Below, piece after piece: positions 1-64,000 of a stretch of DNA of 64,000 nt (positions within the stretch are counted from its first letter, which is position 1; every line of letters begins with the position of its first letter). The notes beneath the pieces were generated by a model, which searched no databases, was not told the origin of the DNA, and saw only the letters and a program-made list of their open reading frames with translations. The translations under genes were made by a program, and so were the position numbers. Source of the stretch: Cytobacillus oceanisediminis (lineage in GTDB: Bacteria; Bacillota; Bacilli; Bacillales; Cytobacillaceae). Location: the NCBI RefSeq assembly GCF_004366035.1, contig NZ_SOEE01000010.1, positions 62,001-126,000 on the forward strand. Direction: 5' to 3'.

Positions 1-210
1 GATTATTCCGGAAATCCTTTACAGCGGAATCAAGCTCCATCTGGCTCCATCACAATAGCCTCGGAGATACTATGTGAAGACGATGATTTTCCAAAAGGTT
101 TTTATCTTAGACGAATTAATGGCGTGTTGTGGCTGCGGGGATACATTGCAGATTATCTGCACGTTTGGAATCCTAATGATCATTTTATCTTTTGTCAAAC
201 TGATATCTAA
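1..210 (+). CDS. 3' end of an unrecognised gene (partial)
   Basis: Frame 1 is open from the first base to a TAA at 208-210, giving 69 residues with no start inside the window. The translation looks like real protein (acidic stretch CEDDDFPKG, then an aromatic-rich RINGVLWLRGYIADYLHVW and a final FIFCQTDI) and not like a random frame. I do not recognise the family. A degenerate hairpin repeat follows within 60 bases. The overlapping 74-271 frame is judged a shadow. Coding status is inferred from composition only. Confidence 0.5.
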   Translation, partial: DYSGNPLQRNQAPSGSITIASEILCEDDDFPKGFYLRRINGVLWLRGYIADYLHVWNPNDHFIFCQTDI

Positions 211-254
211 GAGGGATCTTTTTTGGATTAACGGGCAGTATACCTTGGTGCTTT

Positions 255-292
255 TGTTCAAGATCAGCTGATATTCAGGCAGCTTTTACTTG
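255..292 (+). repeat. Dispersed CAGCTG...CAGCTTTT hairpin element, copy 1
   Basis: The sequence AGATCAGCTGATATTCAGGC then AGCTTTT resembles four other copies in this window (about 3661, 4228, 20756 and 36155). The arms AGCTG and CAGCT can pair and a T-rich tract follows, so the element may act as a weak terminator for the partial gene at the window start. Confidence 0.45.
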
Positions 293-344
293 GATTATTC
301 AATAAGAATGCCGCCTTTTCCTTATTCAACGGGTGCTAATGATT

Positions 345-371
345 AAAAAAGGGGATCGCTGCAGCGATCCC
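345..371 (-). terminator. Rho-independent terminator of the amidase gene
   Basis: A perfect 8-bp stem GGGATCGC/GCGATCCC with loop TGCA lies at 352-371. Read on the minus strand it is followed by CCTTTTTT, so it fits as the terminator of the minus-strand amidase about 200 bases upstream. On the plus strand the T tract is poor. Confidence 0.7.
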
Positions 372-572
372 TATTCTTATATTAAGGAAATAAAGCGATT
401 CTTCTTAATTAAAGATAGACTCCAATTTGGAATAAGAAATAGAAATGAAGTAAGAATCCTTTAGTACTTTGCTCAGATCCTTTTTACAAAAATGATGTAC
501 TTTCTTTAGGAAAACTTGTTTTTTTTCAAGATTTGCAGGGCTAGCGGGACTGATCTCTTTTCTAGGAAGTTC

Positions 573-2129
573 TTATTGCAGTTCAGGCGCTTTTCGATGG
601 TTAGTTCCTTCTTGATAAGCATAGGCTAGTTTAATCAATGTGGGCTCGTCGAATTCTTTTCCTAGCAGCTCGAGCCCGACTGGAAGGCCGTTGTCACTGA
701 AGCCGGCAGGAACCGAGATTGCAGGGAATCCTGAATAAGGACTTAAGCGATTAGCGTTCCCAGCACCTTGACTTTTGCCCACCTGTGCGGGTAAAGCACT
801 CGAAGTTGGATAGAGTAGTGCATCAAGGTCATGTTCATTAAACGTTACCATTAAGCTTTCCCTTGCCATTTTAGGACGATTGGTAATAATGTCTTGGTAT
901 TCCTCATCATTTTCTAATGATTCTCTTTCATTACGTGATTTTAATCCACTTTCCAAACTTGGATGGAATTTCCCGCTTTCAATAATATCTGATAACGTTC
1001 TTACAGGTGCATCCGGCCCAAGGCTAGCCAAATAATCATTTAATTGAAATTTAAATTCGTATCCGCTTAAGCTTGGATAAGAAAGAATTGGACTTAGATT
1101 GGGAACGGTTACTTCGAACACTTCTGCTCCAAGCGCTTCCATGTCCGCAATCACTCGATCCATCACTTTATTGACACTAGGATCATTCCCAAACAGGTCG
1201 CGAATGACGCCTATCCGAGATTTCTTTAATCCGTTTTTCTTAAGATAATGAGTATAGGTTTTTGGGACTGCTCCGATACTGGCTTCAGTAACTGGATCTG
1301 CCGGGTCATAGCCAGCTATTGCATCGAGCACGATAGCCACATCTTCAACCGTACGACCCATCGGTCCGCCGACATCCTGTGATAGTGCAAGTGGAATGAT
1401 TCCATCACGGCTGGCAAGTCCCATAGTAGGGCGAAGTCCAACCAGGTTATTAAAGGACGAAGGTATTCGGATGGACCCACCAGTGTCTGTCCCTAATCCG
1501 ACGGCGGCAAAGTTGGAAGCAACCGCTGCTGCCGTACCACCGCTTGAACCACCTGGGTATCTTGTTAAATCATATGGATTATAGGTTTGTCCACCAAGGG
1601 AACTAATTGTTTGGAATCCGAAAGCAAATTCATGCAGGTTCGCTTTCCCTATGATGATAGCACCTTGATCTCTTAATCTTTTTGTTTGATAGGCATCCTT
1701 TAGAGGGATGGAACCTTCAAGTGACAGGGATCCTGCAGTAGTTTGCATATCGTATGTATCATAGTTGTCTTTTAATATAACCGGAATTCCATGCAGGGGA
1801 CCGCGAACTTTTCCCGCTTCGCGCTCTTTATCTAGTTGTTCCGCTTCTACTAATACATTTTCGTCAACCGTAATGATGGAGTTAATGCTGTCATCGTACT
1901 CCTCAATTCGATTAAGGTAAAATTGAACCAATTCCTCAGAGGTTAACCGCCCCCCCTGCATCGCATGCTGCAATTCAAGTATCGTCGCTTCCTCAATCTC
2001 AACAGATAAAACTCTTTCAGCGGCGGGGCTCGCTAAATTAGAAACAGCCCCTGCTGGAACTGCGTACAGCCCCAAAGCCATTACTAGAGCAGTGAAGAAA
2101 ACTATAAATTTGTTATACCATTTTTCCAT
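573..2129 (-). CDS. Secreted amidase (amidase signature family)
   Basis: This 518-residue protein belongs to the amidase signature family, which hydrolyses C-N amide bonds. Residues 1-28 form a signal peptide (basic start, hydrophobic FIVFFTALVMALGLYAV, then AGA), so the enzyme is probably exported. The Lys-cisSer-Ser triad can be read: K120 in VILKDNYDT, S195 in GGSSGG, and S219 in TDTGGSIRIP, with the usual 24-residue spacing between the serines. The ATG follows AAAGGGG at a good distance. It is transcribed alone on the minus strand with its own terminator. The substrate cannot be told from sequence: secreted relatives are annotated vaguely, and the GatA-like active site does not imply a role in tRNA amidation because the export signal excludes it. 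Confidence 0.88.
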   Translation of the reverse strand: MEKWYNKFIVFFTALVMALGLYAVPAGAVSNLASPAAERVLSVEIEEATILELQHAMQGGRLTSEELVQFYLNRIEEYDDSINSIITVDENVLVEAEQLDKEREAGKVRGPLHGIPVILKDNYDTYDMQTTAGSLSLEGSIPLKDAYQTKRLRDQGAIIIGKANLHEFAFGFQTISSLGGQTYNPYDLTRYPGGSSGGTAAAVASNFAAVGLGTDTGGSIRIPSSFNNLVGLRPTMGLASRDGIIPLALSQDVGGPMGRTVEDVAIVLDAIAGYDPADPVTEASIGAVPKTYTHYLKKNGLKKSRIGVIRDLFGNDPSVNKVMDRVIADMEALGAEVFEVTVPNLSPILSYPSLSGYEFKFQLNDYLASLGPDAPVRTLSDIIESGKFHPSLESGLKSRNERESLENDEEYQDIITNRPKMARESLMVTFNEHDLDALLYPTSSALPAQVGKSQGAGNANRLSPYSGFPAISVPAGFSDNGLPVGLELLGKEFDEPTLIKLAYAYQEGTNHRKAPELQ

Positions 2130-2575
2130 TTAGAACCCCTTTCGTTTTTCGGAATAATTAGAATATACCAATCTATTTTTATACTGTATATAAGAGGAAG
2201 GTCATGAAAGAAAAGGTTATATAGGAAGTATTAACCAATTATAAGGATTCATTTTATTCCACTTGAACAGGCAGTAAAAAGTACGGTGCCTGTAACCGCC
2301 TTTAGTTTAGGTCCTTAATGATACAAGTTGAAATAATAGGTAGAATGAGGGGATTCATCATTAAATTGACAAAATATTCACAGCTAGCGGATTGGATTCA
2401 ACAAAACGGTGATCAAGCAGAGCACGAGTGTGGAAGCCTTTTTTGAATTTACCTGGAGCAGAGGATATCTTCCCTTTTCGCTGAAATCCTTATTTAGCAA
2501 AAGGTTAGTTATAGAAGGTATTAATAAAGATTGAGCGAAATATATAAAAAAAATTGCTGATTAGGGAGGAGTAAA
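2130..2575. other. Gene-free stretch
   Basis: This 446-base AT-rich stretch lies between the divergent amidase and MBL hydrolase genes and should hold both promoters. I found no convincing gene. A short coding-like piece near 2360-2450 (reading about TKYSQLADWIQQNGDQ) has no start and is soon broken. Confidence 0.4.
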
Positions 2576-3274
2576 ATGAAAACATGTTTGGAGGCAGTGG
2601 CTAAAAATCTATATGCTTTTTTAGTATGGGATGAATCTTGGAACTCTTATAATGACTGCTATTTGTTGCTCGAGAACAATAATGTTATTCTTATTGATTC
2701 AGGAAAGAAAGAACATTCACACTTGCTGTTTTCCGCACTAAAAAAGAAAGGAATTTCCAAAAACGATATAACTCATTTTATTGCCACACATGGTCACAAA
2801 GACCATATTGGATCAGTTCAATTTTTTGGTAATATTGAAGGCTATATACATAATCAGGATTTAGAGTTGATTCCAGGAAATGTTAGAAACAAATTAAATA
2901 TGAAACTTCCAGATAACGGTCCAACTGTAAGTAATTTAGAATGTGTTCTCCTTGGACACCATACTAAAGGTTCTGTTTTACTATATCAGCGTGTTAGCAA
3001 AGTATTATTTTGCGGAGATCATATCTGTTTTTTTGGAGAACAATTGAGCGGTAATGTTGTCGATACAGGTGTTGGGGAGAGGGAGAAATATAAACAGTTT
3101 GTTTCTGAATGGTCTCAAAACGAGGAAATGAGAGAACAGCACAATTTTAGTTTATTTATCGAAGGGTTAAAAAAAATTTCCAAATATGATGTTGAGTATT
3201 TATGTACGGGGCACGGAGTAGTTTTAAAAGGTAAAGTAAATGAATTTATTTCTGATTTGCTTGAGTTTGAATAG
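2576..3274 (+). CDS. MBL-fold metallo-hydrolase
   Basis: This 232-residue protein has the metallo-beta-lactamase fold signature. H72-x-H74-x-D76-H77 sits in ATHGHKDHIG, and further metal-ligand candidates lie in LLGHHTKGS (about 124), FCGDHI (about 148) and the C-terminal CTGHGVV. It probably binds two metal ions and hydrolyses an ester, thioester or lactone; the substrate is unknown. There is no signal peptide, so it should be cytoplasmic. The ATG is preceded by GGGAGGAG at ideal spacing. A perfect TTTTCTTATA/TATAAGAAAA-type palindrome lies just after the stop but lacks a T tract. The gene stands in an accessory region with no informative partner. Confidence 0.85.
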   Translation: MKTCLEAVAKNLYAFLVWDESWNSYNDCYLLLENNNVILIDSGKKEHSHLLFSALKKKGISKNDITHFIATHGHKDHIGSVQFFGNIEGYIHNQDLELIPGNVRNKLNMKLPDNGPTVSNLECVLLGHHTKGSVLLYQRVSKVLFCGDHICFFGEQLSGNVVDTGVGEREKYKQFVSEWSQNEEMREQHNFSLFIEGLKKISKYDVEYLCTGHGVVLKGKVNEFISDLLEFE

Positions 3275-3393
3275 CCTTTTCTTATATAAGAAAACGGGTC
3301 AGGTTTATGGTATGGAGAAACTTTTTCCTTTTGAATTCGTATGTAAAGTTAATTATTCGCAGGATATTCTAATTATAATAAGGGAGCTTCAAA

Positions 3394-3603
3394 ATGCCAG
3401 TCATTTTAATCAGTATATTTTCAGCTATAATTATTTTTATTACTGTTTTTTCCTTGATTAAAGTCATAAGTATCGCTTATAAAAGAGAAGAAATTTCAGT
3501 TCTTAAATATAGAGTTTTAGCAGCATCTTTTATAGTAATAGGAATATTAATTGCTTTAGTTTTGCCCTTTGGCTATCAAAGAATATTCGATATAATCCTT
3601 TAA
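3394..3603 (+). CDS. Small two-helix membrane protein
   Basis: This 69-residue ORF starts at an ATG preceded by AAGGGAGC. It encodes two hydrophobic segments, about residues 3-25 (ILISIFSAIIIFITVFSLI) and 42-62 (VLAASFIVIGILIALVLPFG), separated by a short basic loop KREEISVLKYR. That layout is typical of small integral membrane proteins of bacilli. I do not recognise a family and assign no function. The good ribosome binding site and membrane periodicity are the reasons to keep it. Confidence 0.5.
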   Translation: MPVILISIFSAIIIFITVFSLIKVISIAYKREEISVLKYRVLAASFIVIGILIALVLPFGYQRIFDIIL

Positions 3604-3660
3604 TCTGCTATATAGGTAATGATTGAATTTAATTTGTAAATAAATGTAATTATTTTCTGA

Positions 3661-3715
3661 TCAAGATCAGCTGCTAAATTAGTAGCTTTTCTTAAACTAA
3701 AAGGTAGGGTTACTT
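3661..3715 (+). repeat. Dispersed hairpin element, copy 2
   Basis: AAGATCAGCTGCTAAATTAG followed by TAGCTTTTC and an A/G-rich tail resembles copies at about 255, 4228, 20756 and 36155. The stem AGCTGCTAA/TTAGTAGCT can form directly before a TTTT run, so it may end the transcript of the small membrane protein. Confidence 0.45.
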
Positions 3716-3738
3716 GAAGAAGATTGAGGTGGCTTATA

Positions 3739-4218
3739 ATGAAAACTTGCACAGTTGAGGATTTACCGAATAATAAAATAATAGAATTTTTTAAGTTGCA
3801 TTGGGGAAGCCCTGAAATGGTTACTTCCAGTGGAATTTATGATTGTAGTTCATTAGATGGCATTACGGTTGTAAGTGAAGAGGAGATAATTATTGGCTTA
3901 ATTACTTACATAATTAAAGATAAGGAATGCGAAGTTATATCATTAGATAGTATGGAAGAAGGTAAGGGGATAGGTACTTTGTTAGTTCAAGAAGTAGAAA
4001 ATCTTGCTATTAAGAAAAATTGTAAAATCCTTAAGCTTATAACAACAAACGATAATTTATTAGCTTTAAAATTTTATCAGAAACGAGGATTTATCCTGTC
4101 CAAAATTATTAATAATGCGGTTGAGAAAGCGAGAAAGTTAAAACCCGAGATACCCTTAATTGGGAATGATGGTATTCCAATCAGAGATGAAATTGAACTG
4201 GTAAAGGTATTGAACTAA
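3739..4218 (+). CDS. GNAT family N-acetyltransferase
   Basis: This 159-residue protein shows the GNAT acetyl-CoA binding motif A in LDSMEEGKGIGTLLVQEVENLA, followed by the usual LKFYQKRGF strand-helix near residues 115-125. It should transfer an acetyl group from acetyl-CoA to an amine; the acceptor is unknown. The start chosen is the ATG at 3739 because GAGGTGG lies eight bases upstream. A TTG at 3724 in the same frame would overlap that site. The gene sits between two copies of the dispersed hairpin element and appears monocistronic. Confidence 0.8.
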   Translation: MKTCTVEDLPNNKIIEFFKLHWGSPEMVTSSGIYDCSSLDGITVVSEEEIIIGLITYIIKDKECEVISLDSMEEGKGIGTLLVQEVENLAIKKNCKILKLITTNDNLLALKFYQKRGFILSKIINNAVEKARKLKPEIPLIGNDGIPIRDEIELVKVLN

Positions 4219-4227
4219 TGGGTTATA

Positions 4228-4290
4228 TTCAAAATCAGCTGTAAATCAGGAAGCTTTTTTCTTTTTAACTAAAGGGGGAGGTTTGTTGTA
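4228..4290 (+). repeat. Dispersed hairpin element, copy 3 (long form)
   Basis: AAATCAGCTGTAAATCAGG then AAGCTTTTTTC, followed by an AACTAAAGGGGGAGGTTTG tail ending at a TTGTTGTA. The tail is shared with copy 5 near 36155, which shows that the conserved unit extends beyond the hairpin. It lies ten bases after the GNAT gene and may terminate it. Confidence 0.45.
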
Positions 4291-4680
4291 CAAAGAAATG
4301 GACAAAAATCGATTCAATTGAAACCTTATTTTTACTATTGTTTATCAAACGTTCCAATCCATCCTCTATATTTGGAAGAGAAGCAGGCAAATAGGGTTTC
4401 GCCGATAATGTTCAGTTCTATATTACCAACATTTCCTAGGTGGATTAATATTCGTTCTGTTAATACATTTTCAGCAACAGCATATGGCCGGAGGGGGAGA
4501 ATTAAGACCCATACCGACCAATGCTCTCGCCATTAAACTAATCAAACGTACATACTTTGCTTATCATAAGTTGTTAGCAACGCAGATAAATATGCTGAGC
4601 AGAAATTTGCATTGTATACATAACACCCGTTATGGGATTTGTCACCGGAATCTATTAGAAGTTCAATTACCTTTGGCCAA
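4291..4680. other. Gene-free stretch, possible decayed DNA
   Basis: About 390 bases follow the repeat and precede the SDR stop codon. Short open frames exist on both strands, but none has a ribosome binding site or a recognisable motif. A minus-strand stretch reading roughly PYAVAENVLTERILIHLGN (about 4480-4330) looks weakly coding and may be a remnant. A TTCAATTGAA palindrome occurs at 4313-4322. Confidence 0.35.
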
Positions 4681-5445
4681 TTAGAGTAGCTGTCCACCTG
4701 ATGCCTCGAGACGAGTTGCATTTACCCAGCCCATCTCATCCGTGCACAAGGACGCAACAACCCCTCCGATATCGTCTGCTTCACCGACCCTCCCTAATGC
4801 TGTATTTGTGGCCACAAATTCATTCATTTGAGAATCGTCCCTTACTTTACCACCTCCGAAATCAGTGGCGATAGCTCCTGGGGCGACTACATTGACACGA
4901 ATACCTCTTGATCCCCATTCTTTGGCCATGTATTTTGTCAAGATTTCAATCGCACCTTTCATTGCAGAATAGGCTCCGAAGCCCTCAATTACAAATCGAG
5001 TCAAACCAGTTGAAATATTAATGATCCTTCCATTGTCAGCAATTCTTGAAATCAGCTTTTGAGTTAGGAAAAAAACACCTTTGAACTGTACGTTCATTAA
5101 TCTGTCGAATTGCTCCTCAGTAGTTTCGTCTATTGAAGCGTGTATTCCGAATCCAGCATTATTGACCAAAATGTCGAAATGTTCCCGATTCCAGTTTTCT
5201 TTAAGTATGTCTGACAGTCGAGAGGAAAAATCTTCAAACGAAGATATAACACCTGTATCCAGCTGCAACGCCACTGCTTTTTGGCCGTTATCTATAATTT
5301 CATTAACGACCGCTTCCGCTTCTTCCTTCCGGCTATGGTACGTAACGATAACATCAATTCCTTTTCTGGACAACGCGATGGCAGAATTTCGTCCTAATCC
5401 GCGGCTTCCTCCTGTTATAAGTGCAATTTTTTGAGTTGAATCCAT
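4681..5445 (-). CDS. SDR family oxidoreductase (MerR-regulated)
   Basis: This 254-residue protein is a classical short-chain dehydrogenase/reductase. It shows the nucleotide motif TGGSRGLG (11-18), NNAG (95-98), a catalytic serine near 145 (INIST) and Y159-x-x-x-K163 in AYSAMKGA. It should reduce or oxidise an alcohol, aldehyde or ketone with NAD(P)(H). The ATG is preceded by AGGAGG at nine bases. It is divergent from a MerR regulator, and its promoter has the 19-bp spacer typical of MerR activation, so it is probably induced by the MerR ligand, perhaps an electrophile or aldehyde. The substrate is not determinable. Confidence 0.9.
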   Translation of the reverse strand: MDSTQKIALITGGSRGLGRNSAIALSRKGIDVIVTYHSRKEEAEAVVNEIIDNGQKAVALQLDTGVISSFEDFSSRLSDILKENWNREHFDILVNNAGFGIHASIDETTEEQFDRLMNVQFKGVFFLTQKLISRIADNGRIINISTGLTRFVIEGFGAYSAMKGAIEILTKYMAKEWGSRGIRVNVVAPGAIATDFGGGKVRDDSQMNEFVATNTALGRVGEADDIGGVVASLCTDEMGWVNATRLEASGGQLL

Positions 5446-5509
5446 GATTTTTGTCCTCCTTTTTTATTTAAGAACAACCACTTGCAATTTTTATTTGTGG
5501 TCAATAATG

Positions 5510-5540
5510 AGCATATACCCTCGTGTTAACTCAAGGTCAA
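5510..5540 (-). promoter_or_regulatory. MerR-type promoter and operator of the SDR gene
   Basis: On the minus strand TTGACC (5540-5535) and TATGCT (5515-5510) are separated by 19 bp, the long spacer that MerR proteins correct by DNA distortion. A dyad CCTCGTGTTAACTCAAGG (5519-5536) fills the spacer, symmetric at 14 of 18 positions. Confidence 0.75.
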
Positions 5541-5605
5541 GGGGAAAGAAAAAAATACTGATTGTATTCAAAATTTTTTCTCCTCTGTTTATAAAAATCA
5601 ACTAC

Positions 5606-5634
5606 TTGATAAGTCTTAATTAGTGGACCATAAT
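5606..5634 (+). promoter_or_regulatory. Sigma-A promoter of the merR-type gene
   Basis: TTGATA (5606-5611) and CATAAT (5629-5634) are separated by 17 bp. The predicted start near 5641 gives a leader of about 45 bases before the MerR ATG. The second operator copy lies just downstream of it. Confidence 0.65.
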
Positions 5635-5644
5635 GAGGATGAAA

Positions 5645-5662
5645 TCTCGAGTTAACTCCAGA
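5645..5662. promoter_or_regulatory. Second MerR operator copy (likely autoregulatory)
   Basis: TCTCGAGTTAACTCCAGA is symmetric at 16 of 18 positions and shares the GTTAACTC core with the operator inside the SDR promoter. It covers about +5 to +22 of the merR transcript, where binding would block transcription. Confidence 0.6.
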
Positions 5663-5686
5663 TCGAGAGGAAAGGTGAGAAGAAGA

Positions 5687-6079
5687 ATGAAATATTCCAT
5701 TAATGAGGTCTCGAAGAAATTTGGCCTGTCCATACACACTTTGCGTTACTATGATAAAGAGGGGCTAATGCCTTTCCTTGAGAGGGATAGAACTGGCAAC
5801 CGTGTTTTCAGTGAAACGGATCTCAACTGGATTTCCATGATCTGCTGTCTGAAAAATACTGGAATGCCCATCAAAGAAATCAAACAGTACGCCGATTGGT
5901 GCACACAGGGGATGCAAACGATTAACGAAAGGAAAGTGATGCTCACCAATCACCGCAAGAAAGTCTTAATGCAACTTGAAGATTTGAAAAAAGACCTTAA
6001 TCTTATTGATTCAAAGATAGAGGTCTATGATAACCCAGAGCTGGCACAAAAGATGTACGGTGGTCTTGAAAAGCAATAG
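5687..6079 (+). CDS. MerR family transcriptional regulator
   Basis: This 130-residue protein starts with the MerR winged helix-turn-helix: KYSINEVSKKFGLSIHTLRYYDKEGLMPF, followed by R-x-G-x-R-x-F (RTGNRVF). A long coiled dimerisation helix runs from about 75 to 118. It lacks the cysteine pair of metal sensors, so it fits the group sensing aldehydes or other organic electrophiles. The start at 5687 is chosen because GAGGAAAGGTGAG lies directly upstream; the longer frame from 5633 would begin inside the promoter. It probably activates the divergent SDR gene and represses itself. Confidence 0.88.
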   Translation: MKYSINEVSKKFGLSIHTLRYYDKEGLMPFLERDRTGNRVFSETDLNWISMICCLKNTGMPIKEIKQYADWCTQGMQTINERKVMLTNHRKKVLMQLEDLKKDLNLIDSKIEVYDNPELAQKMYGGLEKQ

Positions 6080-6174
6080 GGAAAAGCAACTGGTTAATTG
6101 GCGATTCTTATAGAACCTCTTTTTAATGTTTTCAGACCTAACATTATTCCTTATTAAAAAACAAAATTATTGGG

Positions 6175-6203
6175 TTGACGAAAAAATTTTTTAAATGTAT
6201 CAT
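6175..6203 (+). promoter_or_regulatory. Sigma-A promoter of the thioredoxin gene
   Basis: TTGACG (6175-6180) and TATCAT (6198-6203) are separated by 17 bp of A and T tracts. A palindromic operator candidate starts six bases after the -10 box. Confidence 0.7.
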
Positions 6204-6208
6204 TCAAT

Positions 6209-6222
6209 TAATCAATTGATTA
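6209..6222. promoter_or_regulatory. TAATCAATTGATTA palindrome (candidate ArsR-rhodanese operator)
   Basis: This is a perfect 14-bp palindrome just downstream of the -10 box, where a bound repressor would block transcription. Closely related sites lie at 8098, 9463 and 11975. Assignment to the ArsR-rhodanese regulator is inferred from the site preceding that regulator's own gene. Confidence 0.6.
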
Positions 6223-6263
6223 TTAAATCCTTATTAATTATCATAAAAAAGGAGGTTAATTCT

Positions 6264-6584
6264 ATGGGAGCAATAGCACTGACAAAAGAGTCATTTCAAA
6301 ACCACGTTCAATCTGGCCTAACATTGGTTGATTTCTGGGCTCCTTGGTGCGCGCCTTGTAAAGTTCAACTTCCAATCGTAGAAGAGTTAAGCGATGAAAT
6401 GAAAGGACAAGCGACAATTGCCAAAGTCAATGTGGATGATGAACCTGAATTAGCTTCACAATTTGGAATCAGTAGTATCCCTGCATTGATTCTTTTTAAA
6501 GATGGCAAGGTGGCAGACACAATGAGGGGTTTAAACCAAAAGCATGAATTAAAAGATAAAATCTTAGAATTAAATAGTAATTAA
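6264..6584 (+). CDS. Thioredoxin
   Basis: This 106-residue thioredoxin carries C29-A-P-C32 in FWAPWCAPCK and the cis-proline loop SSIPALILF, followed by the C-terminal helix. The active site is WCAPC, not the common WCGPC, so its redox potential may differ from housekeeping TrxA. It should reduce disulfides or protein persulfides in the cytoplasm. The start at 6264 follows AAAAAAGGAGG, while the longer frame from 6195 begins at the promoter. It has its own promoter, a palindromic operator shared with the ArsR-rhodanese gene and a strong terminator, so it looks like an inducible accessory thioredoxin. Confidence 0.9.
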   Translation: MGAIALTKESFQNHVQSGLTLVDFWAPWCAPCKVQLPIVEELSDEMKGQATIAKVNVDDEPELASQFGISSIPALILFKDGKVADTMRGLNQKHELKDKILELNSN

Positions 6585-6588
6585 AGAG

Positions 6589-6629
6589 AAAATCGGCAAA
6601 TACCCCTAATGGTAATTGCCGATTTTTTC
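6589..6629 (+). terminator. Terminator after thioredoxin
   Basis: AATCGGCAA (6591-6599) pairs perfectly with TTGCCGATT (6616-6624) and runs into TTTTTT. Confidence 0.85.
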
Positions 6630-6785
6630 GGTAAACTAAATAAGTTAAGTTGAGAAACATATTATTATAGAAATGAGAGACCATTGATAGTAAAAGGCGA
6701 AAGGCCTGACGGACATTTAACGTTTGAAGATACTGGTTTCAGCTAATGTAGACATGTGTGAGATTATAATAAAAAGGGGGATATT

Positions 6786-7982
6786 ATGATTCCAGGTTCT
6801 TGGAGAGCATTAATATGGATTGGATTATCAGAATTATGTGCATTAAGCTTATGGTTTAGTGCATCTGTTATTGCGCCAGAACTAATTAATATTTGGAACC
6901 TTAGTTCAAACTCGGAGGGTTGGCTGTCTGCTTCTGTTCCAATTGGTTTTGTCATTGGATCTTTATTTATTTCATATTTTGGGATTGCAGATCGTTATAA
7001 TTCTCGGAAGGTTTTTGCAGCTTCAGCGTTTCTAGGAGCAATTTTGAATAGCTTGCTTATACTAGCCGATCAAGCCTTTTTAGGTATCCTGCTTAGGATT
7101 TTTACGGGAATAACTCTCGCAGGGGTGTACCCAATCGCTGTAAAAATTTTATCACAATGGTTTCCGATAAAACGAGGGCTGGCTATCGGAATCTTAATCG
7201 CCGCATTAACCATAGGGTCATCTTTACCCCACTTTTTAGTGATGTTTTTTTCTGAGTTTAATTGGAAGATAGTGATTATTTTTAGTTCATTTCTAGCTTT
7301 AATAGCAGCAATGATTGTCCAATGGCTCTTAGAAGATGCCCCAGAAACATCGAAAAACTTGACGCCTTTTTCTTTTAAATTAATTAAAAAAGTAATTACG
7401 AATAAACCAGTAATGCTTGCTAACTTCGGCTATTTTGGCCATATGTGGGAATTGTATGCAATGTGGACTTGGCTTCCTGCTTTTTTGACCGCTAGCTTTA
7501 CAAGTTATTCATCAGAAATTCCCATTAAGTTCATTGCATTTTCTTCGTTTATTTCAATAGGAATTGCAGGGGCAATTGGTTGTGTAGTAGGCGGGATAAT
7601 CTCGGATAAAATCGGAAGATCTAATCTTACCATTATCTCTATGTTTATAAGCGCTATATGTTCCGTTTTTATTGGGTTTACATTTGGTCAATCTATTTGG
7701 TTAACTTTAATACTTTCTATAATTTGGGGGATGTCTGTCATATCAGATTCTGCCCAATTTTCTGCAGCAGTTTCAGAAGTTGCGGAAATTGAATATGTCG
7801 GGACAGCTCTTACTTTTCAAATGTGCATTGGGTTTCTGATAACCATATTTTCTATAAACTTAATCCCTATTATTCAGAGCTTTGTTGGTTGGGGATGGGT
7901 CTTTTCCTTATTAGCGATTGGACCTATTTTAGGTATAGTGTCTATGGTCAAATATAAGAATTTCGAATTAGATAAGGCATAA
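6786..7982 (+). CDS. MFS transporter
   Basis: This 398-residue protein has about 12 hydrophobic segments in two halves separated by a loop near residues 180-200, the major facilitator layout. A loop between the second and third segments carries the family-like basic motif IADRYNSRKV. In the second half GGIISDKIGRS is the corresponding motif. It should exchange or export a small molecule across the cytoplasmic membrane, with the cation/cyanate or sugar-phosphate-type MFS groups as the nearest guess. The ATG follows AAAAAGGGGG. It has a strong terminator and no shared operator, so it is probably monocistronic. The substrate is unknown. Confidence 0.85.
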   Translation: MIPGSWRALIWIGLSELCALSLWFSASVIAPELINIWNLSSNSEGWLSASVPIGFVIGSLFISYFGIADRYNSRKVFAASAFLGAILNSLLILADQAFLGILLRIFTGITLAGVYPIAVKILSQWFPIKRGLAIGILIAALTIGSSLPHFLVMFFSEFNWKIVIIFSSFLALIAAMIVQWLLEDAPETSKNLTPFSFKLIKKVITNKPVMLANFGYFGHMWELYAMWTWLPAFLTASFTSYSSEIPIKFIAFSSFISIGIAGAIGCVVGGIISDKIGRSNLTIISMFISAICSVFIGFTFGQSIWLTLILSIIWGMSVISDSAQFSAAVSEVAEIEYVGTALTFQMCIGFLITIFSINLIPIIQSFVGWGWVFSLLAIGPILGIVSMVKYKNFELDKA

Positions 7983-7986
7983 ATTA

Positions 7987-8022
7987 TAAAAAACAGGGTT
8001 GCTTCAGCAATCCTGTTTTTTT
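7987..8022 (+). terminator. Terminator after the MFS gene
   Basis: AAACAGG-GTTGC-TTCA-GCAAT-CCTGTTT forms a near-perfect stem followed by TTTTTT. Confidence 0.85.
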
Positions 8023-8063
8023 TGGTGCGAAGTTGAGGCTTCAAAAGAAATCAAATTTATTAC

Positions 8064-8092
8064 TTGACGTAAATCATTATCAGATTTAAAAT
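8064..8092 (+). promoter_or_regulatory. Sigma-A promoter of the second SDR gene
   Basis: TTGACG (8064-8069) and TAAAAT (8087-8092) are separated by 17 bp. The layout matches the thioredoxin promoter, with a TCAATTGA site beginning just after the -10 box. Confidence 0.7.
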
Positions 8093-8097
8093 ACAAC

Positions 8098-8118
8098 TAT
8101 TCAATTGATTGATTGAAC
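8098..8118. promoter_or_regulatory. TATTCAATTGATTG operator candidate
   Basis: TATTCAATTGATTG (8098-8111) differs from the 14-bp palindrome at the thioredoxin promoter in two positions. It continues to ATTGAAC, giving TTCAAT-N6-ATTGAA as a second symmetric reading. Confidence 0.6.
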
Positions 8119-8235
8119 ATTTTAATTAAATCTACTATTGGTAGGCGGTTGTTATTAGTAGAGATGAAATTAAAAAGGACTAATAGTGGTTGATGTAACC
8201 ACTGAACCAAATTATAAGACATGGAGATGAATATA

Positions 8236-9006
8236 ATGAGATTTGAAAACAAAACTGTAATCGTAACTGGTGGAGGTACTGGAATTGGAAAAGCCACTGC
8301 CAAAAGATTCTTTGAAGAAGGAGCAAATGTAATTATTAATGGACGCAGAGAAAATGTGTTAAAGGAAACAGCTTTAGAAATTGACCCAACAGGCAAAAAA
8401 GTGTTATATGTAGCTGGTGACATCAGCAAAAAGGAAACGTCGGAGAATTTGGTTAACAAAGCAGTAGAAATGTTTGATGGTGTAGATGTATTAGTTAATA
8501 ATACAGGGAAATTTAATCCAACACCGTTCCTTGACCATACAGAGAATGATCTACAATCCTATTTAGATACTATCGTTAAAGGAACATTCTATCCTTCACA
8601 AGCCGTTATCCCTGAAATGAAAAAACGCGGAGGAGGAGCAATCGTAAATACTGGTTCCATGTGGGCAATTCAAGCAGTGGAAGCAACGCCTTCATCTGCA
8701 TACTCTGCAGCAATGGCCGGCAGACATGCATTAACAAGAAATTTAGCCGTAGAATTCGCTGGGGATAACATACGAGTAAATGCAGTAGCACCTGCGGTTG
8801 TTGAAACACCAATTTATAATACTTTTATGACAGAAGAACAAGTAGCAGAAGTATTGCCAACCTTTAATGCGTTTCACCCACTAGGACGCAACGGTACTCC
8901 AGATGATGTAGCAAATGCAGTGTTATTCCTAGCGGATGCTTCATCATCATGGATTACAGGCATTATCATGCCGCTTGATGGTGGGGTCACAGCTCGGTTA
9001 AGATAA
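8236..9006 (+). CDS. SDR family protein with YxxxM in place of YxxxK
   Basis: This 256-residue protein has the SDR cofactor motif TGGGTGIG (11-18), a D62 acidic site in AGDIS, NNTG (88-91), S141 in TGSM and the C-terminal DGG. The catalytic motif reads Y156-S-A-A-M160, so the lysine that normally lowers the tyrosine pKa and holds the ribose is methionine (codon ATG). It may be a divergent or inactive reductase, or use another residue. The start at 8236 follows GGAG at eight bases; the earlier ATG at 8221 has no site. Its promoter carries the TCAATTGA operator shared with thioredoxin and the ArsR-rhodanese gene. Confidence 0.85.
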   Translation: MRFENKTVIVTGGGTGIGKATAKRFFEEGANVIINGRRENVLKETALEIDPTGKKVLYVAGDISKKETSENLVNKAVEMFDGVDVLVNNTGKFNPTPFLDHTENDLQSYLDTIVKGTFYPSQAVIPEMKKRGGGAIVNTGSMWAIQAVEATPSSAYSAAMAGRHALTRNLAVEFAGDNIRVNAVAPAVVETPIYNTFMTEEQVAEVLPTFNAFHPLGRNGTPDDVANAVLFLADASSSWITGIIMPLDGGVTARLR

Positions 9007-9011
9007 AAATT

Positions 9012-9047
9012 AAAAAAGGAGCAATCATAAAAAATGGTTGTTCCTTT
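9012..9047 (+). terminator. Terminator after the second SDR gene
   Basis: AAAAAGGAGCAA pairs with TTGTTCCTTTTT, with one mismatch, around a 12-base loop. Confidence 0.75.
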
Positions 9048-9146
9048 TTCTATAATCGAAGATAGTGAGATAGATTAATAGCATCTTTTCTATTAAGGGA
9101 AAGTTGGATGGATGAATACTTAATTGAAGGGAAGGGTTTTTTTTGA

Positions 9147-9318
9147 AAATCAGTCACCATAGTTCAAAACTACAGAGAATCATGGATGTCGGTAAAGAAA
9201 CTTGTTCAAGAACGAGGATATAATTAGGTTAGTTTTGCAGATATAGCCTAAGCTGCAGGAATTCGTATGAAACCTAAAAAGGTTGCTTGTGCTAAGTCCT
9301 GCTTGGTGGAAAAATAGA
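9147..9318 (+). pseudogene. Decayed TetR family regulator, N-terminal part
   Basis: The frame through 9201 reads KKLVQERGYN-stop-VSFADIA-stop-AAGIR. This is the TetR helix-turn-helix (normally like LVxERGYxxxSFADIAxAAG) broken by TAG at 9225 and TAA at 9249. Nothing resembling the ligand-binding part follows. It sits directly upstream of the ArsR-rhodanese gene and shows that this locus has lost an older regulator. Confidence 0.7.
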
Positions 9319-9462
9319 ATGAAAATTGAAGGAACTATACATTGTAAACGGTGATATGTTAATTTCCAGCTAACCAGAAAAAAACCTCTGTAATCTTCTT
9401 CACTTGAGCATATGAAATCATAACTTGTTATTCTCACTTCAACTATAGTATTATCAACAATG

Positions 9463-9478
9463 TAATCAATTGAATAAT
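9463..9478. promoter_or_regulatory. TAATCAATTGAATAAT operator candidate at the ArsR-rhodanese gene
   Basis: The core TCAATTGA (9466-9473) with flanks TAA/ATA differs from the perfect palindrome at the thioredoxin promoter by one base over 14 positions. It lies 15 bases before the start codon, which suggests autorepression. No clear -35/-10 pair was assigned. Confidence 0.55.
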
Positions 9479-9492
9479 AAAGGATGATTAGT

Positions 9493-10164
9493 ATGGAAGA
9501 GCTCTTTTCATCTGCAAAAAATTATACAGATGAACTATATAAACAATTATCAAGAGTCGGAAAAAGTTTATCCAGCGATAAGCGCCTTGAGATATTAAAT
9601 TTATTAAGCCAGGGTCCAAAAACAGTAGAAAAGATAGCGAAGGATTCAGGTATGAGTGTTGCAAATGTTTCTCGTCATCTTCAAATTTTGAATGACTCAA
9701 GATTAGTTAAATTTACTAAAAAGGGAACGTATGCTTTTTATACATTAGCTGATCCATCTGTTGCAGACTTTTTGTTTGCCCTTTGGAAAATTGGCGAGAC
9801 TCAACTTTCAGAAATCAATCGGATTAAAGATGATTTTTTAGGTGGCCTAGGAGACTTCTATACACTAACGATGGATGAAGTATACGAGAAGATGAGCAAC
9901 GGGAATATTACGCTTATAGACTTGCGTCCAAAAGATGAATATGAAGCTGCACATATAGAAGGAGCGGTCTCTATTCCTATGGAAGACTTGGATTCATATC
10001 TTCAAGAATTACCGAGAGAGAAAGAAGTTATAGCCTATTGCAGAGGTAAATTCTGTGCTTTTTCAGCTATAGCTGCTCAAAAATTGAAGGATCAAGGGTT
10101 TACTGCCTACCGTATGGCGGAAAGTATTCTTGAATGGCAGAAGTATCTGGATCAAAAAAATTAA
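9493..10164 (+). CDS. ArsR family regulator fused to a rhodanese domain
   Basis: This 223-residue protein has an N-terminal ArsR winged helix (residues 15-90; recognition helix near MSVANVSRHLQIL) and a C-terminal rhodanese domain (128-220). The domain has the DxR motif LIDLRPKDEY and an active loop C183-R-G-K-F-C188. Family knowledge: such fusions and other sulfur-sensing ArsR proteins respond to persulfides or electrophiles through cysteine chemistry, and thioredoxin resets them. The start at 9493 follows AAAGG at nine bases; the ATG at 9484 lies inside that region. A TCAATTGA palindrome precedes the gene and recurs at the thioredoxin, SDR and amine oxidase promoters, so it is the probable local regulator. 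Confidence 0.88.
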   Translation: MEELFSSAKNYTDELYKQLSRVGKSLSSDKRLEILNLLSQGPKTVEKIAKDSGMSVANVSRHLQILNDSRLVKFTKKGTYAFYTLADPSVADFLFALWKIGETQLSEINRIKDDFLGGLGDFYTLTMDEVYEKMSNGNITLIDLRPKDEYEAAHIEGAVSIPMEDLDSYLQELPREKEVIAYCRGKFCAFSAIAAQKLKDQGFTAYRMAESILEWQKYLDQKN

Positions 10165-10552
10165 TATATCTATCATGACTATAGAATATGAACGTTTATA
10201 TGCTTTCTTTTTGATTGTTTTTACAAAGAACAATGTGAATTGAAAGTATTCCTTGGCTAATGCCATACACTATTAAATCTACAGGGTTGTTTTTATAGCA
10301 ATAAAAATGTTCTTTAATAATGTCAGTAAGAATGGAATAAGAGAGTAAATAATGTTTTTATTTTTGTACTTATTGGGAAAGACAAATTTTATAACACATT
10401 CTTTCATCGGTGTGATTTTCATAATTTATGCTTCCTTTCTTACTGACATACATTTTTCACTAATGCATTCTTGAAGATTATATGAAAACCTTTTAAACCA
10501 TTGATACTCTCATATTTTTCCGAATATTTTGATAAATAGAGAGGGAAAAATA
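10165..10552. other. Intergenic stretch with a 130-bp inverted-repeat-bounded segment
   Basis: This AT-rich stretch contains no gene that I can support. It holds one notable structure, a 13-bp perfect inverted repeat listed separately. The last 50 bases should contain the promoter of the decayed CMD gene. Confidence 0.4.
10320..10449. repeat. Possible small mobile element with 13-bp terminal inverted repeats
   Basis: ATGTCAGTAAGAA (10320-10332) and its exact complement TTCTTACTGACAT (10437-10449) bound 104 bases of AT-rich DNA with no ORF. The form is MITE-like. No clear target-site duplication was seen, and no second copy lies in the window. Confidence 0.35.
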
Positions 10553-10983
10553 ATGAATAATGATAGTCTATATAAAAAATCTAATATAAATCGTTTAGGA
10601 GAATTTAGCAAATTGTCTCCTGATGTATTTAATGCATTTGCGGCTTTTGACAAGAAGGCATTGGAAGCTGGTAAATTAAGCTCCAAAATAAAAAAGTTGC
10701 AATAGCTGCAGCCCTTACAACAGGGTGTCCTTATTGTATAGAACTCCATGTTAAGCAATGAGACCTGGAGAACTTAGTGTTAAGGAAAAAGAGCTGATCG
10801 CAATTGCCGTAGCCCATACAACAGGGTGTCCATATTGCATCGACATTCACACTAAAGGAGCAAAAAAAGCCAAAGCGACAAAGGAAGAAGTAGCTGAATC
10901 TATTTGGTTGCTACAGCATTAAAATCAGGAACTGCCCTTGCATATGGAGTAAATGGATTAATTGCATTTGTTGAGTCCATTTA
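10553..10983 (+). pseudogene. Decayed carboxymuconolactone decarboxylase/AhpD-like gene
   Basis: The ATG at 10553 follows GAGAGGG and begins a recognisable CMD-domain protein (RLGEFSKLSPDVFNAFAAFDK). The frame is lost near 10690. The AhpD-type redox motif then appears twice, TTGCPYCIELH near 10717 and TTGCPYCIDIHTKGAKKA near 10817. A further shift occurs near 10905, before ATALKSGTALAYGVNGLIAF and the stop. At least three frame changes make an intact product impossible. The repeated motif segment (about 101 bp apart) indicates an internal duplication or fusion of two paralogues. Intact relatives are small peroxidase-like proteins using the CPYC pair. Confidence 0.8.
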
Positions 10984-11117
10984 ACTTTTTATCCTTCTCT
11001 AACCAAATTTAAAAAATGCTATATATTCAGGAGTGTTAAAGCGGTTAAAGATAAGAGAGCTTATCAGCTGCAAGCACACCAATAATTGGTTTCAAAAGGT
11101 AGAAGGCCAGTATAACT

Positions 11118-11630
11118 TTACAGATTTTTTCTTTCTGCCGGATGTGGGGGTTTGTGAATTTTATTATCTAAAAAACAAATTCCCTCCATGCATCCTTTAA
11201 CAAGCAAAAACGTAGATGAGAGAACTGCAAATGTAATATAGCCATTCCATCCCTTATGATATTTGACTAAATTTGTATTCTTTTCAAGCCAATTCTCAAA
11301 TAGCGTCATGGGTCCGCTAAAAAGGATAACACTTAAGATTGTTTTTATTGGCTTCATTTTATAGGTAAATTGATTATACATAACACATGATAAAGGAAAC
11401 AGTATGTATAAAAACACAATGTTTGAATCAAAAAATTTAGGTAGATAGCGATGTGGATATTCCAAATATTTTGTTTTTATTACTGGTCCATCAAATACAG
11501 TAGAGACTAAAGTTTTAATAAAGTAAATTAGAAACCAGTCCTTTAAATCTCCTTTTTTTCGCGTTAAAAAAAATATGCTTCCGCCAATTCCAAACATGGT
11601 CAATAAATTCAATATTGTTCTGTCCTTCAT
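11118..11630 (-). CDS. CBO0543 family membrane protein
   Basis: This 170-residue protein has about five hydrophobic segments and the signature seen in CBO0543 proteins: YLEYPHRYLPKFFDSNIVFLYILFP, then a helix with MTLFENWLEKNTNLVKYHKGW. The start at 11630 is taken because AGGAGGTG lies five bases upstream; the longer reading from 11660 covers that site. Function is unknown. It resembles the protein at 53967 and, more distantly, those at 54649 and 56857. It is monocistronic on the minus strand. Confidence 0.8.
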   Translation of the reverse strand: MKDRTILNLLTMFGIGGSIFFLTRKKGDLKDWFLIYFIKTLVSTVFDGPVIKTKYLEYPHRYLPKFFDSNIVFLYILFPLSCVMYNQFTYKMKPIKTILSVILFSGPMTLFENWLEKNTNLVKYHKGWNGYITFAVLSSTFLLVKGCMEGICFLDNKIHKPPHPAERKNL

Positions 11631-11660
11631 AAATACACCTCCTAAAAATAATTTATCCAT

Positions 11661-11940
11661 TGCAAAATGTATTATTAGCTGAAAAACAAATTATTAGTTT
11701 CACCAACAAGAAACTGGTTATTTTATACTAACGCTCATTTATCAAGGTTAATTAATGTAAATTATCTATTTTCGCCCGCGGAATAAACAACTGGGCTTTA
11801 TGAAAATTTATTGACTCAGATGAGTATCGCGTGTAATTACAGAATTAAATTTGTCTGCCACCTGGGATAAAGAAGAGAAATAGGGGGATTCTGGTTCAAA
11901 CATACTTAATCCTACTGATGATGAGAAAGAGACTTTCCTC
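11661..11940. other. Gene-free stretch
   Basis: Between the CBO0543 gene and the amine oxidase promoter I see no gene. Short frames around 11800-11940 carry neither a start signal nor family motifs. Confidence 0.35.
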
Positions 11941-11969
11941 TTGACTAAAGAAGTCACACCTCATATAAT
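11941..11969 (+). promoter_or_regulatory. Consensus sigma-A promoter of the amine oxidase operon
   Basis: TTGACT (11941-11946), a 17-bp spacer and a perfect TATAAT (11964-11969). It is the strongest promoter-like sequence seen in the window and is followed at once by a palindromic operator candidate. Confidence 0.8.
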
Positions 11970-11974
11970 TCAAT

Positions 11975-11996
11975 TATTCAATTTATGAATTGAATA
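11975..11996. promoter_or_regulatory. Large palindromic operator of the amine oxidase promoter
   Basis: TATTCAATT (11975-11983), a 4-bp centre and AATTGAATA (11988-11996) form a perfect inverted repeat just after the -10 box. A further TCAATT half-site lies at 11970-11975. It resembles the sites at 6209, 8098 and 9463. Confidence 0.65.
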
Positions 11997-12077
11997 ATGT
12001 CTTTTTGAAAATGTTTTACACAAAAATCTGCAGTAATTTCTAACCAGCCAATACTGTTCTAATAATTGGAGGTATTC

Positions 12078-12230
12078 ATGAAGATTGATGTTTGTTCGAA
12101 AAAAATAGATATCACATTTTGTTACATGGGGAAAGTTTACTTTGATGAGGCAAATACTAAAAAGAAAAGCTCTTTCTCACGCATATGTAGAAAGCCCGCA
12201 CACACGATGGGAAGGAGGAATAAATTTTGA
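12078..12230 (+). CDS. Small unrecognised ORF (50 aa) coupled to the amine oxidase
   Basis: An ATG at 12078 lies five bases after GGAGG and opens a 50-residue frame that ends in TGA at 12228-12230. This overlaps the TTG start of the amine oxidase at 12227, which suggests translational coupling. The peptide (MKIDVCSKKIDITFCYMGKV..., then a very basic C-terminal half) matches no family I know. Two cysteines, C6 and C15, are present. It may be a leader peptide, a small regulator or the remnant of a longer gene. The strong initiation site is the main evidence. Confidence 0.45.
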   Translation: MKIDVCSKKIDITFCYMGKVYFDEANTKKKSSFSRICRKPAHTMGRRNKF

Positions 12231-13342
12231 GCAATCCTATAGTTATAGTGGGAGCTGGTTTAAGCGGCCTTCGTGCAGCGTCTCTGCTTTCTGAACTGGG
12301 CATAAAATGCAGGGTTCTGGAGGCTAGAGATAGGGTTGGAGGAAGGGTGTTGAGTACTCCACATCCAAACAGATCTGACGCGGGTAAGTTTGACCTCGGG
12401 CCGACATGGTTCTGGCCACAGCATGAGAAGACTATGGCTAATTTAGTCAAGGAACTGAATTTAGAAACCTTTGACCAGTACACTAAAGGAGCAATGCTTT
12501 CAGAGCGATACCATAACGCATTACCTGAGCGTTATGTACTGCCAGAAAATTCTCTTGAAAGATCGGTGCGATTTACAGGAGGAGTTCAATCCCTTATTGA
12601 AGCTATTGAAAATACAATTCCGCCTGGCATAGTTGAGTTAGAAACGAGAGTAACAGCAATTCGACTAGATAAAACCGGTGCAATCACACTTGACGTTGAG
12701 CATGCAAATGGAAGTAAAGAAGAAGTCTATGCCAGTGCTGTTATCTTAGCATTGCCGCCTCGAATTGTGGCGAGTCATATTGAATTCTCTCCTTCACTCC
12801 CTAAAAACCTTATGACTGATCTTGTAAATAAACCTACCTGGATGGCAGGGCAGGCGAAGGCAGTTGCAATTTATGATCATCCTTTTTGGAGGGAATCAGG
12901 GCTCTCTGGCTTCGCAGCGAGCTGGGTTGGACCTCTGCAAGAAATCCATGACGCTTCTCCTAATACAGGCTCTGGTGCCTTATTTGGTTTCTTCGGGATG
13001 CCAGCAAAAATGCGAAGAGAACTCGGGGAGGATGAAATATTAAAATTGGTCATTGACCAATTGGTTCGGCTATTTGGACCTGACGCCAATAAAGTGAGTT
13101 CTATACTTTACAAAGATTGGTCCGGAGATTTCGAAACGGCTGTTGAGGAAGACAGCAATCCCCTTAGGGACTTTCCTGTATATGGTAAACCGCCGCAAGG
13201 AGGAGTATGGGAAAATAAAATCATTTTCGCTGGTACAGAGACTAATTCACAATATGGAGGACATCTTGAAGGTGCACTTCAGTCAGCTGAACAGGCAGTA
13301 TTTGAAATCACTAATCTAAAAAACAAAACCTTATTAAGATAA
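12227..13342 (+). CDS. FAD-dependent amine oxidase family protein
   Basis: This 371-residue protein is a flavin monoamine oxidase-like enzyme. It has an N-terminal dinucleotide fold VIVGAGLSGLRAASLL (residues 4-20), E33 in VLEARDRVGGRV for the ribose, and the C-terminal FAD motif IIFAGTETNSQYGGHLEGALQSAEQA. It would oxidise an amine to an imine with release of H2O2. It is shorter than the roughly 450 residues of many relatives. The start is a TTG seven bases after GGAAGGAGG and overlaps the small upstream ORF. It lies behind a consensus promoter with a palindromic operator shared with the ArsR-rhodanese group. The substrate is unknown. Confidence 0.85.
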   Translation: MSNPIVIVGAGLSGLRAASLLSELGIKCRVLEARDRVGGRVLSTPHPNRSDAGKFDLGPTWFWPQHEKTMANLVKELNLETFDQYTKGAMLSERYHNALPERYVLPENSLERSVRFTGGVQSLIEAIENTIPPGIVELETRVTAIRLDKTGAITLDVEHANGSKEEVYASAVILALPPRIVASHIEFSPSLPKNLMTDLVNKPTWMAGQAKAVAIYDHPFWRESGLSGFAASWVGPLQEIHDASPNTGSGALFGFFGMPAKMRRELGEDEILKLVIDQLVRLFGPDANKVSSILYKDWSGDFETAVEEDSNPLRDFPVYGKPPQGGVWENKIIFAGTETNSQYGGHLEGALQSAEQAVFEITNLKNKTLLR

Positions 13343-13396
13343 CTTAATACAATTAAACAATTTATTATGATATTTTTTTCTCTTATCCTCAAAAAT

Positions 13397-13732
13397 TCCA
13401 TTCACAGCAGCAGGAGGCCGTATGTGATGAAAATGATGAAAGCTATTTCATCTCTGATAAATGGCCTTGGTTCAGACAGTGAGCTTATAATCGCAGCTGG
13501 CTCTGGTGAGCAGCTGGAATTGTCAGCAATGGACTTTTTAAAAGGATCAAATACGGTTAGAGGTTCATTTACTGTCCAAGCAAAGGATATCCAAGAAGCC
13601 GTTAAATTCAGTGTTTCCACTGATGTACGCCCAATGATTGAAACTTTACCATTAGAACGTGCTAGTGAAGCATACGATAAAATGATGGCTGCTTCGACTG
13701 GATTTCGTGCTGTACTAAAAATCTCTGAGTAA
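13397..13732 (+). pseudogene. C-terminal remnant of a zinc-type alcohol dehydrogenase
   Basis: The frame matches only the last third of medium-chain alcohol dehydrogenases: the strand with ELIIAAGSGEQLELSAMDFL, the NTVRGSFT turn, the VRPMIETLPLERASEAYDKM helix and the FRAVLKI end. The catalytic zinc domain and the nucleotide-fold motif are absent upstream, where the amine oxidase already ends at 13342. It is therefore a truncated gene, probably left by a deletion, and unlikely to be active. Confidence 0.75.
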
Positions 13733-13841
13733 TTTTTATCAGTGGTTTTACCTTTCACAATGTCATAAAATAACAGTTAATAGGGATATAAAAGTTAAAT
13801 CGACATTTAAATCTCGGGAATAACCTTATTGAGGAGGAAGA

Positions 13842-14327
13842 ATGGTGGAGGAAAGAATTGAAAAAGCAATTCAAGATATTTACCCTGATGACTTTGCCTG
13901 GTGTTATGGATGTGGAAGATTGAATAAGGATGGTCATCATCTTCGAACGGGCTGGCAAGGGGACAAGACCGTTACAATTTTTAAACCCGATTCAAAGTAC
14001 ATGGGTATCCCAGGCTTTCTTTATGGTGGACTTATGGCATCATTAATAGATTGTCATGGATCCGGCTCAGCTGCACTTGCTTTACATTATAAAAACGGAA
14101 ACGAAATCGGTGATGGGACCGAACCGCCTCGATTTGTTACGGCTTCTCTTAATGTGGAATTCCTAAAACCTACTCCACAAGACGTTCCGCTAAAAGCTAT
14201 TGGAACTGTAGAGGAAATTCATCCAAAAAGATGGAAAGTCCATACAGAAGTATATGCCGATGATAAATTATGTGCTCGTGGAGAAGTAACTCTTGTCGTA
14301 ATGCCAAGTACTTTTATAAATAAATAG
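13842..14327 (+). CDS. PaaI-like hotdog-fold thioesterase
   Basis: This 161-residue protein has the hotdog thioesterase layout. A long central helix follows GIPGFLYGGLMASLIDCHGSG (the PaaI-type HGG region read here as YGG with D67 nearby), then strands with RFVTASLNVEFLKPTP. An N-terminal CYGCGRLN motif precedes the fold, as in many PaaI-like proteins. It should hydrolyse an acyl-CoA, substrate unknown. The ATG follows GAGGAGG. It lies downstream of the amine oxidase and the dehydrogenase remnant and may be the last gene of that operon. Confidence 0.8.
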   Translation: MVEERIEKAIQDIYPDDFAWCYGCGRLNKDGHHLRTGWQGDKTVTIFKPDSKYMGIPGFLYGGLMASLIDCHGSGSAALALHYKNGNEIGDGTEPPRFVTASLNVEFLKPTPQDVPLKAIGTVEEIHPKRWKVHTEVYADDKLCARGEVTLVVMPSTFINK

Positions 14328-14861
14328 ATTGATAAAAATGTTTTATCAGGAAAAGTTAATTTTTATATTAATAAATTATTTCTATATCACTCAAATCCTA
14401 TAACTTTTTTTCCACCCAAACATTTTCAATAGTGTTCATAGATTACAATTAACACTTTCATAAAAAATGCCCAACTCCTTGGTATATACGGGATTGGGCA
14501 TTTTAAAATTTACTTCATATTTAATGTTAAGAAGGATTAACGCTTATTTGCTTGGTTCGACTAAAAAATTTCAATTAATAAATGTTTTAAGATTGCAGCA
14601 TTGGTTTAATATGGCTTTCAGTACTTTCAAGATAAAATATTAGAGAAAAAGTAAAATAGTAATTTAAGCTACTTCAATAAGATTTGATTAATTACCTTCA
14701 ATATTCGTGCTTTTCTGATTCAAAAATACGCGTTCTCTTTATTGTTTTAGGTACTGATGGGAGATAATGCATTATAAACGCATGGCAAATTTCAACCTTG
14801 CGTTTTTTTTATGGACAATTTTCTTCCTAATAGTTGTTAAAATGAATCTTTGTTCAATACC
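14328..14861. other. Intergenic stretch between thioesterase and IclR genes
   Basis: This 534-base AT-rich stretch has no gene that I can support. It holds a strong bidirectional terminator (14462-14504). A second hairpin, AACGCA...TGCGTT, at 14776-14810 is followed by eight T on the plus strand, but I see no plus-strand gene that it would end. Confidence 0.4.
14462..14504. terminator. Bidirectional terminator
   Basis: AAAATGCCCAA (14464-14474) pairs perfectly with TTGGGCATTTT (14494-14504). A and T tracts on both sides allow function for the plus-strand thioesterase operon and for the minus-strand IclR gene. Confidence 0.8.
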
Positions 14862-15599
14862 TCAGTATTTACTTCCTAATTTATTGGAGATTCGCAAGCC
14901 GTACTCGATTACTTTTTCGATTAAGCCGTTTTGTCTTTCTTCTGTGATATTGAAATTAACATATCCGATGCTTATGGCTCCAAGGAGTTCATTTGCATGA
15001 TCGAAAATAGGTGCAGCGACAGAAGAGGTTCCAGGCGTTTGTTCACCATGACTCTCCCCATAACCCTGCCTTCTAACTTTGCTTAATAGTTTTATAAACG
15101 AATCTCTTTCCTCGGAGGGGACTAATGAATTAATACCTTTGACAGTCTCGGAGTTTGGCATATTAGCTAACAGCACTTTGTTGGCTGCCCCAATATTCAA
15201 CGGAATTCGAATCCCGAGCTGATCATTGATGCGAATAGGATTGTTGAGACAATCAATTCTTTCAACTACTAGTGATTCTAATCCAATTGGCTTGCTGAAA
15301 TACACACTTTCCTCCACCTCATGCATTAATTTTTCCATCTCTGGGCGAATCAGTCCAACAAAATCAAAGGTGTCATACATTTTAAGTCCATATTCCAACC
15401 AGGTGTTACCCATAGAATATAATTTCAAATCTGGGTCCTGCTGAATAAGCCCGTGCTGCTTCATGGATTGAAGGAGGCGATGAAGTGTACTGACAGGCAA
15501 GTCGCATTCCTTTGATAGATCTGTAATGGAAATCCACATTCTTGTATCATTTTTAGACAAAACCTTGATTACCTGCATGGCACGATCGATTGTCTGCAT
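14862..15599 (-). CDS. IclR family transcriptional regulator
   Basis: This 245-residue protein has the IclR winged helix-turn-helix at residues 1-70 (IDRAMQVIKVL, then CDLPVSTLHRLLQSMKQHGLI) and the C-terminal ligand domain (about 85-245; GAANKVLLA, AAPIFDHANELLGAISIG). The ATG follows GGAAGG. It is divergent from the DDAH/permease operon across 156 bases, which contain a TTGAA-N17-TTCAA element next to the operon's -35 box. It most likely controls that operon in response to an intermediate of the guanidino substrate. Confidence 0.9.
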   Translation of the reverse strand: MQTIDRAMQVIKVLSKNDTRMWISITDLSKECDLPVSTLHRLLQSMKQHGLIQQDPDLKLYSMGNTWLEYGLKMYDTFDFVGLIRPEMEKLMHEVEESVYFSKPIGLESLVVERIDCLNNPIRINDQLGIRIPLNIGAANKVLLANMPNSETVKGINSLVPSEERDSFIKLLSKVRRQGYGESHGEQTPGTSSVAAPIFDHANELLGAISIGYVNFNITEERQNGLIEKVIEYGLRISNKLGSKY

Positions 15600-15637
15600 C
15601 TTTTATCCTTCCATTCCTTTTAATTTACATTATTGTA

Positions 15638-15699
15638 TTGAAATAAATTATTCAGTAAATTCAAAATATATTGACATGAAGAATCTATCACTATAATAT
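15638..15699 (+). promoter_or_regulatory. Promoter and candidate IclR operator of the DDAH operon
   Basis: TTGACA (15671-15676) is followed by TAATAT at a 17-bp spacing (15694-15699), or TATAAT at 15 bp. Just upstream lies TTGAA (15638-15642) and TTCAA (15660-15664), an inverted pair separated by 17 bp. Assignment to the divergent IclR protein is inferred from position. Confidence 0.55.
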
Positions 15700-15767
15700 C
15701 ATATTATAAGTTTTCCTGTCAGAGGAAACTAATTCCAATATGCGGAAAAAGGAGGTTGAGCCAATTA

Positions 15768-16631
15768 GTGACTTCAATGTACAAAAAGCTAAACACTGTC
15801 ATTTTAAAGCATCCAAAAGAAGCATTTATCAGTCAGGAGCATTTAAGGAGTGAGTGGAAAAAGTTTAACTATATCAACGAGCCGGATTATATGAAAGCCC
15901 AGCAGGAATACGAACAGTTTCTAGCCATTATTAAGAAGCATGTCACCCATATTAAATTTCTGCCTGTTTCAGAAAAGGTGGGGCTTGATTCGCTTTATGC
16001 TCATGATCCCGTTAAATTTACGAAAAAAGGCGCAATAATTTTAAAATCAGGGAAAACATTACGCCAGCCTGAAGCAGAAATTTATAAAGAATTTTTACAA
16101 GAAAAAAATATCCCGATTCTGGGAGAGTTATCTAATGATGCTGTGGCTGACGGGGGAGATCTTGTTTGGTTAGATGACCGCACATTATTAATTGGACGCG
16201 GTTATCGAACAAACGATGAGGCGATTCGCCAAATTAAAGAAATGACAAAAGATATAGTTGATGAATGTATAGTTGTCCAACTCCCTCATGATCAAGGGGA
16301 AGAGGAGTGTCTTCACCTTATGTCTTTTATAAGCATCGTAGATGAAAACCTTGCAGTAGTGTATTCACGGCTTATGCCGGTATTTCTAAGACAGATGCTT
16401 CTGCAACGCGGCTTCCAGCTGGTTGAAGTACCGGATGATGAATACCAGAGACTCGGCTGTAATGTGCTCGCTGTTGCACCGCGCATTTGTGTCATTGTTT
16501 CCGGAAATCCTCAAACCAAACAGGGACTGTTGGATGCAGGGGCGACTGTCTATGAATATGAAGGTAATGAAATTTCATATTTAGGCACTGGAGGACCAAC
16601 ATGCCTCACATGCCCTGTGGAACGTGTTTAA
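15768..16631 (+). CDS. DDAH/amidinotransferase-fold hydrolase I
   Basis: This 287-residue protein belongs to the guanidine-modifying (amidinotransferase/DDAH) superfamily. It shows DAVADGGDLVWLDD (the GGD loop that binds the guanidino group), a histidine in CLHLMSFI and a C-terminal cysteine region GGPTCLTCP, where family members keep the nucleophile. It would hydrolyse an arginine-like guanidino group to a ureido group. A second paralogue follows directly. The start is uncertain: GGAGG at 15751-15755 is best served by GTG at 15768. TTG at 15756 abuts the site, and ATG at 15777 is too far. Confidence 0.82.
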   Translation: MTSMYKKLNTVILKHPKEAFISQEHLRSEWKKFNYINEPDYMKAQQEYEQFLAIIKKHVTHIKFLPVSEKVGLDSLYAHDPVKFTKKGAIILKSGKTLRQPEAEIYKEFLQEKNIPILGELSNDAVADGGDLVWLDDRTLLIGRGYRTNDEAIRQIKEMTKDIVDECIVVQLPHDQGEEECLHLMSFISIVDENLAVVYSRLMPVFLRQMLLQRGFQLVEVPDDEYQRLGCNVLAVAPRICVIVSGNPQTKQGLLDAGATVYEYEGNEISYLGTGGPTCLTCPVERV

Positions 16632-16671
16632 CCAAAGTCTACTAATCTGAAAAATGATGGAGGAATCATAC

Positions 16672-17475
16672 ATGTTAAGAGAATCAACAACAAAATCAAC
16701 ACAAGCTGCCAAAATATTTCATAACACAATTGTAAAAAAACCCGGCTCAACTTTTATCAATGGATTAACAACATCTGACCTTGGAACACCTATTTTAGAA
16801 AAAGCATTAGAGCAGCATGATGCCTATATTGAAGCACTTAGAATGTGCGGTACAGAGGTAACAGTTCTTCCAAGCAATGATCAATATCCGGATTCTACGT
16901 TTGTAGAAGATACAGCTGTTTTAACACCAGAGTTCGCAGTCATTTCCAACCCTGGTGCGGAAAAAAGAAATGGAGAGATTCACGAAATAGAGCCGGCAGT
17001 CAAATCCTTCTTTGATAAAATTTATTATATTAAAGCGCCTGGCACACTTGACGGCGGCGATATTTTACAAATCGAAGATCACTTTTACATCGGAATCTCT
17101 ACACGGACGAACCAGGAAGGCGCCGAGCAGCTTAAACAAATTTTGGAATCCGAAAACTATAAGGCAACCATCATTCCGTTACAAAAGTTCTTCCACTTGA
17201 AAACTGGAATAGCTTATATAGGCAATCAAACGATTGTTGTTGCTGGAGAATTTATCAACCACTCACATTTCAGTTCCTATCAACAAATTGTGGTGCCGCC
17301 GGAAGAGGAATATGCCGCAAACTGTATTCGCGTCAATGACTATATCATCATCCCTTCCGGCTACCCGCAAACAAAGCAAAAAATTAATGAAGCTGGATTC
17401 CAAACGATTGAACTTGATACATCTGAATTCCGTAAACTTGATGGCGGTTTAAGCTGTTTGTCACTGCGTTTTTAA
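16672..17475 (+). CDS. DDAH-like hydrolase II
   Basis: This 267-residue protein is a second member of the same superfamily and is closer to dimethylarginine dimethylaminohydrolase: DSTFVEDTAVL, then GTLDGGDILQ, HLKTGIAYIG and a terminal DGGLSCLSLRF with the candidate nucleophilic cysteine. DDAH converts N-omega-methylated arginine to citrulline and methylamines. Actual substrate specificity is not provable here. The ATG at 16672 follows GGAGG; the frame opening at 16654 would precede that site. It lies 40 bases after hydrolase I, in the same operon. Confidence 0.85.
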   Translation: MLRESTTKSTQAAKIFHNTIVKKPGSTFINGLTTSDLGTPILEKALEQHDAYIEALRMCGTEVTVLPSNDQYPDSTFVEDTAVLTPEFAVISNPGAEKRNGEIHEIEPAVKSFFDKIYYIKAPGTLDGGDILQIEDHFYIGISTRTNQEGAEQLKQILESENYKATIIPLQKFFHLKTGIAYIGNQTIVVAGEFINHSHFSSYQQIVVPPEEEYAANCIRVNDYIIIPSGYPQTKQKINEAGFQTIELDTSEFRKLDGGLSCLSLRF

Positions 17476-17526
17476 AAATTTGTTAAAAAAGGTTCGTTTT
17501 AATTCGCATAGAAGGAGCGTTAAGTT

Positions 17527-19161
17527 ATGACACAGCTAAGGTGGGGAACCCCAGACGCATTGCGTAGGTTATTGTGTGAAGTAGTAAGCTGGAAAAGTAT
17601 GACACTTACGGAGGGAGAGCGTAAATTTTCTTTTAAAGTGACAGCGAAGCTCAAGGAGTTAACCTATTTTCGAGAAAATCCTGATTACTTGAGGCTCCAT
17701 GATACCGATTTCGGCCGGTGCTTTGTAACCGCTTTATATAAGCACCCTGATGCCACAGAAACGATTGTGTTAATCAGCCATTTTGATACAGTAAATACAG
17801 AAGAATATGGTGATCTTCAGGAGTATGCCCATCTCCCGGAGGAATTGACGAAATTGCTTCATTCCAGAGCAGATGAGCTGCCAGAAGAAGCCAGGCAGGA
17901 TCTTCTCTCGGGAGAGTTCTTATTTGGCAGGGGTACGATGGATATGAAAATGGGCCTTGTCATGCATATGGGATTAATAGAAAAAGCAACTGTTGAACAT
18001 TGGCCAATTAATCTTATCCTGCTGACGGTTCCAGATGAAGAAGTGAACTCATCCGGAATGCGGGCAGCTGTTCAGAAACTTATAGAATTGAAGGAAAAAC
18101 ATCAGCTCACCTATAAGCTTTTCCTGAACGGAGAACCGGTATTTACACAAGAGCCGGGTGACAGAAACTATTATGTATATTCAGGCTCTATTGGTAAAAT
18201 CATGCCTGCCGCACTTTTTTATGGAAAAGAAACGCATGTGGGGGAACCGCTTAGCGGTATAACAGCACCTTATATTGCCTCGTTTTTAACACAAAGAATG
18301 GAGTGGAGTATGGCGCTGCAGGAAACAGATAAGGGAGAGGAAACTCCGCTGCCGGTGACACTGCAGCAAAAGGATCTTCGTCTGGAGTATTCAGCTCAAA
18401 CACCGTATCGTTCATCGGCTTTGTACAATGTATTCTTAATGAAACGGAATGCAGAGGAAATCATGAATATATTCGAAAAGGTAGCGCAAAGTGCAGCTCA
18501 CGCCTGCAACAAAGCCTATAAAGAAATTTGTAAGGAACGGAATGTATCTCCCGTAGGTGAGGTCCGTGTGCTGCGCTATGAAGAACTTGAAAAGCATGCT
18601 ATTCGAAAATTTGGTGCAGATTTTGTTGCGGATATCAAAGACTTGGTACAGAAAAAAGCGGAATGGGATGACCGGGAGAAATCTATCCGGATTGCTGATT
18701 CGTTAATTATTAATTGTCAGGAGCTGACACCGGCAATCGTTCTGCTTTATGCACCGCCTTATTATCCGGCAGTCAATTCCTCTGAGGATAAGCTGGTCGC
18801 AGAGTGCATTGAATATGTAAAACAACAAGGCTTTGAAAAGTTTGGACTGCCTGTTAACCAAGTACATTATTTTAATGGAATTAGCGATTTAAGCTATGTC
18901 AATTATCAGGATGCTGGTGACGGCTGGATCGTATTTAAAGAAAACACGCCGGTTTGGGGCAGCAGCTACAGCATTCCATTCGATGAAATGACACAGCTCC
19001 AGGCACCGGTACTAAACGTTGGCCCATTCGGAAAAGACGCTCACAAACGAACCGAACGCCTCCACATCAAAAGCGCCTTCGAAGAAGTACCCGCCCTTGT
19101 AGAAGGGATGGTCAAAATGCTGGCAAAAAAGCACCTAATGGTATCAGGCGCAACTAGGTGA
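17527..19161 (+). CDS. RocB-like M20 family hydrolase
   Basis: This 544-residue protein has M20 metallohydrolase motifs: LISHFDTV (first metal ligand H, then D), GRGTMDMKMG (bridging aspartate) and PDEEVNSSGM (catalytic glutamate). Length and the C-terminal AIVLLYAPPYYPAVN region resemble RocB of arginine catabolism in B. subtilis. It probably hydrolyses an amide bond of an N-acyl or ureido amino acid made by the preceding hydrolases. The ATG follows AAGGAG. It lies 51 bases after the DDAH-like gene and before the permease. Confidence 0.82.
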   Translation: MTQLRWGTPDALRRLLCEVVSWKSMTLTEGERKFSFKVTAKLKELTYFRENPDYLRLHDTDFGRCFVTALYKHPDATETIVLISHFDTVNTEEYGDLQEYAHLPEELTKLLHSRADELPEEARQDLLSGEFLFGRGTMDMKMGLVMHMGLIEKATVEHWPINLILLTVPDEEVNSSGMRAAVQKLIELKEKHQLTYKLFLNGEPVFTQEPGDRNYYVYSGSIGKIMPAALFYGKETHVGEPLSGITAPYIASFLTQRMEWSMALQETDKGEETPLPVTLQQKDLRLEYSAQTPYRSSALYNVFLMKRNAEEIMNIFEKVAQSAAHACNKAYKEICKERNVSPVGEVRVLRYEELEKHAIRKFGADFVADIKDLVQKKAEWDDREKSIRIADSLIINCQELTPAIVLLYAPPYYPAVNSSEDKLVAECIEYVKQQGFEKFGLPVNQVHYFNGISDLSYVNYQDAGDGWIVFKENTPVWGSSYSIPFDEMTQLQAPVLNVGPFGKDAHKRTERLHIKSAFEEVPALVEGMVKMLAKKHLMVSGATR

Positions 19162-19237
19162 CAATATGATGATTTTGTCCATTCAGGTGGACAATTCGCG
19201 CAGGCTGATACCAATTTAAATAAGGGATGTGATCTAG

Positions 19238-20644
19238 ATGGTAGAGCAAGAGGGTCAGAAGAATCAATTAAACCGGTCGATGAAGCGTCGTCATTTGTTT
19301 ATGCTTTCTTTGGGTGGAGTAATAGGGACCGGATTGTTTTTAAATGCCGGCTACACGATCAATCAAGCAGGGGCAGGAGGGGCTTTAATCGGGTATTTAT
19401 TCGGTGGTGTAATTCTGTATCTTGTCATGGTTTGCCTGGGTGAGCTTGCTGTGTACATGCCTGTTACGGGATCGTTCCAGACTTATGCCAGTAAATTCAT
19501 TAGTCCTTCGGCTGGTTTTTCATTAGGCTGGATGTATTTCATTGGCTCAGCCACAACAGCTGGTGTAGAATTTACGGCTGCCGGAATTTTGATGAAACGC
19601 TGGTTTCCGGATATTTCAGTATGGGTATGGTGTGCAATATTCATCCTTCTTTTATTTACACTCAATGCCTTAACAACAAGGGGATTTGCTGAGGCGGAAT
19701 ATTGGTTTTCCGGAATTAAAGTTGTAGCTGTGATCTTCTTTATTATTATAGGCTTCAGTGCCATCTTGGGCATCATACCACTGGCGGACAGGCCGGCGCC
19801 ATATATGGAACATTTAGCTCCTAAAGGCCTTTTTCCTGCTGGAATTGCCATCGTGTTTGTAACGATGATGAATGTCATCTTTTCCTATCAGGGATCAGAA
19901 TTAATCGGAATTGCCGCCGGTGAAAGCGAGGAGCCTCAAAAGAATATTCCGCGTGCGATTCGAAATGTCCTATTTAGAATCATTATCTTTTATATTGCTT
20001 CTATTATTATACTATCTGCTATTTTCCCAACAAAAGAGCTCGGGATACTAGAAAGCCCGTTTGTAACCTTGATGGACTTGGCTGGAATTCCATTTGCACC
20101 TGATATCATGAATTTTGTTATTTTAACAGCTATTTTATCTGTAGGAAACTCTTGTATTTATGCATCGACCCGCTTACTTTGGGCGATGGCTCATGATGGA
20201 ATGGCACCAAAAGTTTTTGGAAAACTCTCAAAACGGAAGGTTCCGTTCACTGCTCTCGTATTCACCATGATATTTTCACTTTTATCATTGCTCACAAGCG
20301 TGTTTGCAGCTGAAACCGTGTTTGTACTATTAATGTCTATTGCTGGTATTTCTGTCACTATCTCATGGATGGGAATTGCTCTCTCTCAATTCATGTTCCG
20401 ACGTAAGTATATACAAGCAGGTGGAAAGGTAGAGGATCTGAAATATAAAGTCCCATTCTACCCAGTCATCCCGCTAATTTGTATCATATTCTGTGTCTCT
20501 ATTCTGGTATTCCTGGCTTTTGACCCAACTCAGCTGGCAGGACTGCTTATCGGAATAGGATTCCTGCTTGTCAGTTATATTTTCTATTACTTCAAAAATA
20601 GAAAGACAGATAAAGTGAGTTCAAATAATGAGATTGGTGCATGA
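19238..20644 (+). CDS. Amino acid permease (APC superfamily)
   Basis: This 468-residue protein has about 12 membrane segments. It shows the AAT-type entry signature RRHLFMLSLGGVIGTGLFLNAG in the first segment and AAGESEEPQKNIPRAIR in the loop after segment six. It should import a basic or related amino acid by proton symport, presumably the substrate of the preceding hydrolases. The ATG follows AAGGGATG. A strong terminator 50 bases later closes the operon. Confidence 0.9.
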   Translation: MVEQEGQKNQLNRSMKRRHLFMLSLGGVIGTGLFLNAGYTINQAGAGGALIGYLFGGVILYLVMVCLGELAVYMPVTGSFQTYASKFISPSAGFSLGWMYFIGSATTAGVEFTAAGILMKRWFPDISVWVWCAIFILLLFTLNALTTRGFAEAEYWFSGIKVVAVIFFIIIGFSAILGIIPLADRPAPYMEHLAPKGLFPAGIAIVFVTMMNVIFSYQGSELIGIAAGESEEPQKNIPRAIRNVLFRIIIFYIASIIILSAIFPTKELGILESPFVTLMDLAGIPFAPDIMNFVILTAILSVGNSCIYASTRLLWAMAHDGMAPKVFGKLSKRKVPFTALVFTMIFSLLSLLTSVFAAETVFVLLMSIAGISVTISWMGIALSQFMFRRKYIQAGGKVEDLKYKVPFYPVIPLICIIFCVSILVFLAFDPTQLAGLLIGIGFLLVSYIFYYFKNRKTDKVSSNNEIGA

Positions 20645-20692
20645 GAGTAATTATCCTGGCTACCATAAAAACTAAATAGGATTGCACCCATT

Positions 20693-20719
20693 GGGAACTT
20701 TTATTAAGTTCCCTTTTTT
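20693..20719 (+). terminator. Terminator of the DDAH operon
   Basis: GGGAACTT (20693-20700), loop TTATT and AAGTTCCC (20706-20713) followed by TTTTTT. Confidence 0.9.
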
Positions 20720-20755
20720 CATGTTTAACCCCTGCTAAATTAAAAGGTGTTTATG

Positions 20756-20790
20756 GTCAATTTCAGCTGCTGAATCAGGCTGTTTTATCT
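20756..20790 (+). repeat. Dispersed hairpin element, copy 4
   Basis: CAATTTCAGCTGCTGAATCA then GGCTGTTTTATC resembles copies at 255, 3661, 4228 and 36155. It is degenerate in the right arm. Confidence 0.4.
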
Positions 20791-20916
20791 TATCAGTATG
20801 AGAGAGTTCTGAACCCGGGAAGCGAAAAGGACATACTCAAATACCAGGGGACTTTAACTTCCAATTGAAAATATTCTAATCCATGGTGCAAGAAGGAATT
20901 TTCCGGGAATTTACTA

Positions 20917-21039
20917 GAGTTAACAATTAGAAATGCCATTGATGGGTTCACCATTGAATTAATGAGAAAGCCTCATTTAGATGTTCAAACATATACTGGG
21001 GAACTGGTTACAATCTTTGAAAAATCCACTCAAAAGTAA
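20917..21039 (+). pseudogene. Decayed C-terminal part of a TetR-type regulator
   Basis: A 41-codon frame ending in TAA reads ELTIRNAIDGFTIELMRKPH then LDVQTYTGELVTIFEKSTQK. This has the helical pattern of the last helices of a TetR ligand domain. The preceding sequence (about 20830-20915) is out of frame and carries stops, and no helix-turn-helix is present. The family assignment rests on a short stretch and is tentative. Confidence 0.45.
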
Positions 21040-21260
21040 TATGTCACTTAGAAGGATCACTATGAATTATTATGAGGTACTTTGTTATAATGCAAAAAAC
21101 ATTCAGAGTATACGAAGGTTCACTAATATATATATAATTTAAGGAAAATAAGACAAAGATTTTTTGCTGCGAAGATTGTAGTTTTAAAATATGCATTAAG
21201 GCAATAAAAAACTTCTTTCGATAGTTTTTGAGGAGAGTCCATAAATTGTGAAGAGCAAAA

Positions 21261-21458
21261 GCTGTCTATCTAATAGAAGAGGAAGAGAAGGGAGTGTTTC
21301 TCCAAGGAAAAGAATATCTTCTAAATTTAAATGGTGGAAAATGCGAATGCAGCAATTTTGTCAGCGCTCATATGCCAAACACTAAGCCTGACTTAAATGC
21401 CAGACTTAATGTTTTAAAAAAATGGAACAGATTTAAATATGATGGAGCGGCTTCCTAA
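21261..21458 (+). pseudogene. Coding-like fragment without a start
   Basis: A 65-residue frame reads AVYLIEEEEKGVFLQGKEYL, then NLNGGKCECSNFVSAHMPN and a basic end. It has no ATG and is bounded upstream by TGA, so it is probably the tail of a decayed gene. The CxC...H pattern could belong to a zinc-binding (SWIM-like) module, but that is a guess. The rest of the 20,720-21,454 gap has no supported gene. Confidence 0.3.
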
Positions 21459-22588
21459 TTATTAACTTCCTCTTTGGCTAATATTTTCATCGGTTGAACA
21501 TTTTCATAGCCAAGATCCTTTGCTACTGCTTTATAGGTGACTTCACCATTCATTGTGTTCAGTCCTGCTGCAAGAGCTGGATTTTCAGTCAATGCAATCT
21601 TTACACCCTTATTGGCAATTTGCAGCGCGTATGGAACTGTTACATTTGTAAGGGCTATAGTAGAAGTTTGCGGAACAGCTCCCGGCATGTTTGCCACAGC
21701 ATAATGGATAACACCGTGCTTAATATAAGTTGGGTTATCATGAGTAGTGACTCTGTCAGCTGTCTCAATAATACCTCCCTGGTCAACTGCGACATCAACA
21801 ACTACAGATCCTGCTTCCATCGATTTTATCATTTCTTCCGTCACTAGTCTCGGTGCCTTTGAGCCTGGGATGAGCACAGCTCCGATCACTAAATCGGAAT
21901 CTGCAACCGCCTTGGCAATGTTAAAAGGATTAGACATAAGTGTTTGGATTTGGTTGCCGAAAATATCATCGATTTGGCGCAATCGCTCTGGGCTTAAATC
22001 AATGATTGTTACATCAGCGCCCAGACCCATTGCAATTTTCGCTGCATTTGTTCCTGCAACTCCACCGCCAATGACGGTAACCTTTCCTCTCTTAACGCCT
22101 GGTACACCTGCAAGAAGAATTCCTTTCCCGCCTTTTGTTTTCTCCAGAAGCTGTGCACCAATTTGGGCGGACATTCTTCCAGCTACTTCACTCATTGGAG
22201 TAAGCAGCGGCAGCGTATTTCCAGCTTGAACTGTTTCATATGCAATAGCTGTTACTTCATTTTCCACCAGTGCTCTTGTCAGTTCAGGTTCTGCTGCTAA
22301 ATGCAGGTAAGTAAATAAAATAAGGCCTTTTCGGAAATACATGTATTCACATGAAATGGGCTCCTTGACCTTCATAATCATATCTGCATTTGCCCAAACA
22401 TTCTCTGCGGCAGATTCAATAGTGGCTCCAACCTCTTCATAGGACTCGTCCCTAAATCCACTCCCAAGTCCCGCTCCAGTCTCGATAACTACCAAATGAC
22501 CAGCATTAATAAGGCTCATAGCACCGGCTGGGGTTAGAGCTACCCGATTCTCATTATTTTTAATTTCCCTCGGTACTCCAATAATCAT
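21455..22588 (-). CDS. ald: Alanine dehydrogenase
   Basis: This 377-residue protein matches alanine dehydrogenase from end to end: [20 protein letters not shown] at the N-terminus, K75 in MIMKVKEP, H96 in YLHLAAE, and the NAD fold [24 protein letters not shown] (about 169-192). It interconverts L-alanine and pyruvate plus ammonium with NAD. The ATG follows GGAGG. It is the third gene of a minus-strand operon behind an aminotransferase and an aldehyde dehydrogenase (14-base gap), so it probably recycles alanine formed when pyruvate accepts amino groups. Confidence 0.95.
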
Positions 22589-22602
22589 TTATAAAACCTC
22601 CA

Positions 22603-24036
22603 TTAATCATTATTATTAAAGATTACTAGCTTTAGCTCAGTCATTTCCTGGATGGCATATTTAATCCCTTCACGTCCTATGCCGCTTTCTTTTACACCGC
22701 CATACGGCATGTGGTCAACACGGAAGGTGGGTATATCATTAATAAGGACCCCGCCAACATGCATTCTCTTTGATGCCTGTAATGCAGTGTGAATATTATC
22801 TGTATAAATGCCAGCCTGCAGCCCATAACGGGAATCATTAACAAAATCAATCGCTTCCTCAATAGAGTTGACTTTGTTTATTAAAACAATTGGAGCGAAA
22901 ACCTCCTGACATGACACCTTAGATGCTGGATCCACTCCTAATAAAACAGTAGGAAGGAGGATATTGCCTTCACTGGCTCCTCCTGCAGCAACGATTGCTC
23001 CATTTTGTTTTGCCTCTGAAATCCATTCAAGAGTTCGTTCCACTTCCTTAGGATTAATTAAAGCAGAAACATCTGTGTCAGGATTTAAAGGATCGCCAGC
23101 TTTCAGTTGTTGTGTTGCTTTAACAAATTTTTCAACGAAGTTGGTGTAGCTATCCTTATGGACATAAATTCTCTGAAGGGAAATGCAAACCTGCCCCTGA
23201 TAACTAAAGGCACCTTCAACACAGCGCTTAATGATTTTGTCGATATCAACATTGTTATCAACAATGAGTGCAGCGTTAGATCCCAGCTCAAGGGTGACAT
23301 GTTTTAATCCAGCTTTATTCCGGATGCCAATTCCAACCTCTGGGCTGCCGGTAAATGTAATTTTCTTCACTCGCTCATCTGATATCAGCTTTTCACCAAT
23401 GACCGCACCACTTCCCGTTACCACGTTAAAAGCACCTGGCGGCAGCCCGGCTTTTTGCATAAGCTCAGCAAGAAAATAGGCCGAAATGGGCGTCTGCCCT
23501 GCTGGCTTTAATACAACTGTATTTCCAGCAGCAATGGCAGGTCCAACCTTATGGGCAACTAGATTCATCGGAAAGTTAAAAGGGGTAATGGCTCCGATAA
23601 CCCCAAGTGGTTCTTTCACAGTGTATGCTAATCTTCCTTCACCGCCTGGAGCTGCATCCAGCGGGATTGTTTCTCCGCTAATTCTTTTCGCTTCCTCAGC
23701 AGCAAATTTGTAAGTTTGAATAGTTCTTGCCACTTCTCCTTTAGCGGTATTTAGCGGCTTCGCCGCCTCTAAAGAAAGAATTTCAGCAGCTTGATCAAAG
23801 TTCGCTTCGAATAGGCCAGCGAGGTTTTCAAGGATTGCTGAACGTTGATGGCTTGGCATTTCAGACATAATCGTTCTCGCCTTGTATGCAGATTCTATAG
23901 CTGAATTGACTTCTTCCACTGTTGCACTTGGGATTTCTGCGATCTTTTCTCTGCTATAAGGAGAGAATAGGGGAATATACTGTTTTGCTTCTGTCCACTC
24001 TCCATTGATAAACAAGTGATATTTTTTCATTAGCAT
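22603..24036 (-). CDS. NAD(P)-dependent aldehyde dehydrogenase
   Basis: This 477-residue protein is an aldehyde dehydrogenase with PFNFPMN (oxyanion asparagine), FTGSPEVG (cofactor), the general base E in LELGSNAA and the nucleophilic cysteine in YQGQVCIS. It ends with PYGGVKESGIGREG. In context it should oxidise 4-aminobutanal to 4-aminobutyrate (GABA), or a related semialdehyde. ATGs at 24036 and 24030 both follow GGAGG; the first is kept. It lies between aminotransferase and alanine dehydrogenase genes and is presumably transcribed from the sigma-54 promoter upstream of the aminotransferase. Confidence 0.9.
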   Translation of the reverse strand: MLMKKYHLFINGEWTEAKQYIPLFSPYSREKIAEIPSATVEEVNSAIESAYKARTIMSEMPSHQRSAILENLAGLFEANFDQAAEILSLEAAKPLNTAKGEVARTIQTYKFAAEEAKRISGETIPLDAAPGGEGRLAYTVKEPLGVIGAITPFNFPMNLVAHKVGPAIAAGNTVVLKPAGQTPISAYFLAELMQKAGLPPGAFNVVTGSGAVIGEKLISDERVKKITFTGSPEVGIGIRNKAGLKHVTLELGSNAALIVDNNVDIDKIIKRCVEGAFSYQGQVCISLQRIYVHKDSYTNFVEKFVKATQQLKAGDPLNPDTDVSALINPKEVERTLEWISEAKQNGAIVAAGGASEGNILLPTVLLGVDPASKVSCQEVFAPIVLINKVNSIEEAIDFVNDSRYGLQAGIYTDNIHTALQASKRMHVGGVLINDIPTFRVDHMPYGGVKESGIGREGIKYAIQEMTELKLVIFNNND

Positions 24037-24098
24037 ATAACCTCCAAATTGAACCAGTTTAAATTCTTTTTAAAAAAAGTCTTGTTTGAAATAAAAGT

Positions 24099-25412
24099 CT
24101 ACAATTTTTGCTCTATTTTATAGGTGGCATCATGGATAATTTCTATTAAACAATCAATCTCCTGCTTATTAATTGAAAGGGGAGGGGCAAATACAAGTAT
24201 ATCCATCCCATCGAATACAACCGATCGGCAAATGAGTCCCTGTTCGGCTGCCTCATTTACAATCAGAGGGGCGAGAGGTCCTGCTGCTGGTTGTTGGCTA
24301 TTTATTTCAATAGCTCCCATAAGACCTAAGGCCCTAACATTTGTAACAATCTCTCTCTCTCCCTGGATCCATCTAAAGCCCTTGAGCATTTCTGCACCCA
24401 TATGTTTGGCGTTCTCAACTAAGTTTTCATTTTCAATGATTTCAATATTCTTCAGGGCTACAGCACATGCCATTGGATGACCGCTATAAGTATAGCCATG
24501 CAGGAGTGTGCCAGTTGATAATCGTTTAAAATCTTCATATATCTTTTCCGAGAGGACAACACCGCCAAGCTGTGCATATCCACTAGTTACTCCTTTGGCA
24601 AAACACATTAGATCGGGGGCAACACCGTAATGCTCAATTCCAAAGTATTTTCCTGTCCGGCCAAATCCGGTAATGACTTCATCAGTGATAAATAGAATAT
24701 TGTATTTATCACAAATATCTCTCACATTTATAAAATACTCCCTAGGAGCAATATGAACTCCTCCAGCTCCTTGTACAGGCTCTGCAATAAAGGCAGCAAT
24801 TGTATCAGGTCCTTCAGATATAATTGCATCTTCAAACGCTTTTGCCGAAAAATTATCCGTATGATAAAAATCCGGTGCTAAGGAATTTGTGAAATCCCTG
24901 AAAGGCTTTAGTCCTGTTGCGCTAGTTGCTCCCATTGCAACTCCATGGTAGGACTTTATTCGTGAGATTATTTTCTTTTTCTGAGGCTGCCCTTTTAAAA
25001 TCCAATAATGCCTTGCTAACTTATAAGCCGTATCATTGGCCTCTGATCCCCCGGAAGTAAAAAAGGTCGTATTTAAATCCCCAGGAGTAATTTCCGCTAT
25101 TTTAGCAGCTAATCGAATAGCTGGTTCATTGCTAAATGTGGCGAAGGAGGAGCTAAAAGCCAGCTTATTCATTTGTTCCATTGCAGCAAGACCCGGCTCT
25201 TTTCGCCCATGGCCAATATTTACATTCCAAAGAGAGGACATTCCGTCAATAACCTTTTTCCCATGAACATCTTCGAGATATACACCGTCTCCTTTTGCAA
25301 AAATATAGGCAGGACCATGTTCCTGCTGTTGTTGAATAGGGGATGTCGGATGCATGAAATGCTTTTTGTCCAATTCCGCCAATTCTTGATAAGTAAGTTC
25401 TTTTGCGTTCAT
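24099..25412 (-). CDS. Class III aminotransferase I (putative putrescine/omega-amino acid)
   Basis: This 437-residue PLP enzyme has the class III signatures: SGGSEANDTAYKLAR, the PLP-stacking region YHGVAMGATSATG, E in EPVQGAGG, D in ITDEVITGFGRTG and the lysine in CFAKGVTSGYAQLGG. Such enzymes transfer amino groups from omega-amines to pyruvate or 2-oxoglutarate. In this agmatine locus putrescine is the likely donor, and alanine dehydrogenase in the same operon points to pyruvate as acceptor. The start at 25412 follows GAGGTGAG; the GTG at 25424 lies within that region. A sigma-54 promoter lies about 75 bases upstream. Confidence 0.9.
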   Translation of the reverse strand: MNAKELTYQELAELDKKHFMHPTSPIQQQQEHGPAYIFAKGDGVYLEDVHGKKVIDGMSSLWNVNIGHGRKEPGLAAMEQMNKLAFSSSFATFSNEPAIRLAAKIAEITPGDLNTTFFTSGGSEANDTAYKLARHYWILKGQPQKKKIISRIKSYHGVAMGATSATGLKPFRDFTNSLAPDFYHTDNFSAKAFEDAIISEGPDTIAAFIAEPVQGAGGVHIAPREYFINVRDICDKYNILFITDEVITGFGRTGKYFGIEHYGVAPDLMCFAKGVTSGYAQLGGVVLSEKIYEDFKRLSTGTLLHGYTYSGHPMACAVALKNIEIIENENLVENAKHMGAEMLKGFRWIQGEREIVTNVRALGLMGAIEINSQQPAAGPLAPLIVNEAAEQGLICRSVVFDGMDILVFAPPLSINKQEIDCLIEIIHDATYKIEQKL

Positions 25413-25486
25413 TATTATTCTCACCTCATACTTTAAATTTAAGTTTCAGAAACCTATTTTTTAAAAATACTTTCCATTAATTACAA

Positions 25487-25503
25487 TGCAAGGATTGTGC
25501 CAA
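25487..25503 (-). promoter_or_regulatory. Sigma-54 promoter of the aminotransferase-ALDH-ald operon
   Basis: On the minus strand TTGGCACAATCCTTGCA matches the -24/-12 consensus (TGGCAC-N5-TTGCA) with GG and GC exactly ten bases apart. The predicted transcript starts near 25475, about 63 bases before the start codon. Confidence 0.85.
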
Positions 25504-25540
25504 ATATTATATGTAAGCCATTTTTTCGGGGGAACACACA

Positions 25541-25577
25541 AAAAAAGAGCTGAATTAATAATCAGCTCGAGTTTTTT
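25541..25577 (-). terminator. Terminator after aguA
   Basis: GAGCTGA...TCAGCTC (25547-25568) forms a seven-pair stem. On the minus strand it is followed by TTTTTTT, 75 bases after the aguA stop. Confidence 0.8.
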
Positions 25578-25643
25578 ATAATTAAGAGTATAAGTTTTCA
25601 TGAGTTTTAAAAAATGAGTAGCTCTGGGACGGTTTCGCATTTC

Positions 25644-26741
25644 TTATGGCCACGGCTGCTGCTGAGTGATACAATGGATATTTCCTCCGCCAACCGACAC
25701 CTCGCGAGTGTTAACCGTAACAATTTGGCGGTCTGGGAACATTCTTTGAAAAGCGGCAACAGCATGCTCATCCTGGGGATCATTGAACGTTGGCAAGATA
25801 ACTCCTCCGTTACATAAATAACAATTAATATAAGTAGAAATAAAGGTCACGTGTGTTGATCGTTCGTAACTATGTCTGGAGTAATCAATTTCAAAACTTT
25901 CAGCTTCGCTTAATGTTATTTGTTTCGGCATTTGTATTTTGTGTATTTTTAGTTTTCTGCCTTTTGCATCTGTTGCATCCTTTAGCCGTTCGTATGCATT
26001 CTGAAGCACTTTAAACTGCGGATGAATGGGGTCATCTGTCCAGCTCATGGCAATTTCACCAGGCTTTACAAAAAATAATACCTCGTCAACATGCCCATCT
26101 GTTTCATCTCCGACCAGACCATCCTTTAACCAGATGATCTTTTCTACATTCAGGAATTCAGAAAGTCTTTCTTCTACCTCTTCTTTTGTTAAATTTTTAT
26201 TTCGGTTTTTATTTAAAACACATTGTTCGGTAGTAATAAGGGTGCCTTCACCATCCACGGTTATGGCACCGCCTTCTAAAACAAATTCTGTTGCATCGTA
26301 CCGGCTTATATGCTCGATTTCTAATACTTTTCTTTTTACCTGAAGATCTAAATCCCAAGGGAAATATAAACCCTCTTCAATTCCTCCCCAGGCATTAAAC
26401 CCCCAGTCAATCCCGCGCACCTCACCTTGATCATTTTTCACAAAGGTTGGACCAATATCTCTCATCCAGGCATCATTAGAGGAAATTTCAATTACGCGGA
26501 TATGTTCAGGTAAAAGGGCACGGGCATTTTCGAATTGTTCCGGTCTTACACACATGGTAACAGGTTCAAATTGTGCAATCGCTTTTGCAACCTCAACATA
26601 TACTCTTTGAGCCGGCTTGGCACCAGCTCTCCAGGTATCCGTTCTAACTGGCCAAAGCATCCAGGTCCCCTTATGTTTTTCAAATTCGCCCGGCATTCTA
26701 AAACCGTCTTTTTTTGGTGTGCCATTCATTGTTAATACCAT
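25644..26741 (-). CDS. aguA: Agmatine deiminase
   Basis: This 365-residue protein is agmatine deiminase, which converts agmatine to N-carbamoylputrescine and ammonia. Family signatures are GTWMLWP (about 26), the substrate loop NDAWMRDIGPTF (about 89-100), EGGAI, DGHVDE and the C-terminal catalytic cysteine in GGGNIHCITQQQP. The ATG follows GGGGG. It stands alone behind its own sigma-54 promoter, between the two other sigma-54 units. The usual partner aguB (nitrilase-type N-carbamoylputrescine amidase) is not in the window. Confidence 0.95.
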   Translation of the reverse strand: MVLTMNGTPKKDGFRMPGEFEKHKGTWMLWPVRTDTWRAGAKPAQRVYVEVAKAIAQFEPVTMCVRPEQFENARALLPEHIRVIEISSNDAWMRDIGPTFVKNDQGEVRGIDWGFNAWGGIEEGLYFPWDLDLQVKRKVLEIEHISRYDATEFVLEGGAITVDGEGTLITTEQCVLNKNRNKNLTKEEVEERLSEFLNVEKIIWLKDGLVGDETDGHVDEVLFFVKPGEIAMSWTDDPIHPQFKVLQNAYERLKDATDAKGRKLKIHKIQMPKQITLSEAESFEIDYSRHSYERSTHVTFISTYINCYLCNGGVILPTFNDPQDEHAVAAFQRMFPDRQIVTVNTREVSVGGGNIHCITQQQPWP

Positions 26742-26856
26742 GTTTTATCCCCCTAAACTCAGTAATTCAATGTAATTATTGACAGAGCTTTTAAATGAAG
26801 AAAGCAGCGGTGCTTTAAAAAACTCCCTCCTTAAACTGTATTTACTAAGTTTCTGT

Positions 26857-26873
26857 TGCAAGTTCCATGCCAA
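26857..26873 (-). promoter_or_regulatory. Sigma-54 promoter of aguA
   Basis: On the minus strand TTGGCATGGAACTTGCA has the GG/GC pair of -24/-12 promoters at the correct ten-base separation. The transcript would have a leader of about 105 bases. Confidence 0.85.
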
Positions 26874-26953
26874 GAATAAGAAGAGATTAGTAAATACATA
26901 TATACAATTTTTTGCGTTTTCTAATCCTTTAGTAAAGCTGCCTTTCAAATAAA

Positions 26954-26971
26954 TGAACCGATATCGAATCA
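26954..26971. promoter_or_regulatory. Candidate activator site upstream of aguA
   Basis: TGAACCGATATCGAATCA is symmetric at 14 of 18 positions and lies about 80 bases upstream of the aguA -24 element. It shares GAACCG with the palindrome at 28441, which has similar spacing to another sigma-54 promoter. It also lies just past the end of the activator gene. Confidence 0.5.
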
Positions 26972-26996
26972 ATTCATGTTTCAGCTTCATTAAAAC

Positions 26997-28388
26997 TTAT
27001 AAATTGTATTTTTGCAGTCTTCTTATCAAGGAGGATTGTGTTATTCCAAGTGCTTTGGCCGCTTTCCTTGTAGAGTTATGTTCTTTTTGGGCATCAATAA
27101 TTAGCTTCTTTTCAATTTCCTCTATATAACCAGGAAGACTTTGGCCATTTAGTTTGGGAGGAAACTCACTTTCGTTCTTCTGCACCTCTCTTAACACCTT
27201 TTCCGATAAGTCACTTTTATCAATTATGTCTGACTTTGCAGTGACAACTAAACGTTCAATCATGTTCTCTAATTCACGAATATTTCCCGGCCAGCTATAA
27301 TGTTGCAGATAATCAACCAGCTCTTTTCCTAAGACAGTGGACTTTCGATATTTTGTTTTGAATAGTTCAAGGTAATGAAAAACAAGGGGAATAATATCAT
27401 CCTTTCTTTCTCTTAGCGCCGGGATTTGAATTGAAACAACGTTCAATCTATAATATAAATCCTCCCTAAACCGCTTTTCCTGGACCATTTCCAGAAGGCT
27501 TTGATGGGTAGCAGTAATAATCCGTACATCTACCTGTTTTAATTCGGTGGAACCAATAGGAAAAAATGACTTTTCCTGAACTAATTGAAGAAGCTTGGGC
27601 TGCAGCGTTAAAGGCAGTTCTCCGATTTCGTCAAGAAAAAGGGTACCTCCATTTGCCTTCTCAACTAATCCAATTTTCCCGCTGCTGTTTGCTCCAGTGA
27701 ATGCTCCTTTTTTGTATCCAAATAATTCTGATTCCAGCAGAGTTTCAGGAATTGCTCCACAATTTATTTGGATAAATGGTTTATCAGTTCGATTGCTCCT
27801 TCGATGAATCATTGATGCAATCATGCTTTTCCCGACCCCAGTCTCTCCTGTTAAGAGGATGGTTACATCTAATGATGCAATTCTCCCGATTAAATCCAAA
27901 ATTTCCTCATGTTTTTTGCTATTGCCAATAATGATTTGATTGTTTTTCTTTTCTGATTCCTTGACCTTCATTTCCTGGAGCTCATCCCAATATTTTTGGA
28001 GTAATATTTCAGCTTTTTCTAATTGAAGGGAAGACCTGACAGTATCGGTTATATCCTTTACATTAACCAGTACATACTGGGTCTTATCTTCTTTAATTTC
28101 AACAAAATAACCAGTTGCTAAGTATTGTCGCCCTTTAGAGGTTTGAACCTTTGTCACAGTCTCTCTTTTTTCTAACACAATATTTGTAATGGATGGGGTG
28201 AATAAGCCATCTTTTTCAAGATCAGATACACTTCTTCCGATAACTTTAGAGCGCGGTGCTCCCATTTGCTTTGAACTTGTGTCATTAATCCATAGGGCAA
28301 TGCCATTATGGTCGGCAATAAATATCCCATCTTTTAAATAATTGAACATATGATGAAAATGTTTATCTTCAAAAAACTTTTTGCTCAT
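26997..28388 (-). CDS. Sigma-54-dependent activator (PAS-AAA+-HTH)
   Basis: This 463-residue bacterial enhancer-binding protein has a PAS sensor domain (about 10-115), a short coiled linker, a central AAA+ domain (about 155-385; Walker A GETGVGKS, sigma-54 contact loop [15 protein letters not shown], Walker [13 protein letters not shown]) and a C-terminal Fis-type helix-turn-helix ([20 protein letters not shown]). The layout resembles RocR-like activators. The start at 28388 follows GGGGG; the longer frame from 28427 has no site. It lies in the middle of three sigma-54 promoters and is the obvious activator, probably sensing agmatine, putrescine or a related amine. Confidence 0.92.
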
Positions 28389-28440
28389 ATTATGCCCCCA
28401 AAGTATTATCGATTCAGTTTGATTCATTTTCGATTCAAAA

Positions 28441-28458
28441 CGAACCGGAATTGGTTCG
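28441..28458. promoter_or_regulatory. Candidate activator site upstream of the carbamoylase operon
   Basis: CGAACC-GGAATT-GGTTCG has perfect six-base arms around a GGAATT centre. It lies about 75 bases upstream of the -24 element at 28531 and between the activator gene and its target, as expected for an enhancer. Confidence 0.6.
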
Positions 28459-28530
28459 AAATAATAACTATATTATAAATTTTCAGATTAATAGTCAAAT
28501 ATATATTGATATTTAGGATCATTTTCAAGT

Positions 28531-28546
28531 TGGCATAAAAATTGCA
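28531..28546 (+). promoter_or_regulatory. Sigma-54 promoter of the carbamoylase operon
   Basis: TGGCAT-AAAAA-TTGCA has the GG and GC pairs exactly ten bases apart. The transcript would start about 15 bases before the ATG, just upstream of the ribosome binding site GAGGAGG. Confidence 0.85.
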
Positions 28547-28572
28547 TTGAATATAGTTGAGGAGGTAAGTAA

Positions 28573-29811
28573 ATGGAAACTACGAAACTCATGGTTAATA
28601 GAAAACGCCTGCTTGATACGATTAATGTAAGTTCTTCCATTGGATCCTTAGAGAATGGAGGGTTAAATCGACTAGCTTTAACAGAAGACGATAAAAAGAT
28701 GAGAAATATATTTGTTAAATGGCTGCGAGAAGAGAAGCTAGAGGTGCGAGTTGACGATCTAGGAAATATTTACGGAAGGAGAAAAGGAACGTTTAATGAT
28801 AGTCCAGCTGTTGCAATCGGATCTCATTTAGATACACAGCCCTGCGGCGGACGGTTTGACGGAATCCTGGGTGTTTTAACGGCCTTGGAGGTCGTCCGTA
28901 CATTAAATGAAAATAATATTGAAACTGATTATCCAATTGAAATTGTTAACTTTACTAATGAAGAAGGTGCCCGTTTTGAGCCTCCGATGCTTGGATCAGG
29001 CGGTGTTGCAGGTGAATTTACAAAAGATTTTATCTATAACACAAAGGATAATGAGAACATTTCATTCCAGGAGGCATTAATAAATATTCAATACATGGGG
29101 GACGAAAAGCACAGATTAAGAGATATAAAATACTTTATCGAGCTCCATGTGGAACAAGGTCCCATTCTTGAAAATAATAACAAGTTAATTGGAATTGTCG
29201 AAGGAATTCAAGGAATAAGCTGGCTGAATGTAAAGGTAGTAGGAGAGACCAATCACGCCGGGCCTACTCCAATGGAAAACCGAAAAGATGCCTTAGCACC
29301 TACCGCCAAAATGGTTACCAAAGTATATGAAATAACAAATGAAATTGAAGGTTTGAAAACGACAGTAGGCAAACTTAATGTCAAACCGAATATTACGAAC
29401 GTTATACCTGGTGAAGTAGAGTTTATGATTGACGTTCGGCACAAGGATGATGAGATTAGAGCTGTTACAATTGATAGACTAAGAGAGCAGTTAGGTACAA
29501 TTGCGGTAATGAATAATGTTGAAGTTACGATTTCAACAGATTGGAATTCGGATGCTGTGCTATTTTCCTCCAAAGTTATGGATGCAATTAGTGAAGCTGC
29601 AGGCGTATTGGGATATTCAACCTTAAGATTATTTAGCGGTCCAGGACATGATGCTAAATATATTAGTAAAATGGCCGACACCGGGATGATTTTTTTACCC
29701 AGTATTAACGGGATAAGCCATAATGAAAAAGAATTGACTTTAGAGGACGACATTGAGAAGGGCGCAAATGTCCTTCTGAACACTATTCTAAAACTTGCAA
29801 GGGCTCAATAA
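28573..29811 (+). CDS. M20 family N-carbamoyl amidohydrolase (Zn-dependent)
   Basis: This 412-residue protein belongs to the M20 allantoate amidohydrolase/N-carbamoyl-L-amino-acid hydrolase group. It has metal ligands in GSHLDTQPCGGRFDGILGVL, the catalytic FTNEEGARF, HVEQGP, NHAGPTPM in the dimerisation domain and SGPGHDAKYI near the end. Family members release ammonia and CO2 from ureido groups. In this locus the ureido compound available is N-carbamoylputrescine made by AguA, so it may replace the nitrilase-type AguB; that is inference. The ATG follows GAGGAGG and a sigma-54 promoter. It is the first gene of a five-gene unit. Confidence 0.87.
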   Translation: METTKLMVNRKRLLDTINVSSSIGSLENGGLNRLALTEDDKKMRNIFVKWLREEKLEVRVDDLGNIYGRRKGTFNDSPAVAIGSHLDTQPCGGRFDGILGVLTALEVVRTLNENNIETDYPIEIVNFTNEEGARFEPPMLGSGGVAGEFTKDFIYNTKDNENISFQEALINIQYMGDEKHRLRDIKYFIELHVEQGPILENNNKLIGIVEGIQGISWLNVKVVGETNHAGPTPMENRKDALAPTAKMVTKVYEITNEIEGLKTTVGKLNVKPNITNVIPGEVEFMIDVRHKDDEIRAVTIDRLREQLGTIAVMNNVEVTISTDWNSDAVLFSSKVMDAISEAAGVLGYSTLRLFSGPGHDAKYISKMADTGMIFLPSINGISHNEKELTLEDDIEKGANVLLNTILKLARAQ

Positions 29812-29867
29812 CTTCTATTTATTTAATTGGCTTTTCAAAATTATTTTAACTGGAGGCATGTTTGAAA

Positions 29868-31268
29868 ATGAACCAAAATCAAACAATTATGAATGAAAAA
29901 AACGAATCGTTGGCAATTGAACTTTCCTCGTTAGATCGCAGGCATCTCCTTCACCCATCCACGAATCCAAAATTACAGGCGGAAACAGGCCCAAAGCTTA
30001 TTTTTACAGGTGCAGAGGGAATATATCTCCATGACATGAGCGGCCAGAAATATATTGATGGAGTTTCCATGCTTTGGAATGTAAATTTAGGGCATGGAAA
30101 TAAGGAATTGGCTAAAGCTGCCTATGATCAGATGGTAAATGTTGCGTATGCTTCGTCATTTTATGGCTATGCAAATGAGCCAACTGTTCGCCTGGCCGAA
30201 AAAATTGCTTCATTAACACCGGGAGATTTAAATACAGTTTTCTTCACTTCCGGAGGATCGGAGTCAAATGATACTGCATTTAAATTATCCAGGTTTTATT
30301 GGCAATTGCAGGGATACACCGAAAAAAGGACGATTATTTCATTAAAGAGAGGGTATCACGGTGTAACAGTTTCTGCACAAAGGGCAACTGGCATAGAGGT
30401 TTACCGTGAATTCTCGGGATCTACTGACCCGGATATCGTGAATGCGAAAGCTCATTTAACAGAGTGTGAACTTGGTGACAGAAGCCATCCAGAATATGAG
30501 GGATGTATTAGAAGCATCATTGAAAAACTTGGAAAGGATAAGATTGCAGCTGTTATTGTAGAGCCAATCCAAGGAGCTGGCGGTGTTCATATTCCTCCTG
30601 AAGGCTATCTTCAGGCTGTTAGAAAATTATGTGATGAGTTTAATATCCACCTTATAGCAGACGAGGTTATCTGTGGTTTTGGACGGACAGGAAAAATGTT
30701 CGGGGTAGATCATTGGGATGTTGTTCCGGACTTTATGTCTATCGCAAAGGGGATAACCAGCGGGTATATTCAACTTGGCGGTGTGGTAATGAGAGAAAAA
30801 ATCAGAGATGCTTTTACATCATATGATGGCATGCTTGCGCATGGATTCACTTATAGCGGGCATCCAGCAGCGTGTGCAGTAGGATTAAAAAATATTGAAA
30901 TTTTAGAACGGGATGGTCTTATTGAGAAAGCCAGGAAATTGGGAGAACAATTAGAAAAGGGGCTTCTTTATTTAGAAGACAAATATGAATTTGTATCAGG
31001 GTCAAGAGTGAAGGGTTTATTGGCTGGTTTTGATTTAATGAAGGATTCGGATAAAAATATTCCTTTTGAAGAATCTGTAAAGGCATCAGTTAGTGTTGTA
31101 GATGAAGCTTATCAAAGGGGCTTATTGATTAGGCCATTTGATTTTGAACCAGGCATGAACATTGTTGCAATTGCTCCTCCTTTTATCACTGCTGATAATG
31201 AGTTGGAACGAATTATTAATATTGTAGATGATTCTTTAGCTGCCTTTTCAAGAAAGTTTATGAAATAA
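29868..31268 (+). CDS. Class III aminotransferase II
   Basis: This 466-residue PLP enzyme is a paralogue of the aminotransferase at 24099 and shows the same signatures: SGGSESNDTAFKLSR, YHGVTVSAQRATG, EPIQGAGG, IADEVICGFGRTG and the lysine in SIAKGITSGYIQLGG. It probably transaminates GABA or putrescine. The start is ambiguous: GGAGG at 29852 is five bases before TTG 29862 and eleven before ATG 29868. The ATG is preferred. It lies 56 bases after the carbamoylase and 28 before an aldehyde dehydrogenase. Confidence 0.88.
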   Translation: MNQNQTIMNEKNESLAIELSSLDRRHLLHPSTNPKLQAETGPKLIFTGAEGIYLHDMSGQKYIDGVSMLWNVNLGHGNKELAKAAYDQMVNVAYASSFYGYANEPTVRLAEKIASLTPGDLNTVFFTSGGSESNDTAFKLSRFYWQLQGYTEKRTIISLKRGYHGVTVSAQRATGIEVYREFSGSTDPDIVNAKAHLTECELGDRSHPEYEGCIRSIIEKLGKDKIAAVIVEPIQGAGGVHIPPEGYLQAVRKLCDEFNIHLIADEVICGFGRTGKMFGVDHWDVVPDFMSIAKGITSGYIQLGGVVMREKIRDAFTSYDGMLAHGFTYSGHPAACAVGLKNIEILERDGLIEKARKLGEQLEKGLLYLEDKYEFVSGSRVKGLLAGFDLMKDSDKNIPFEESVKASVSVVDEAYQRGLLIRPFDFEPGMNIVAIAPPFITADNELERIINIVDDSLAAFSRKFMK

Positions 31269-31296
31269 ATGTTCGTAAGAAAGGAGGAAGATCTAG

Positions 31297-32778
31297 ATGG
31301 TTGGCAATACGGTGGAATTGCACCCGAAAGTGATAGAATTTTTAAAAGAACCAAAAAAATTATTTATAAATGGAGAATGGGTAGAACCCATTGAAGGAGA
31401 CACAATTCACACGATAAATCCTGCTACAGGAGAAGAGTTAGCTATTGTATATGCTGCATCAGAAAAGGATGTTCATTTAGCTGCCGAAGCTGCTTCAAGA
31501 GCATTTGAAGAGGGACCCTGGCCGAATATTTCCTCTGCAGAAAGATCTAAACTCATGCATAAACTGGCTGATTTAATGGAGCGGGACATGCAGGTGCTGG
31601 CCGAGCTTGATACATTAGACAATGGTAAGCCTATGAAAGAAATGTTAACTGGCGATCTCCCTAATGCAATCGAACAGCTTAGATATTTTGCAGGCTGGAC
31701 GACCAAGATGACTGGACAGACCATTCCTATTTCAACAACTCATTTAAACTATACCCACCATGAGCCAGTCGGTGTGGTTGGACAGATTATTCCGTGGAAT
31801 TTTCCAATTATGATGGCCTTATGGAAAATAGCTCCGGCTCTTGCAACAGGCTGTACGATTATATTAAAGCCTGCAGAACAAACACCTTTATCAGCTTTAT
31901 ATTTAGCTAAGCTAATAGAGGAAGCAGGATTCCCCAAAGGGGTTGTCAACATTCTTAATGGCTATGGAAAAATAGCCGGAAATGCGCTTGTTAAACATCC
32001 AAAAGTAAATAAAATTGCTTTCACTGGTTCAACACCTGTTGGCCGAGCCATTATGAAAGAAGCTGCAAACACAATGAAACGAGTAACGTTGGAGCTTGGA
32101 GGCAAATCACCAAATATTATTTTGCCTGATGCGGATCTGGATAAAGCGATACCAGGTGTATTTTCCGGGATTATGGCAAATCAAGGCCAAGTATGCTGCG
32201 CGGGCTCAAGGGTGTTTATACCAGATCATCTTTATAACCAGGTAATTGATAGACTGGTAGATTATGCAGGAAAGGTAAAACTAGGGAATGGTTTGGATGA
32301 ATCAACAGAAATGGGTCCACTCGTCTCTAAAAGACAGCAGGAAATTGTAGCAGCCTATATAGAAAAGGGGATAAAAGAAGGAGCAAATCTATTAATAGGC
32401 GGAAAAAGCTCAGACAAAGGTTATTTTGTTAAACCAGCCGTATTTGCTGATGTAGAAGATGAAATGTCTATAGCCAGAGAAGAGATTTTCGGTCCAGTTG
32501 CAGCTGCGATGCCTTATAAGAGTATTGATGAAGTTGTAAAACGTGCCAACTGCAGCCCATACGGATTGGCAGCAGGTTTGTGGACAGAAAATTTAAAAAA
32601 TGCCCATACTATTTCAAGAAAATTAAAGGCAGGGACTGTGTGGGTTAATTGCTATAATATCACCAACGCAGCTGCTCCTTTTGGAGGATATAAAGAATCC
32701 GGATTTGGCCGCGAGATGGGGTCTTATGCATTAAATAGTTACACGGAAGTGAAAAGTGTATGGGTTAACTTAGAGTAA
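31297..32778 (+). CDS. Aldehyde dehydrogenase II
   Basis: This 493-residue enzyme has IIPWNFPIM (catalytic asparagine), FTGSTPVG, LELGGKSPN (general base E) and NQGQVCCAGSR with the nucleophilic cysteine, ending in GYKESGFGREMGSYALNSY. Its sequence is of the broad-substrate betaine/gamma-aminobutyraldehyde type, unlike the shorter enzyme at 22603. It probably oxidises 4-aminobutanal or succinate semialdehyde in the putrescine pathway. The ATG follows AAGGAGG. Confidence 0.9.
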   Translation: MVGNTVELHPKVIEFLKEPKKLFINGEWVEPIEGDTIHTINPATGEELAIVYAASEKDVHLAAEAASRAFEEGPWPNISSAERSKLMHKLADLMERDMQVLAELDTLDNGKPMKEMLTGDLPNAIEQLRYFAGWTTKMTGQTIPISTTHLNYTHHEPVGVVGQIIPWNFPIMMALWKIAPALATGCTIILKPAEQTPLSALYLAKLIEEAGFPKGVVNILNGYGKIAGNALVKHPKVNKIAFTGSTPVGRAIMKEAANTMKRVTLELGGKSPNIILPDADLDKAIPGVFSGIMANQGQVCCAGSRVFIPDHLYNQVIDRLVDYAGKVKLGNGLDESTEMGPLVSKRQQEIVAAYIEKGIKEGANLLIGGKSSDKGYFVKPAVFADVEDEMSIAREEIFGPVAAAMPYKSIDEVVKRANCSPYGLAAGLWTENLKNAHTISRKLKAGTVWVNCYNITNAAAPFGGYKESGFGREMGSYALNSYTEVKSVWVNLE

Positions 32779-32785
32779 TTAGCCT

Positions 32786-32885
32786 TACTTAATAGCCTTC
32801 AATAAATAGAATGGGAAACGAAGGCTGTTAGGTAAAATTCATTTCGAAATGAAAGCGGATTCAATAAGAGAATAATCATTCTCTA
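32786..32885. promoter_or_regulatory. Hairpin and two palindromes before the permease gene
   Basis: A 15-pair stem (32786-32800 with 32820-32834, two G-U pairs) is followed by a perfect 16-bp palindrome TTCATTTCGAAATGAA (32838-32853) and AGAGAAT-AATC-ATTCTCT (32867-32884). The hairpin lacks a T tract, so it is not a simple terminator. The set may contain an operator or an mRNA-processing site dividing the operon. Confidence 0.5.
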
Positions 32886-32915
32886 TATTAATGACTAGAG
32901 GAAAAGGGTGTTTAT

Positions 32916-34253
32916 ATGGATGATACGAATCAACTTCAGCGAAGGTTGAAATTAAAGCATGTTGTCGCAATTGGAATTGCTTATATGTCTCCTTTTGCTG
33001 TATTTGATACTTTTGGAATTGCTTCGGATGTATCCTCAGGGCATGTGCCGGCAGCATATATTATCGTTTTTACAGCAATCCTTTTTACTGCTTTGAGTTA
33101 TGGAAAGTTAGTTAAGAAGTATCCCGCGGCAGGTTCAGTTTATACTTATACAAAAAATATTTTGAATCCATATTTGGGAATAATCGCTGGCTGGATCACT
33201 TTTCTTGCTTATTTAGCTTTGCCAATGATCAATGCCTTATTGGCCAAAATCTATTTATCTGCAGCCTTACCAGAGGTTCCTGATTGGATTTGGATTGTAG
33301 GGTTAATTCTTGTCATTAGTATTTTAAATATTTTTGGGGTCAAACTAGCAGCTTCATTAAACATGTTGCTGGTTGCTTTCCAATTTATTGTCGGGGTTAT
33401 CTTTATTTACCTTAATGTACGTTCAATTATAAAAGGCCCTGAATCTTTTATTTCTCTTAGCGAATTATTTCCGTCTGGTATGGGATTTTCCGGTCTTTTT
33501 GCGGGTGCTGCACTTTTAGCTTTATCCTTCATCGGATTTGATGCCATTACTACACTTTCGGAGGAGACAATTGAACCGAAAAAGACAATCCCTAGGGCAA
33601 TCATTTTAGTAGCTTCAATAGGGGGAATCTTTTTCTTTATGGTCACTTTCTTCATGCAGTCCCTTTTTCCTGATGTATCTGTGTTTAATGATATCGAAGG
33701 AGCTTCTCCAGAGATCGCCTATACGATTGGAGGAAACCTTTTCTTATCTATTTTCACAGCTGGGGCTCTATTTTCAGTATTTGCTTCCGGCTTAGCAGCT
33801 CAAGTAAGTGCATCAAGGCTGTTATATGCTATGGGCAGAGATAACGTATTGCCTAAAGGGTTCTTTGGATATCTTCATCCTAGATTAAATACACCAGTTC
33901 CAAATATTCTATTTATTGGGCTTCTGGCGCTTTCCTCCCTTTTTCTGGATTTAACAATGGCAACATCACTTATAAATGTAGGTGCATTTACTGCATTTAG
34001 TTTTGTTAATATTTGTGTAATCGCAAATTACCTTAAAACCAAAACAAAACGTACTATTGGATTCACCTTTGGAAATTTGATCTTTCCGCTGGTTGGACTT
34101 GGTTTCATTATATACCTATGGAGCAGCCTTGATTTTATGTCCATTATTGCTGGATTAATATGGGCTTTACTAGGTGTCGTTTATTTACTTATATCAACCG
34201 GATTCTTTAGTAAAGAGCCCCCAAAGATCGACTTTGAGGAGTTAGAGATGTAG
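32916..34253 (+). CDS. Amino acid/polyamine permease (APC superfamily)
   Basis: This 445-residue protein has about 12 membrane segments and the APC pattern: a first segment with VVAIGIAYMSPFAVFDTFGI, a KYPAAGSVYTYTK loop and SEETIEPKKTIPRAI after segment six. In this locus it is likely to import agmatine, putrescine or another amine. The ATG follows AGGAAAAGGGTG. Palindromes upstream suggest separate control or processing. Confidence 0.88.
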   Translation: MDDTNQLQRRLKLKHVVAIGIAYMSPFAVFDTFGIASDVSSGHVPAAYIIVFTAILFTALSYGKLVKKYPAAGSVYTYTKNILNPYLGIIAGWITFLAYLALPMINALLAKIYLSAALPEVPDWIWIVGLILVISILNIFGVKLAASLNMLLVAFQFIVGVIFIYLNVRSIIKGPESFISLSELFPSGMGFSGLFAGAALLALSFIGFDAITTLSEETIEPKKTIPRAIILVASIGGIFFFMVTFFMQSLFPDVSVFNDIEGASPEIAYTIGGNLFLSIFTAGALFSVFASGLAAQVSASRLLYAMGRDNVLPKGFFGYLHPRLNTPVPNILFIGLLALSSLFLDLTMATSLINVGAFTAFSFVNICVIANYLKTKTKRTIGFTFGNLIFPLVGLGFIIYLWSSLDFMSIIAGLIWALLGVVYLLISTGFFSKEPPKIDFEELEM

Positions 34254-34316
34254 TACGAAAGTTTCTATTTTTAAATATTAGCGTGTCTGGAGCATCCCTA
34301 AACAATAAGGAGTGAA

Positions 34317-36134
34317 ATGTCGATGAATAATATATTGCGTAACAAGTTGAGTTTTTTGATTTTCATCCTTATTCCATTCGTACTCATACTAAGTGCCTGT
34401 ACAGAAAAATCAGATGTAACCGCTAAAAAGGATACAAATTCTACTGATAAAAAGGACGTGGAGGTATCCCATGATCAAGCCACACTTGTACTTAAAAATG
34501 GAAAGGTTTACACCATGGAGGAAGATCAGCCGCTTGCTGAAGCAGTTGCTATAAAAGATGGAGAAATCCAGTTTGTAGGAAGCAGTTCTGACGTGGAAAA
34601 CTATGTGGGGGAGGATACCGAGGTAATTGATCTGGAAGGAAAAATGGTATCTCCTGGTTTTATGGATGGTCATACTCACCCGCCAGGTTTATGGACCTCC
34701 AAACTTTTTGAAGTATATCTAGCAGAGCTTGAGAGCCATGAAGAATATGTACAGGCGGTCGCTAATTTTAGGGAGAAAAACCCCAATGCTAAAGTCATTA
34801 CTGGGGATGGATGGGTGAACGGTCCGTATGAACAGGCGGATGGTACGAACCCAGGCCCTAAGAAAGAGGATTTGGATGCCGTCGTTTCAGATATACCTGT
34901 TATGCTTTACTCTATCGATGGACACTCGGTTTGGGTCAATTCAAAAGCGCTGGAGATTGCCGGAATTACCAAGGATACAGCGGTTCCTAAAGGTGGTATG
35001 ATCGAGCGTAATCCTGACGGTTCTCCCAGGGGTGTATTGCGAGAAGGAGCAATGGATCTGCTCGCAGATGTCCAAGCGCTGTCTAACTTAACGGATGAAC
35101 AATATAAAGAGGCAATTCTGGAATTTCAAAAAGAAATGCATAGCTTTGGTATGACGGGTGTCATGAATATGTCAGGCGGTGATAGAAGTTTAAAAGTACT
35201 GAATGAATTAGAAAAAGAGGGTAAGTTGACAATGCGGGTTGCCAATGCAATTGTATTTGGACCAGAAACTCAACCGGAAGAAGCGGTTGCGAAAATAGAA
35301 GAGGCTGGTAATAAGTATAATTCAGATTGGCTTTCAGTGAACACCGTAAAATTATTTGCTGATGGTGTAACTGAAGGGAAAACAGCCCTCTTTGTTGAAC
35401 CATATACCAAGAATGCCGGAATGGGATCCCACCACCACGGTGATGCGAATTGGAAAGAGGATACTTTCAATAGGATGGTCTCAACACTAGATAAGGAAGA
35501 TATACAAGTACACATTCACGCAATCGGCGATGGAGCAGTTAAAATGGGCCTTGATGCCCTGGAATTGGCAAAGAAAGAAAATGAAGAGCACAATTCCCGC
35601 CACACTATTACTCATATCAGTGCTATTCAGGATAGTGACATCTCCCGTATGGCGAATTTAGGTGTTATTGCGAGCCTGCAGCCCTTTTGGTTTTACAAAG
35701 ATCAGTATTATGACTTAGAGATGGCAATGATAGGAGAGGAACGTGCATTAGCCATGTATCCAGCAAGAGAAATGTGGGAAGCTGGAGTAACGATTGCCAG
35801 CAGCAGCGATTATCCGCCTACACCGGATTATCGCCCATTGAACGCGGTAGAAACTGGAGTTACAAGAAACAGTCCTTATCCAGAAGAGCAGGATTCTGAT
35901 TTGGTTCGAAATATTGATCAAGCACTTACTTTAAAGGAAATGCTGCAGTCATACACAAAGAATGTTGCTTATCAAATATATCGTGAAAATGACTTAGGTT
36001 CACTTAAAGCCGGGAAGAAAGCGGATATGGTTGTTCTTGGAGAGGATCTTACCAATATTGAACCAAAAAATATATCTGAAACCTCTATTGTTTACACGAT
36101 TGTTGATGGGAAGATAGTTTTTAAAGGAGAATAA
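34317..36134 (+). CDS. Lipoprotein amidohydrolase (YtcJ-like)
   Basis: This 605-residue protein starts with a lipoprotein signal (FLIFILIPFVLILSAC, lipobox LSAC with the cysteine near residue 28), so it should be anchored outside the cytoplasmic membrane. The rest is an amidohydrolase of the YtcJ/exoenzyme-regulatory type: metal motif HTHPPG near 120, HIHAIGDGAV near 400, TITHIS, and a C-terminal composite sheet with GSLKAGKKADMVVL. It may release an amine or amino acid from an extracellular amide. It follows the permease by 63 bases with no terminator between, so it could be the last gene of the sigma-54 unit. The substrate is unknown. Confidence 0.85.
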   Translation: MSMNNILRNKLSFLIFILIPFVLILSACTEKSDVTAKKDTNSTDKKDVEVSHDQATLVLKNGKVYTMEEDQPLAEAVAIKDGEIQFVGSSSDVENYVGEDTEVIDLEGKMVSPGFMDGHTHPPGLWTSKLFEVYLAELESHEEYVQAVANFREKNPNAKVITGDGWVNGPYEQADGTNPGPKKEDLDAVVSDIPVMLYSIDGHSVWVNSKALEIAGITKDTAVPKGGMIERNPDGSPRGVLREGAMDLLADVQALSNLTDEQYKEAILEFQKEMHSFGMTGVMNMSGGDRSLKVLNELEKEGKLTMRVANAIVFGPETQPEEAVAKIEEAGNKYNSDWLSVNTVKLFADGVTEGKTALFVEPYTKNAGMGSHHHGDANWKEDTFNRMVSTLDKEDIQVHIHAIGDGAVKMGLDALELAKKENEEHNSRHTITHISAIQDSDISRMANLGVIASLQPFWFYKDQYYDLEMAMIGEERALAMYPAREMWEAGVTIASSSDYPPTPDYRPLNAVETGVTRNSPYPEEQDSDLVRNIDQALTLKEMLQSYTKNVAYQIYRENDLGSLKAGKKADMVVLGEDLTNIEPKNISETSIVYTIVDGKIVFKGE

Positions 36135-36154
36135 AATCGAGGTTCAAATTTTAA

Positions 36155-36220
36155 TATAGCTGCCAAACCAGGTGGCTTTTTTCTTTTTACTCTTATAACT
36201 TATTGAGGTGGTTTGTTGTT
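36155..36220 (+). repeat. Dispersed hairpin element, copy 5 (terminator of the lipoprotein gene)
   Basis: AGCTGCC-AAACCA-GGTGGCT followed by TTTTTTC is a usable terminator 20 bases after the stop codon. The tail CTTTTTAC...GAGGTGGTTTGTTGTT matches copy 3 at 4228, so the element is longer than a simple terminator. Confidence 0.65.
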
Positions 36221-36480
36221 ATTGTTTTTACAAACCAAAGAAGAGTTGGCATCACGGATCTAATCATTATAAATTTATTTTAACTTTATGAAAGACTAAT
36301 GCACATTTTGTTATATCGCAGCGAAATTAACTCCTGAACAGCAGAAGTAAGGACTTTTTACTAAATCCTATATCAAAAGAGCAAAGGCATTATCATAGCA
36401 TTAGAAAAATTATGAAAAAAATAATATGTCAAATTTGGTCATTATATGTTATATTAGTAAAAAATTAATATATCAATTTG
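36221..36480. other. Gene-free leader region before the riboswitch
   Basis: This very AT-rich stretch contains no supported gene. It should hold the promoter of the cobalamin operon. A candidate TTGGTC (about 36435) with an AT-rich -10 exists, but I cannot choose confidently. Confidence 0.35.
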
Positions 36481-36484
36481 AATA

Positions 36485-36675
36485 AGTGCTCACTTTTGGT
36501 GAGGTAAAAGGGAATCCAGTGAAAATCTGGTACAGCCCCCGCTACTGTAATAGCTGATGAAATTACAATGCCACTGAGAAATCGGGAAGGTGTAAGAGTA
36601 AAAAGAAGCTTAAGTCAGGAAACCTGCTTATTTAAACGACACTTGCTTTTCGGAGGGAGAAGTATAGGCGGGACA
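36485..36675 (+). ncRNA. Cobalamin riboswitch
   Basis: The leader has the conserved blocks of a B12 riboswitch in order: GGTGAGGTAAAAGGGAA near 36499, the GGTACAGCCCCCGCTACTGT block near 36529, a CACTGAGAAATCGGGAAGG block near 36572, and the B12 box AAGTCAGGAAACCTGC at 36612-36627. It precedes the cbiH60-led operon and an attenuator hairpin, so adenosylcobalamin should shut off transcription. Confidence 0.95.
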
Positions 36676-36731
36676 ATTATGATCAATTGTTTTTGAGTTT
36701 CAGTATGCTTATTCTTATACTGTCATTTCAT

Positions 36732-36772
36732 ATGCCTGTATTCCTTTGAAAAGGAGTGCAGGCATTTTTTAT
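36732..36772 (+). terminator. Riboswitch attenuator terminator
   Basis: ATGCCTG and TTCCTTT pair with AAAGGA and CAGGCAT, followed by TTTTTTATTT. It lies between the riboswitch and cbiH60, as expected for transcriptional attenuation. Confidence 0.85.
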
Positions 36773-36806
36773 TTGGCAAGAAGCATTGTACTTTGAGAAT
36801 GGTCTG

Positions 36807-36848
36807 GCGCAGGGGCCTGCTCGAGCAGCATGGCAGCAGGCAAGGCGC
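36807..36848 (+). other. GC-rich hairpin between attenuator and cbiH60
   Basis: GCCTGCT (36815-36821) pairs with AGCAGGC (36835-36841), with an outer GCGC/GCGC extension. The base composition is unlike the AT-rich leader. It lies upstream of the cbiH60 ribosome binding site and might stabilise or mark a processed mRNA 5' end. Confidence 0.4.
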
Positions 36849-36877
36849 ATGTGCTTTTCTTAATTGGAGGTTAGTCT

Positions 36878-38500
36878 ATGAAGAAGGGAAAAATCTTTGT
36901 TGTCGGCTTTGGTCCGGGTGATCGTGAGCATATAACCAAACGGGCTGTGGATGCGCTGCAGCAGAGTGATTGCATTATTGGCTACAAAACATACGTAGAG
37001 CTGATCATGCCATTCGTAACAGCAAGTTCCATTGTCAGCACAGGGATGACTGAGGAGGTATCCCGTGCGCAGGATGCAGTGAAAAGAGCGGAAGCTGGTC
37101 ATATTGTTTCCGTAATATCGAGCGGTGACTCGGGCGTATACGGCATGGCTGGCTTAGTGTATGAAGTGCTGATTGAAATGGGATGGACGGAAGAAGAAGG
37201 AATCGAAGTGGAAATTGTTCCTGGCATCTCGGCAATAAATTCATGTGCGAGTTTACTGGGTGCACCTGTCATGCATGACTCCTGCACCATCAGTCTGAGT
37301 GATCATTTAACACCCTGGACTGTGATCGAGAAGCGCATTGAAGCAGCCGGAATGGCGGATTTTGTCATTGCGTTATATAACCCGAAAAGCGGCAGGAGGA
37401 CACTGCAGATTGTCGAGGCACAAAGGATTCTATTAAAATATCGTTCTCCTGATACACCAGTGGGGCTTGTGAAAAGTGCTTACCGCGAAAATCAAAATGT
37501 CATTCTGACTACACTGGCGGAAATGCTTGAACACGATATAGGCATGCTGACAACAGTTGTGATCGGGAATTCCTCCACTTTCTTTTATGACAACAAGATC
37601 ATTACGCCTCGCGGATATCAGAGAAAGTATACGCTTGGAGAAGAGAAGCAAAGCTTAAAGCCGCATCAGCGTTTAAAAAAGGAAGCGGAGCCATGGGCAT
37701 TAAATCAGGAAACCGGGGAAGCGCAAGCCGGCTACGAGCAGATTGAAAGCAAAAAACAAGAAGCCAGCTCACTGGATATGGCTTTTAAGGCTTTATTGAT
37801 GGTGACGAAATCGGAGGTTGACCAAACACATTTGGTGCAGCAGCCAATCGAGGATATTTTTGAATTTGCGGTTTCGCCTGGTGTTGCCAATAAATTTATT
37901 ACGCCGGACCAAATGCGCGTATTGGCAGAAGCTGTTGGCGAGAAGGGCACCATGGAATATACACCGGATCACCGATTTTTAATCAAGATTCCAACCGGAC
38001 GGCCTCAGTCAATTGTGGAAAAACTCGAACAAAACCATCTGACAGTCATGCCAGCAGGCGATGTTCTAAATCTAAAAGCCTGCGATTTTTGCTACGGGGA
38101 GAAAGCAGAATCCATTCCATATGCAGAGGAAATTGCAGATGAACTGGGGGGCTTAAAGCTTCCAAAGGAATTGCATATTGGCTTTAATGGCTGCGGCATG
38201 GCCTGTTATCGGGCCGTATTTGATGATATCGGCATTGTTTACCGCAAGAAGAAGTTTGATTTATTTATCGGGGCAAAGCCGGTTGGCCGTACAGCCCATG
38301 CTGCCCAGCCGGTGGCAGAGGGGATTGAGCCCGATCAGCTGGTGCCGTTATTAAAGGAGATTATAGAAGAATACAAAGAAAATGCGCATCCAAATGAACG
38401 GCTTTTTAAATATTTTAAGCGCGTGAAAAAAATTCAGTATTTTACCTATCAGGATATGAGCTCTAAGATCGAAGTCGAGCCGGCACCATGCGGGGATTAG
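36878..38500 (+). CDS. cbiH60: Cobalt-factor III methyltransferase/ring contraction enzyme, long form
   Basis: This 540-residue protein has an N-terminal CbiH/CobJ methyltransferase (1-245; GFGPGDREHITKRAVDAL, then ISSGDSGVYGMAG) and a long C-terminal extension (about 300-540). The extension resembles half of a sulfite/nitrite reductase, with cysteines in ACDFCYGEK and FNGCGMACYR that fit an iron-sulfur cluster. B. megaterium CbiH60 has this composition and performs C17 methylation and ring contraction in the anaerobic B12 pathway. The ATG follows GGAGG. It is the first gene after the riboswitch. Confidence 0.93.
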   Translation: MKKGKIFVVGFGPGDREHITKRAVDALQQSDCIIGYKTYVELIMPFVTASSIVSTGMTEEVSRAQDAVKRAEAGHIVSVISSGDSGVYGMAGLVYEVLIEMGWTEEEGIEVEIVPGISAINSCASLLGAPVMHDSCTISLSDHLTPWTVIEKRIEAAGMADFVIALYNPKSGRRTLQIVEAQRILLKYRSPDTPVGLVKSAYRENQNVILTTLAEMLEHDIGMLTTVVIGNSSTFFYDNKIITPRGYQRKYTLGEEKQSLKPHQRLKKEAEPWALNQETGEAQAGYEQIESKKQEASSLDMAFKALLMVTKSEVDQTHLVQQPIEDIFEFAVSPGVANKFITPDQMRVLAEAVGEKGTMEYTPDHRFLIKIPTGRPQSIVEKLEQNHLTVMPAGDVLNLKACDFCYGEKAESIPYAEEIADELGGLKLPKELHIGFNGCGMACYRAVFDDIGIVYRKKKFDLFIGAKPVGRTAHAAQPVAEGIEPDQLVPLLKEIIEEYKENAHPNERLFKYFKRVKKIQYFTYQDMSSKIEVEPAPCGD

Positions 38501-38509
38501 GAGGATTTC

Positions 38510-39280
38510 ATGATTTTATTTTTAGCAGGCACAAGTGATGCGAGAGCATTAGCCATTCAATTGAAAAATCAAGGTTATCCCTTATTGGCAACCGTTGTCA
38601 CAGAATCGGCAGCTGATAGTTTGAAAGCTGAAGGCATTTCTTATAAAGTGGGGCGTCTGTCAGAAAATGACATGATTGAACTAATTCAGATGCAAGAGAT
38701 GACCACTGTGATTGATGCCAGTCATCCCTATGCGGAAGAAGCTTCAAAAACGGCAATGGCAGCAGCCAAAGCATGCAGCATTCCTTACATACGTTACGAA
38801 AGGCCAAATGAACAGTTTACCTCACCACTCATAACAGAAACTGAAAGTTATGAGGAAGCTGCAAAATTGGCTCAATCGCATAAAGGAACGATCATGCTGA
38901 CAACCGGCAGCAAAACGCTGGAAATCTTCACAAAATATTTAATGCGAGATGATATCCGGCTTGTATGCAGGATGCTTCCCAACATGGGAAACATGGAAAA
39001 ATGCCATAAGCTCGGTGTTAAACAAAAGGACATTATTGCGATCCAGGGACCATTTTCTGAATCATTAAATAAAGCTCTTTGTGAGCAATATGAAGTGACT
39101 CTGATGATTACTAAAGAAAGCGGCAAAGTGGGATCGGTGGATGAAAAAATGACCGCTGCTCTGGATTTGGGGATTCCTGTTATTTTAATCAAGCGGCCGC
39201 CGCTCGTATATGAAAACTTCTGCACTTCTTTCGAAGAAGTGACTCAAAGATTGGGAGGTCTTTACACATGGCAAACATGA
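38510..39280 (+). CDS. cbiJ: Cobalt-precorrin-6A reductase
   Basis: This 256-residue protein matches CbiJ/CobK: N-terminal ILFLAGTSDARALAIQL, DASHPYAEEASKTAM near 66-80, YIRYERP, TTGSKTLEIF and a late KESGKVGSVDEKM segment. It reduces cobalt-precorrin-6A with a nicotinamide cofactor in the cytoplasm. The ATG follows AGGAGG, nine bases after the cbiH60 stop; the end overlaps cbiC. Confidence 0.93.
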   Translation: MILFLAGTSDARALAIQLKNQGYPLLATVVTESAADSLKAEGISYKVGRLSENDMIELIQMQEMTTVIDASHPYAEEASKTAMAAAKACSIPYIRYERPNEQFTSPLITETESYEEAAKLAQSHKGTIMLTTGSKTLEIFTKYLMRDDIRLVCRMLPNMGNMEKCHKLGVKQKDIIAIQGPFSESLNKALCEQYEVTLMITKESGKVGSVDEKMTAALDLGIPVILIKRPPLVYENFCTSFEEVTQRLGGLYTWQT

Positions 39281-39942
39281 ACTTTAACACCACATTTGTA
39301 CCGGTAACGGTAGATCCGGATAAAATTTATGATCACAGCTTCGCGATTATTAAAGAGGAGATGGGTGAACATCCATTTACAGATGAGCAGTGGCTGGTGG
39401 TTCGGCGTGTCATCCATGCCTCGGCAGATTTCGAGCTGGGCAGAAGCATGATTTTTACACCTGATGCCATTGAAGCAGGGGTTCAATCCATTCTAGCGGG
39501 CCGTCATGTCGTGGCAGATGTACAGATGATTGAAAGCGGGTCAGGACGCAGGCGATTCCAAAAGCATGGCGGGGACCTGCATTGTTATATTGCGGATGAA
39601 GATGTTGCAAAGGAAGCGAAGGCCCAGGGAACGACACGTGCCATTATTTCCATGCAAAAAGCTACGAGTCTGCATGAAGGAGGAATCTACGCCATCGGCA
39701 ATGCGCCAACCGCGCTGCTGGAATTGATTCGTTTAGTGAAAGATGGGCTCGCAAAACCCGATTTGATTATTGGCATGCCAGTCGGCTTTGTATCAGCGGC
39801 AGAGTCTAAAGCCGAGCTGGCCGTGCTTGAAGGAATCCCATTTATTACGAATGCAGGGAGAAAGGGTGGCAGTACAGTGACGGTCGCTGCGCTGAATGCC
39901 ATTTCCATTATGGCGGATGAACGGGCAAAAGCAGCGAAATAA
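39268..39942 (+). CDS. cbiC: Cobalt-precorrin-8 methylmutase
   Basis: This 224-residue protein matches CbiC/CobH. RRVIHASADFELG carries the catalytic histidine (H50), and VADVQMIESG, ATSLHEGGIYAIGNAPTALLEL and GMPVGFVSAAESK follow. It moves the C11 methyl group to C12 to form cobyrinate. The ATG follows GGGAGG and overlaps the end of cbiJ by 13 bases, indicating coupled translation. Confidence 0.95.
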   Translation: MANMNFNTTFVPVTVDPDKIYDHSFAIIKEEMGEHPFTDEQWLVVRRVIHASADFELGRSMIFTPDAIEAGVQSILAGRHVVADVQMIESGSGRRRFQKHGGDLHCYIADEDVAKEAKAQGTTRAIISMQKATSLHEGGIYAIGNAPTALLELIRLVKDGLAKPDLIIGMPVGFVSAAESKAELAVLEGIPFITNAGRKGGSTVTVAALNAISIMADERAKAAK

Positions 39943-41053
39943 AAAAGATCCATCCCAAATGCGGCACGGCTATACGACAGGTGCCTGTGCCGCAGCCATG
40001 ACAAAGGCAGCACTGCAGGCACTTGTGACCGGAGAGGTGCCAAATGAAGTTACGATTTATCTGCCGGTTGGCCAATATGCCACTTTTAAAGTGACAGCTT
40101 TTGATATGTCAGATGGCCGGGTCATGTGCGAAACGATCAAAGATGCAGGGGACGACCCGGATGCCACACATCAGGCACGAATTCAAAGTACGGTTACATA
40201 TGCCAAAAAAGAAGGCATCCATTTAGATGGCGGGATCGGTGTAGGACGAGTCACGAAAGCAGGGCTTCCAGTATCCGTAGGGCAAGCAGCGATCAACCCT
40301 GTGCCGCGTAAAATGATCCATGGTGTCGTCCAGGAAGCAATGGACAAATATAAAGTAAATCGCGGCATTGAAGTGGTCATTTCGGTTCCGGACGGTGTAG
40401 AAATAGCTGAAAAAACATTGAATGGCCGATTAGGCATTATCGGAGGAATCTCGATTTTAGGTACACGGGGAACGGTGGTGCCATTTTCCAGTTCCGCCTA
40501 TATGGCGAGTATCGCTCAGGCAATCAATGTCGCAAAAGAAGCAGGATGTGAGCATTTAGTCATTACAACAGGCGGACGAAGTGAAAAATTTGCCATGAAG
40601 CAGTATCCACATTTGCCGGAAGAAGCCTTCATCGAAATGGGCGACTTTGTCGGTTTTACTTTAAAGAATATAGCAAGGAAGAAGATTCCCAAAGTTTCTC
40701 TTGTTGGGATGATGGGGAAATTCTCAAAGGTTGCACAGGGCGTTATGATGGTGCACTCGAAAAGTGCACCAGTCAGTTTCGAGTTTTTAGCAGGCATGGC
40801 CAACAAAGTGGGAGTCAGTGAGGAAATCCAGCAGGACATTTTACAGGCAAATACTGCTTCACAGGTTGGTGAAATCCTTCATGGAAACCAGGAATTCTTT
40901 GAAGCCCTTTGCCGAAATTGCTGCTATTATGCACTGAATCATATGAACGCAAACGTCAAAGTATCGACGACTCTGTACGCCATGAAGGGAAGCTGTCTAG
41001 GAAAGGCTGAGAATATTGACAAATTGGATGAAGATGATTGGTATCGGGGATAA
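39917..41053 (+). CDS. cbiD: Cobalt-precorrin-5B C1-methyltransferase
   Basis: This 378-residue protein matches Cbi[20 protein letters not shown] near the start, [35 protein letters not shown] and [10 protein letters not shown]. It methylates C1 of the corrin ring in the anaerobic route. The start at 39917 leaves about 14 residues before MRHGYTTG, as in relatives. ATGs at 39896 and 39959 are alternatives, and none has a strong ribosome site. The gene overlaps the end of cbiC. Confidence 0.93.
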
Positions 41054-42221
41054 TGGCGCAGATGGATTGCTCTCCCCCTACATAGACTGGATTCATGAAT
41101 GTGATGTCCTGGTCGGCGGGGAGCGTCATTTGCAATTTTTCCCGGAATTTACTGGAGAGAAAAAAGTAATCAAAGGCGGCTTGTCGGCCTTAACGGCTGA
41201 CCTGCAGCAGGAAACACGAAATACAGTTATTTTGGTATCAGGTGATCCGCTGTTTTACGGGCTTGGCAGTGTATTGGCGAAAAAACTTCCATTGGAGATT
41301 TATCCTTATACAAGCTCTGTTCAGCTCGCTTTTTCGAAAATGCAGGATAGCTGGCAGGATGCGTATATTGTCAGCCTGCACGGCCGTTCTATTAAAGGCT
41401 TTGCCCAAAGAATCGACGGGCGGAAAAAGATTGCTATTTTAACAGACCAAATAAATTCTCCGCAGGCCATTGCGACGTATTTAAAGAAGTTTGGCATGAC
41501 GGAGTATGATGCCTTTGTTGCTGAAAATCTGCAGGGGGAAGATGAGCGATGCCGCTTCTTCAACTTGGACGAAATGGAGCAATCGTCTTTTTTTCCATTG
41601 AATGTGGTGATTTTAAGGCAGCGTGTGGCAGTGGAGCGTGCCTCACTGGGAATTCCGGATGACAGGTTCATTCAGAGAAAGCCGGATAAAGGCTTGATAA
41701 CGAAAAAGGAGATCAGAACTCTTTGTATCCAGGAGCTGGAGCTAAAGGAAAACAGCATTGTCTGGGATATTGGAACCTGCACAGGCTCAGTGGCGATTGA
41801 AGCAGCGAAAATAGCCCGGGAAGGTGCGGTGTATGCGATTGAAAAGAATGAGGGCGATCTGGAAAACTGCCTGGAAAATCAATTAAAACATCGGACAGAT
41901 TTCACGGCAGTCCTTGGAAAGGCGCCTGAAGGGCTGGATGAATTTCCTGATCCGCATGCGATTTTTATTGGCGGCAATGGCGGCAATATGGAGCTTTTAT
42001 TGCAGTCATGCCTTTCACGGCTGCAGCCAAATGGCCGGCTCGTGATGAATATTGCCACGATCGAAAATCTCGCAGAAGCGATGCAGCATTTGAAAAATTT
42101 GGGCTGCGAAGTGTCCGTATTGCAGGCACAAATTTCAAAAAGCAAGCCAATCCTGCACTTAACGCGCTTTGAACCGCTAAATCCCATTTTTATTGTGACT
42201 GCAAAGAAAGGAAAGAACTAA
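41028..42221 (+). CDS. cbiET: Fused cobalt-precorrin-7 C5/C15-methyltransferase and decarboxylase
   Basis: This 397-residue protein fuses CbiE (about 1-200; [32 protein letters not shown]) to CbiT (about 205-397; [10 protein letters not shown], the SAM motif [33 protein letters not shown]). It methylates C5 and C15 and removes the acetate carboxyl. Start candidates are ATG 41028 and 41034; a TTG at 41016 is less likely. It overlaps cbiD by 26 bases. The fusion is typical of B. megaterium-type operons. Confidence 0.92.
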
Positions 42222-42926
42222 ATGAGAATCGGTACTTTATATGGATTAGGAGTCGGGCCGGGAGATCCGGAATTAATCACGGTAAAAGCATTCCGCAAAT
42301 TGCAGGAAAGCCCGGTCATTGCTTATCCTAAAAAATTAAGAGGCAGTAAATCCTACGCCCATCGCATTGTAGACATGTATATAAATCCCGAAGAAAAAGA
42401 GATGCTTGGTTTGGTTTTTCCTATGACAAAAGATGAAGATACACTAAGGGCTGAGTGGACAAAATCCGCAAAAGCTATTTATGGCTTTCTGTCTCAGGGA
42501 AAAGATGTGGCATTCGTGACGGAAGGGGATCCGATGCTGTTCAGCACATTTATCCATTTAATGAAGCTGATGCAGACGATGCATCCTGATGTTCCGATTG
42601 AAACGGTAGCTGGCATCTCGTCCTTTAATGGATCTGTTAATCGCTTAGGGATTGCCCTGGCTGATGGCGATGACCATGTCGCGATGATTCCGGCAACCGA
42701 GGATATGGAGGAAATGCGGCGGGTGATTGAAACTCATGATGCAATTGTCTTCATTAAAGTAGCGAAAGTGTTGGACGATATGCTGAATCTATTGGAGGAA
42801 ATGGATTTATTGGACAAAACACATGTTGTAACAAAGGTTACATCTGACGAAGAGGTCATATGGAATGTCCATGAGCTCCGGGGAGCTGAATTAAATTACT
42901 TGTCATGTATGGTGGTGCGCAAATGA
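42222..42926 (+). CDS. cbiL: Cobalt-factor II C20-methyltransferase
   Basis: This 234-residue SAM methyltransferase matches CbiL/CobI: LYGLGVGPGDPELITVKAFRKL, YPKKLRGSKSYAHRIV, FVTEGDPMLFSTFIHL and ETVAGISSFNGS. It adds the C20 methyl group that later leaves during ring contraction. The ATG directly follows the cbiET stop codon, and the end overlaps cbiF by ATGA. Confidence 0.93.
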   Translation: MRIGTLYGLGVGPGDPELITVKAFRKLQESPVIAYPKKLRGSKSYAHRIVDMYINPEEKEMLGLVFPMTKDEDTLRAEWTKSAKAIYGFLSQGKDVAFVTEGDPMLFSTFIHLMKLMQTMHPDVPIETVAGISSFNGSVNRLGIALADGDDHVAMIPATEDMEEMRRVIETHDAIVFIKVAKVLDDMLNLLEEMDLLDKTHVVTKVTSDEEVIWNVHELRGAELNYLSCMVVRK

Positions 42927-43705
42927 AAAAAATTTGGATTATCGGAGCAGGACCTGGAGATCCCGATTTAATTACGGTAAAAGGCTTAAAGCTATTAAAT
43001 AAGGCTGATGTTGTCATGTATACCGACTCCCTTGTCAGCGAGACATTAGTGGCGGAAGCAAAAGAGTCGGCAGAGATTATCCGCACAGCAGGGATGCATC
43101 TCGAAGAAATGGTGGATTGCATTGCTGATCGAGTCCATGCTGGCAAAACGGTTGTACGTTTACATACAGGCGACCCGGCCATGTACGGGGCAACGATGGA
43201 GCAAGTGGCACTATTAAAACAGCACGATATCAGCTGTGAAGTTGTACCAGGCGTCAGTTCTGTTTTTGCTTCCGCAGCCGCAGTAGGGGCAGAGCTGACG
43301 ATTCCGGATTTAACGCAAACGCTTATATTAACAAGGGCTGAGGGGCGGACACCAGTGCCGGAGCGTGAAAAATTACAGGCATTGGCGAGCCATCACTGTA
43401 CCATTGCGATGTTTCTAAGTGCGACGTTAACAAAGAAAATCACAAAAGAACTGCAGGCAGCCGGATGGGCAGACAATACACCGGTTGCGGTTGTGCAGCG
43501 TGCTTCATGGCCGGACCAGAAAATTGTCCGCACAAAACTGTCTGAGCTGGACGAGGCAATGCGTGTTAACGGCATCCGCAAGCATGCGATGATTCTGGCA
43601 GGCTGGGCATTGGACCCGCATATCCATGAAAAAGAATACCGCTCGAAGCTATATGACAAAACGTTCACACATGGCTTCCGCAAAGGCGTGACGGCAAATG
43701 ATTAG
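42923..43705 (+). CDS. cbiF: Cobalt-precorrin-4 C11-methyltransferase
   Basis: This 260-residue protein matches CbiF/CobM: KIWIIGAGPGDPDLITVKGLKLL, YTDSLVSETLV, RLHTGDPAMYGATMEQ and VVPGVSSVFASAAAVGAELT. It methylates C11 using SAM. The start is the ATG at 42923 overlapping the cbiL stop (ATGA); the frame opening at 42905 lies inside cbiL. Confidence 0.94.
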   Translation: MKKIWIIGAGPGDPDLITVKGLKLLNKADVVMYTDSLVSETLVAEAKESAEIIRTAGMHLEEMVDCIADRVHAGKTVVRLHTGDPAMYGATMEQVALLKQHDISCEVVPGVSSVFASAAAVGAELTIPDLTQTLILTRAEGRTPVPEREKLQALASHHCTIAMFLSATLTKKITKELQAAGWADNTPVAVVQRASWPDQKIVRTKLSELDEAMRVNGIRKHAMILAGWALDPHIHEKEYRSKLYDKTFTHGFRKGVTAND

Positions 43706-44834
43706 CTTACGCGAAGGTGAAATGCCATTCATTAAAAAGCGCAAACCCTATGCCCTTGTGGCCATTACAAAGCATGGGGTGGCCCATGCAAGAAGCTATG
43801 CGGAAAAATTCCCATATGCAGACCTGTATTATATGAAAAAATTCGAGCAGGGCGATGAAGAAGCGCGCCAGATCCAATTATTTGATGGCACGGTCCGCCT
43901 ATTATTGCCTGCATTGTTCCAGCAGTATAAAGGAATTATCTGCATTATTTCTCTCGGTGCTGTCGTTCGCATGATTGCCCCGCTTTTAATCGATAAAAAG
44001 AAAGACCCTGCAGTGTTAGTGGTTGATGACAAAGGCCAGTATGTGATCAGTGTATTATCCGGTCATATTGGCGGTGCTAACGCCTTAACCCATGAATTTG
44101 CCCATGCGATTGGGGCGGTGCCCATTGTGACCACCGCATCAGATGTTCAAAAAACAATTCCCGTCGATTTATTTGGAGCCCAATTTGGCTGGATGTGGGA
44201 TAGCGAAGAAAAATTAACACCTGTCAGTGCATCGGTTGTCAATGAAGAGCTTGTGGCGATCGTGCAGGAAACCGGGGAAAAGAACTGGTGGACGTACGAT
44301 CGGGAATTGCCGGAAAATCTAAAGATTTATCCATCAATAGAGGAAGCCATCAAGGCAAAGCCGCAAGCTGCACTGCTTATTACAGATCGCCTTATGGAAC
44401 CGCATGAAGAGGCGCTGCTTGAAAACGGGGTCCTGTACCGTCCAAAATCAATTGTACTAGGGATTGGCTGTAATCGCGGAACCTCAATGGCAGAGATTGA
44501 GCAGGTCATCGATGAAACATTAGAGGAGCTGCAATTGAGCAAAAAAAGTGTCAAGGGTGTAGCATCTATTAATTTGAAGAAAGACGAGGCAGGCCTGCTG
44601 GAGTTAACGTCTAAGTATAACTGGCCGTTTGTTACATACACACCTGAAGAGCTGAATGAGATTCCGATGCAGAATCCGTCGGACACCGTCTTTAAATATA
44701 CAGGGGCGTATGGGGTCAGTGAGCCGGCGGCCATGAGGTATGCAAATGCAAAAGAATTGCTGCTGGAGAAAAAGAAAAGCGGGAATGTGACTATCAGCAT
44801 TGCACGAGTCCACTTTGAGGAGGGAAGAGGATGA
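43698..44834 (+). CDS. cbiG: Cobalt-precorrin-5A hydrolase
   Basis: This 378-residue protein matches CbiG. The middle part reads CIISLGAVVRMIAPLL then VLSGHIGGANALTHEFA, and the C-terminal domain IVLGIGCNRGTSMAEIE...TYTPEELNEIP resembles CobE. It opens the delta-lactone and releases the two-carbon fragment (acetaldehyde) in the anaerobic pathway. It overlaps cbiF by eight bases and cbiA by four. Confidence 0.94.
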   Translation: MISLREGEMPFIKKRKPYALVAITKHGVAHARSYAEKFPYADLYYMKKFEQGDEEARQIQLFDGTVRLLLPALFQQYKGIICIISLGAVVRMIAPLLIDKKKDPAVLVVDDKGQYVISVLSGHIGGANALTHEFAHAIGAVPIVTTASDVQKTIPVDLFGAQFGWMWDSEEKLTPVSASVVNEELVAIVQETGEKNWWTYDRELPENLKIYPSIEEAIKAKPQAALLITDRLMEPHEEALLENGVLYRPKSIVLGIGCNRGTSMAEIEQVIDETLEELQLSKKSVKGVASINLKKDEAGLLELTSKYNWPFVTYTPEELNEIPMQNPSDTVFKYTGAYGVSEPAAMRYANAKELLLEKKKSGNVTISIARVHFEEGRG

Positions 44835-46216
44835 ATCGATTTGTTCTGGCCGGAACAGGAAGCGGTGTCGGAAAAACAACCTTCACAATCGGCATTATGC
44901 GTGCGCTGATGAAGCGCGGGTTAACCGTACAGGGCTTTAAATGCGGCCCTGATTACATTGACCCAGCGTATCATACAGCTGTCACCACACGCGCTTCCCG
45001 AAATATTGATAGCTTCATGATGTCCCATGAAACCGTGAAGGCAATTGTCGCAAGGGCGAGCCGCGATACAGACGTATCAGTAATTGAGGGAGTGATGGGC
45101 TTTTATGACGGCAAATCACCACTATCCAATGAAGGATCTGCTGCTCATATTAGCGGGATTACAAAAAGTCCTGTCATTTTAATTGTCAATGCGGCAAGTA
45201 TGGCAAGAAGTGCAGCTGCGATTGTTAAAGGTTTTCAAATGCTTGATGACAGCTCCCATATCGTTGGTGTCCTTGCTAATCAATTAGGAAGCAAAAGCCA
45301 CTTTGACATTGTCAAATCAGCGATTGAACAAGAATGCGGAATTCCTGTCATTGGATATCTCCCAAAAGGAGCTGTAGCCAGCATGCCAAGCCGTCATTTG
45401 GGGCTGGTGCCGGCCATAGAACGCGGTGATTTAGATTCCTATTTTGAAAGTTTGGCAGAAGCGATTGAAAAAACAGTAGATATTGATCAGCTTCTGGAAC
45501 TAACGAAAGCCCAAGTCCTGGAGGTCACCTCTTCGATTTTTGATGAACAGCCAGAAAGACAGGAAGTACATATTGCGGTTGCCAGAGATGCGGCCTTTAA
45601 TTTTTACTATGAAGAAAACTTGGAATTGCTGCGTGCCCATGGAGCCATATTGCATTTCTTCTCTCCATTGCAAAATGAAGAGGTTCCCGAAAAAGCGCAA
45701 GGGCTCTATATAGGCGGCGGTTTTCCTGAAGAGTTTGCTGAAGCTTTGGCAAAAAATGAAGCAGCGAAGCTTTCCATCACGGCCGCGCTGGAGCGGGGTC
45801 TGCCGACATTGGCAGAATGCGGCGGATTTATGTATTTAACAGAAGAAATCGTGGATCGAAAGGGACAGGCTTTCCCGATGATCGGTGTGATTCCGGGCCG
45901 GGTGAGGATGCAGGATAAATTGGCTGCGCTCGGGTATCGGGAAATTACAGGTGTTCCGGGCAACTTTCTAATGAATGAAGGAGAGCTGGCAAAAGGGCAT
46001 GAATTCCATTACTCGGCATATGAAGGGGGTCATCCTTCACCCGCCTATTTCAGCAAGGGCCGTTTCCGCTCTCAGAAGGAAGGCTATTTAACTGATAATC
46101 TTGTAGCCGGCTATACACACTTTCATTTTGCATCGAATCCACAGCTCGTGAAAAATTGGCTGGCAGCTTGTTTGGAGGCAGAACATGAATTATTTCCCGT
46201 TATTAATGAATCTTGA
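44831..46216 (+). CDS. cbiA: Cobyrinate a,c-diamide synthase
   Basis: This 461-residue protein has the ATP-binding synthase half (LAGTGSGVGKTTFTIGIMRAL, FKCGPDYIDPAYH, EGVMGFYDG) and a C-terminal class I glutamine amidotransferase-like half with IGGGFPEEFAEAL and the cysteine in AECGGFMYL. It amidates the a and c side chains of cobyrinate. The ATG overlaps the cbiG stop. Its end overlaps the next gene by 32 bases. Confidence 0.95.
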   Translation: MNRFVLAGTGSGVGKTTFTIGIMRALMKRGLTVQGFKCGPDYIDPAYHTAVTTRASRNIDSFMMSHETVKAIVARASRDTDVSVIEGVMGFYDGKSPLSNEGSAAHISGITKSPVILIVNAASMARSAAAIVKGFQMLDDSSHIVGVLANQLGSKSHFDIVKSAIEQECGIPVIGYLPKGAVASMPSRHLGLVPAIERGDLDSYFESLAEAIEKTVDIDQLLELTKAQVLEVTSSIFDEQPERQEVHIAVARDAAFNFYYEENLELLRAHGAILHFFSPLQNEEVPEKAQGLYIGGGFPEEFAEALAKNEAAKLSITAALERGLPTLAECGGFMYLTEEIVDRKGQAFPMIGVIPGRVRMQDKLAALGYREITGVPGNFLMNEGELAKGHEFHYSAYEGGHPSPAYFSKGRFRSQKEGYLTDNLVAGYTHFHFASNPQLVKNWLAACLEAEHELFPVINES

Positions 46217-46814
46217 CTATAAAAAGGTGGTCATTGTTGGCGGTGGCCATGTGGCACGCCAGAAGGCAGAAGCACTCCTGCCAACGAAAGCGCAAGTTAC
46301 TGTGATCAGCCCGGAGGTTACTGGAAAATTACAGCAGTATATCCATGGAGGACTTGTGACTTGGAAAGAAAAATCCTTTGAACCAGCTGATTTAGATGAC
46401 GCGGCCCTGATTTTTGCCGTAACAAATGACGAAGAAGTAAACAATGCAGTGGAAGAAGCCGCACAGCATTGGCAATTGCTCAGCCGTGCAGATGCAAAGG
46501 GCCGTGTTGATTTCATTAATCCCGCAGTTGTCCGCCGCGGGGAATTCGTCTTGACCGTATCTACATCTGGCGCCAGCCCGGGCCTGACACGCAGCGTAAA
46601 GTCAGAATTAGCAGAGCAATATGGAGAGCATTACGCGCAGTATGTATCTTTTTTAAAGGAAGCCCGTCAGCGAATCTTAGTGAAGTTCACGGGGAATGAG
46701 AAAAAGCAGCTATTGGCAGACCTTTTGGATCCTCAAGTTTTGGAGTGGATGCAGCAAGGCGATAAGCAAAAATGTGAAGCCTGGCTGCTTAAGCGTTTAG
46801 GAGAAAAGCAATGA
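46185..46814 (+). CDS. Precorrin-2 dehydrogenase (SirC/CysG-B type)
   Basis: This 209-residue protein matches the NAD-dependent precorrin-2 dehydrogenase family: a Rossmann start VVIVGGGHVARQKAEALL, VTVISPEV, AVTNDEEVNN and STSGASPGLTRSVKSEL. It oxidises precorrin-2 to sirohydrochlorin, which CbiX then loads with cobalt. A chelatase role of its own is possible but unproven. Position in the operon shows service to B12, though sirohaem could also benefit. It begins within the end of cbiA after TTGGAGG. Confidence 0.88.
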   Translation: MNYFPLLMNLDYKKVVIVGGGHVARQKAEALLPTKAQVTVISPEVTGKLQQYIHGGLVTWKEKSFEPADLDDAALIFAVTNDEEVNNAVEEAAQHWQLLSRADAKGRVDFINPAVVRRGEFVLTVSTSGASPGLTRSVKSELAEQYGEHYAQYVSFLKEARQRILVKFTGNEKKQLLADLLDPQVLEWMQQGDKQKCEAWLLKRLGEKQ

Positions 46815-47572
46815 GCGGATTTGTCTATATTGTTGGAGCTGGACCAGGTGACCCTAAACTGCTGACGATTCGCGGATTGGAGTGCATTCAGCAGGCTGAT
46901 GTGATTTTATATGACCGTCTTGTGAATGCGGAAATTTTAACACATGCAAAAGCAGATGCAGAGCTTATTTATTGCGGAAAAGAGCCGGGCAGACATGGAC
47001 TGATTCAGGATGAAATTCATCGGGTGCTGGTGGAACAGGCAAAGCTTGGCTGGAAGGTACTTCGTTTAAAGGGAGGCGATCCTTTTGTCTTTGGACGGGG
47101 CGCAGAAGAAGCGGCAATTTTGCGGGAAGCGGGTATCCCCTTTGAAATCGTACCTGGTATAACCGCCGGGATAGCTGCGCCTGCATATGCAGGGATTCCT
47201 GTGACACACCGTGATCATGCGGCAAGCTTTGCCATTGTGACAGGCCATGGCCGCGCTGAAAAGGAGCAGGACTTTTTAAAGTGGTCTGCGCTTGCTCAAA
47301 TTGACACGGTCGCCTTTTATATGAGCATTGGCAATATTGCTCACATTACGAAAAGCTTAATAGCCAATGGCAAAAGCGGAAAAACCCCTGCCGCTGTAAT
47401 TGAATGGGGCACAACTGCCAATCAGCGGACGATTACAGGGACACTTGAAACGATTGCAGAGGATATCCAGAACCATGGCATCTCAAATCCATCGATGATC
47501 TTGGTTGGAGATGTGGTAGGAGTGCGGGATCAAATTGCCTGGTTTATAGAAAAGGAGCATGAATTATGTTAG
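46811..47572 (+). CDS. Uroporphyrinogen-III C-methyltransferase
   Basis: This 253-residue protein matches SUMT (CobA/CysG-A): VYIVGAGPGDPKLLTIRGLECIQQADVILYDRLV, RLKGGDPFVFGRGAEEA and VPGITAGIAAPAYAGIPVTHRD. It makes precorrin-2 from uroporphyrinogen III by two SAM-dependent methylations and is the entry step to B12. The start overlaps the previous stop (ATGA), and the end overlaps the nitroreductase gene by seven bases. The B. megaterium operon calls its counterpart cysG-A. Confidence 0.95.
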   Translation: MSGFVYIVGAGPGDPKLLTIRGLECIQQADVILYDRLVNAEILTHAKADAELIYCGKEPGRHGLIQDEIHRVLVEQAKLGWKVLRLKGGDPFVFGRGAEEAAILREAGIPFEIVPGITAGIAAPAYAGIPVTHRDHAASFAIVTGHGRAEKEQDFLKWSALAQIDTVAFYMSIGNIAHITKSLIANGKSGKTPAAVIEWGTTANQRTITGTLETIAEDIQNHGISNPSMILVGDVVGVRDQIAWFIEKEHELC

Positions 47573-48120
47573 AAGCCTTGAAAAAACGCCGTGCGATTCG
47601 AAACTTTGAATCCCGCGAAGTAGAACGAGACAAAATCGAGACATTATTAGCAGCAGCCACATATGCACCAAATGACCGCATGCGTGAGCCATGGCATTTC
47701 TATGTATTGCAGGAAGAAAGCTTAAAACGCTACGAACAGGTGGCACTTGATTACTTGCAAAAACGTTTTCCCACAAAGCCGAATTTAGTGGAGAGTTCCA
47801 TGAAAGCTATTACGAACACACCCCTGATCATAGTCGTAACATCTGCCATTGTGGAAGGAGATGAAGGGGCGACAAAAGATAATGTCTTTGCCGTAAGCAG
47901 TGCCATCATGTCGATGTGGCTGATGGCGGAACAGCTGGGGTTAGGCATGGTATGGCGTACAAGAGGCGTTGGCCTGGTGCATGATACCGCACTGCATGAT
48001 TTTATCGGTGCATCTGAGCAGGAGCAATTAGTGGGAACACTATGCATCGGCTACCCGGCAGAAGAAATTGCTTCCGAGAAAAAGCGTACACACTTTGCTG
48101 AAAAGACAACCTGGCTTTAA
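47566..48120 (+). CDS. Nitroreductase family protein of the B12 operon (CbiY/BluB-like)
   Basis: This 184-residue flavoprotein has the nitroreductase fold: KKRRAIRNFESREV, a YAPNDRMREPWHFYVL segment, the central NVFAVSSAIMSMWLMAEQLGLGMVWRT helix and CIGYPAEE. Its position matches cbiY of the B. megaterium operon. BluB, a distant relative, makes the lower ligand dimethylbenzimidazole from FMNH2. Equally it could be an FMN-dependent cobalt reductase preparing Co(I) for the adenosyltransferase that follows. Neither can be decided from sequence. Confidence 0.82.
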   Translation: MLEALKKRRAIRNFESREVERDKIETLLAAATYAPNDRMREPWHFYVLQEESLKRYEQVALDYLQKRFPTKPNLVESSMKAITNTPLIIVVTSAIVEGDEGATKDNVFAVSSAIMSMWLMAEQLGLGMVWRTRGVGLVHDTALHDFIGASEQEQLVGTLCIGYPAEEIASEKKRTHFAEKTTWL

Positions 48121-48133
48121 GGAGGAATGTTCT

Positions 48134-48673
48134 ATGGCACAAGAAGGGATGCTGTTAGTTTATACAGGCGATGGCAAAGGAAAAACAACCGCTTCGCTTG
48201 GTGTCGCATTAAGAGCAATTGGCCGCGGCATGAAGGTGAAATACTTTCAGTTTATTAAATCACCGGAACGTACATATGGTGAACAGCTGGCACTAAGGAA
48301 ACTTGGTGTTGAAACTGTTCAACTAGGAATCGGGTTTACATGGACAAAAACACCGGAGGAGCATCGCGAAGCACTTGCAATCGCCTGGCAGACGGTAAAA
48401 GAAGAATTAAAAGATGAAACAACAGATGTATTAGTGCTGGACGAACTGAATAATGCCCTGGCCATTACACGGTTTCCAATTGACGATGTGCTGCCGTTAT
48501 CTGAGGTGTTAGAAGCCATTGAAAACCGTCCAAAAAGAATGCATCTGGTTATAACAGGGCGTTCTGCACATCCTGCCATTCTCGATTTAGCCGATTTAGT
48601 GTCAACCATCGATGCTACCAAGCATTATTATGCCGAGCAGGATGTTAAAGCCATGAAGGGGCTGGAGTTTTAA
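48134..48673 (+). CDS. btuR: Cob(I)yrinic acid a,c-diamide adenosyltransferase
   Basis: This 179-residue protein matches the CobA/CobO/BtuR family: the P-loop-like TGDGKGKTTASLGVALRAIGRG (about 10-31), VLDELNNALA and LVITGRSAHPAILDLADLVS. It transfers the adenosyl group of ATP to the cobalt of corrinoids. The start at 48134 follows AAGGAGG; the longer frame from 48068 lies within the previous gene. It follows the nitroreductase by 13 bases. Confidence 0.95.
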   Translation: MAQEGMLLVYTGDGKGKTTASLGVALRAIGRGMKVKYFQFIKSPERTYGEQLALRKLGVETVQLGIGFTWTKTPEEHREALAIAWQTVKEELKDETTDVLVLDELNNALAITRFPIDDVLPLSEVLEAIENRPKRMHLVITGRSAHPAILDLADLVSTIDATKHYYAEQDVKAMKGLEF

Positions 48674-48735
48674 GCAGCCGGACAGTATATTTAGGACCTT
48701 GTCCAGTTAGGTTTTGGAAATTGAGGAGAAATTCA

Positions 48736-49572
48736 ATGATAAAAGAATCCCCTATGCAATACGACTTTGAGAAGCTCTGGAAGGAGGGCATGCTGGATTG
48801 GCATGGCAGGATGCCGGAGCGAATGGTTGATGATGAGCTCGAAGAAGCTTTTTGGATGCAGTCCATGAAGAAAAAAAAATACAAGCAAACAGATGAGTAT
48901 GCCAAAGCCATCTACGAAAAAATGAAGCCTCATATCCCGGAAGACTCAAGCTGTATTGAATTCGGTCCGGGATGGGGCAACTATACCTTTCCGCTCAGCC
49001 AGGATGTCAGAAGTTTAACGCTGGTTGATGGTTCAAAGAGTGTGCTCGCTTATTTAAAGCAGTACTTTGAAGAGGGTGCCCCTGTCCAGTTTGTCCACAG
49101 CAAATGGGAAGAAGCACACTTGGAGCCGCATGATGTCGTGGTGGGGGTGAACTGCTTTTATCGAATGTATGAAATGAATGAAGCGCTGAAGAAAATGAAC
49201 AGGCTGGCAGCAAAGCGTGCCATAATCGGCTTAACGACTGGCCCTATTCAGCCGCATTACGTTCTATTGGATGAGCAGTTTGGCTATGACATTAAATACC
49301 CGCGCAGGGATTATATCATGATCGTCAATATGCTGTACCAGTTAGGCATTTATGCAGATTGTGAAATGATTAAGCTTGAGCGTGAGCATCGTTTTGATTC
49401 ATGGCAGCAGTTAGTTGAAGCCCAAAGCAAGAAAATTTTATCTCCCCAATTTGATCAAGCACATGTGGAAGCCGCACTTGAACAATATATTTCCAAAGAG
49501 AATGGCCAATATGTATACCGGTATCCTTTCCATGCGGCAATCATCAGCTGGGAGCCTGTGAAGCTTATATGA
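48736..49572 (+). CDS. Unassigned class I SAM methyltransferase in the B12 operon
   Basis: This 278-residue protein has a class I methyltransferase core in the middle: SSCIEFGPGWGNYTFPLSQ (motif I, about 69-87), LTLVDGSKSVLAYL (motif II with acidic D), and DVVVGVNCFYRMYEMNEALKKMNRL (motif IV/V). N- and C-terminal helical parts have no family motif that I know. It is not CbiT, which is already present in CbiET. Its place between btuR and btuC, with a four-base overlap to btuC, ties it to corrinoid metabolism. It is also a candidate for modifying an imported corrinoid. Confidence 0.8.
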   Translation: MIKESPMQYDFEKLWKEGMLDWHGRMPERMVDDELEEAFWMQSMKKKKYKQTDEYAKAIYEKMKPHIPEDSSCIEFGPGWGNYTFPLSQDVRSLTLVDGSKSVLAYLKQYFEEGAPVQFVHSKWEEAHLEPHDVVVGVNCFYRMYEMNEALKKMNRLAAKRAIIGLTTGPIQPHYVLLDEQFGYDIKYPRRDYIMIVNMLYQLGIYADCEMIKLEREHRFDSWQQLVEAQSKKILSPQFDQAHVEAALEQYISKENGQYVYRYPFHAAIISWEPVKLI

Positions 49573-50609
49573 CCAGGCCGCGGTTTGCATTGCTGATGGC
49601 TGTTCTGGCCGCGGGGCTGCTTGCATCCATGACTTTTGCGGTGATGGTAGGATCTGTGGACATTACCCCGCGCCTTATTTGGGAAGTGATCTTCTCCAAG
49701 CTGGGGATATTCATAGCAACAGATGCTTCTAAGGCACAGACGGTTATTATTTGGGATATACGATTCCCACGTATTCTGCTTGCGGCCATAGCAGGTGCTG
49801 CACTGGCCATATGCGGGGCGGCCATTCAAGCATTAGTGAAAAACTCGATAGCAGATCCTTACATTCTCGGAGTATCTTCCGGAGCATCCGTTGGAGCTGC
49901 ATCTGTCATTTTACTCGGTGCATTCAGCGTTTTAGGGGTCTATGCCATTTCCCTTGCCGCATTCTTAGGGGCCATCTTTGCGGTGATGATCGTGTTTATT
50001 TTAGCACGTGTCAATGGCCGCTTATCGGTCATCCGTCTGCTTTTGGCAGGGATTGCAGTTTCGATGGTGTTATCCGCCATTACCAATTTTATGCTGATGA
50101 TGTCCAAGCAGCAGGGCGGCATTCAAGCGGTCATGCATTGGATGCTCGGCAGTCTCGCAGGCGCGAAATGGTCCAATCTTGGCATCCCATTTTTTTCGCT
50201 TCTGCTGGTTTTTATTTTGCTGATCATGAATTATCGGCAGCTTAATGCTTTATTGATTGGAGAGGAAACGGCCGCGACACTTGGCGTTAATCTGGACCTG
50301 TTTCGCATTTTTATCATTCTCTTTGTATCCCTTCTGACCGGTGTGGTCGTCGCCGTCAGCGGAAGCATTGGCTTTGTGGGACTGATTATTCCTCACATCG
50401 TGCGAATGATGGTGGGGTCTAATTACAAAGTGGTTCTCCCGATAAGCGCCCTGATGGGTGCCATTTTCTTAGTTTGGGCTGATATGGCTGCACGTATAGT
50501 AATGGCGCCTGAAGAAATGCCAATCGGGATCATTACCGCTATTTGCGGAAGCCCATTCTTTATCTGGATGCTTAGGCGAAAGCGATATTCTTTTGGGGAC
50601 GGTGAATAA
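49569..50609 (+). CDS. btuC: Corrinoid ABC transporter permease (FecCD/BtuC family)
   Basis: This 346-residue protein has about ten membrane segments. It carries the FecCD signatures RFPRILLAAIAGAALAICGAAIQALVKNSIADPYILGVSSGAS and, late, GSIGFVGLIIPHIVRMMVG. It forms the channel for a corrinoid or siderophore importer. The riboswitch-controlled operon favours corrinoids. The ATG overlaps the previous stop (ATGA), and btuD follows after two bases. Confidence 0.9.
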   Translation: MTRPRFALLMAVLAAGLLASMTFAVMVGSVDITPRLIWEVIFSKLGIFIATDASKAQTVIIWDIRFPRILLAAIAGAALAICGAAIQALVKNSIADPYILGVSSGASVGAASVILLGAFSVLGVYAISLAAFLGAIFAVMIVFILARVNGRLSVIRLLLAGIAVSMVLSAITNFMLMMSKQQGGIQAVMHWMLGSLAGAKWSNLGIPFFSLLLVFILLIMNYRQLNALLIGEETAATLGVNLDLFRIFIILFVSLLTGVVVAVSGSIGFVGLIIPHIVRMMVGSNYKVVLPISALMGAIFLVWADMAARIVMAPEEMPIGIITAICGSPFFIWMLRRKRYSFGDGE

Positions 50610-50611
50610 GG

Positions 50612-51376
50612 ATGATCCAGGTCAAAAATATGTCCTTTTCAGTGCCGGACAAGCAAATCTTAAATAATATCACTTTTTCGGTGGAACAGGGGAAATTCGT
50701 TGGCATCATTGGACCGAATGGCAGCGGAAAATCTACGATGCTAAAAATCATTTATCGTCATTTAAAACAAACGAGCGGTTTAGTGACGTTATATGAAAAA
50801 GATATTCTCGATATTTCTCAGAAAAAGCTTGCTCAGGAGTTAGCTGTTGTAAGTCAGGAAACACCGGTGCTCTTTGATTTTACGGTAAAAGATTTAGTCA
50901 TGATGGGGCGAACGCCATACAAAAAATGGCTTGCCGCAGATAACCAGGAGGACTTTGCCATTGTGGAAGAAAGCATGATGCTCGCAAATGTGCTCCACTT
51001 GGAAAACCGCACGTTTAGCCAATTATCCGGAGGCGAGAAAAAGAGGGTGATGCTCGCACGCGCCCTTGCACAGCAGGCAAACATATTAATTCTGGATGAA
51101 CCAACCAATCACCTGGATATTGAACATCAATATCAGTTAATGGATTTAGTGAAGGAGCTGCCGATCACGATTGTGGCAGCCCTCCATGATTTAAACCTGG
51201 CAGCCGGGTATTGCGATGAACTCCTTGTCATGAACCATGGAGCTCTATATACGGCGGGGACACCGGAGCAAGTCCTGACAGAAGAGACATTAAGAGAAGT
51301 ATTCCGTATGCTGGCAGGTGTTTCGAAAAACCCATTTACAAAAAAGCTTCATTTGTTTTTTTACACAAACGATTAA
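50612..51376 (+). CDS. btuD: Corrinoid ABC transporter ATPase
   Basis: This 254-residue ATPase has Walker A GPNGSGKST (34-42), Q-loop VVSQETP, signature LSGGE near 139, Walker B LILDEPTNHLD and the switch histidine in VAALHDLNLAAGYCD. It belongs to the FecE/BtuD importer group. It powers uptake through the BtuC protein encoded just upstream. The ATG is at 50612, with AATAAGG weakly serving as ribosome site. Confidence 0.92.
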   Translation: MIQVKNMSFSVPDKQILNNITFSVEQGKFVGIIGPNGSGKSTMLKIIYRHLKQTSGLVTLYEKDILDISQKKLAQELAVVSQETPVLFDFTVKDLVMMGRTPYKKWLAADNQEDFAIVEESMMLANVLHLENRTFSQLSGGEKKRVMLARALAQQANILILDEPTNHLDIEHQYQLMDLVKELPITIVAALHDLNLAAGYCDELLVMNHGALYTAGTPEQVLTEETLREVFRMLAGVSKNPFTKKLHLFFYTND

Positions 51377-51401
51377 AATCGAATCGAGGGACCAATGGAA
51401 C

Positions 51402-52388
51402 ATGAAAAATAGCAGAATTTGGGCATTTCTGGTCTTAGCGGCCGCATTAATATTGACCGCATGCTCAGCAGAAGAGGTAAACACAGCAAAGGTGAAAAGT
51501 GAACAAGCGGAGCAAATGGAGAAAGTGGTTATTGAAAATGAAGGGTTTGTGAATGAATACGAAGAAGCGCCAAAGCGTGCTATATCATTAAATCAGCATG
51601 TGACTGAAATCATGCTGGCACTTGGTTTAGAAGATTCAATGGCCGGTACTGCATTTCTGGATAACGAGATTTATGAGCCATTACAGGAGGCATACGACAA
51701 AGTGCCAGTATTAGCTGAGCAGTACCCTTCAAAAGAGCAAGTCATATCAGAAGAAGCAGACTTTCTATATGGGGGATGGGAAAGTGCCTTCAATGAGAAA
51801 AACATTGGAACACGTGAAGAACTGAAAGAATTAGGCATTAACAGCTACTTACAATCATCATCTGTGAAAGCAGCTCCAACCATAGAAGATATTTATTCAG
51901 ACATTCGTAATATCGCAAAAATTTTCAGGGTAGAAGAACGCGGTGAAGAACTAATTGGTCAAATGAATCAAGAGATTGAAGCCATTACATCCGAATTACC
52001 TGAAGTAAAAGAGCAGCTGGATGTCCTGGTTTACGACAGCGGTGAAACAGATGTATTCACAGCGACACAAAACTTCATGAATACACTTGTAACTATGGCA
52101 GGCGGACACAACGTCTTCGGGGATGTAAAAGGAAATTGGGCCACCGTCTCAAAAGAAGATGCAGTAGAACGCCAGCCTGATGTCATTGTAGTGATTGATT
52201 ATGGTTCAACAACTGCAGAACAAAAAATAGATTTCCTTAAAAAGGATCCGGCTTTAAGCCAGACACCTGCTGTACAAAACGAACGCTTTGTCATCCTGCC
52301 TTTATCAGCAGCATCTGAAGGAGTTCGTGTTGGGGAAGCCCTTGAGGTTTTGGCAAAAGGTTTTTATCCGGAGGCTTTTAAAAACTAG
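51402..52388 (+). CDS. btuF: Corrinoid-binding lipoprotein (BtuF-type)
   Basis: This 328-residue protein has a lipoprotein signal ending in LTAC (cysteine near 21), so it is anchored outside the membrane. The mature part is a periplasmic-binding fold of the BtuF/FepB type: RAISLNQHVTEIMLALGLEDSMAGTA, then SKEQVISEEADFLYGGW, and VVIDYGSTTAEQKIDFLKKDPAL near the end. It should deliver a corrinoid to BtuCD. The start at 51402 is the first ATG giving a clean signal peptide; the frame from 51318 lies inside btuD. Confidence 0.88.
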   Translation: MKNSRIWAFLVLAAALILTACSAEEVNTAKVKSEQAEQMEKVVIENEGFVNEYEEAPKRAISLNQHVTEIMLALGLEDSMAGTAFLDNEIYEPLQEAYDKVPVLAEQYPSKEQVISEEADFLYGGWESAFNEKNIGTREELKELGINSYLQSSSVKAAPTIEDIYSDIRNIAKIFRVEERGEELIGQMNQEIEAITSELPEVKEQLDVLVYDSGETDVFTATQNFMNTLVTMAGGHNVFGDVKGNWATVSKEDAVERQPDVIVVIDYGSTTAEQKIDFLKKDPALSQTPAVQNERFVILPLSAASEGVRVGEALEVLAKGFYPEAFKN

Positions 52389-52434
52389 GTTGATTTTTTA
52401 CATTTTGTTGGAGTAGAACCTAAGTTTAACCGCT

Positions 52435-52562
52435 GAGTTGATTGGAGCGGAGGGCACTTGACTCCTGTGGGAGCAGCGGGACAGGTGAGAGACCCCGCAG
52501 GGGAAGCCGAGGAGGCTCACCGCACGCCCCACGGAAAGCAAGTGCCCCGTGCTGAAATCGGG
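52435..52562. repeat. GC-rich palindromic intergenic repeat
   Basis: GGGCACTTG (52452-52460) is the complement of CAAGTGCCC (52539-52547). Between them lie further complementary blocks such as GACTCCTGTGGGAGC and GACCCCGCAGGGG, and GAGGAGGCTCACCG near 52511. I recognise it as a member of a long hairpin-forming repeat common between genes of Bacillaceae. It separates btuF from cbiWX and would fold in the mRNA. Confidence 0.65.
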
Positions 52563-52602
52563 CATCATTTTTAAGCAAAAAATTATTGAAGGAGGGCACC
52601 TA

Positions 52603-53808
52603 ATGACAACCTGGAACCTAACCCAAATGCAGCGTCACTTGCTTATCTGCAACGGCGCAACCTGTATGGGTGCAGGCGCAGAAAAAGTCACACAGCAAAT
52701 TCGGGATGAAATCCGGAAAAACCGTTTAGACGAGCATATTCATACATCCCGTACACGCTGCAACGGCCGCTGCAAAGATAAATGCGTCGTCATTGATTAC
52801 CCGAAAGGAACCTGGTATTCGGTCCAGCAGGAAGAAACAGCCCGGGACATTGTTCATGAAGCAGTGAAAGATGATTCAATCATTTACTCCATGGAACACG
52901 GCGAACGCAAACGCAATGAAAACCGCATTAAAGGAATCGATAAATACAAGAAAGGAAAAGGAACAATGAAAAAAGCTGTCTTATTTGTCGGACATGGCAG
53001 CAGGATGGAAGCTGGGAATGAAGAAGTCCGTCAATTCGTCGATCAAATGAGAGACTCCATAGACCCAGCCCTGTTGGTTGAGACCTGTTTCCTGGAATTT
53101 GCATCTCCAAATATTGAAGATGGAATTCAGCTTTGTGTTGAAAAAGGTGCAGATGAAATCCATGTCATTCCCATCATCCTATTGCATGCCGGCCACTCCA
53201 AACTCCACATTCCAGCAGAAATTGAACATGCCAAAGAGCATTTCCCGGATATTCAGTTTACATACGGCCAGACAATAGGGGTCCATGAGGAGGTCCTTGA
53301 AATATTAAAAACAAGACTAGCTGAAACCGGCTTAGATGTGAAAAAACGGCATGATGATACGGCCATTTTATTAATCGGTCGCGGCGGCAGCGATCCATAT
53401 GCAAATGCTGATTTTTATAAGATCAGCAGATTACTGTGGGAAAAGGTGAATGTATCAGCCGTTGAATGTGCCTTCATGGGTGTCACGACGCCGACTGTGC
53501 ATGATGGGATAGAGCGCTGCATCAAACTGGGCGCAAAAAGAATCATCATGCTGCCATATTTCTTGTTTACCGGCATTTTAATGGAGAGAATGAACAAAAT
53601 GGCCGAACAGTTTAATGAAAACTATCCTCATATCTCCATAGATATTGCTGAATATTTTGGGTATCATCCAAAGTTAAGAACAGTCCTGCTCGAGCGTATG
53701 AACCAAGCACTGGACGGCACTTCGACAGGAATGCAGGACTTGGAAAATTTCCGTAAGTATGCGGAAGAACACGGGTATGAACACCATCACCATCACCATC
53801 ATCATTAA
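52603..53808 (+). CDS. cbiX: Fused CbiW (2Fe-2S) and CbiX (cobaltochelatase) with polyhistidine tail
   Basis: This 401-residue ORF joins two proteins that are separate in B. megaterium. Residues 1-110 are a thioredoxin-like 2Fe-2S domain (CbiW) with cysteines in ICNGATC and RTRCNGRCKDKC. After a lysine-rich linker (KYKKGKGT) residues 122-400 are CbiX, which inserts cobalt into sirohydrochlorin: VLFVGHGSRMEAGNEEV, PIILLHAGHSKLHIPAE, LIGRGGSDPYAN and PYFLFTGILMERM. The protein ends in eight histidines, presumably for metal binding. The ATG follows GGAGG. An internal ATG at 52966 after AAGGAAAAGGAAC could yield CbiX alone. Confidence 0.92.
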   Translation: MTTWNLTQMQRHLLICNGATCMGAGAEKVTQQIRDEIRKNRLDEHIHTSRTRCNGRCKDKCVVIDYPKGTWYSVQQEETARDIVHEAVKDDSIIYSMEHGERKRNENRIKGIDKYKKGKGTMKKAVLFVGHGSRMEAGNEEVRQFVDQMRDSIDPALLVETCFLEFASPNIEDGIQLCVEKGADEIHVIPIILLHAGHSKLHIPAEIEHAKEHFPDIQFTYGQTIGVHEEVLEILKTRLAETGLDVKKRHDDTAILLIGRGGSDPYANADFYKISRLLWEKVNVSAVECAFMGVTTPTVHDGIERCIKLGAKRIIMLPYFLFTGILMERMNKMAEQFNENYPHISIDIAEYFGYHPKLRTVLLERMNQALDGTSTGMQDLENFRKYAEEHGYEHHHHHHHH

Positions 53809-53823
53809 TTGTATATTTGGGTC

Positions 53824-53852
53824 AAGCTGCCAGAGGGCAGCTTTATTTTTTA
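53824..53852 (+). terminator. Terminator of the cobalamin operon
   Basis: AAGCTGCC and GGCAGCTT form a perfect eight-pair stem with a four-base loop, followed by TATTTTTTATC. It lies 15 bases after cbiX. Confidence 0.9.
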
Positions 53853-53966
53853 TCATGGATGAGTGAAGAAAACCTTGAGTGAGATTGAAGATGAACAGGT
53901 TCAGAGAATAAATATGATCTAAAAGGGTGAATTTAGTATTATCTGCAATAGGAAAGGTTGATCTTA

Positions 53967-54461
53967 ATGGAGAAAAAATTATTGAACCTGCTTCTCGGAT
54001 TGTGCATTTTTTCGGTTCCATTTTTGTTTAAGGGTAAAAAAATGAGGGAGACATTAGTTATTTTTTTCTCGAAAGGCGTCCTTGCCACTCTGGTTGACGC
54101 TTATGTTGTGGGAACGAAAAGAGTTGAATACCCGGTACGCCCTTTTTCAAGAATTTTTAAAACCAACCTGATTTATGATATTTTGTTTTTCCCGCTTTTA
54201 AGTGTGATTTGGGTTAAAATTTCTTACCATGACAAATTAAGAAATATATTCCTCAAAAGTTTGATATTCAGTGTCCCAATGAGCATCGCCCAATGGTACT
54301 TTGAGAAAAACACCAGACTATTCAAGTGGAGAAAATGGTCCATTTTCCATACCTTTAGCAGTGTTAATTTTACCTTATTCACTATTAGAGGTTTTGTTGG
54401 GTTTATCAAAATATTGGATCGACTAAAGAATAATCGGAACTTAAATGAGTTGGAAGGTTAA
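53967..54461 (+). CDS. CBO0543 family membrane protein
   Basis: This 164-residue protein has about five membrane segments and the family signature RVEYPVRPFSRIFKTNLIYDILFFP, then MSIAQWYFEKNTRLFKWRKW. It is clearly related to the protein at 11118. Function is unknown. The ATG at 53967 follows GGAAAGG; the frame from 53958 starts with TTG between them. A terminator follows. Confidence 0.8.
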   Translation: MEKKLLNLLLGLCIFSVPFLFKGKKMRETLVIFFSKGVLATLVDAYVVGTKRVEYPVRPFSRIFKTNLIYDILFFPLLSVIWVKISYHDKLRNIFLKSLIFSVPMSIAQWYFEKNTRLFKWRKWSIFHTFSSVNFTLFTIRGFVGFIKILDRLKNNRNLNELEG

Positions 54462-54497
54462 TCAAGTTTTTGCAAACTTACCTTGCTATCTCGCACA

Positions 54498-54539
54498 ATA
54501 AAGTCATGCTGCCATTACGGCGGCATGACTTTATTTTTA
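54498..54539 (+). terminator. Terminator after the CBO0543 gene
   Basis: AAAGTCATGCTGCC pairs with GGCGGCATGACTTT, with one G-U pair, and is followed by ATTTTTATTG. Confidence 0.9.
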
Positions 54540-54648
54540 TTGTTGATGTAAATCTGACTCTGTGCCAGTCTCAAAAAGGCAGCGGATATTAGTACACAAC
54601 TGGAATGTATTATAAATAAAAGAACACCATGAAATAAATCATCCACAT

Positions 54649-55233
54649 TTAATTTGAATGATTATGGTTATTAAATTTACTCTCTGTCCATAAAAAAACG
54701 TTCGTAATCACCTTAGCTAATATAATTACGATTAGGTAACATACAAAAAGAAAAAAATTATTCGTGCTCCCGTATAGCCTGAATAGACCGAGACCTATAA
54801 GAAGAGGCTTAAAAACAAATGCTAACACGCCAGCAGTCAGCACAGTATAGACATAGTAATTTTTTTTATGATTTAAAGTCCATTGATAAACAAGCATAAA
54901 TGTGACAGGAACGAAACTGGAGTCAAGAGATAAACCTGGAACCATTGGAATCATAGGAAAAGGGTAATTCAGCAGCCCGGAATTTTTATTGTACAAGTCG
55001 ATATAGCCAAATAGCATATGAATGCTATAACCATAAAATCCCATGAAAAATATTTTTCTTTTATCAATTTTGAAAAATAACACAATTAAAGGAATAATAA
55101 ATAGCATAACCATAAACCAATATTCAAAGGAAGTGTAAATGCTGTATTCCACCCAGTAATGATTTAAAGCTTTTTGTCCCTCTTTACCCATTTTGACAAT
55201 ATGATCGAATTCTTTTATCCGGTTTTCCTCCAC
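54649..55233 (-). CDS. CBO0543-like membrane protein
   Basis: This 194-residue protein starts with an amphipathic N-terminal helix (EFDHIVKMGKEGQKALNHYW) followed by about five membrane segments, including WFMVMLFIIPLIVLFFKIDKRK and YPFPMIPMVPGLSLDSSFVPVTFML. The layout matches the protein at 56857, and both resemble the wider CBO0543 family. The start is GTG at 55233 with AAAGGGG ten bases upstream. Function is unknown. Confidence 0.72.
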   Translation of the reverse strand: MEENRIKEFDHIVKMGKEGQKALNHYWVEYSIYTSFEYWFMVMLFIIPLIVLFFKIDKRKIFFMGFYGYSIHMLFGYIDLYNKNSGLLNYPFPMIPMVPGLSLDSSFVPVTFMLVYQWTLNHKKNYYVYTVLTAGVLAFVFKPLLIGLGLFRLYGSTNNFFLFVCYLIVIILAKVITNVFLWTESKFNNHNHSN

Positions 55234-55458
55234 GGCAAATGTACCCCTTTTAACTGCGTGTTAGTTATGTCTATGTTTCCTAATTACTTATTTTTATATG
55301 TGTGATTTTATAAGTTTTCAGGAAGCATTAATCATTATTTTTAACTTATCGTTTATAAACAATGGTGAACATAATGGACTGGAGTGAAGGACTAATTAAT
55401 TTTTTATGGAATAAATAAGTAAAAGGAGTCTAAAGAATAGGAAGGCTGTGTGGAATAA

Positions 55459-56025
55459 ATGCAGGATGGAATAGAGAAATATTCACTTGTGGGTACAGTC
55501 ATAGCGGTAAGCATAAGCAAAAGGCACACTTTCAGTAAAAAAAATCAAAATATCATAAAACTGGTGAAGGGTTTGGGGATTGAAGGGGATGCCCATTTTG
55601 GTTCAACGATTAAACACCGGTCAAGGGTGGCACAAAACCCTGACCAGCCGAATCTAAGGCAGGTTCATCTAATCCACAGTGAGTTATTTGAGGAGTTAGC
55701 AGAAAGGTTCCATATTGAACCTGGCCAAATGGGTGAAAATATTACAACCGCGGGAATCAATCTTCTTGAACTGCCTGCTGACAGTATTTTATTTATTGGG
55801 ATATCTGCCGCTATTAAGGTAACTGGATTACGCAATCCTTGTGCTCAGATTGATCATTTTCAGCCTGGTCTTTTAAAGGCTGTTATTGACCAGGATAGAG
55901 ACGGAAACCTAATAAGGAAAGCTGGAATAATGGGTGTTGTTTTGGAGAGCGGAGAAGTAAAACCAGATGATGAAATACGTGTTCAATTACCGCCAAAACC
56001 CCATAGAAAGCTGAAACGGGTTTAG
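55459..56025 (+). CDS. MOSC domain protein
   Basis: This 188-residue protein contains a MOSC domain, the fold of the C-terminal part of molybdenum cofactor sulfurases. Motifs are GLGIEGDAHFGS near 40, RQVHLIHSELFEEL, MGENITTAGINLLELP and the conserved cysteine in LRNPCAQIDHF near 135. Stand-alone MOSC proteins act in sulfur transfer or molybdenum-dependent detoxification; the exact role is unknown. The ATG at 55459 has a weak ribosome site. Confidence 0.85.
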   Translation: MQDGIEKYSLVGTVIAVSISKRHTFSKKNQNIIKLVKGLGIEGDAHFGSTIKHRSRVAQNPDQPNLRQVHLIHSELFEELAERFHIEPGQMGENITTAGINLLELPADSILFIGISAAIKVTGLRNPCAQIDHFQPGLLKAVIDQDRDGNLIRKAGIMGVVLESGEVKPDDEIRVQLPPKPHRKLKRV

Positions 56026-56089
56026 GTGTTTGTAATGACTCCTAATAAAATAAAGTGTTATCTTTGAGAGATAGGGATGTGGATTTATT

Positions 56090-56770
56090 TTGAAAAATTG
56101 GCAGATTTCTATTTTAATAGGACTAATGTCTATTTTGTATATTTTCATTATTCCGCATGAGCCCCTGGCATTGAAGATTGTCTTCAAGCTGATTCCAATG
56201 GCACTAATTATTATTTATGCATTCCGTAAGCTCCCTGCCAGCCCTTCGCCGGCATTGCGTTTAGTCATTATGGGCTTATTTTTCTGCATGCTCGGGGATG
56301 GATTCATTGCGGTGTCATTTGTTGCCGGACTTGGGGCTTTCCTGGTTGGCCATCTTTTCTATTTGACTGGATTCCTGAAAATGGCGCATATCACTAAGCT
56401 GCGGCTGGCTGCCATAATCCCGATTGGTTTATATTCCTGGCTTGTTGGCCGCCAGCTGATTTCATCCTTGGCTGCTGAGGGAAATGATACGCTGGTGATG
56501 CCTGTTATTGCCTACATGCTGGTCATTTCAATAATGGCGTTATCAGCCATCCTGACCGGAAGTAAATGGGCCATTGCCGGGAGCCTTTTGTTTGTTATCT
56601 CGGATTCCATTCTTTCTTGGAATATGTTTGTTTCAAGCGTTGTTCTTTCAGATGTTTTCATCATGACAACTTACTACGCTGCCCAATTCCTGATTGCCTG
56701 CAGTCTTTCTTCAATTGGGAAGAGAGAAGGGATGATCACTGTAAAATCGGAAGTGATACGGCAATTGTAG
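56090..56770 (+). CDS. Lysoplasmalogenase (YhhN family)
   Basis: This 226-residue protein has about eight membrane segments with YhhN signatures: a K34LIPMALIIIYAF helix, MGLFFCMLGDGFIAVSF with conserved aspartate, LVGHLFYLTGF, and GSLLFVISDSILSWNMF with a second conserved aspartate. The family hydrolyses the vinyl-ether bond of lysoplasmalogens. The start is a TTG at 56090 after GGGATGTGGA. It is convergent with the next gene across a bidirectional terminator. Confidence 0.82.
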   Translation: MKNWQISILIGLMSILYIFIIPHEPLALKIVFKLIPMALIIIYAFRKLPASPSPALRLVIMGLFFCMLGDGFIAVSFVAGLGAFLVGHLFYLTGFLKMAHITKLRLAAIIPIGLYSWLVGRQLISSLAAEGNDTLVMPVIAYMLVISIMALSAILTGSKWAIAGSLLFVISDSILSWNMFVSSVVLSDVFIMTTYYAAQFLIACSLSSIGKREGMITVKSEVIRQL

Positions 56771-56811
56771 ATTGATTTTACTATAGGCTGTTAAAGGTAC
56801 ACTTTAGATGT

Positions 56812-56852
56812 AAAAAAGACTTTCCGAAATTAAGAAAGTCTTTTATTTTTTC
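56812..56852. terminator. Bidirectional terminator
   Basis: AAAAGACTTTC pairs perfectly with GAAAGTCTTTT; A and T tracts flank both sides. It serves the converging lysoplasmalogenase and CBO0543-like genes. Confidence 0.88.
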
Positions 56853-56856
56853 CATT

Positions 56857-57435
56857 TTACTCTCCTTCAGATTTTATTTTATCCAGTCCCTGTAAACTTT
56901 CCATTTTCGTTATCCAATATCCGGCATAGTAAAGTGTAAGGAAAATGACGAAATCATATAAAGTAGACCAGCTTTTTGGATTATAAAAATCAATGGCATT
57001 AAAGAAATTCATTCCTCCAAAAGCTGCAATGGCAGAGAAAAGGATTCCTTTTAACAAGCTATTCATTTGAGGCTTTATCTGGAGAGCAAACATTATTCCT
57101 ACCGGTGCTAAAGAAAAGTGGTACGGTAAAAATAGAAATGGTGCCAGAGGAATAATGATCATAGGATAGGACCATAACCCCAAAGATAATGCTGCCAGAT
57201 CTATTGTAAGGGATAAAATTATACTTAATAAGCCAGCTAAGAGAAGACGCCCAGTGCTGTCCTTTTTCCTGTACTTAAACCATACCAGCCAGGGAATGAT
57301 AAACAAAGCCAGTCCAAACCACCATTGCCATGTTGTAATAAAATCGTTCTTAAGGATATCCGCGAATGCAGCGCTTATCTCTGTAAACTGTTGATATGCT
57401 TTTTCAGACTTTGCCAGTCCCTCTTCAAAAGCCAT
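56857..57435 (-). CDS. CBO0543-like membrane protein
   Basis: This 192-residue protein has an N-terminal helix followed by WWFGLALFIIPWLVWFKYRKKD and several further membrane segments with SYPMIIIPLAPFLFLPYHFSLAPVG. It parallels the protein at 54649 in length and order of segments. The start at 57435 follows AGGGTGA; a GTG at 57444 overlaps that site. Function is unknown. Confidence 0.75.
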   Translation of the reverse strand: MAFEEGLAKSEKAYQQFTEISAAFADILKNDFITTWQWWFGLALFIIPWLVWFKYRKKDSTGRLLLAGLLSIILSLTIDLAALSLGLWSYPMIIIPLAPFLFLPYHFSLAPVGIMFALQIKPQMNSLLKGILFSAIAAFGGMNFFNAIDFYNPKSWSTLYDFVIFLTLYYAGYWITKMESLQGLDKIKSEGE

Positions 57436-57553
57436 ATAATTCACCCTATCTTTTTCTAATTATTTTCAAGTGGAAATTAATATAACCAGTGCATCTAAAT
57501 CTTTGTATTTTCTTTCTGCCTCTACACAACATATATAATGAGGAGGTAAGAAG

Positions 57554-58108
57554 ATGCCTAACGCGTTGGAAGCAATTTTTAATATGCTCAGAATTTCATT
57601 TGATAATACAAATGAACCTAAATCTCTCTTACATGTGATAGAAGTTGGAGACCTATGGAAGTATGTAACTTTAATTGAAGAATTTATCAGGTACGAAGAA
57701 TTGGGATTGAACACAACAGCGGATGATGAAGTGCGGGAAATGCTGACAGATGTAGTAAAGGTATGTGAGACACAGGTAAAAAGGGTAAGCAATTTTATGA
57801 AAAACGAAGGAATTCCTTTGCCTGACGTAACTTCTTCAAAGCCTAATTCAAGCCCGAAAGATGTTCCTTTAGGTGTCAAGTTAACAGATGATGAAATTGC
57901 AAATGGGGTCGCATTTAAATTAGTAACCTGTTCACAAGCATGTGCTAAAGGACAGGTAGACTCTATCCGCAGTGATTTAGGCCTCATGTGGACTCAATTT
58001 TTTTTAGAATGGACTGCTATAGGAGCAACTGTAAAAACATTGATGAGGAAAAGAGGATGGCTAAAAGTGCCGCCATATTACTATACCCCCGGTTCTCCAC
58101 AAAGATAA
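57554..58108 (+). CDS. DUF3231 family protein
   Basis: This 184-residue soluble, mostly helical protein matches the DUF3231 pattern of sporeforming bacilli. It has a helix around LLHVIEVGDLWKYVTLIEEFIRYEE, the proline-rich NEGIPLPDVTSSKPNSSPKDVPLGVKLTDDEIANGVAFKL, and the terminal RGWLKVPPYYYTPG. DUF3231 proteins are often linked to spores or the cell envelope, with no known activity. The ATG follows GAGGAGG. A long terminator hairpin follows. Confidence 0.85.
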   Translation: MPNALEAIFNMLRISFDNTNEPKSLLHVIEVGDLWKYVTLIEEFIRYEELGLNTTADDEVREMLTDVVKVCETQVKRVSNFMKNEGIPLPDVTSSKPNSSPKDVPLGVKLTDDEIANGVAFKLVTCSQACAKGQVDSIRSDLGLMWTQFFLEWTAIGATVKTLMRKRGWLKVPPYYYTPGSPQR

Positions 58109-58150
58109 AGAATCCAGCTCAAATGGTTTGAGTTGGATTCTTTATCTTTT
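58107..58150. terminator. Terminator after the DUF3231 gene
   Basis: AAAGAATCCAGCTCAAA and TTTGAGTTGGATTCTTT pair over 17 positions (one G-U) around a three-base loop, followed by ATCTTTTATC. Confidence 0.88.
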
Positions 58151-58597
58151 ATCATGAAGTGTTTTTTGGAGGAGGCAATAGTTAACCTGGATAAAAGATT
58201 TTGACAAAGCATTGTGAGAGGAAAAATGAAGAAAAGCAGGGCCTATTCTGTCCTTGTATTTAGGCTTAAAATCTCTAATCTTATTTACATTCATTAGCTT
58301 TATCATCTATAGTAATTGAATCCACTAATGTTATTTCAGCAGAAATTATAAATTTCAACTCCATTTTTGGATGAGGGCTATTCCCTTAGTCTTCTGCAGA
58401 AATAGGCAAATATTTTTCAGTACATCCAGGTTTGTATGGATACTATTAATGATTTAGACTAAAATTATGGAAGATATTTGTTATAGAAACATATTTTTTC
58501 ATTCAATACTAATTAGCAGGTATGGTTTAGGCTCTAAATTGAAAAATATAGATTCACTTTAACCAGAGAACTGCTTTTAAAAAACGAGGTGTAGATA
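58151..58597. other. Gene-free stretch before the GGDEF operon
   Basis: About 450 AT-rich bases with no supported gene. They should contain the promoter of the GGDEF-led operon, but I could not select a convincing one. Confidence 0.35.
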
Positions 58598-60214
58598 ATG
58601 GAGCTGGAAAAGTATAAAGTTCTATTATTTGAAAAAATAAAAAGGCAGATTGCATCCTGGTTTGATGGCAATCTATTTGAATCTATCAGTAATGAAGAAG
58701 TATACAGGTTCCTCCATTCCATGAAAGGTACTGCTGGTACTATACAGCTTACTGGTCTTCATCAGCTGGCAGACAGATTAATGGCGGATATTGAAAGACA
58801 GGAAATGAAAGAATGGGATAAAAAAGACCTGAGAAATTATTTATTCGATTTAATCGAAATGAGCTATGAATATGAACATTTCCAAACGGTCAAGCAGCAG
58901 AACCCCATACGGGTTGAAAACGCCCCTCTAATTCAGCTGATTGATGATGATATCTCCATGCTGATCCTCCTTAAAGATGCTCTGGAAAGAAAGGGCTGGA
59001 TGGTCATTGCCAGTACCGAGCTGGATGTTGCTAAAGAACAATATTATGACCATCGTCCAGATTGTTTAATAATAGATATTAATCTGGATGGAGAGAGTGG
59101 TTTTCAGTTATTAGAAGATATACAAAATCATACTCGAAACAAGTATATTCCGAAGATCATGATCAGTGTAAAAGCAGATCGTGAAACCAGGATAAAGTCA
59201 TATAAAATGGGTGCGGATGATTTCATATCCAAGCCGATTGACCTTGAGGAATTTCTTGTAAAAATTGAACGGCATATGGACAATAAAAAATTATTTGATC
59301 AGTCATCTATGATTGATGAATTAACACGGGTATATAATAGAAGGTTTTTTCATGATAGTTTACTAATATTTATGAATGAGTTATCAAGAAATCAACGCCT
59401 GTTCTCTCTGGCTATGCTGGATATTGACTTTTTTAAAAAAGTTAATGATGCATATGGCCATCAAACAGGAGATAAGGTCCTTGTTGAATTTGCAAAGTAT
59501 TTAAAGGAAAATGTACGCCAAACAGATTATGTATTCCGTTATGGCGGCGAGGAATTTATCATTTTATTCTCTGGTGCCAACGGGAACGAAAGCAAAACAG
59601 CCCTTGAAAAGATATTAAAAGGGTTTTCGGAAAAACGATTTGCAGAGGGAGAGAATGCATTCAGCGTTACTTTTTCTGCTGGGGTATTTATGGTTGATGA
59701 GCCAGAAATGGAGAGAGACATCATTATTAGAGCAGCAGACCAGGCCCTTTATGAAGCCAAGCAAAAGGGAAGAGCCCGGGTGGAATGCTGTAAACTCGAT
59801 TCTTTTGCGCAAAATAAGAAAAAGCTTCATGTATCTGTTATTGACGATGATCCGATTATAAGAATGATGTTAACAAAGGTTCTAAGCAATATGGAGCTTA
59901 ATCATGCAGAACTTGATATAAAGGTTTTTGAAGACGGCCGGAAATTTCTTAATTCCAATCGAATAGAGGAGAAAGGCCCTCATTTTCTTATTCTTGATGG
60001 GATTATGCCTGTCATGGATGGTCTTGAGGTGATGCACGAAGTGAAAAAGTCAAAAAGAGCAAAGGATATTCATGTCCTTATGCTGACCGGACGAAAAAGT
60101 GAGCATGATATCGCCCGTGCATTGAAACTGGGTGCTGAGGATTATGTGACAAAGCCATTTAGCCTGACAGAACTGGAAGCAAGAATTCAGCGCTTAATAA
60201 AGAGGTTAACTTAG
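58598..60214 (+). CDS. Diguanylate cyclase with Hpt-REC-GGDEF-REC layout
   Basis: This 538-residue protein has an Hpt domain (about 1-95; phosphorylatable histidine in YRFLHSMKGTAGT), a first receiver (about 110-225; acidic IDDD, phospho-acceptor D in CLIIDINLDG, lysine in FISKPID), a GGDEF domain (about 240-400; LTRVYNRRFF, signature RYGGEEF) and a second receiver (about 410-535; SVIDDDP, LILDGIMPVMDG, YVTKPF). It should make c-di-GMP under phosphorelay control. There is no membrane segment or inhibitory RxxD motif just before GGEEF that I can see. The ATG follows ACGAGGTG. It leads an operon with HEAT and glycosyltransferase genes, with no gap after it. Confidence 0.93.
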   Translation: MELEKYKVLLFEKIKRQIASWFDGNLFESISNEEVYRFLHSMKGTAGTIQLTGLHQLADRLMADIERQEMKEWDKKDLRNYLFDLIEMSYEYEHFQTVKQQNPIRVENAPLIQLIDDDISMLILLKDALERKGWMVIASTELDVAKEQYYDHRPDCLIIDINLDGESGFQLLEDIQNHTRNKYIPKIMISVKADRETRIKSYKMGADDFISKPIDLEEFLVKIERHMDNKKLFDQSSMIDELTRVYNRRFFHDSLLIFMNELSRNQRLFSLAMLDIDFFKKVNDAYGHQTGDKVLVEFAKYLKENVRQTDYVFRYGGEEFIILFSGANGNESKTALEKILKGFSEKRFAEGENAFSVTFSAGVFMVDEPEMERDIIIRAADQALYEAKQKGRARVECCKLDSFAQNKKKLHVSVIDDDPIIRMMLTKVLSNMELNHAELDIKVFEDGRKFLNSNRIEEKGPHFLILDGIMPVMDGLEVMHEVKKSKRAKDIHVLMLTGRKSEHDIARALKLGAEDYVTKPFSLTELEARIQRLIKRLT

Positions 60215-61258
60215 ATGCTGAAGAATGAAATATATCTTCTTGGCGTATCAGCTGCTGTAATTTTAGGATTATTAATGCTTATTCTCCTGTACCTGGTCAT
60301 AAGAAAATGGATGGAGCATAGAATTCGAAGGAAAATTAATGAGAGCATTCAAATGCTGAGTCCGCAGATATTTGAATATATTTCAGAAGGAAAAATAAGC
60401 CGGCATCTCCATTTGGATAGTGATATAAAAAAGAAGGCTGCTGAAGAGCTCCTCTCAAAGTTCGCAGCTTATTTAACAGGAGAAGATGAAACGGAGAAAC
60501 TTCGGGAGTTTGCTGATAGCCATCTGCGAAATTACTTTCAGCGGCAATTAAAAAGCAGAAGATGGAGCATTAGAATGAATGCACTATTCCATATCGAGGA
60601 TCTCCATCTAACAGAATTGCAGTCTCATGTTCTGGAGACAGCTATGAAAGAGAGAATATCGCACGATGAAAGAGTGCAATCCTTGAGAATACTTGCGGTA
60701 TTTCAGTATGAAGGGATCTTTGATCTTCTCCTTTCTAATAGTGATAATCTTTCGGATGGTGAATTAAGAAATATTATTCTGCGGCTGAATGATCATAAGT
60801 TCTGCGAGTTTATTTTAGGTTTTCATCAGGCAGGAAAACAATTGAAATATGCTGTTGTCGATGCTGCTGGAATCAGAAAAGATTTAAAATATGTAAATTT
60901 TATTGAATCGGTTTATGCAAGCTATCATGGAGAGACACGATTGCGAGCTGTGAAGGCCCTCTCCTCTTTAGGTGTGGTTAAGGACCTATCCCCCTATCTG
61001 AAACTGCGTCATTCCGGCGATTGGAAAGAGAGAATGATGGCCGCGAAGCTGTTTGGATCCCTAAAAGAGCCGGAACTGCTGCCATATTTATTGGAACTTC
61101 TCCATGATGCATCCTGGTGGGTGCGATCTCAGGCTGGACAGTCCATTATGCTTTTTCCGGACGGAAGGGAAAAACTGCAGCTTGTGCTGGAAACCTCAAA
61201 TGATGCTTATGCAAAGGATATGGCTTGGGAATGGATGAATAAAGGAGATTTCGTTTAA
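60215..61258 (+). CDS. Membrane-anchored HEAT-repeat protein
   Basis: This 347-residue protein has one N-terminal membrane helix (about 8-30; LLGVSAAVILGLLMLILLYLVI). A cytoplasmic helical part follows with HEAT-like repeats toward the end (TRLRAVKALSSLGVVKDLSPYL, then WKERMMAAKLFGSLKEPELLPYLLELL, then WWVRSQAGQSIML). HEAT repeats bind protein partners, so it may link the GGDEF protein to the glycosyltransferase. The ATG directly follows the GGDEF stop, and the glycosyltransferase starts three bases after its own stop. Confidence 0.85.
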   Translation: MLKNEIYLLGVSAAVILGLLMLILLYLVIRKWMEHRIRRKINESIQMLSPQIFEYISEGKISRHLHLDSDIKKKAAEELLSKFAAYLTGEDETEKLREFADSHLRNYFQRQLKSRRWSIRMNALFHIEDLHLTELQSHVLETAMKERISHDERVQSLRILAVFQYEGIFDLLLSNSDNLSDGELRNIILRLNDHKFCEFILGFHQAGKQLKYAVVDAAGIRKDLKYVNFIESVYASYHGETRLRAVKALSSLGVVKDLSPYLKLRHSGDWKERMMAAKLFGSLKEPELLPYLLELLHDASWWVRSQAGQSIMLFPDGREKLQLVLETSNDAYAKDMAWEWMNKGDFV

Positions 61259-61260
61259 TC

Positions 61261-62670
61261 ATGGCTTTGATTTGGGGAAATATAATAGTAGGGTTCGCAA
61301 TGTTTATAGCAGCCTATATGGTGCTTGTCATCAGCTTCTATTCAATCATTTTATTAATCTCTGTATTTCAGTTAAGAAAAGAATATATGCTGGACCGGAA
61401 TCAGACACTTGACGAATATATGAATGAAACCTTCGCAAAGCCGGTTTCCATCATTGTTCCAGCATATAATGAAGAAGCCGGCATTGTTGCCAGTGTCCGT
61501 TCCCTTCTGAGTATTGACTATCCTTCATTTGAGATTATTGTGGTTAATGACGGTTCTAAAGATGCTACCATGGACAAGCTGATTGAGAATTATGATATGA
61601 GAGAAATTAATCCAGCAGTCAGAAAGATGGTTGAGACAGAAACTGTAAAAAAAATATATCAGTCCGCTTCCCTTCCGCATCTATATTTGATAGATAAAGA
61701 GAATGGCGGAAAAGCAGATGCGTTGAATGCGGGGATTAATTTTTCCCATTATCCTTATTTTTGTTCATTGGATGGCGATTCTGTACTGGAAAGAGATGCC
61801 TTCTTAAAGGTAATGAAGCCTATCATGGATTCAAATGGGGAAGTCATTGCTTCAAGCGGAAGCATTCGGATTGCAAATGGGTGTGAAATACAGGACGGAA
61901 ATATCTTAAAGGTCGGCTTAGCCAGTGAGCCTTTGGTGGTTATGCAGATAATTGAATATTTAAGGGCCTTTTTAATGGGAAGGATCGGGTTAAGCCGCCA
62001 TAATCTACTGCTGATCGTTTCCGGAGCTTTCGGTGTTTTTTCCAAGCAATGGGTCATTGAAGCAGGCGGCTATAAAACCAATACGGTTGGTGAGGATATG
62101 GAACTTGTCGTAAGGCTTCACAGGCTTATCAGGGATAAAAAGCAAAAGAAGAAAATTGTCTATGTGCCTGACCCTGTTTGCTGGACAGAAGTTCCTGAAA
62201 GCATGACTTATCTTAGAAGGCAAAGGCGCCGATGGCATCGCGGTTTATTTGAAAGTTTGTGGACACACAGAAAGATGACGTTCAACGCAAGATATGGTCT
62301 GATAGGCTTTGTTTCATTCCCTTACTTTTGGATTGTAGAATTTATAGGACCGATTGTAGAATTATTGGGGTATTTATATGTTATTGTATCCTTATTCTTA
62401 GGAGGCATCTATCTGGAGTTCGCCATCCTGATTTTCCTGCTTTCTTGTTTGTACGGCTCACTTTTCTCAATGGCTGCTGTGCTGCTTGAAGAATGGAGCT
62501 TACGGAAATTCCCGAAAATCTCCGACTTAATGAAACTGTTTTTCTATTCAATGACGGAAACCTTATGGTATCGGCCATTAACGGTTTTTTGGAGATGTGA
62601 AGGGATTTGGCAGCTGATCAAAGGTGATACAAGCTGGGGAGAAATGAAAAGAAAAGGTGTTTCCGGATGA
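61261..62670 (+). CDS. Membrane glycosyltransferase family 2
   Basis: This 469-residue enzyme has an N-terminal membrane segment, a GT2 catalytic domain (about 60-330) and about four C-terminal membrane segments. The domain shows VSIIVPAYNEEAG, IVVNDGSKDATM, SLDGDSVLERDAF (metal-binding DxD region), VGEDMELVVRL (catalytic ED) and the processive-type QRRRWHRG. That is the layout of polysaccharide synthases such as PgaC or BcsA. It probably polymerises a cell-surface polysaccharide under c-di-GMP control. Its stop overlaps the next start (ATGA). Confidence 0.92.
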   Translation: MALIWGNIIVGFAMFIAAYMVLVISFYSIILLISVFQLRKEYMLDRNQTLDEYMNETFAKPVSIIVPAYNEEAGIVASVRSLLSIDYPSFEIIVVNDGSKDATMDKLIENYDMREINPAVRKMVETETVKKIYQSASLPHLYLIDKENGGKADALNAGINFSHYPYFCSLDGDSVLERDAFLKVMKPIMDSNGEVIASSGSIRIANGCEIQDGNILKVGLASEPLVVMQIIEYLRAFLMGRIGLSRHNLLLIVSGAFGVFSKQWVIEAGGYKTNTVGEDMELVVRLHRLIRDKKQKKKIVYVPDPVCWTEVPESMTYLRRQRRRWHRGLFESLWTHRKMTFNARYGLIGFVSFPYFWIVEFIGPIVELLGYLYVIVSLFLGGIYLEFAILIFLLSCLYGSLFSMAAVLLEEWSLRKFPKISDLMKLFFYSMTETLWYRPLTVFWRCEGIWQLIKGDTSWGEMKRKGVSG

Positions 62671-64000
62671 GAATATTTACCAAAGGGCAAGCTATCGTTT
62701 TTTTGATTGTTTTTGGAGTTTTGGCTGTTATTGCAAGTCCTTTCTGGACATGGTGGCTGAAGCAGGATCAAGAGCTCAATGTGTTCATCTTAAATAAGAC
62801 CGTGCCGGATGACTCATACCGGGAGCATAAGGGGCTCGTATGGATTTTAAATAATGAAAAATATATTAAAGCAAATGGGGACCGATATAGTATTGAAGAT
62901 GATTACAGCGGCTTTAAGCCAGGCAGGAAAAGTGAGTATTCCATTAAGCCATTCCCTGATAATCTTGAAAAATATCAAGTGCTTTACCTCGCCGATACGT
63001 ATGGGGTTTATGAGGAAGAGTTTAATGGAAGCAATCCCCTGGGAGAACGGTCTTCAAGTCTTAATGGCGGTCTTCAGGAAGAGGAAGTCATTCAGCTGGA
63101 AGATACACTGCTATCATCCAAAGGGAAAACACTGATTGCTGAATTCAATACCTTTGCGGGTCCATCCTCAAATGAGGCACGGCACCGGCTGACGAATTTA
63201 TTGAACATCAGCTGGAGCGGATGGATAGGCAGATATTTCCCGGATTTATCAAGCAGCGAGGTTCCGGTTTGGATTAAGGATAACTATGATGAGGGCAGCT
63301 GGGGTTTTAAAGGTCCCGGCCTGGTGTTTGTGAACTCGCAGGATTATGTGGTGGTGGTTGATGAAAGTGAACTGAATGGTGAAGGGGTTGGTTTCACGTT
63401 TACTGAAAAGGGAGAAGGTTACTTCGGGAAGAAAGCGCACGCTCCTTATCGGTATTGGTTTGATGTGATCGAGGCAAGAAATCAGGATGAAATATTAGCA
63501 GACTATTCATTGCCTCTTACAAAAGCAGGAAAAAGCAAACTGCAGAACGCTGGAATTCCTGTCACCTTCCCAGCTGTGATCCAGCACAAAAACACAGCTT
63601 ATTCTTCCTTTTATTTTGCAGGTGATTATGCAGACGAAGCAGAAGTTCCTGGTATTTATCAGACCAGGGGATTGTCGAAGTGGAAGGAATACTTTAGTGC
63701 GAACGATTCATTTTACTGGGAAGCTTACGTTCCAATGATGAAAAAAATGCTGCAGGACAAGCCGGGAAGCGCGGATAGTCAGAATGCGCCCGAAACAGCC
63801 AGCAACACTGGAATACAAACGAACAGCAAGACTGGTGAAGAATATATACAAATTCTAAAAGATGGCACCTGGGAGGATCTATTGGTAAAAGGGGTGAATA
63901 TGGGGATTGCTAAGCCTGGCTCCTTTCCTGGTGAAACAGGAATAACAGAAGCAGAATATTTCCGGTGGTTCAAAACGATTGGAGATATGAATGCCAATGC
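62667..64000 (+). CDS. Large exported protein of the polysaccharide operon (partial)
   Basis: The frame from the ATG at 62667 is open to the window end (444 codons and more). Residues 8-25 (IVFLIVFGVLAVIASPFW) form a signal anchor, so most of the protein is extracellular. Its first 350 residues resemble no family I can name, though LYLADTYGVYEEEF and LIAEFNTFAGPS look like a glutamine-amidotransferase-like or glycosidase accessory fold. The visible end (LVKGVNMGIAKPGSFPGETGITEAEYFRWF) is how TIM-barrel glycoside hydrolase domains often begin. It starts within the glycosyltransferase stop codon, so it is coupled to it. Confidence 0.8.
   Translation, partial: MRIFTKGQAIVFLIVFGVLAVIASPFWTWWLKQDQELNVFILNKTVPDDSYREHKGLVWILNNEKYIKANGDRYSIEDDYSGFKPGRKSEYSIKPFPDNLEKYQVLYLADTYGVYEEEFNGSNPLGERSSSLNGGLQEEEVIQLEDTLLSSKGKTLIAEFNTFAGPSSNEARHRLTNLLNISWSGWIGRYFPDLSSSEVPVWIKDNYDEGSWGFKGPGLVFVNSQDYVVVVDESELNGEGVGFTFTEKGEGYFGKKAHAPYRYWFDVIEARNQDEILADYSLPLTKAGKSKLQNAGIPVTFPAVIQHKNTAYSSFYFAGDYADEAEVPGIYQTRGLSKWKEYFSANDSFYWEAYVPMMKKMLQDKPGSADSQNAPETASNTGIQTNSKTGEEYIQILKDGTWEDLLVKGVNMGIAKPGSFPGETGITEAEYFRWFKTIGDMNAN

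Follow-up and report, generated by a model that had tools for sequence, protein, structure and literature searches.

An ArsR-type regulator fused to a rhodanese domain almost certainly pairs with a promoter operator, TTCAA-N8-TTGAA, and is predicted, very probably, to switch thioredoxin and other thiol-repair genes via this one shared site. The predicted pair of regulator and site recurs in other bacteria, soil and kimchi isolates among them, and in some of these relatives it adjoins kin of genes that protect against garlic and onion toxins.

A shared operator at redox promoters

We analysed a 64-kb stretch of DNA from Cytobacillus oceanisediminis, hereafter the window, in which the regulator gene lies among the following features.

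6175..6203, + strand: thioredoxin promoter of sigma-A type (TTGACG 6175-6180, 17-bp spacer, TATCAT 6198-6203)
6203..6220, no strand: thioredoxin operator TTCAATTAATCAATTGAT, one mismatch to TTCAAT-N6-ATTGAA, overlapping the -10 box by one base, its last
6264..6584, + strand: thioredoxin (CAPC; TIGR01068)
8064..8092, + strand: SDR promoter (TTGACG 8064-8069, 17-bp spacer, TAAAAT 8087-8092)
8100..8117, no strand: SDR operator TTCAATTGATTGATTGAA, exact, 7 bp after the -10 box
8236..9006, + strand: SDR oxidoreductase, in which YSAAM replaces YxxxK
9425..9478, + strand: regulator promoter (TTGTTA 9425-9430, TATTAT 9449-9454), where the operator is degenerate
9493..10164, + strand: ArsR-rhodanese fusion regulator, 223 aa, assigned by profile matches and cysteine alignment
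10553..10978, + strand: broken carboxymuconolactone decarboxylase (CMD; AhpD/AltE-type), matched in pieces only
11941..11969, + strand: amine oxidase promoter (TTGACT 11941-11946, 17-bp spacer, TATAAT 11964-11969)
11969-11974, no strand: extra half-site TTCAAT, overlapping the -10 box of the amine oxidase promoter
11977..11994, no strand: amine oxidase operator TTCAATTTATGAATTGAA, exact, 7 bp after the -10 box
12227..13342, + strand: FAD-dependent amine oxidoreductase, 78% identical to an operator-preceded relative on plasmid p-LAD5
13427..13732, + strand: C-terminal fragment of a zinc-binding alcohol dehydrogenase (truncated gene)

The original prediction had placed palindromes sharing the core TCAATTGA at the thioredoxin, SDR, regulator and amine oxidase genes. 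All four places do carry such a sequence, but the motif extends further and has another centre, and the site at the regulator's own gene is weak: its right half alone, TAATCAATTGAATA (9463-9476), agrees with the target sites, and three of its ten core bases misfit. The corrected unit is a promoter operator, TTCAA-N8-TTGAA (in the window TTCAAT-N6-ATTGAA), which overlaps a sigma-A -10 box or follows it closely; the boxes and spacings of the thioredoxin, SDR and amine oxidase promoters bear out the position first proposed for it. The larger inverted repeat described at 11975-11996 is present and proves to be the standard operator.

The shorter motif TAWTCAATTGAWTA occurs without mismatch at 6209-6222 and 9463-9476, with one mismatch at 8098-8111, and with two mismatches each at 11975-11988 and 11983-11996. 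Allowing up to two mismatches, it was counted nine times in the 64 kb, where 3.72 were expected, a total that 1 of 100 shuffles reached. The core TCAATTGA, which had been taken as the defining motif, showed no enrichment (5 observed versus 3.16 expected, a count reached in 24 of 100 shuffles). Both were rejected as the recognition unit because they are at or near chance level and off-centre. Exact TTCAA-N8-TTGAA was found twice in the 8.3 kb from 6100 to 14400, where 0.057 were expected; across the whole 64 kb the same two compare with 0.48 expected, and the best of 60 shuffles also reached two, so the window by itself is weak evidence and the case rests on the relatives, whose loci hold three to five exact operators each against 0.037-0.083 expected. 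The chance level of the core and the shuffled 64-kb count would suit palindromes arising fortuitously in AT-rich promoter DNA, an explanation that can practically be dismissed given the density within the 8.3 kb and the many genomes in which the operator reappears at homologous genes; the comparative counts already refute it. Coding DNA and unrelated promoters did not turn out to hold the motif just as often, the numbers here being small: the 5.84-Mb genome contains eight exact copies of TTCAATN6ATTGAA, two at the redox promoters of the window, five inside ORFs and one intergenic, the last lying 334 bp ahead of an ORF that shows no sign of a redox role in its first 40 residues.

Several parts of the locus have close plasmid counterparts. 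The thioredoxin is 84% identical to trxA of p-LAD5, which has an operator upstream, and the SDR is 93% identical to that of a Priestia plasmid (L055), which likewise carries YSAAM. The 50 bases 5′ of the regulator gene are nearly unchanged in two Priestia relatives, with 49 of 50 identical in L058 and 48 of 50 in L055. An annotated full-length relative of the broken CMD occupies the corresponding place in plasmid pELP1.24a_1 (L058), and residues 224-320 of a 320-residue plasmid alcohol dehydrogenase are matched at 88% identity by 13439-13729. Within the window DsbA, OYE, OsmC, trxB and ytxJ gave no match, and the CMD and alcohol dehydrogenase genes are broken; a DsbA-like N-terminal peptide picked out by eye near 12080-12225 was discarded, as tblastn with the Priestia DsbA found no match in the window. 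Profile scans of ten window proteins detected no TetR.

The regulator and the operator occur together across genomes

To pair regulator and site, we compared 42 distinct ArsR-rhodanese homologues (31-100% identity, the window's own counted) over the region from 90 nt before to 30 nt after the inferred start. Exact TTCAA-N8-TTGAA stood before 26 of them, down to 35% identity, and before 28 when one mismatch was allowed; the bearers comprise genomes of the window's own family, plasmids of lactic acid bacteria and one Phaeobacter plasmid. A full operator at the regulator's own gene was absent from the window, from four Priestia plasmids and from L062, whose regulator is 70% identical and whose 3.5-kb locus offers nothing better than two mismatches. 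Nor was such a site seen at the homologues from Rhodococcus, Allomeiothermus and Acidithiobacillus (L096, L098 and L100).

A scan that started from the motif points the same way. Exact CTATTCAA-N8-TTGAATAG was present in 9 of 398 class genomes, compared with 1 of 398 for a reversed control, and the ArsR-rhodanese gene is found in 39 of the 398, about a tenth, at E<=1e-35. In eight of the nine, an ArsR-rhodanese gene (42-48% identity) directly follows the site, and the ninth site (L127/L142) does not lie at a regulator gene; the hypergeometric P of 3.5e-8 refers to co-occurrence of motif and gene alone. Six far matches from a single-query search of genome contigs (33-39% identity, with matched segments in the rhodanese half) were dropped. 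The proposed pairing of the ArsR-rhodanese protein with the palindromes finds support, at the level of sequence, in the upstream regions of the homologues, the motif-first scan and the Priestia and Paenibacillus loci.

Another ArsR protein, for example a CadC-like metal sensor encoded on contig C3 of the same genome, might instead bind these operators and leave the ArsR-rhodanese gene a bystander. Two exact TTCAA-N8-TTGAA sites precede that CadC-like gene, whose upstream region contains TTCAAATAAATGTTTGAA, so that the half-sites TTCAA/TTGAA appear to be common within the superfamily and not private to the fusion. CadC/CzrA-type sensors share this inverted-repeat design, as judged from the paralogue's own sites; they differ in having metal ligands and in controlling metal efflux. 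In L128, too, the site has a plain ArsR gene beside it, which begins 278 bp away on the opposite side. The inner operator bases differ, however: position 6 is A in the CadC-like sites (TTCAAA...TTTGAA) but T or C in those of the window, Priestia and Paenibacillus. Two further ArsR genes of the genome lack such a site in the 180 nt scanned, and the placement of eight of the nine motif-first sites also argues against another ArsR protein, which makes this alternative very improbable.

Candidate target genes in relatives

The window's first 16.7 kb and five annotated plasmid loci together contain 20 exact core sites, a count that includes three overlapping pairs and the closely related L055-L057. 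All 20 are intergenic and at most 400 bp upstream of a gene, and 18 precede redox genes (SDR, ytxJ, FAD oxidase, trxA, CMD or trxB); the L058 sites also precede an MFS gene and a hypothetical gene. One-mismatch sites in these six loci were intergenic in ten cases and within genes in five. MerR, CsoR, TetR and MarR were rejected as master of the operators because, by annotation, none occurs in all six loci; the ArsR-rhodanese gene does, partly by design because this gene or its locus had led to them, and the motif-first scan is the independent support.

In the Priestia and Paenibacillus loci the operator stands before thioredoxin, thioredoxin reductase, DsbA/AhpD-type and SDR genes. L137 matches the Paenibacillus plasmid in gene content and places the operator on TTGAC-17-TATAAT promoters ahead of the runs trxA-arsR, trxB-OsmC-Trx-OYE and CMD-DsbA-OsmC-PatB. 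In five of the eight plasmid loci from lactic acid bacteria (L060, L101, L103-L105) it occurs at arsR-rhodanese and again ahead of the thioredoxin operon; it is found at arsR only in L061, before DsbA only in L097 and before trxA only in L102. Kimchi is the stated source in 32 of the 54 lactic rows among the 60 matches listed of 197 records, and the kimchi link is only suggestive.

The Priestia plasmids that carry CMD-DsbA-OsmC and OYE have no own operator there. Upstream of CMD in L055 and L057 is a TACC-N4-GGTA palindrome, which fits the resident TetR regulator; given this palindrome and the missing operator, AltR-type control may apply to those p-LAD5 genes whose role in tolerance was tested.

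The rhodanese loop as a candidate dithiol sensor

The regulator consists of a winged helix (about residues 29-73) and a rhodanese domain (126-217) with the loop YCRGKFC. The winged helix scores above curated cut-offs (PF01022, 51 bits, cut-off 22; NF033788, 69 bits, cut-off 55), and the rhodanese domain matches PF00581 at 61.2 bits. Its nearest solved ArsR domain is 2kko/3gw2 (E 3.7e-14, residues 15-100), which we take to be mycobacterial Mb0332/Rv0324 and whose listing describes ArsR only; the 108-residue chain aligns with the ArsR part of the regulator alone. Cys183 and Cys188 had been named as the rhodanese cysteines, correctly so: they are the sole cysteines of the protein, both in the rhodanese domain, and the YCRGxxC pair is invariant in 40 of 40 aligned homologues, with Cys183 as the active-site cysteine at the loop start in every one. 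In thiosulfate sulfurtransferases, Arg/Thr closes the six-residue catalytic loop; here position +5 is Cys in all 40 (CRGxxC).

Regulator-operator pairing, operator position, target genes and cysteine invariance support the model that this protein is likely a repressor that senses reactive-sulfur or disulfide stress through a dithiol and is reset by thioredoxin, whose synthesis it would itself induce. The 9493-10164 product would be a dimeric ArsR-type repressor with the fused rhodanese domain as sensor. When reduced, it would bind TTCAAT-N6-ATTGAA across or just after the -10 boxes of the thioredoxin, SDR and flavin-oxidase promoters and exclude RNA polymerase, repression being the highly likely mode. 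Sensing probably proceeds through the putative Cys183/Cys188 pair: reactive sulfur, either persulfide/polysulfide or disulfide-type such as thiosulfinates, would attack Cys183 in the rhodanese cradle, and Cys188, five residues on, would resolve the attack into a disulfide or polysulfide link. The linked dimer would then change shape and leave the DNA, allowing the thiol-repair genes to be transcribed, and thioredoxin, itself a product, would reduce the link and reset the repressor.

The rhodanese loop might alternatively deliver sulfur to, or remove it from, a partner, or bind metal or arsenite at Cys183-Cys188, with the ArsR part acting as a metal-type switch. ArsR proteins often bind thiophilic metals, and two invariant cysteines could hold one. 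The winged helix has no cysteine, no annotated metal efflux gene lies behind an operator in the six loci, and the target genes are mostly thiol redox genes, all of which render this reading unlikely.

The inducing signal may be a persulfide, disulfide, thiosulfinate or electrophile. There is a substantial possibility that the protein is a plain sulfide/persulfide sensor of H2S homeostasis, with thioredoxin, SDR and oxidase serving sulfane-sulfur handling and not thiosulfinate or electrophile tolerance. A rhodanese fold is by nature suited to accept a persulfide, and relatives on other genomes adjoin genes that we read, from translated ORFs, as TusA-, DsrE-, MBL/persulfide-dioxygenase-, TauE- and CstR-like. 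SqrR, BigR and CstR, sensors similar in kind, respond to reactive sulfur according to PMC9774590 and PMC9918477. Against this, the plasmid ArsR-rhodanese gene sits with DsbA, CMD/AhpD, OsmC, OYE, Trx and TrxB genes, the kind of set that confers allicin resistance in Pseudomonas as outlined in PMC7119367, and one such plasmid record gave the tolerance-restoring altC/altE pair described in PMC12306174. Thiosulfinate-type compounds are a plausible natural inducer of the Priestia/Paenibacillus-type clusters.

Discussion

The proposed sensor-repressor resembles SqrR and BigR in its winged-helix fold, its control of sulfur genes and its proposed two-cysteine sulfur switch; thioredoxin returns SqrR to its repressing state by reducing the polysulfide link, as summarised in PMC10044876. 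SqrR (C41/C107) and BigR (C42/C108) carry their redox cysteines in the ArsR fold, by the account in PMC9774590, whereas the winged helix here has neither and the pair lies in the fused rhodanese loop; the NCBIfam BigR model scores the regulator at 27.9 bits, under its cut-off of 155.

A second comparison is AltR, a TetR-family protein that regulates the allicin-tolerance cluster of Pantoea and is de-repressed by thiosulfinates through a cysteine. Both systems involve a thiol-redox gene cluster with inverted-repeat operators at several promoters, and the model proposed here would likewise relieve repression through cysteines; AltR differs in its unrelated fold, its operator CAATCTAC-N6-GTAGATTG and its sensing through Cys100 (all as presented in PMC13178969). 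Alt or allicin-resistance clusters occur in Pantoea, Burkholderia and Pseudomonas (PfAR-1), and alt-like ones in Priestia aryabhattai LAD and Paenibacillus nuruki. Relatives of the locus jointly hold alt-type genes, namely DsbA (altC), CMD/AhpD (altE), SDR (altB), OYE (altA), OsmC, Trx and TrxB. In contrast, the window is without matches to several of these; the combination of DsbA, CMD and TetR (altR) was met in plasmid relatives L055-L057. Thiosulfinate tolerance is published for the altC/altE pair of Priestia record NZ_CP072478.1, not for this locus (PMC12306174, in whose main text ArsR and rhodanese are mentioned nowhere). A text search of garlic-medium proteomics of Weissella koreensis (PMC8226471) gave no match and is neutral.

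In the literature searched, we found no description of an operator, regulon or signal for ArsR-rhodanese fusions; the comparative data yield an operator and candidate target genes. More tentatively, these elements may form a mobile Gram-positive thiol-stress regulon, the counterpart of Gram-negative AltR, in which the rhodanese loop YCRGxxC has been turned into the dithiol sensor of an ArsR repressor and TATAATTCAAT-N6-ATTGAAT promoters control allicin/thiosulfinate tolerance on plasmids of Priestia, Paenibacillus and kimchi lactic acid bacteria. The association with alt-like genes hints at a way in which Gram-positive bacteria of soil and kimchi could sense garlic and onion thiosulfinates, and the locus is a compact system in which to examine sulfur sensing with a thioredoxin reset.

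Putative operators in the window

The original prediction of an ArsR-rhodanese regulon rested on four palindromes, all of which are present in the sequence. The sites are real, but the core proposed as their shared palindrome, TCAATTGA, shows no enrichment across the 64 kb (5 occurrences versus 3.16 expected). Alignment of the window sites yielded a longer unit, TTCAAT-N6-ATTGAA, at the genes for thioredoxin, a short-chain dehydrogenase (SDR) and an FAD amine oxidase.

Putative operators and promoters in the window
9493-10164 (+), regulator gene, ArsR-rhodanese fusion of 223 aa
6203-6220, putative operator at the thioredoxin gene, one mismatch; promoter TTGACG-17-TATCAT
8100-8117, putative operator at the SDR gene, exact; promoter TTGACG-17-TAAAAT
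11977-11994, putative operator at the amine oxidase gene, exact; promoter TTGACT-17-TATAAT

For the palindrome at the regulator's own gene (9463-9476), the right half fits this unit but the remainder of the operator does not. The final 50 bases 5′ of the regulator gene are near-identical to those of the two Priestia plasmids compared, pELP1.24a_1 (49/50) and p-LAD5 (48/50).

Exact TTCAA-N8-TTGAA occurs twice in 6100-14400 (0.057 expected) and twice over the whole 64 kb, where 60 shuffles gave a mean of 0.48 and a maximum of 2. Because these two copies fall inside the shuffle range, the case for a regulon rests on relatives. Exact copies of TTCAAT-N6-ATTGAA number eight in the 5.84 Mb genome, two being the window SDR and amine oxidase sites; of the other six, five fall within ORFs and the last sits in an intergenic region 334 bp 5′ of an ORF.

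The putative operator accompanies ArsR-rhodanese genes

A scan of 398 genomes of the class for exact CTATTCAA-N8-TTGAATAG returned nine genomes with one match each, against one for the reversed control. Eight of the nine matches lie immediately 5′ of an ArsR-rhodanese gene; at one of these eight (locus L128), a plain ArsR gene starts 278 bp off on the opposite side of the site. The ninth match, in L127/L142, comes after an SDR gene, with about 2 kb separating it from the start of the next ORF of at least 85 residues. Since 39 of the 398 genomes have ArsR-rhodanese genes, the co-occurrence of motif and gene alone, with adjacency left out, gives P = 3.5e-8. The window's own genome is absent from the nine because its sites fit the longer pattern inexactly.

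The family search found a homologue at E<=1e-30 in 24 of 193 genomes. For 42 distinct homologues, the closest match to the operator within a 120-nt stretch of upstream sequence was taken: it was exact in 26, and had one mismatch in two, three in 12 and four in two. The 14 misses were the window, four Priestia plasmids, one Paenibacillus copy and loci L062, L034, L048, L096, L097, L098, L100 and L102. The Paenibacillus copy has an exact site further upstream, at 254 bp, in the divergent region; L097 has its exact site instead before a DsbA gene and L102 before trxA; and in L048 a site with one mismatch lies 5′ of the MFS gene that precedes the regulator gene (L080). No site was found upstream of the gene preceding that of L034 (L067 stretch). 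The operator also stands at the regulator gene of a Phaeobacter plasmid (L099).

Eight lactic plasmid loci were compared: five carry two sites, one near the regulator gene and one upstream of the thioredoxin operon, and the other three have a single site. In six of these plasmids (L060, L101-L105), three of which come from kimchi, arsR-rhodanese is accompanied by a thioredoxin operon encoding Trx and TrxB and, wherever the stretch read extends far enough, also DsbA and an FAD oxidoreductase. Both promoters bear the operator in five of the six; L102 has it solely before trxA.

The specificity check covered three other ArsR genes of the window's genome. No operator site was present within the 180 nt scanned for two of them; the third, CadC-like, has TTCAAATAAATGTTTGAA upstream, with another base at position 6. 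This gene is preceded by two neighbouring TTCAAATAAANGTTTGAA sites (G000:C3:241767-241830; L107, L108). Because the CadC-like gene also has it, the half-site is a design of the superfamily; the inner bases (mostly T/C at position 6) and outer CTA/TAG appear to mark the ArsR-rhodanese version. Position 6 is G in some lactic sites (TTCAAGCAAACAATTGAA).

Plasmid relatives of the island

A plasmid DNA search gave five Priestia records, four of which were read in detail; the fifth, H4, has the same length as H3 and matches it near-identically. Each of the five has an ArsR-rhodanese gene that is 74-77% identical to the window's. Identity between p-LAD5 (L055) and the window is 93% for the SDR, 84% for thioredoxin and 78% for the FAD oxidase; three of the four loci read have an annotated FAD oxidase. 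In L055-L057, SDR, ytxJ and trxA each have the operator upstream; at ytxJ, two of the three copies carry one mismatch. L055 and L057 have further sites before the FAD oxidase and zinc dehydrogenase genes, the zinc dehydrogenase site with one mismatch. In pELP1.24a_1 (L058), three genes have the operator upstream: that for the SDR, an MFS gene in divergent orientation and a hypothetical gene. The window SDR has Met in place of the catalytic Lys of YxxxK (YSAAM); all four Priestia copies read share this, and it is therefore a conserved change and not a sequencing slip. Elsewhere in the window, a MerR-family regulator (5687-6079; best NCBIfam match NmlR, under its cut-off) adjoins a divergent SDR gene (4681-5445), possibly as a separate electrophile-response pair.

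The regulator of a Paenibacillus plasmid (L059) is 60% identical to the window's, and exact operators lie before a CMD-DsbA-OsmC-PatB operon (CMD, carboxymuconolactone decarboxylase), between trxB and arsR, and before trxA. Two large contigs (L137 and L138) show this arrangement again, with the operator standing before a trxB-OsmC-Trx-OYE run in L137; genes in both contigs were named from translated ORFs. Among 15 promoters hand-chosen from Priestia/Paenibacillus-type loci plus L140 and L141, with boxes read by eye, 13 have TTGAC, a 17-bp spacer (18 in L141) and a -10 box that is TATAAT or differs from it by one base, the last base of this box starting the operator. The exceptions are L140 at 11430 (TTGAAT at -35) and L058 at 5650, which is without such boxes.

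Putative sensor cysteines

The regulator's two cysteines, C183 and C188, both lie inside YCRGKFC, and neither varies among 40 distinct homologues, in which every other cysteine column stays below 30%. In thiosulfate-type rhodaneses, the +5 loop residue is Arg or Thr, whereas in the regulator it is Cys, and for this reason its rhodanese loop looks, by sequence, like a dithiol switch rather than a normal sulfurtransferase. The ArsR-family repressors SqrR and BigR use another cysteine pair (C41/C107 and C42/C108, respectively; PMC9774590), and thus the regulator is by position not SqrR/BigR. The proposal that thioredoxin resets the regulator is credible by analogy, because thioredoxin restores SqrR repression (PMC10044876).

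Candidate signals

Sulfane sulfur remains a candidate signal, to which the TusA-, DsrE-, MBL- and TauE-like genes adjoining relatives on other genomes point. Allicin or thiosulfinate-type compounds likewise remain: plasmid relatives adjoin genes for DsbA, CMD/AhpD, OsmC, OYE and Trx/TrxB, the gene kinds described as composing the allicin-resistance clones of Pseudomonas PfAR-1, in which ahpD and dsbA each conferred resistance when overexpressed (PMC7119367). In Pantoea, altC is a DsbA and altE a carboxymuconolactone decarboxylase (PMC8417944), and altC/altE of Priestia aryabhattai LAD (NZ_CP072478.1, p-LAD5) raised thiosulfinate tolerance in a Pantoea alt deletion strain (PMC12306174), a paper whose main text mentions neither ArsR nor rhodanese. 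The Paenibacillus CMD-DsbA-OsmC genes are preceded by an ArsR-rhodanese-type operator, but those of p-LAD5 follow TACCGAATGGTA and not TTCAA-N8-TTGAA; TACCGAATGGTA fits the TetR (AltR-like) regulator encoded on that plasmid. Thiosulfinates have a known regulator, AltR, which belongs to the TetR family and is described with an operator different from the putative one of ArsR-rhodanese (PMC13178969). The window locus, moreover, is reduced: DsbA, OYE, OsmC, trxB and ytxJ have no match in the window, the CMD gene (10553-10978) is broken and the zinc dehydrogenase (ADH) gene (13427-13732) truncated. This copy of the redox island looks decayed, with operators retained at three intact target genes. 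Allicin induces many Bacillus subtilis regulons, including metal-type ArsR, CzrA and CsoR ones (PMC6943732), so that allicin induction alone would be no proof of a dedicated sensor.

In p-LAD5, a second palindrome family, TACC-N4-GGTA (515-560, 15590-15625 and 19900-19935), lies upstream of CMD-DsbA-OsmC and elsewhere, and probably serves the TetR (AltR-like) regulator; TATACC-N6-GGTATA (7590-7620) directly follows the CsoR gene. The plasmid apparently holds one redox island under three regulators.

In searches of open-access literature, we found no paper giving an operator, regulon or signal for an ArsR-rhodanese fusion; thiol-sensing ArsR repressors are an already known kind. The arsR-rhodanese/thioredoxin operon of the lactic plasmids is a candidate garlic-tolerance operon.
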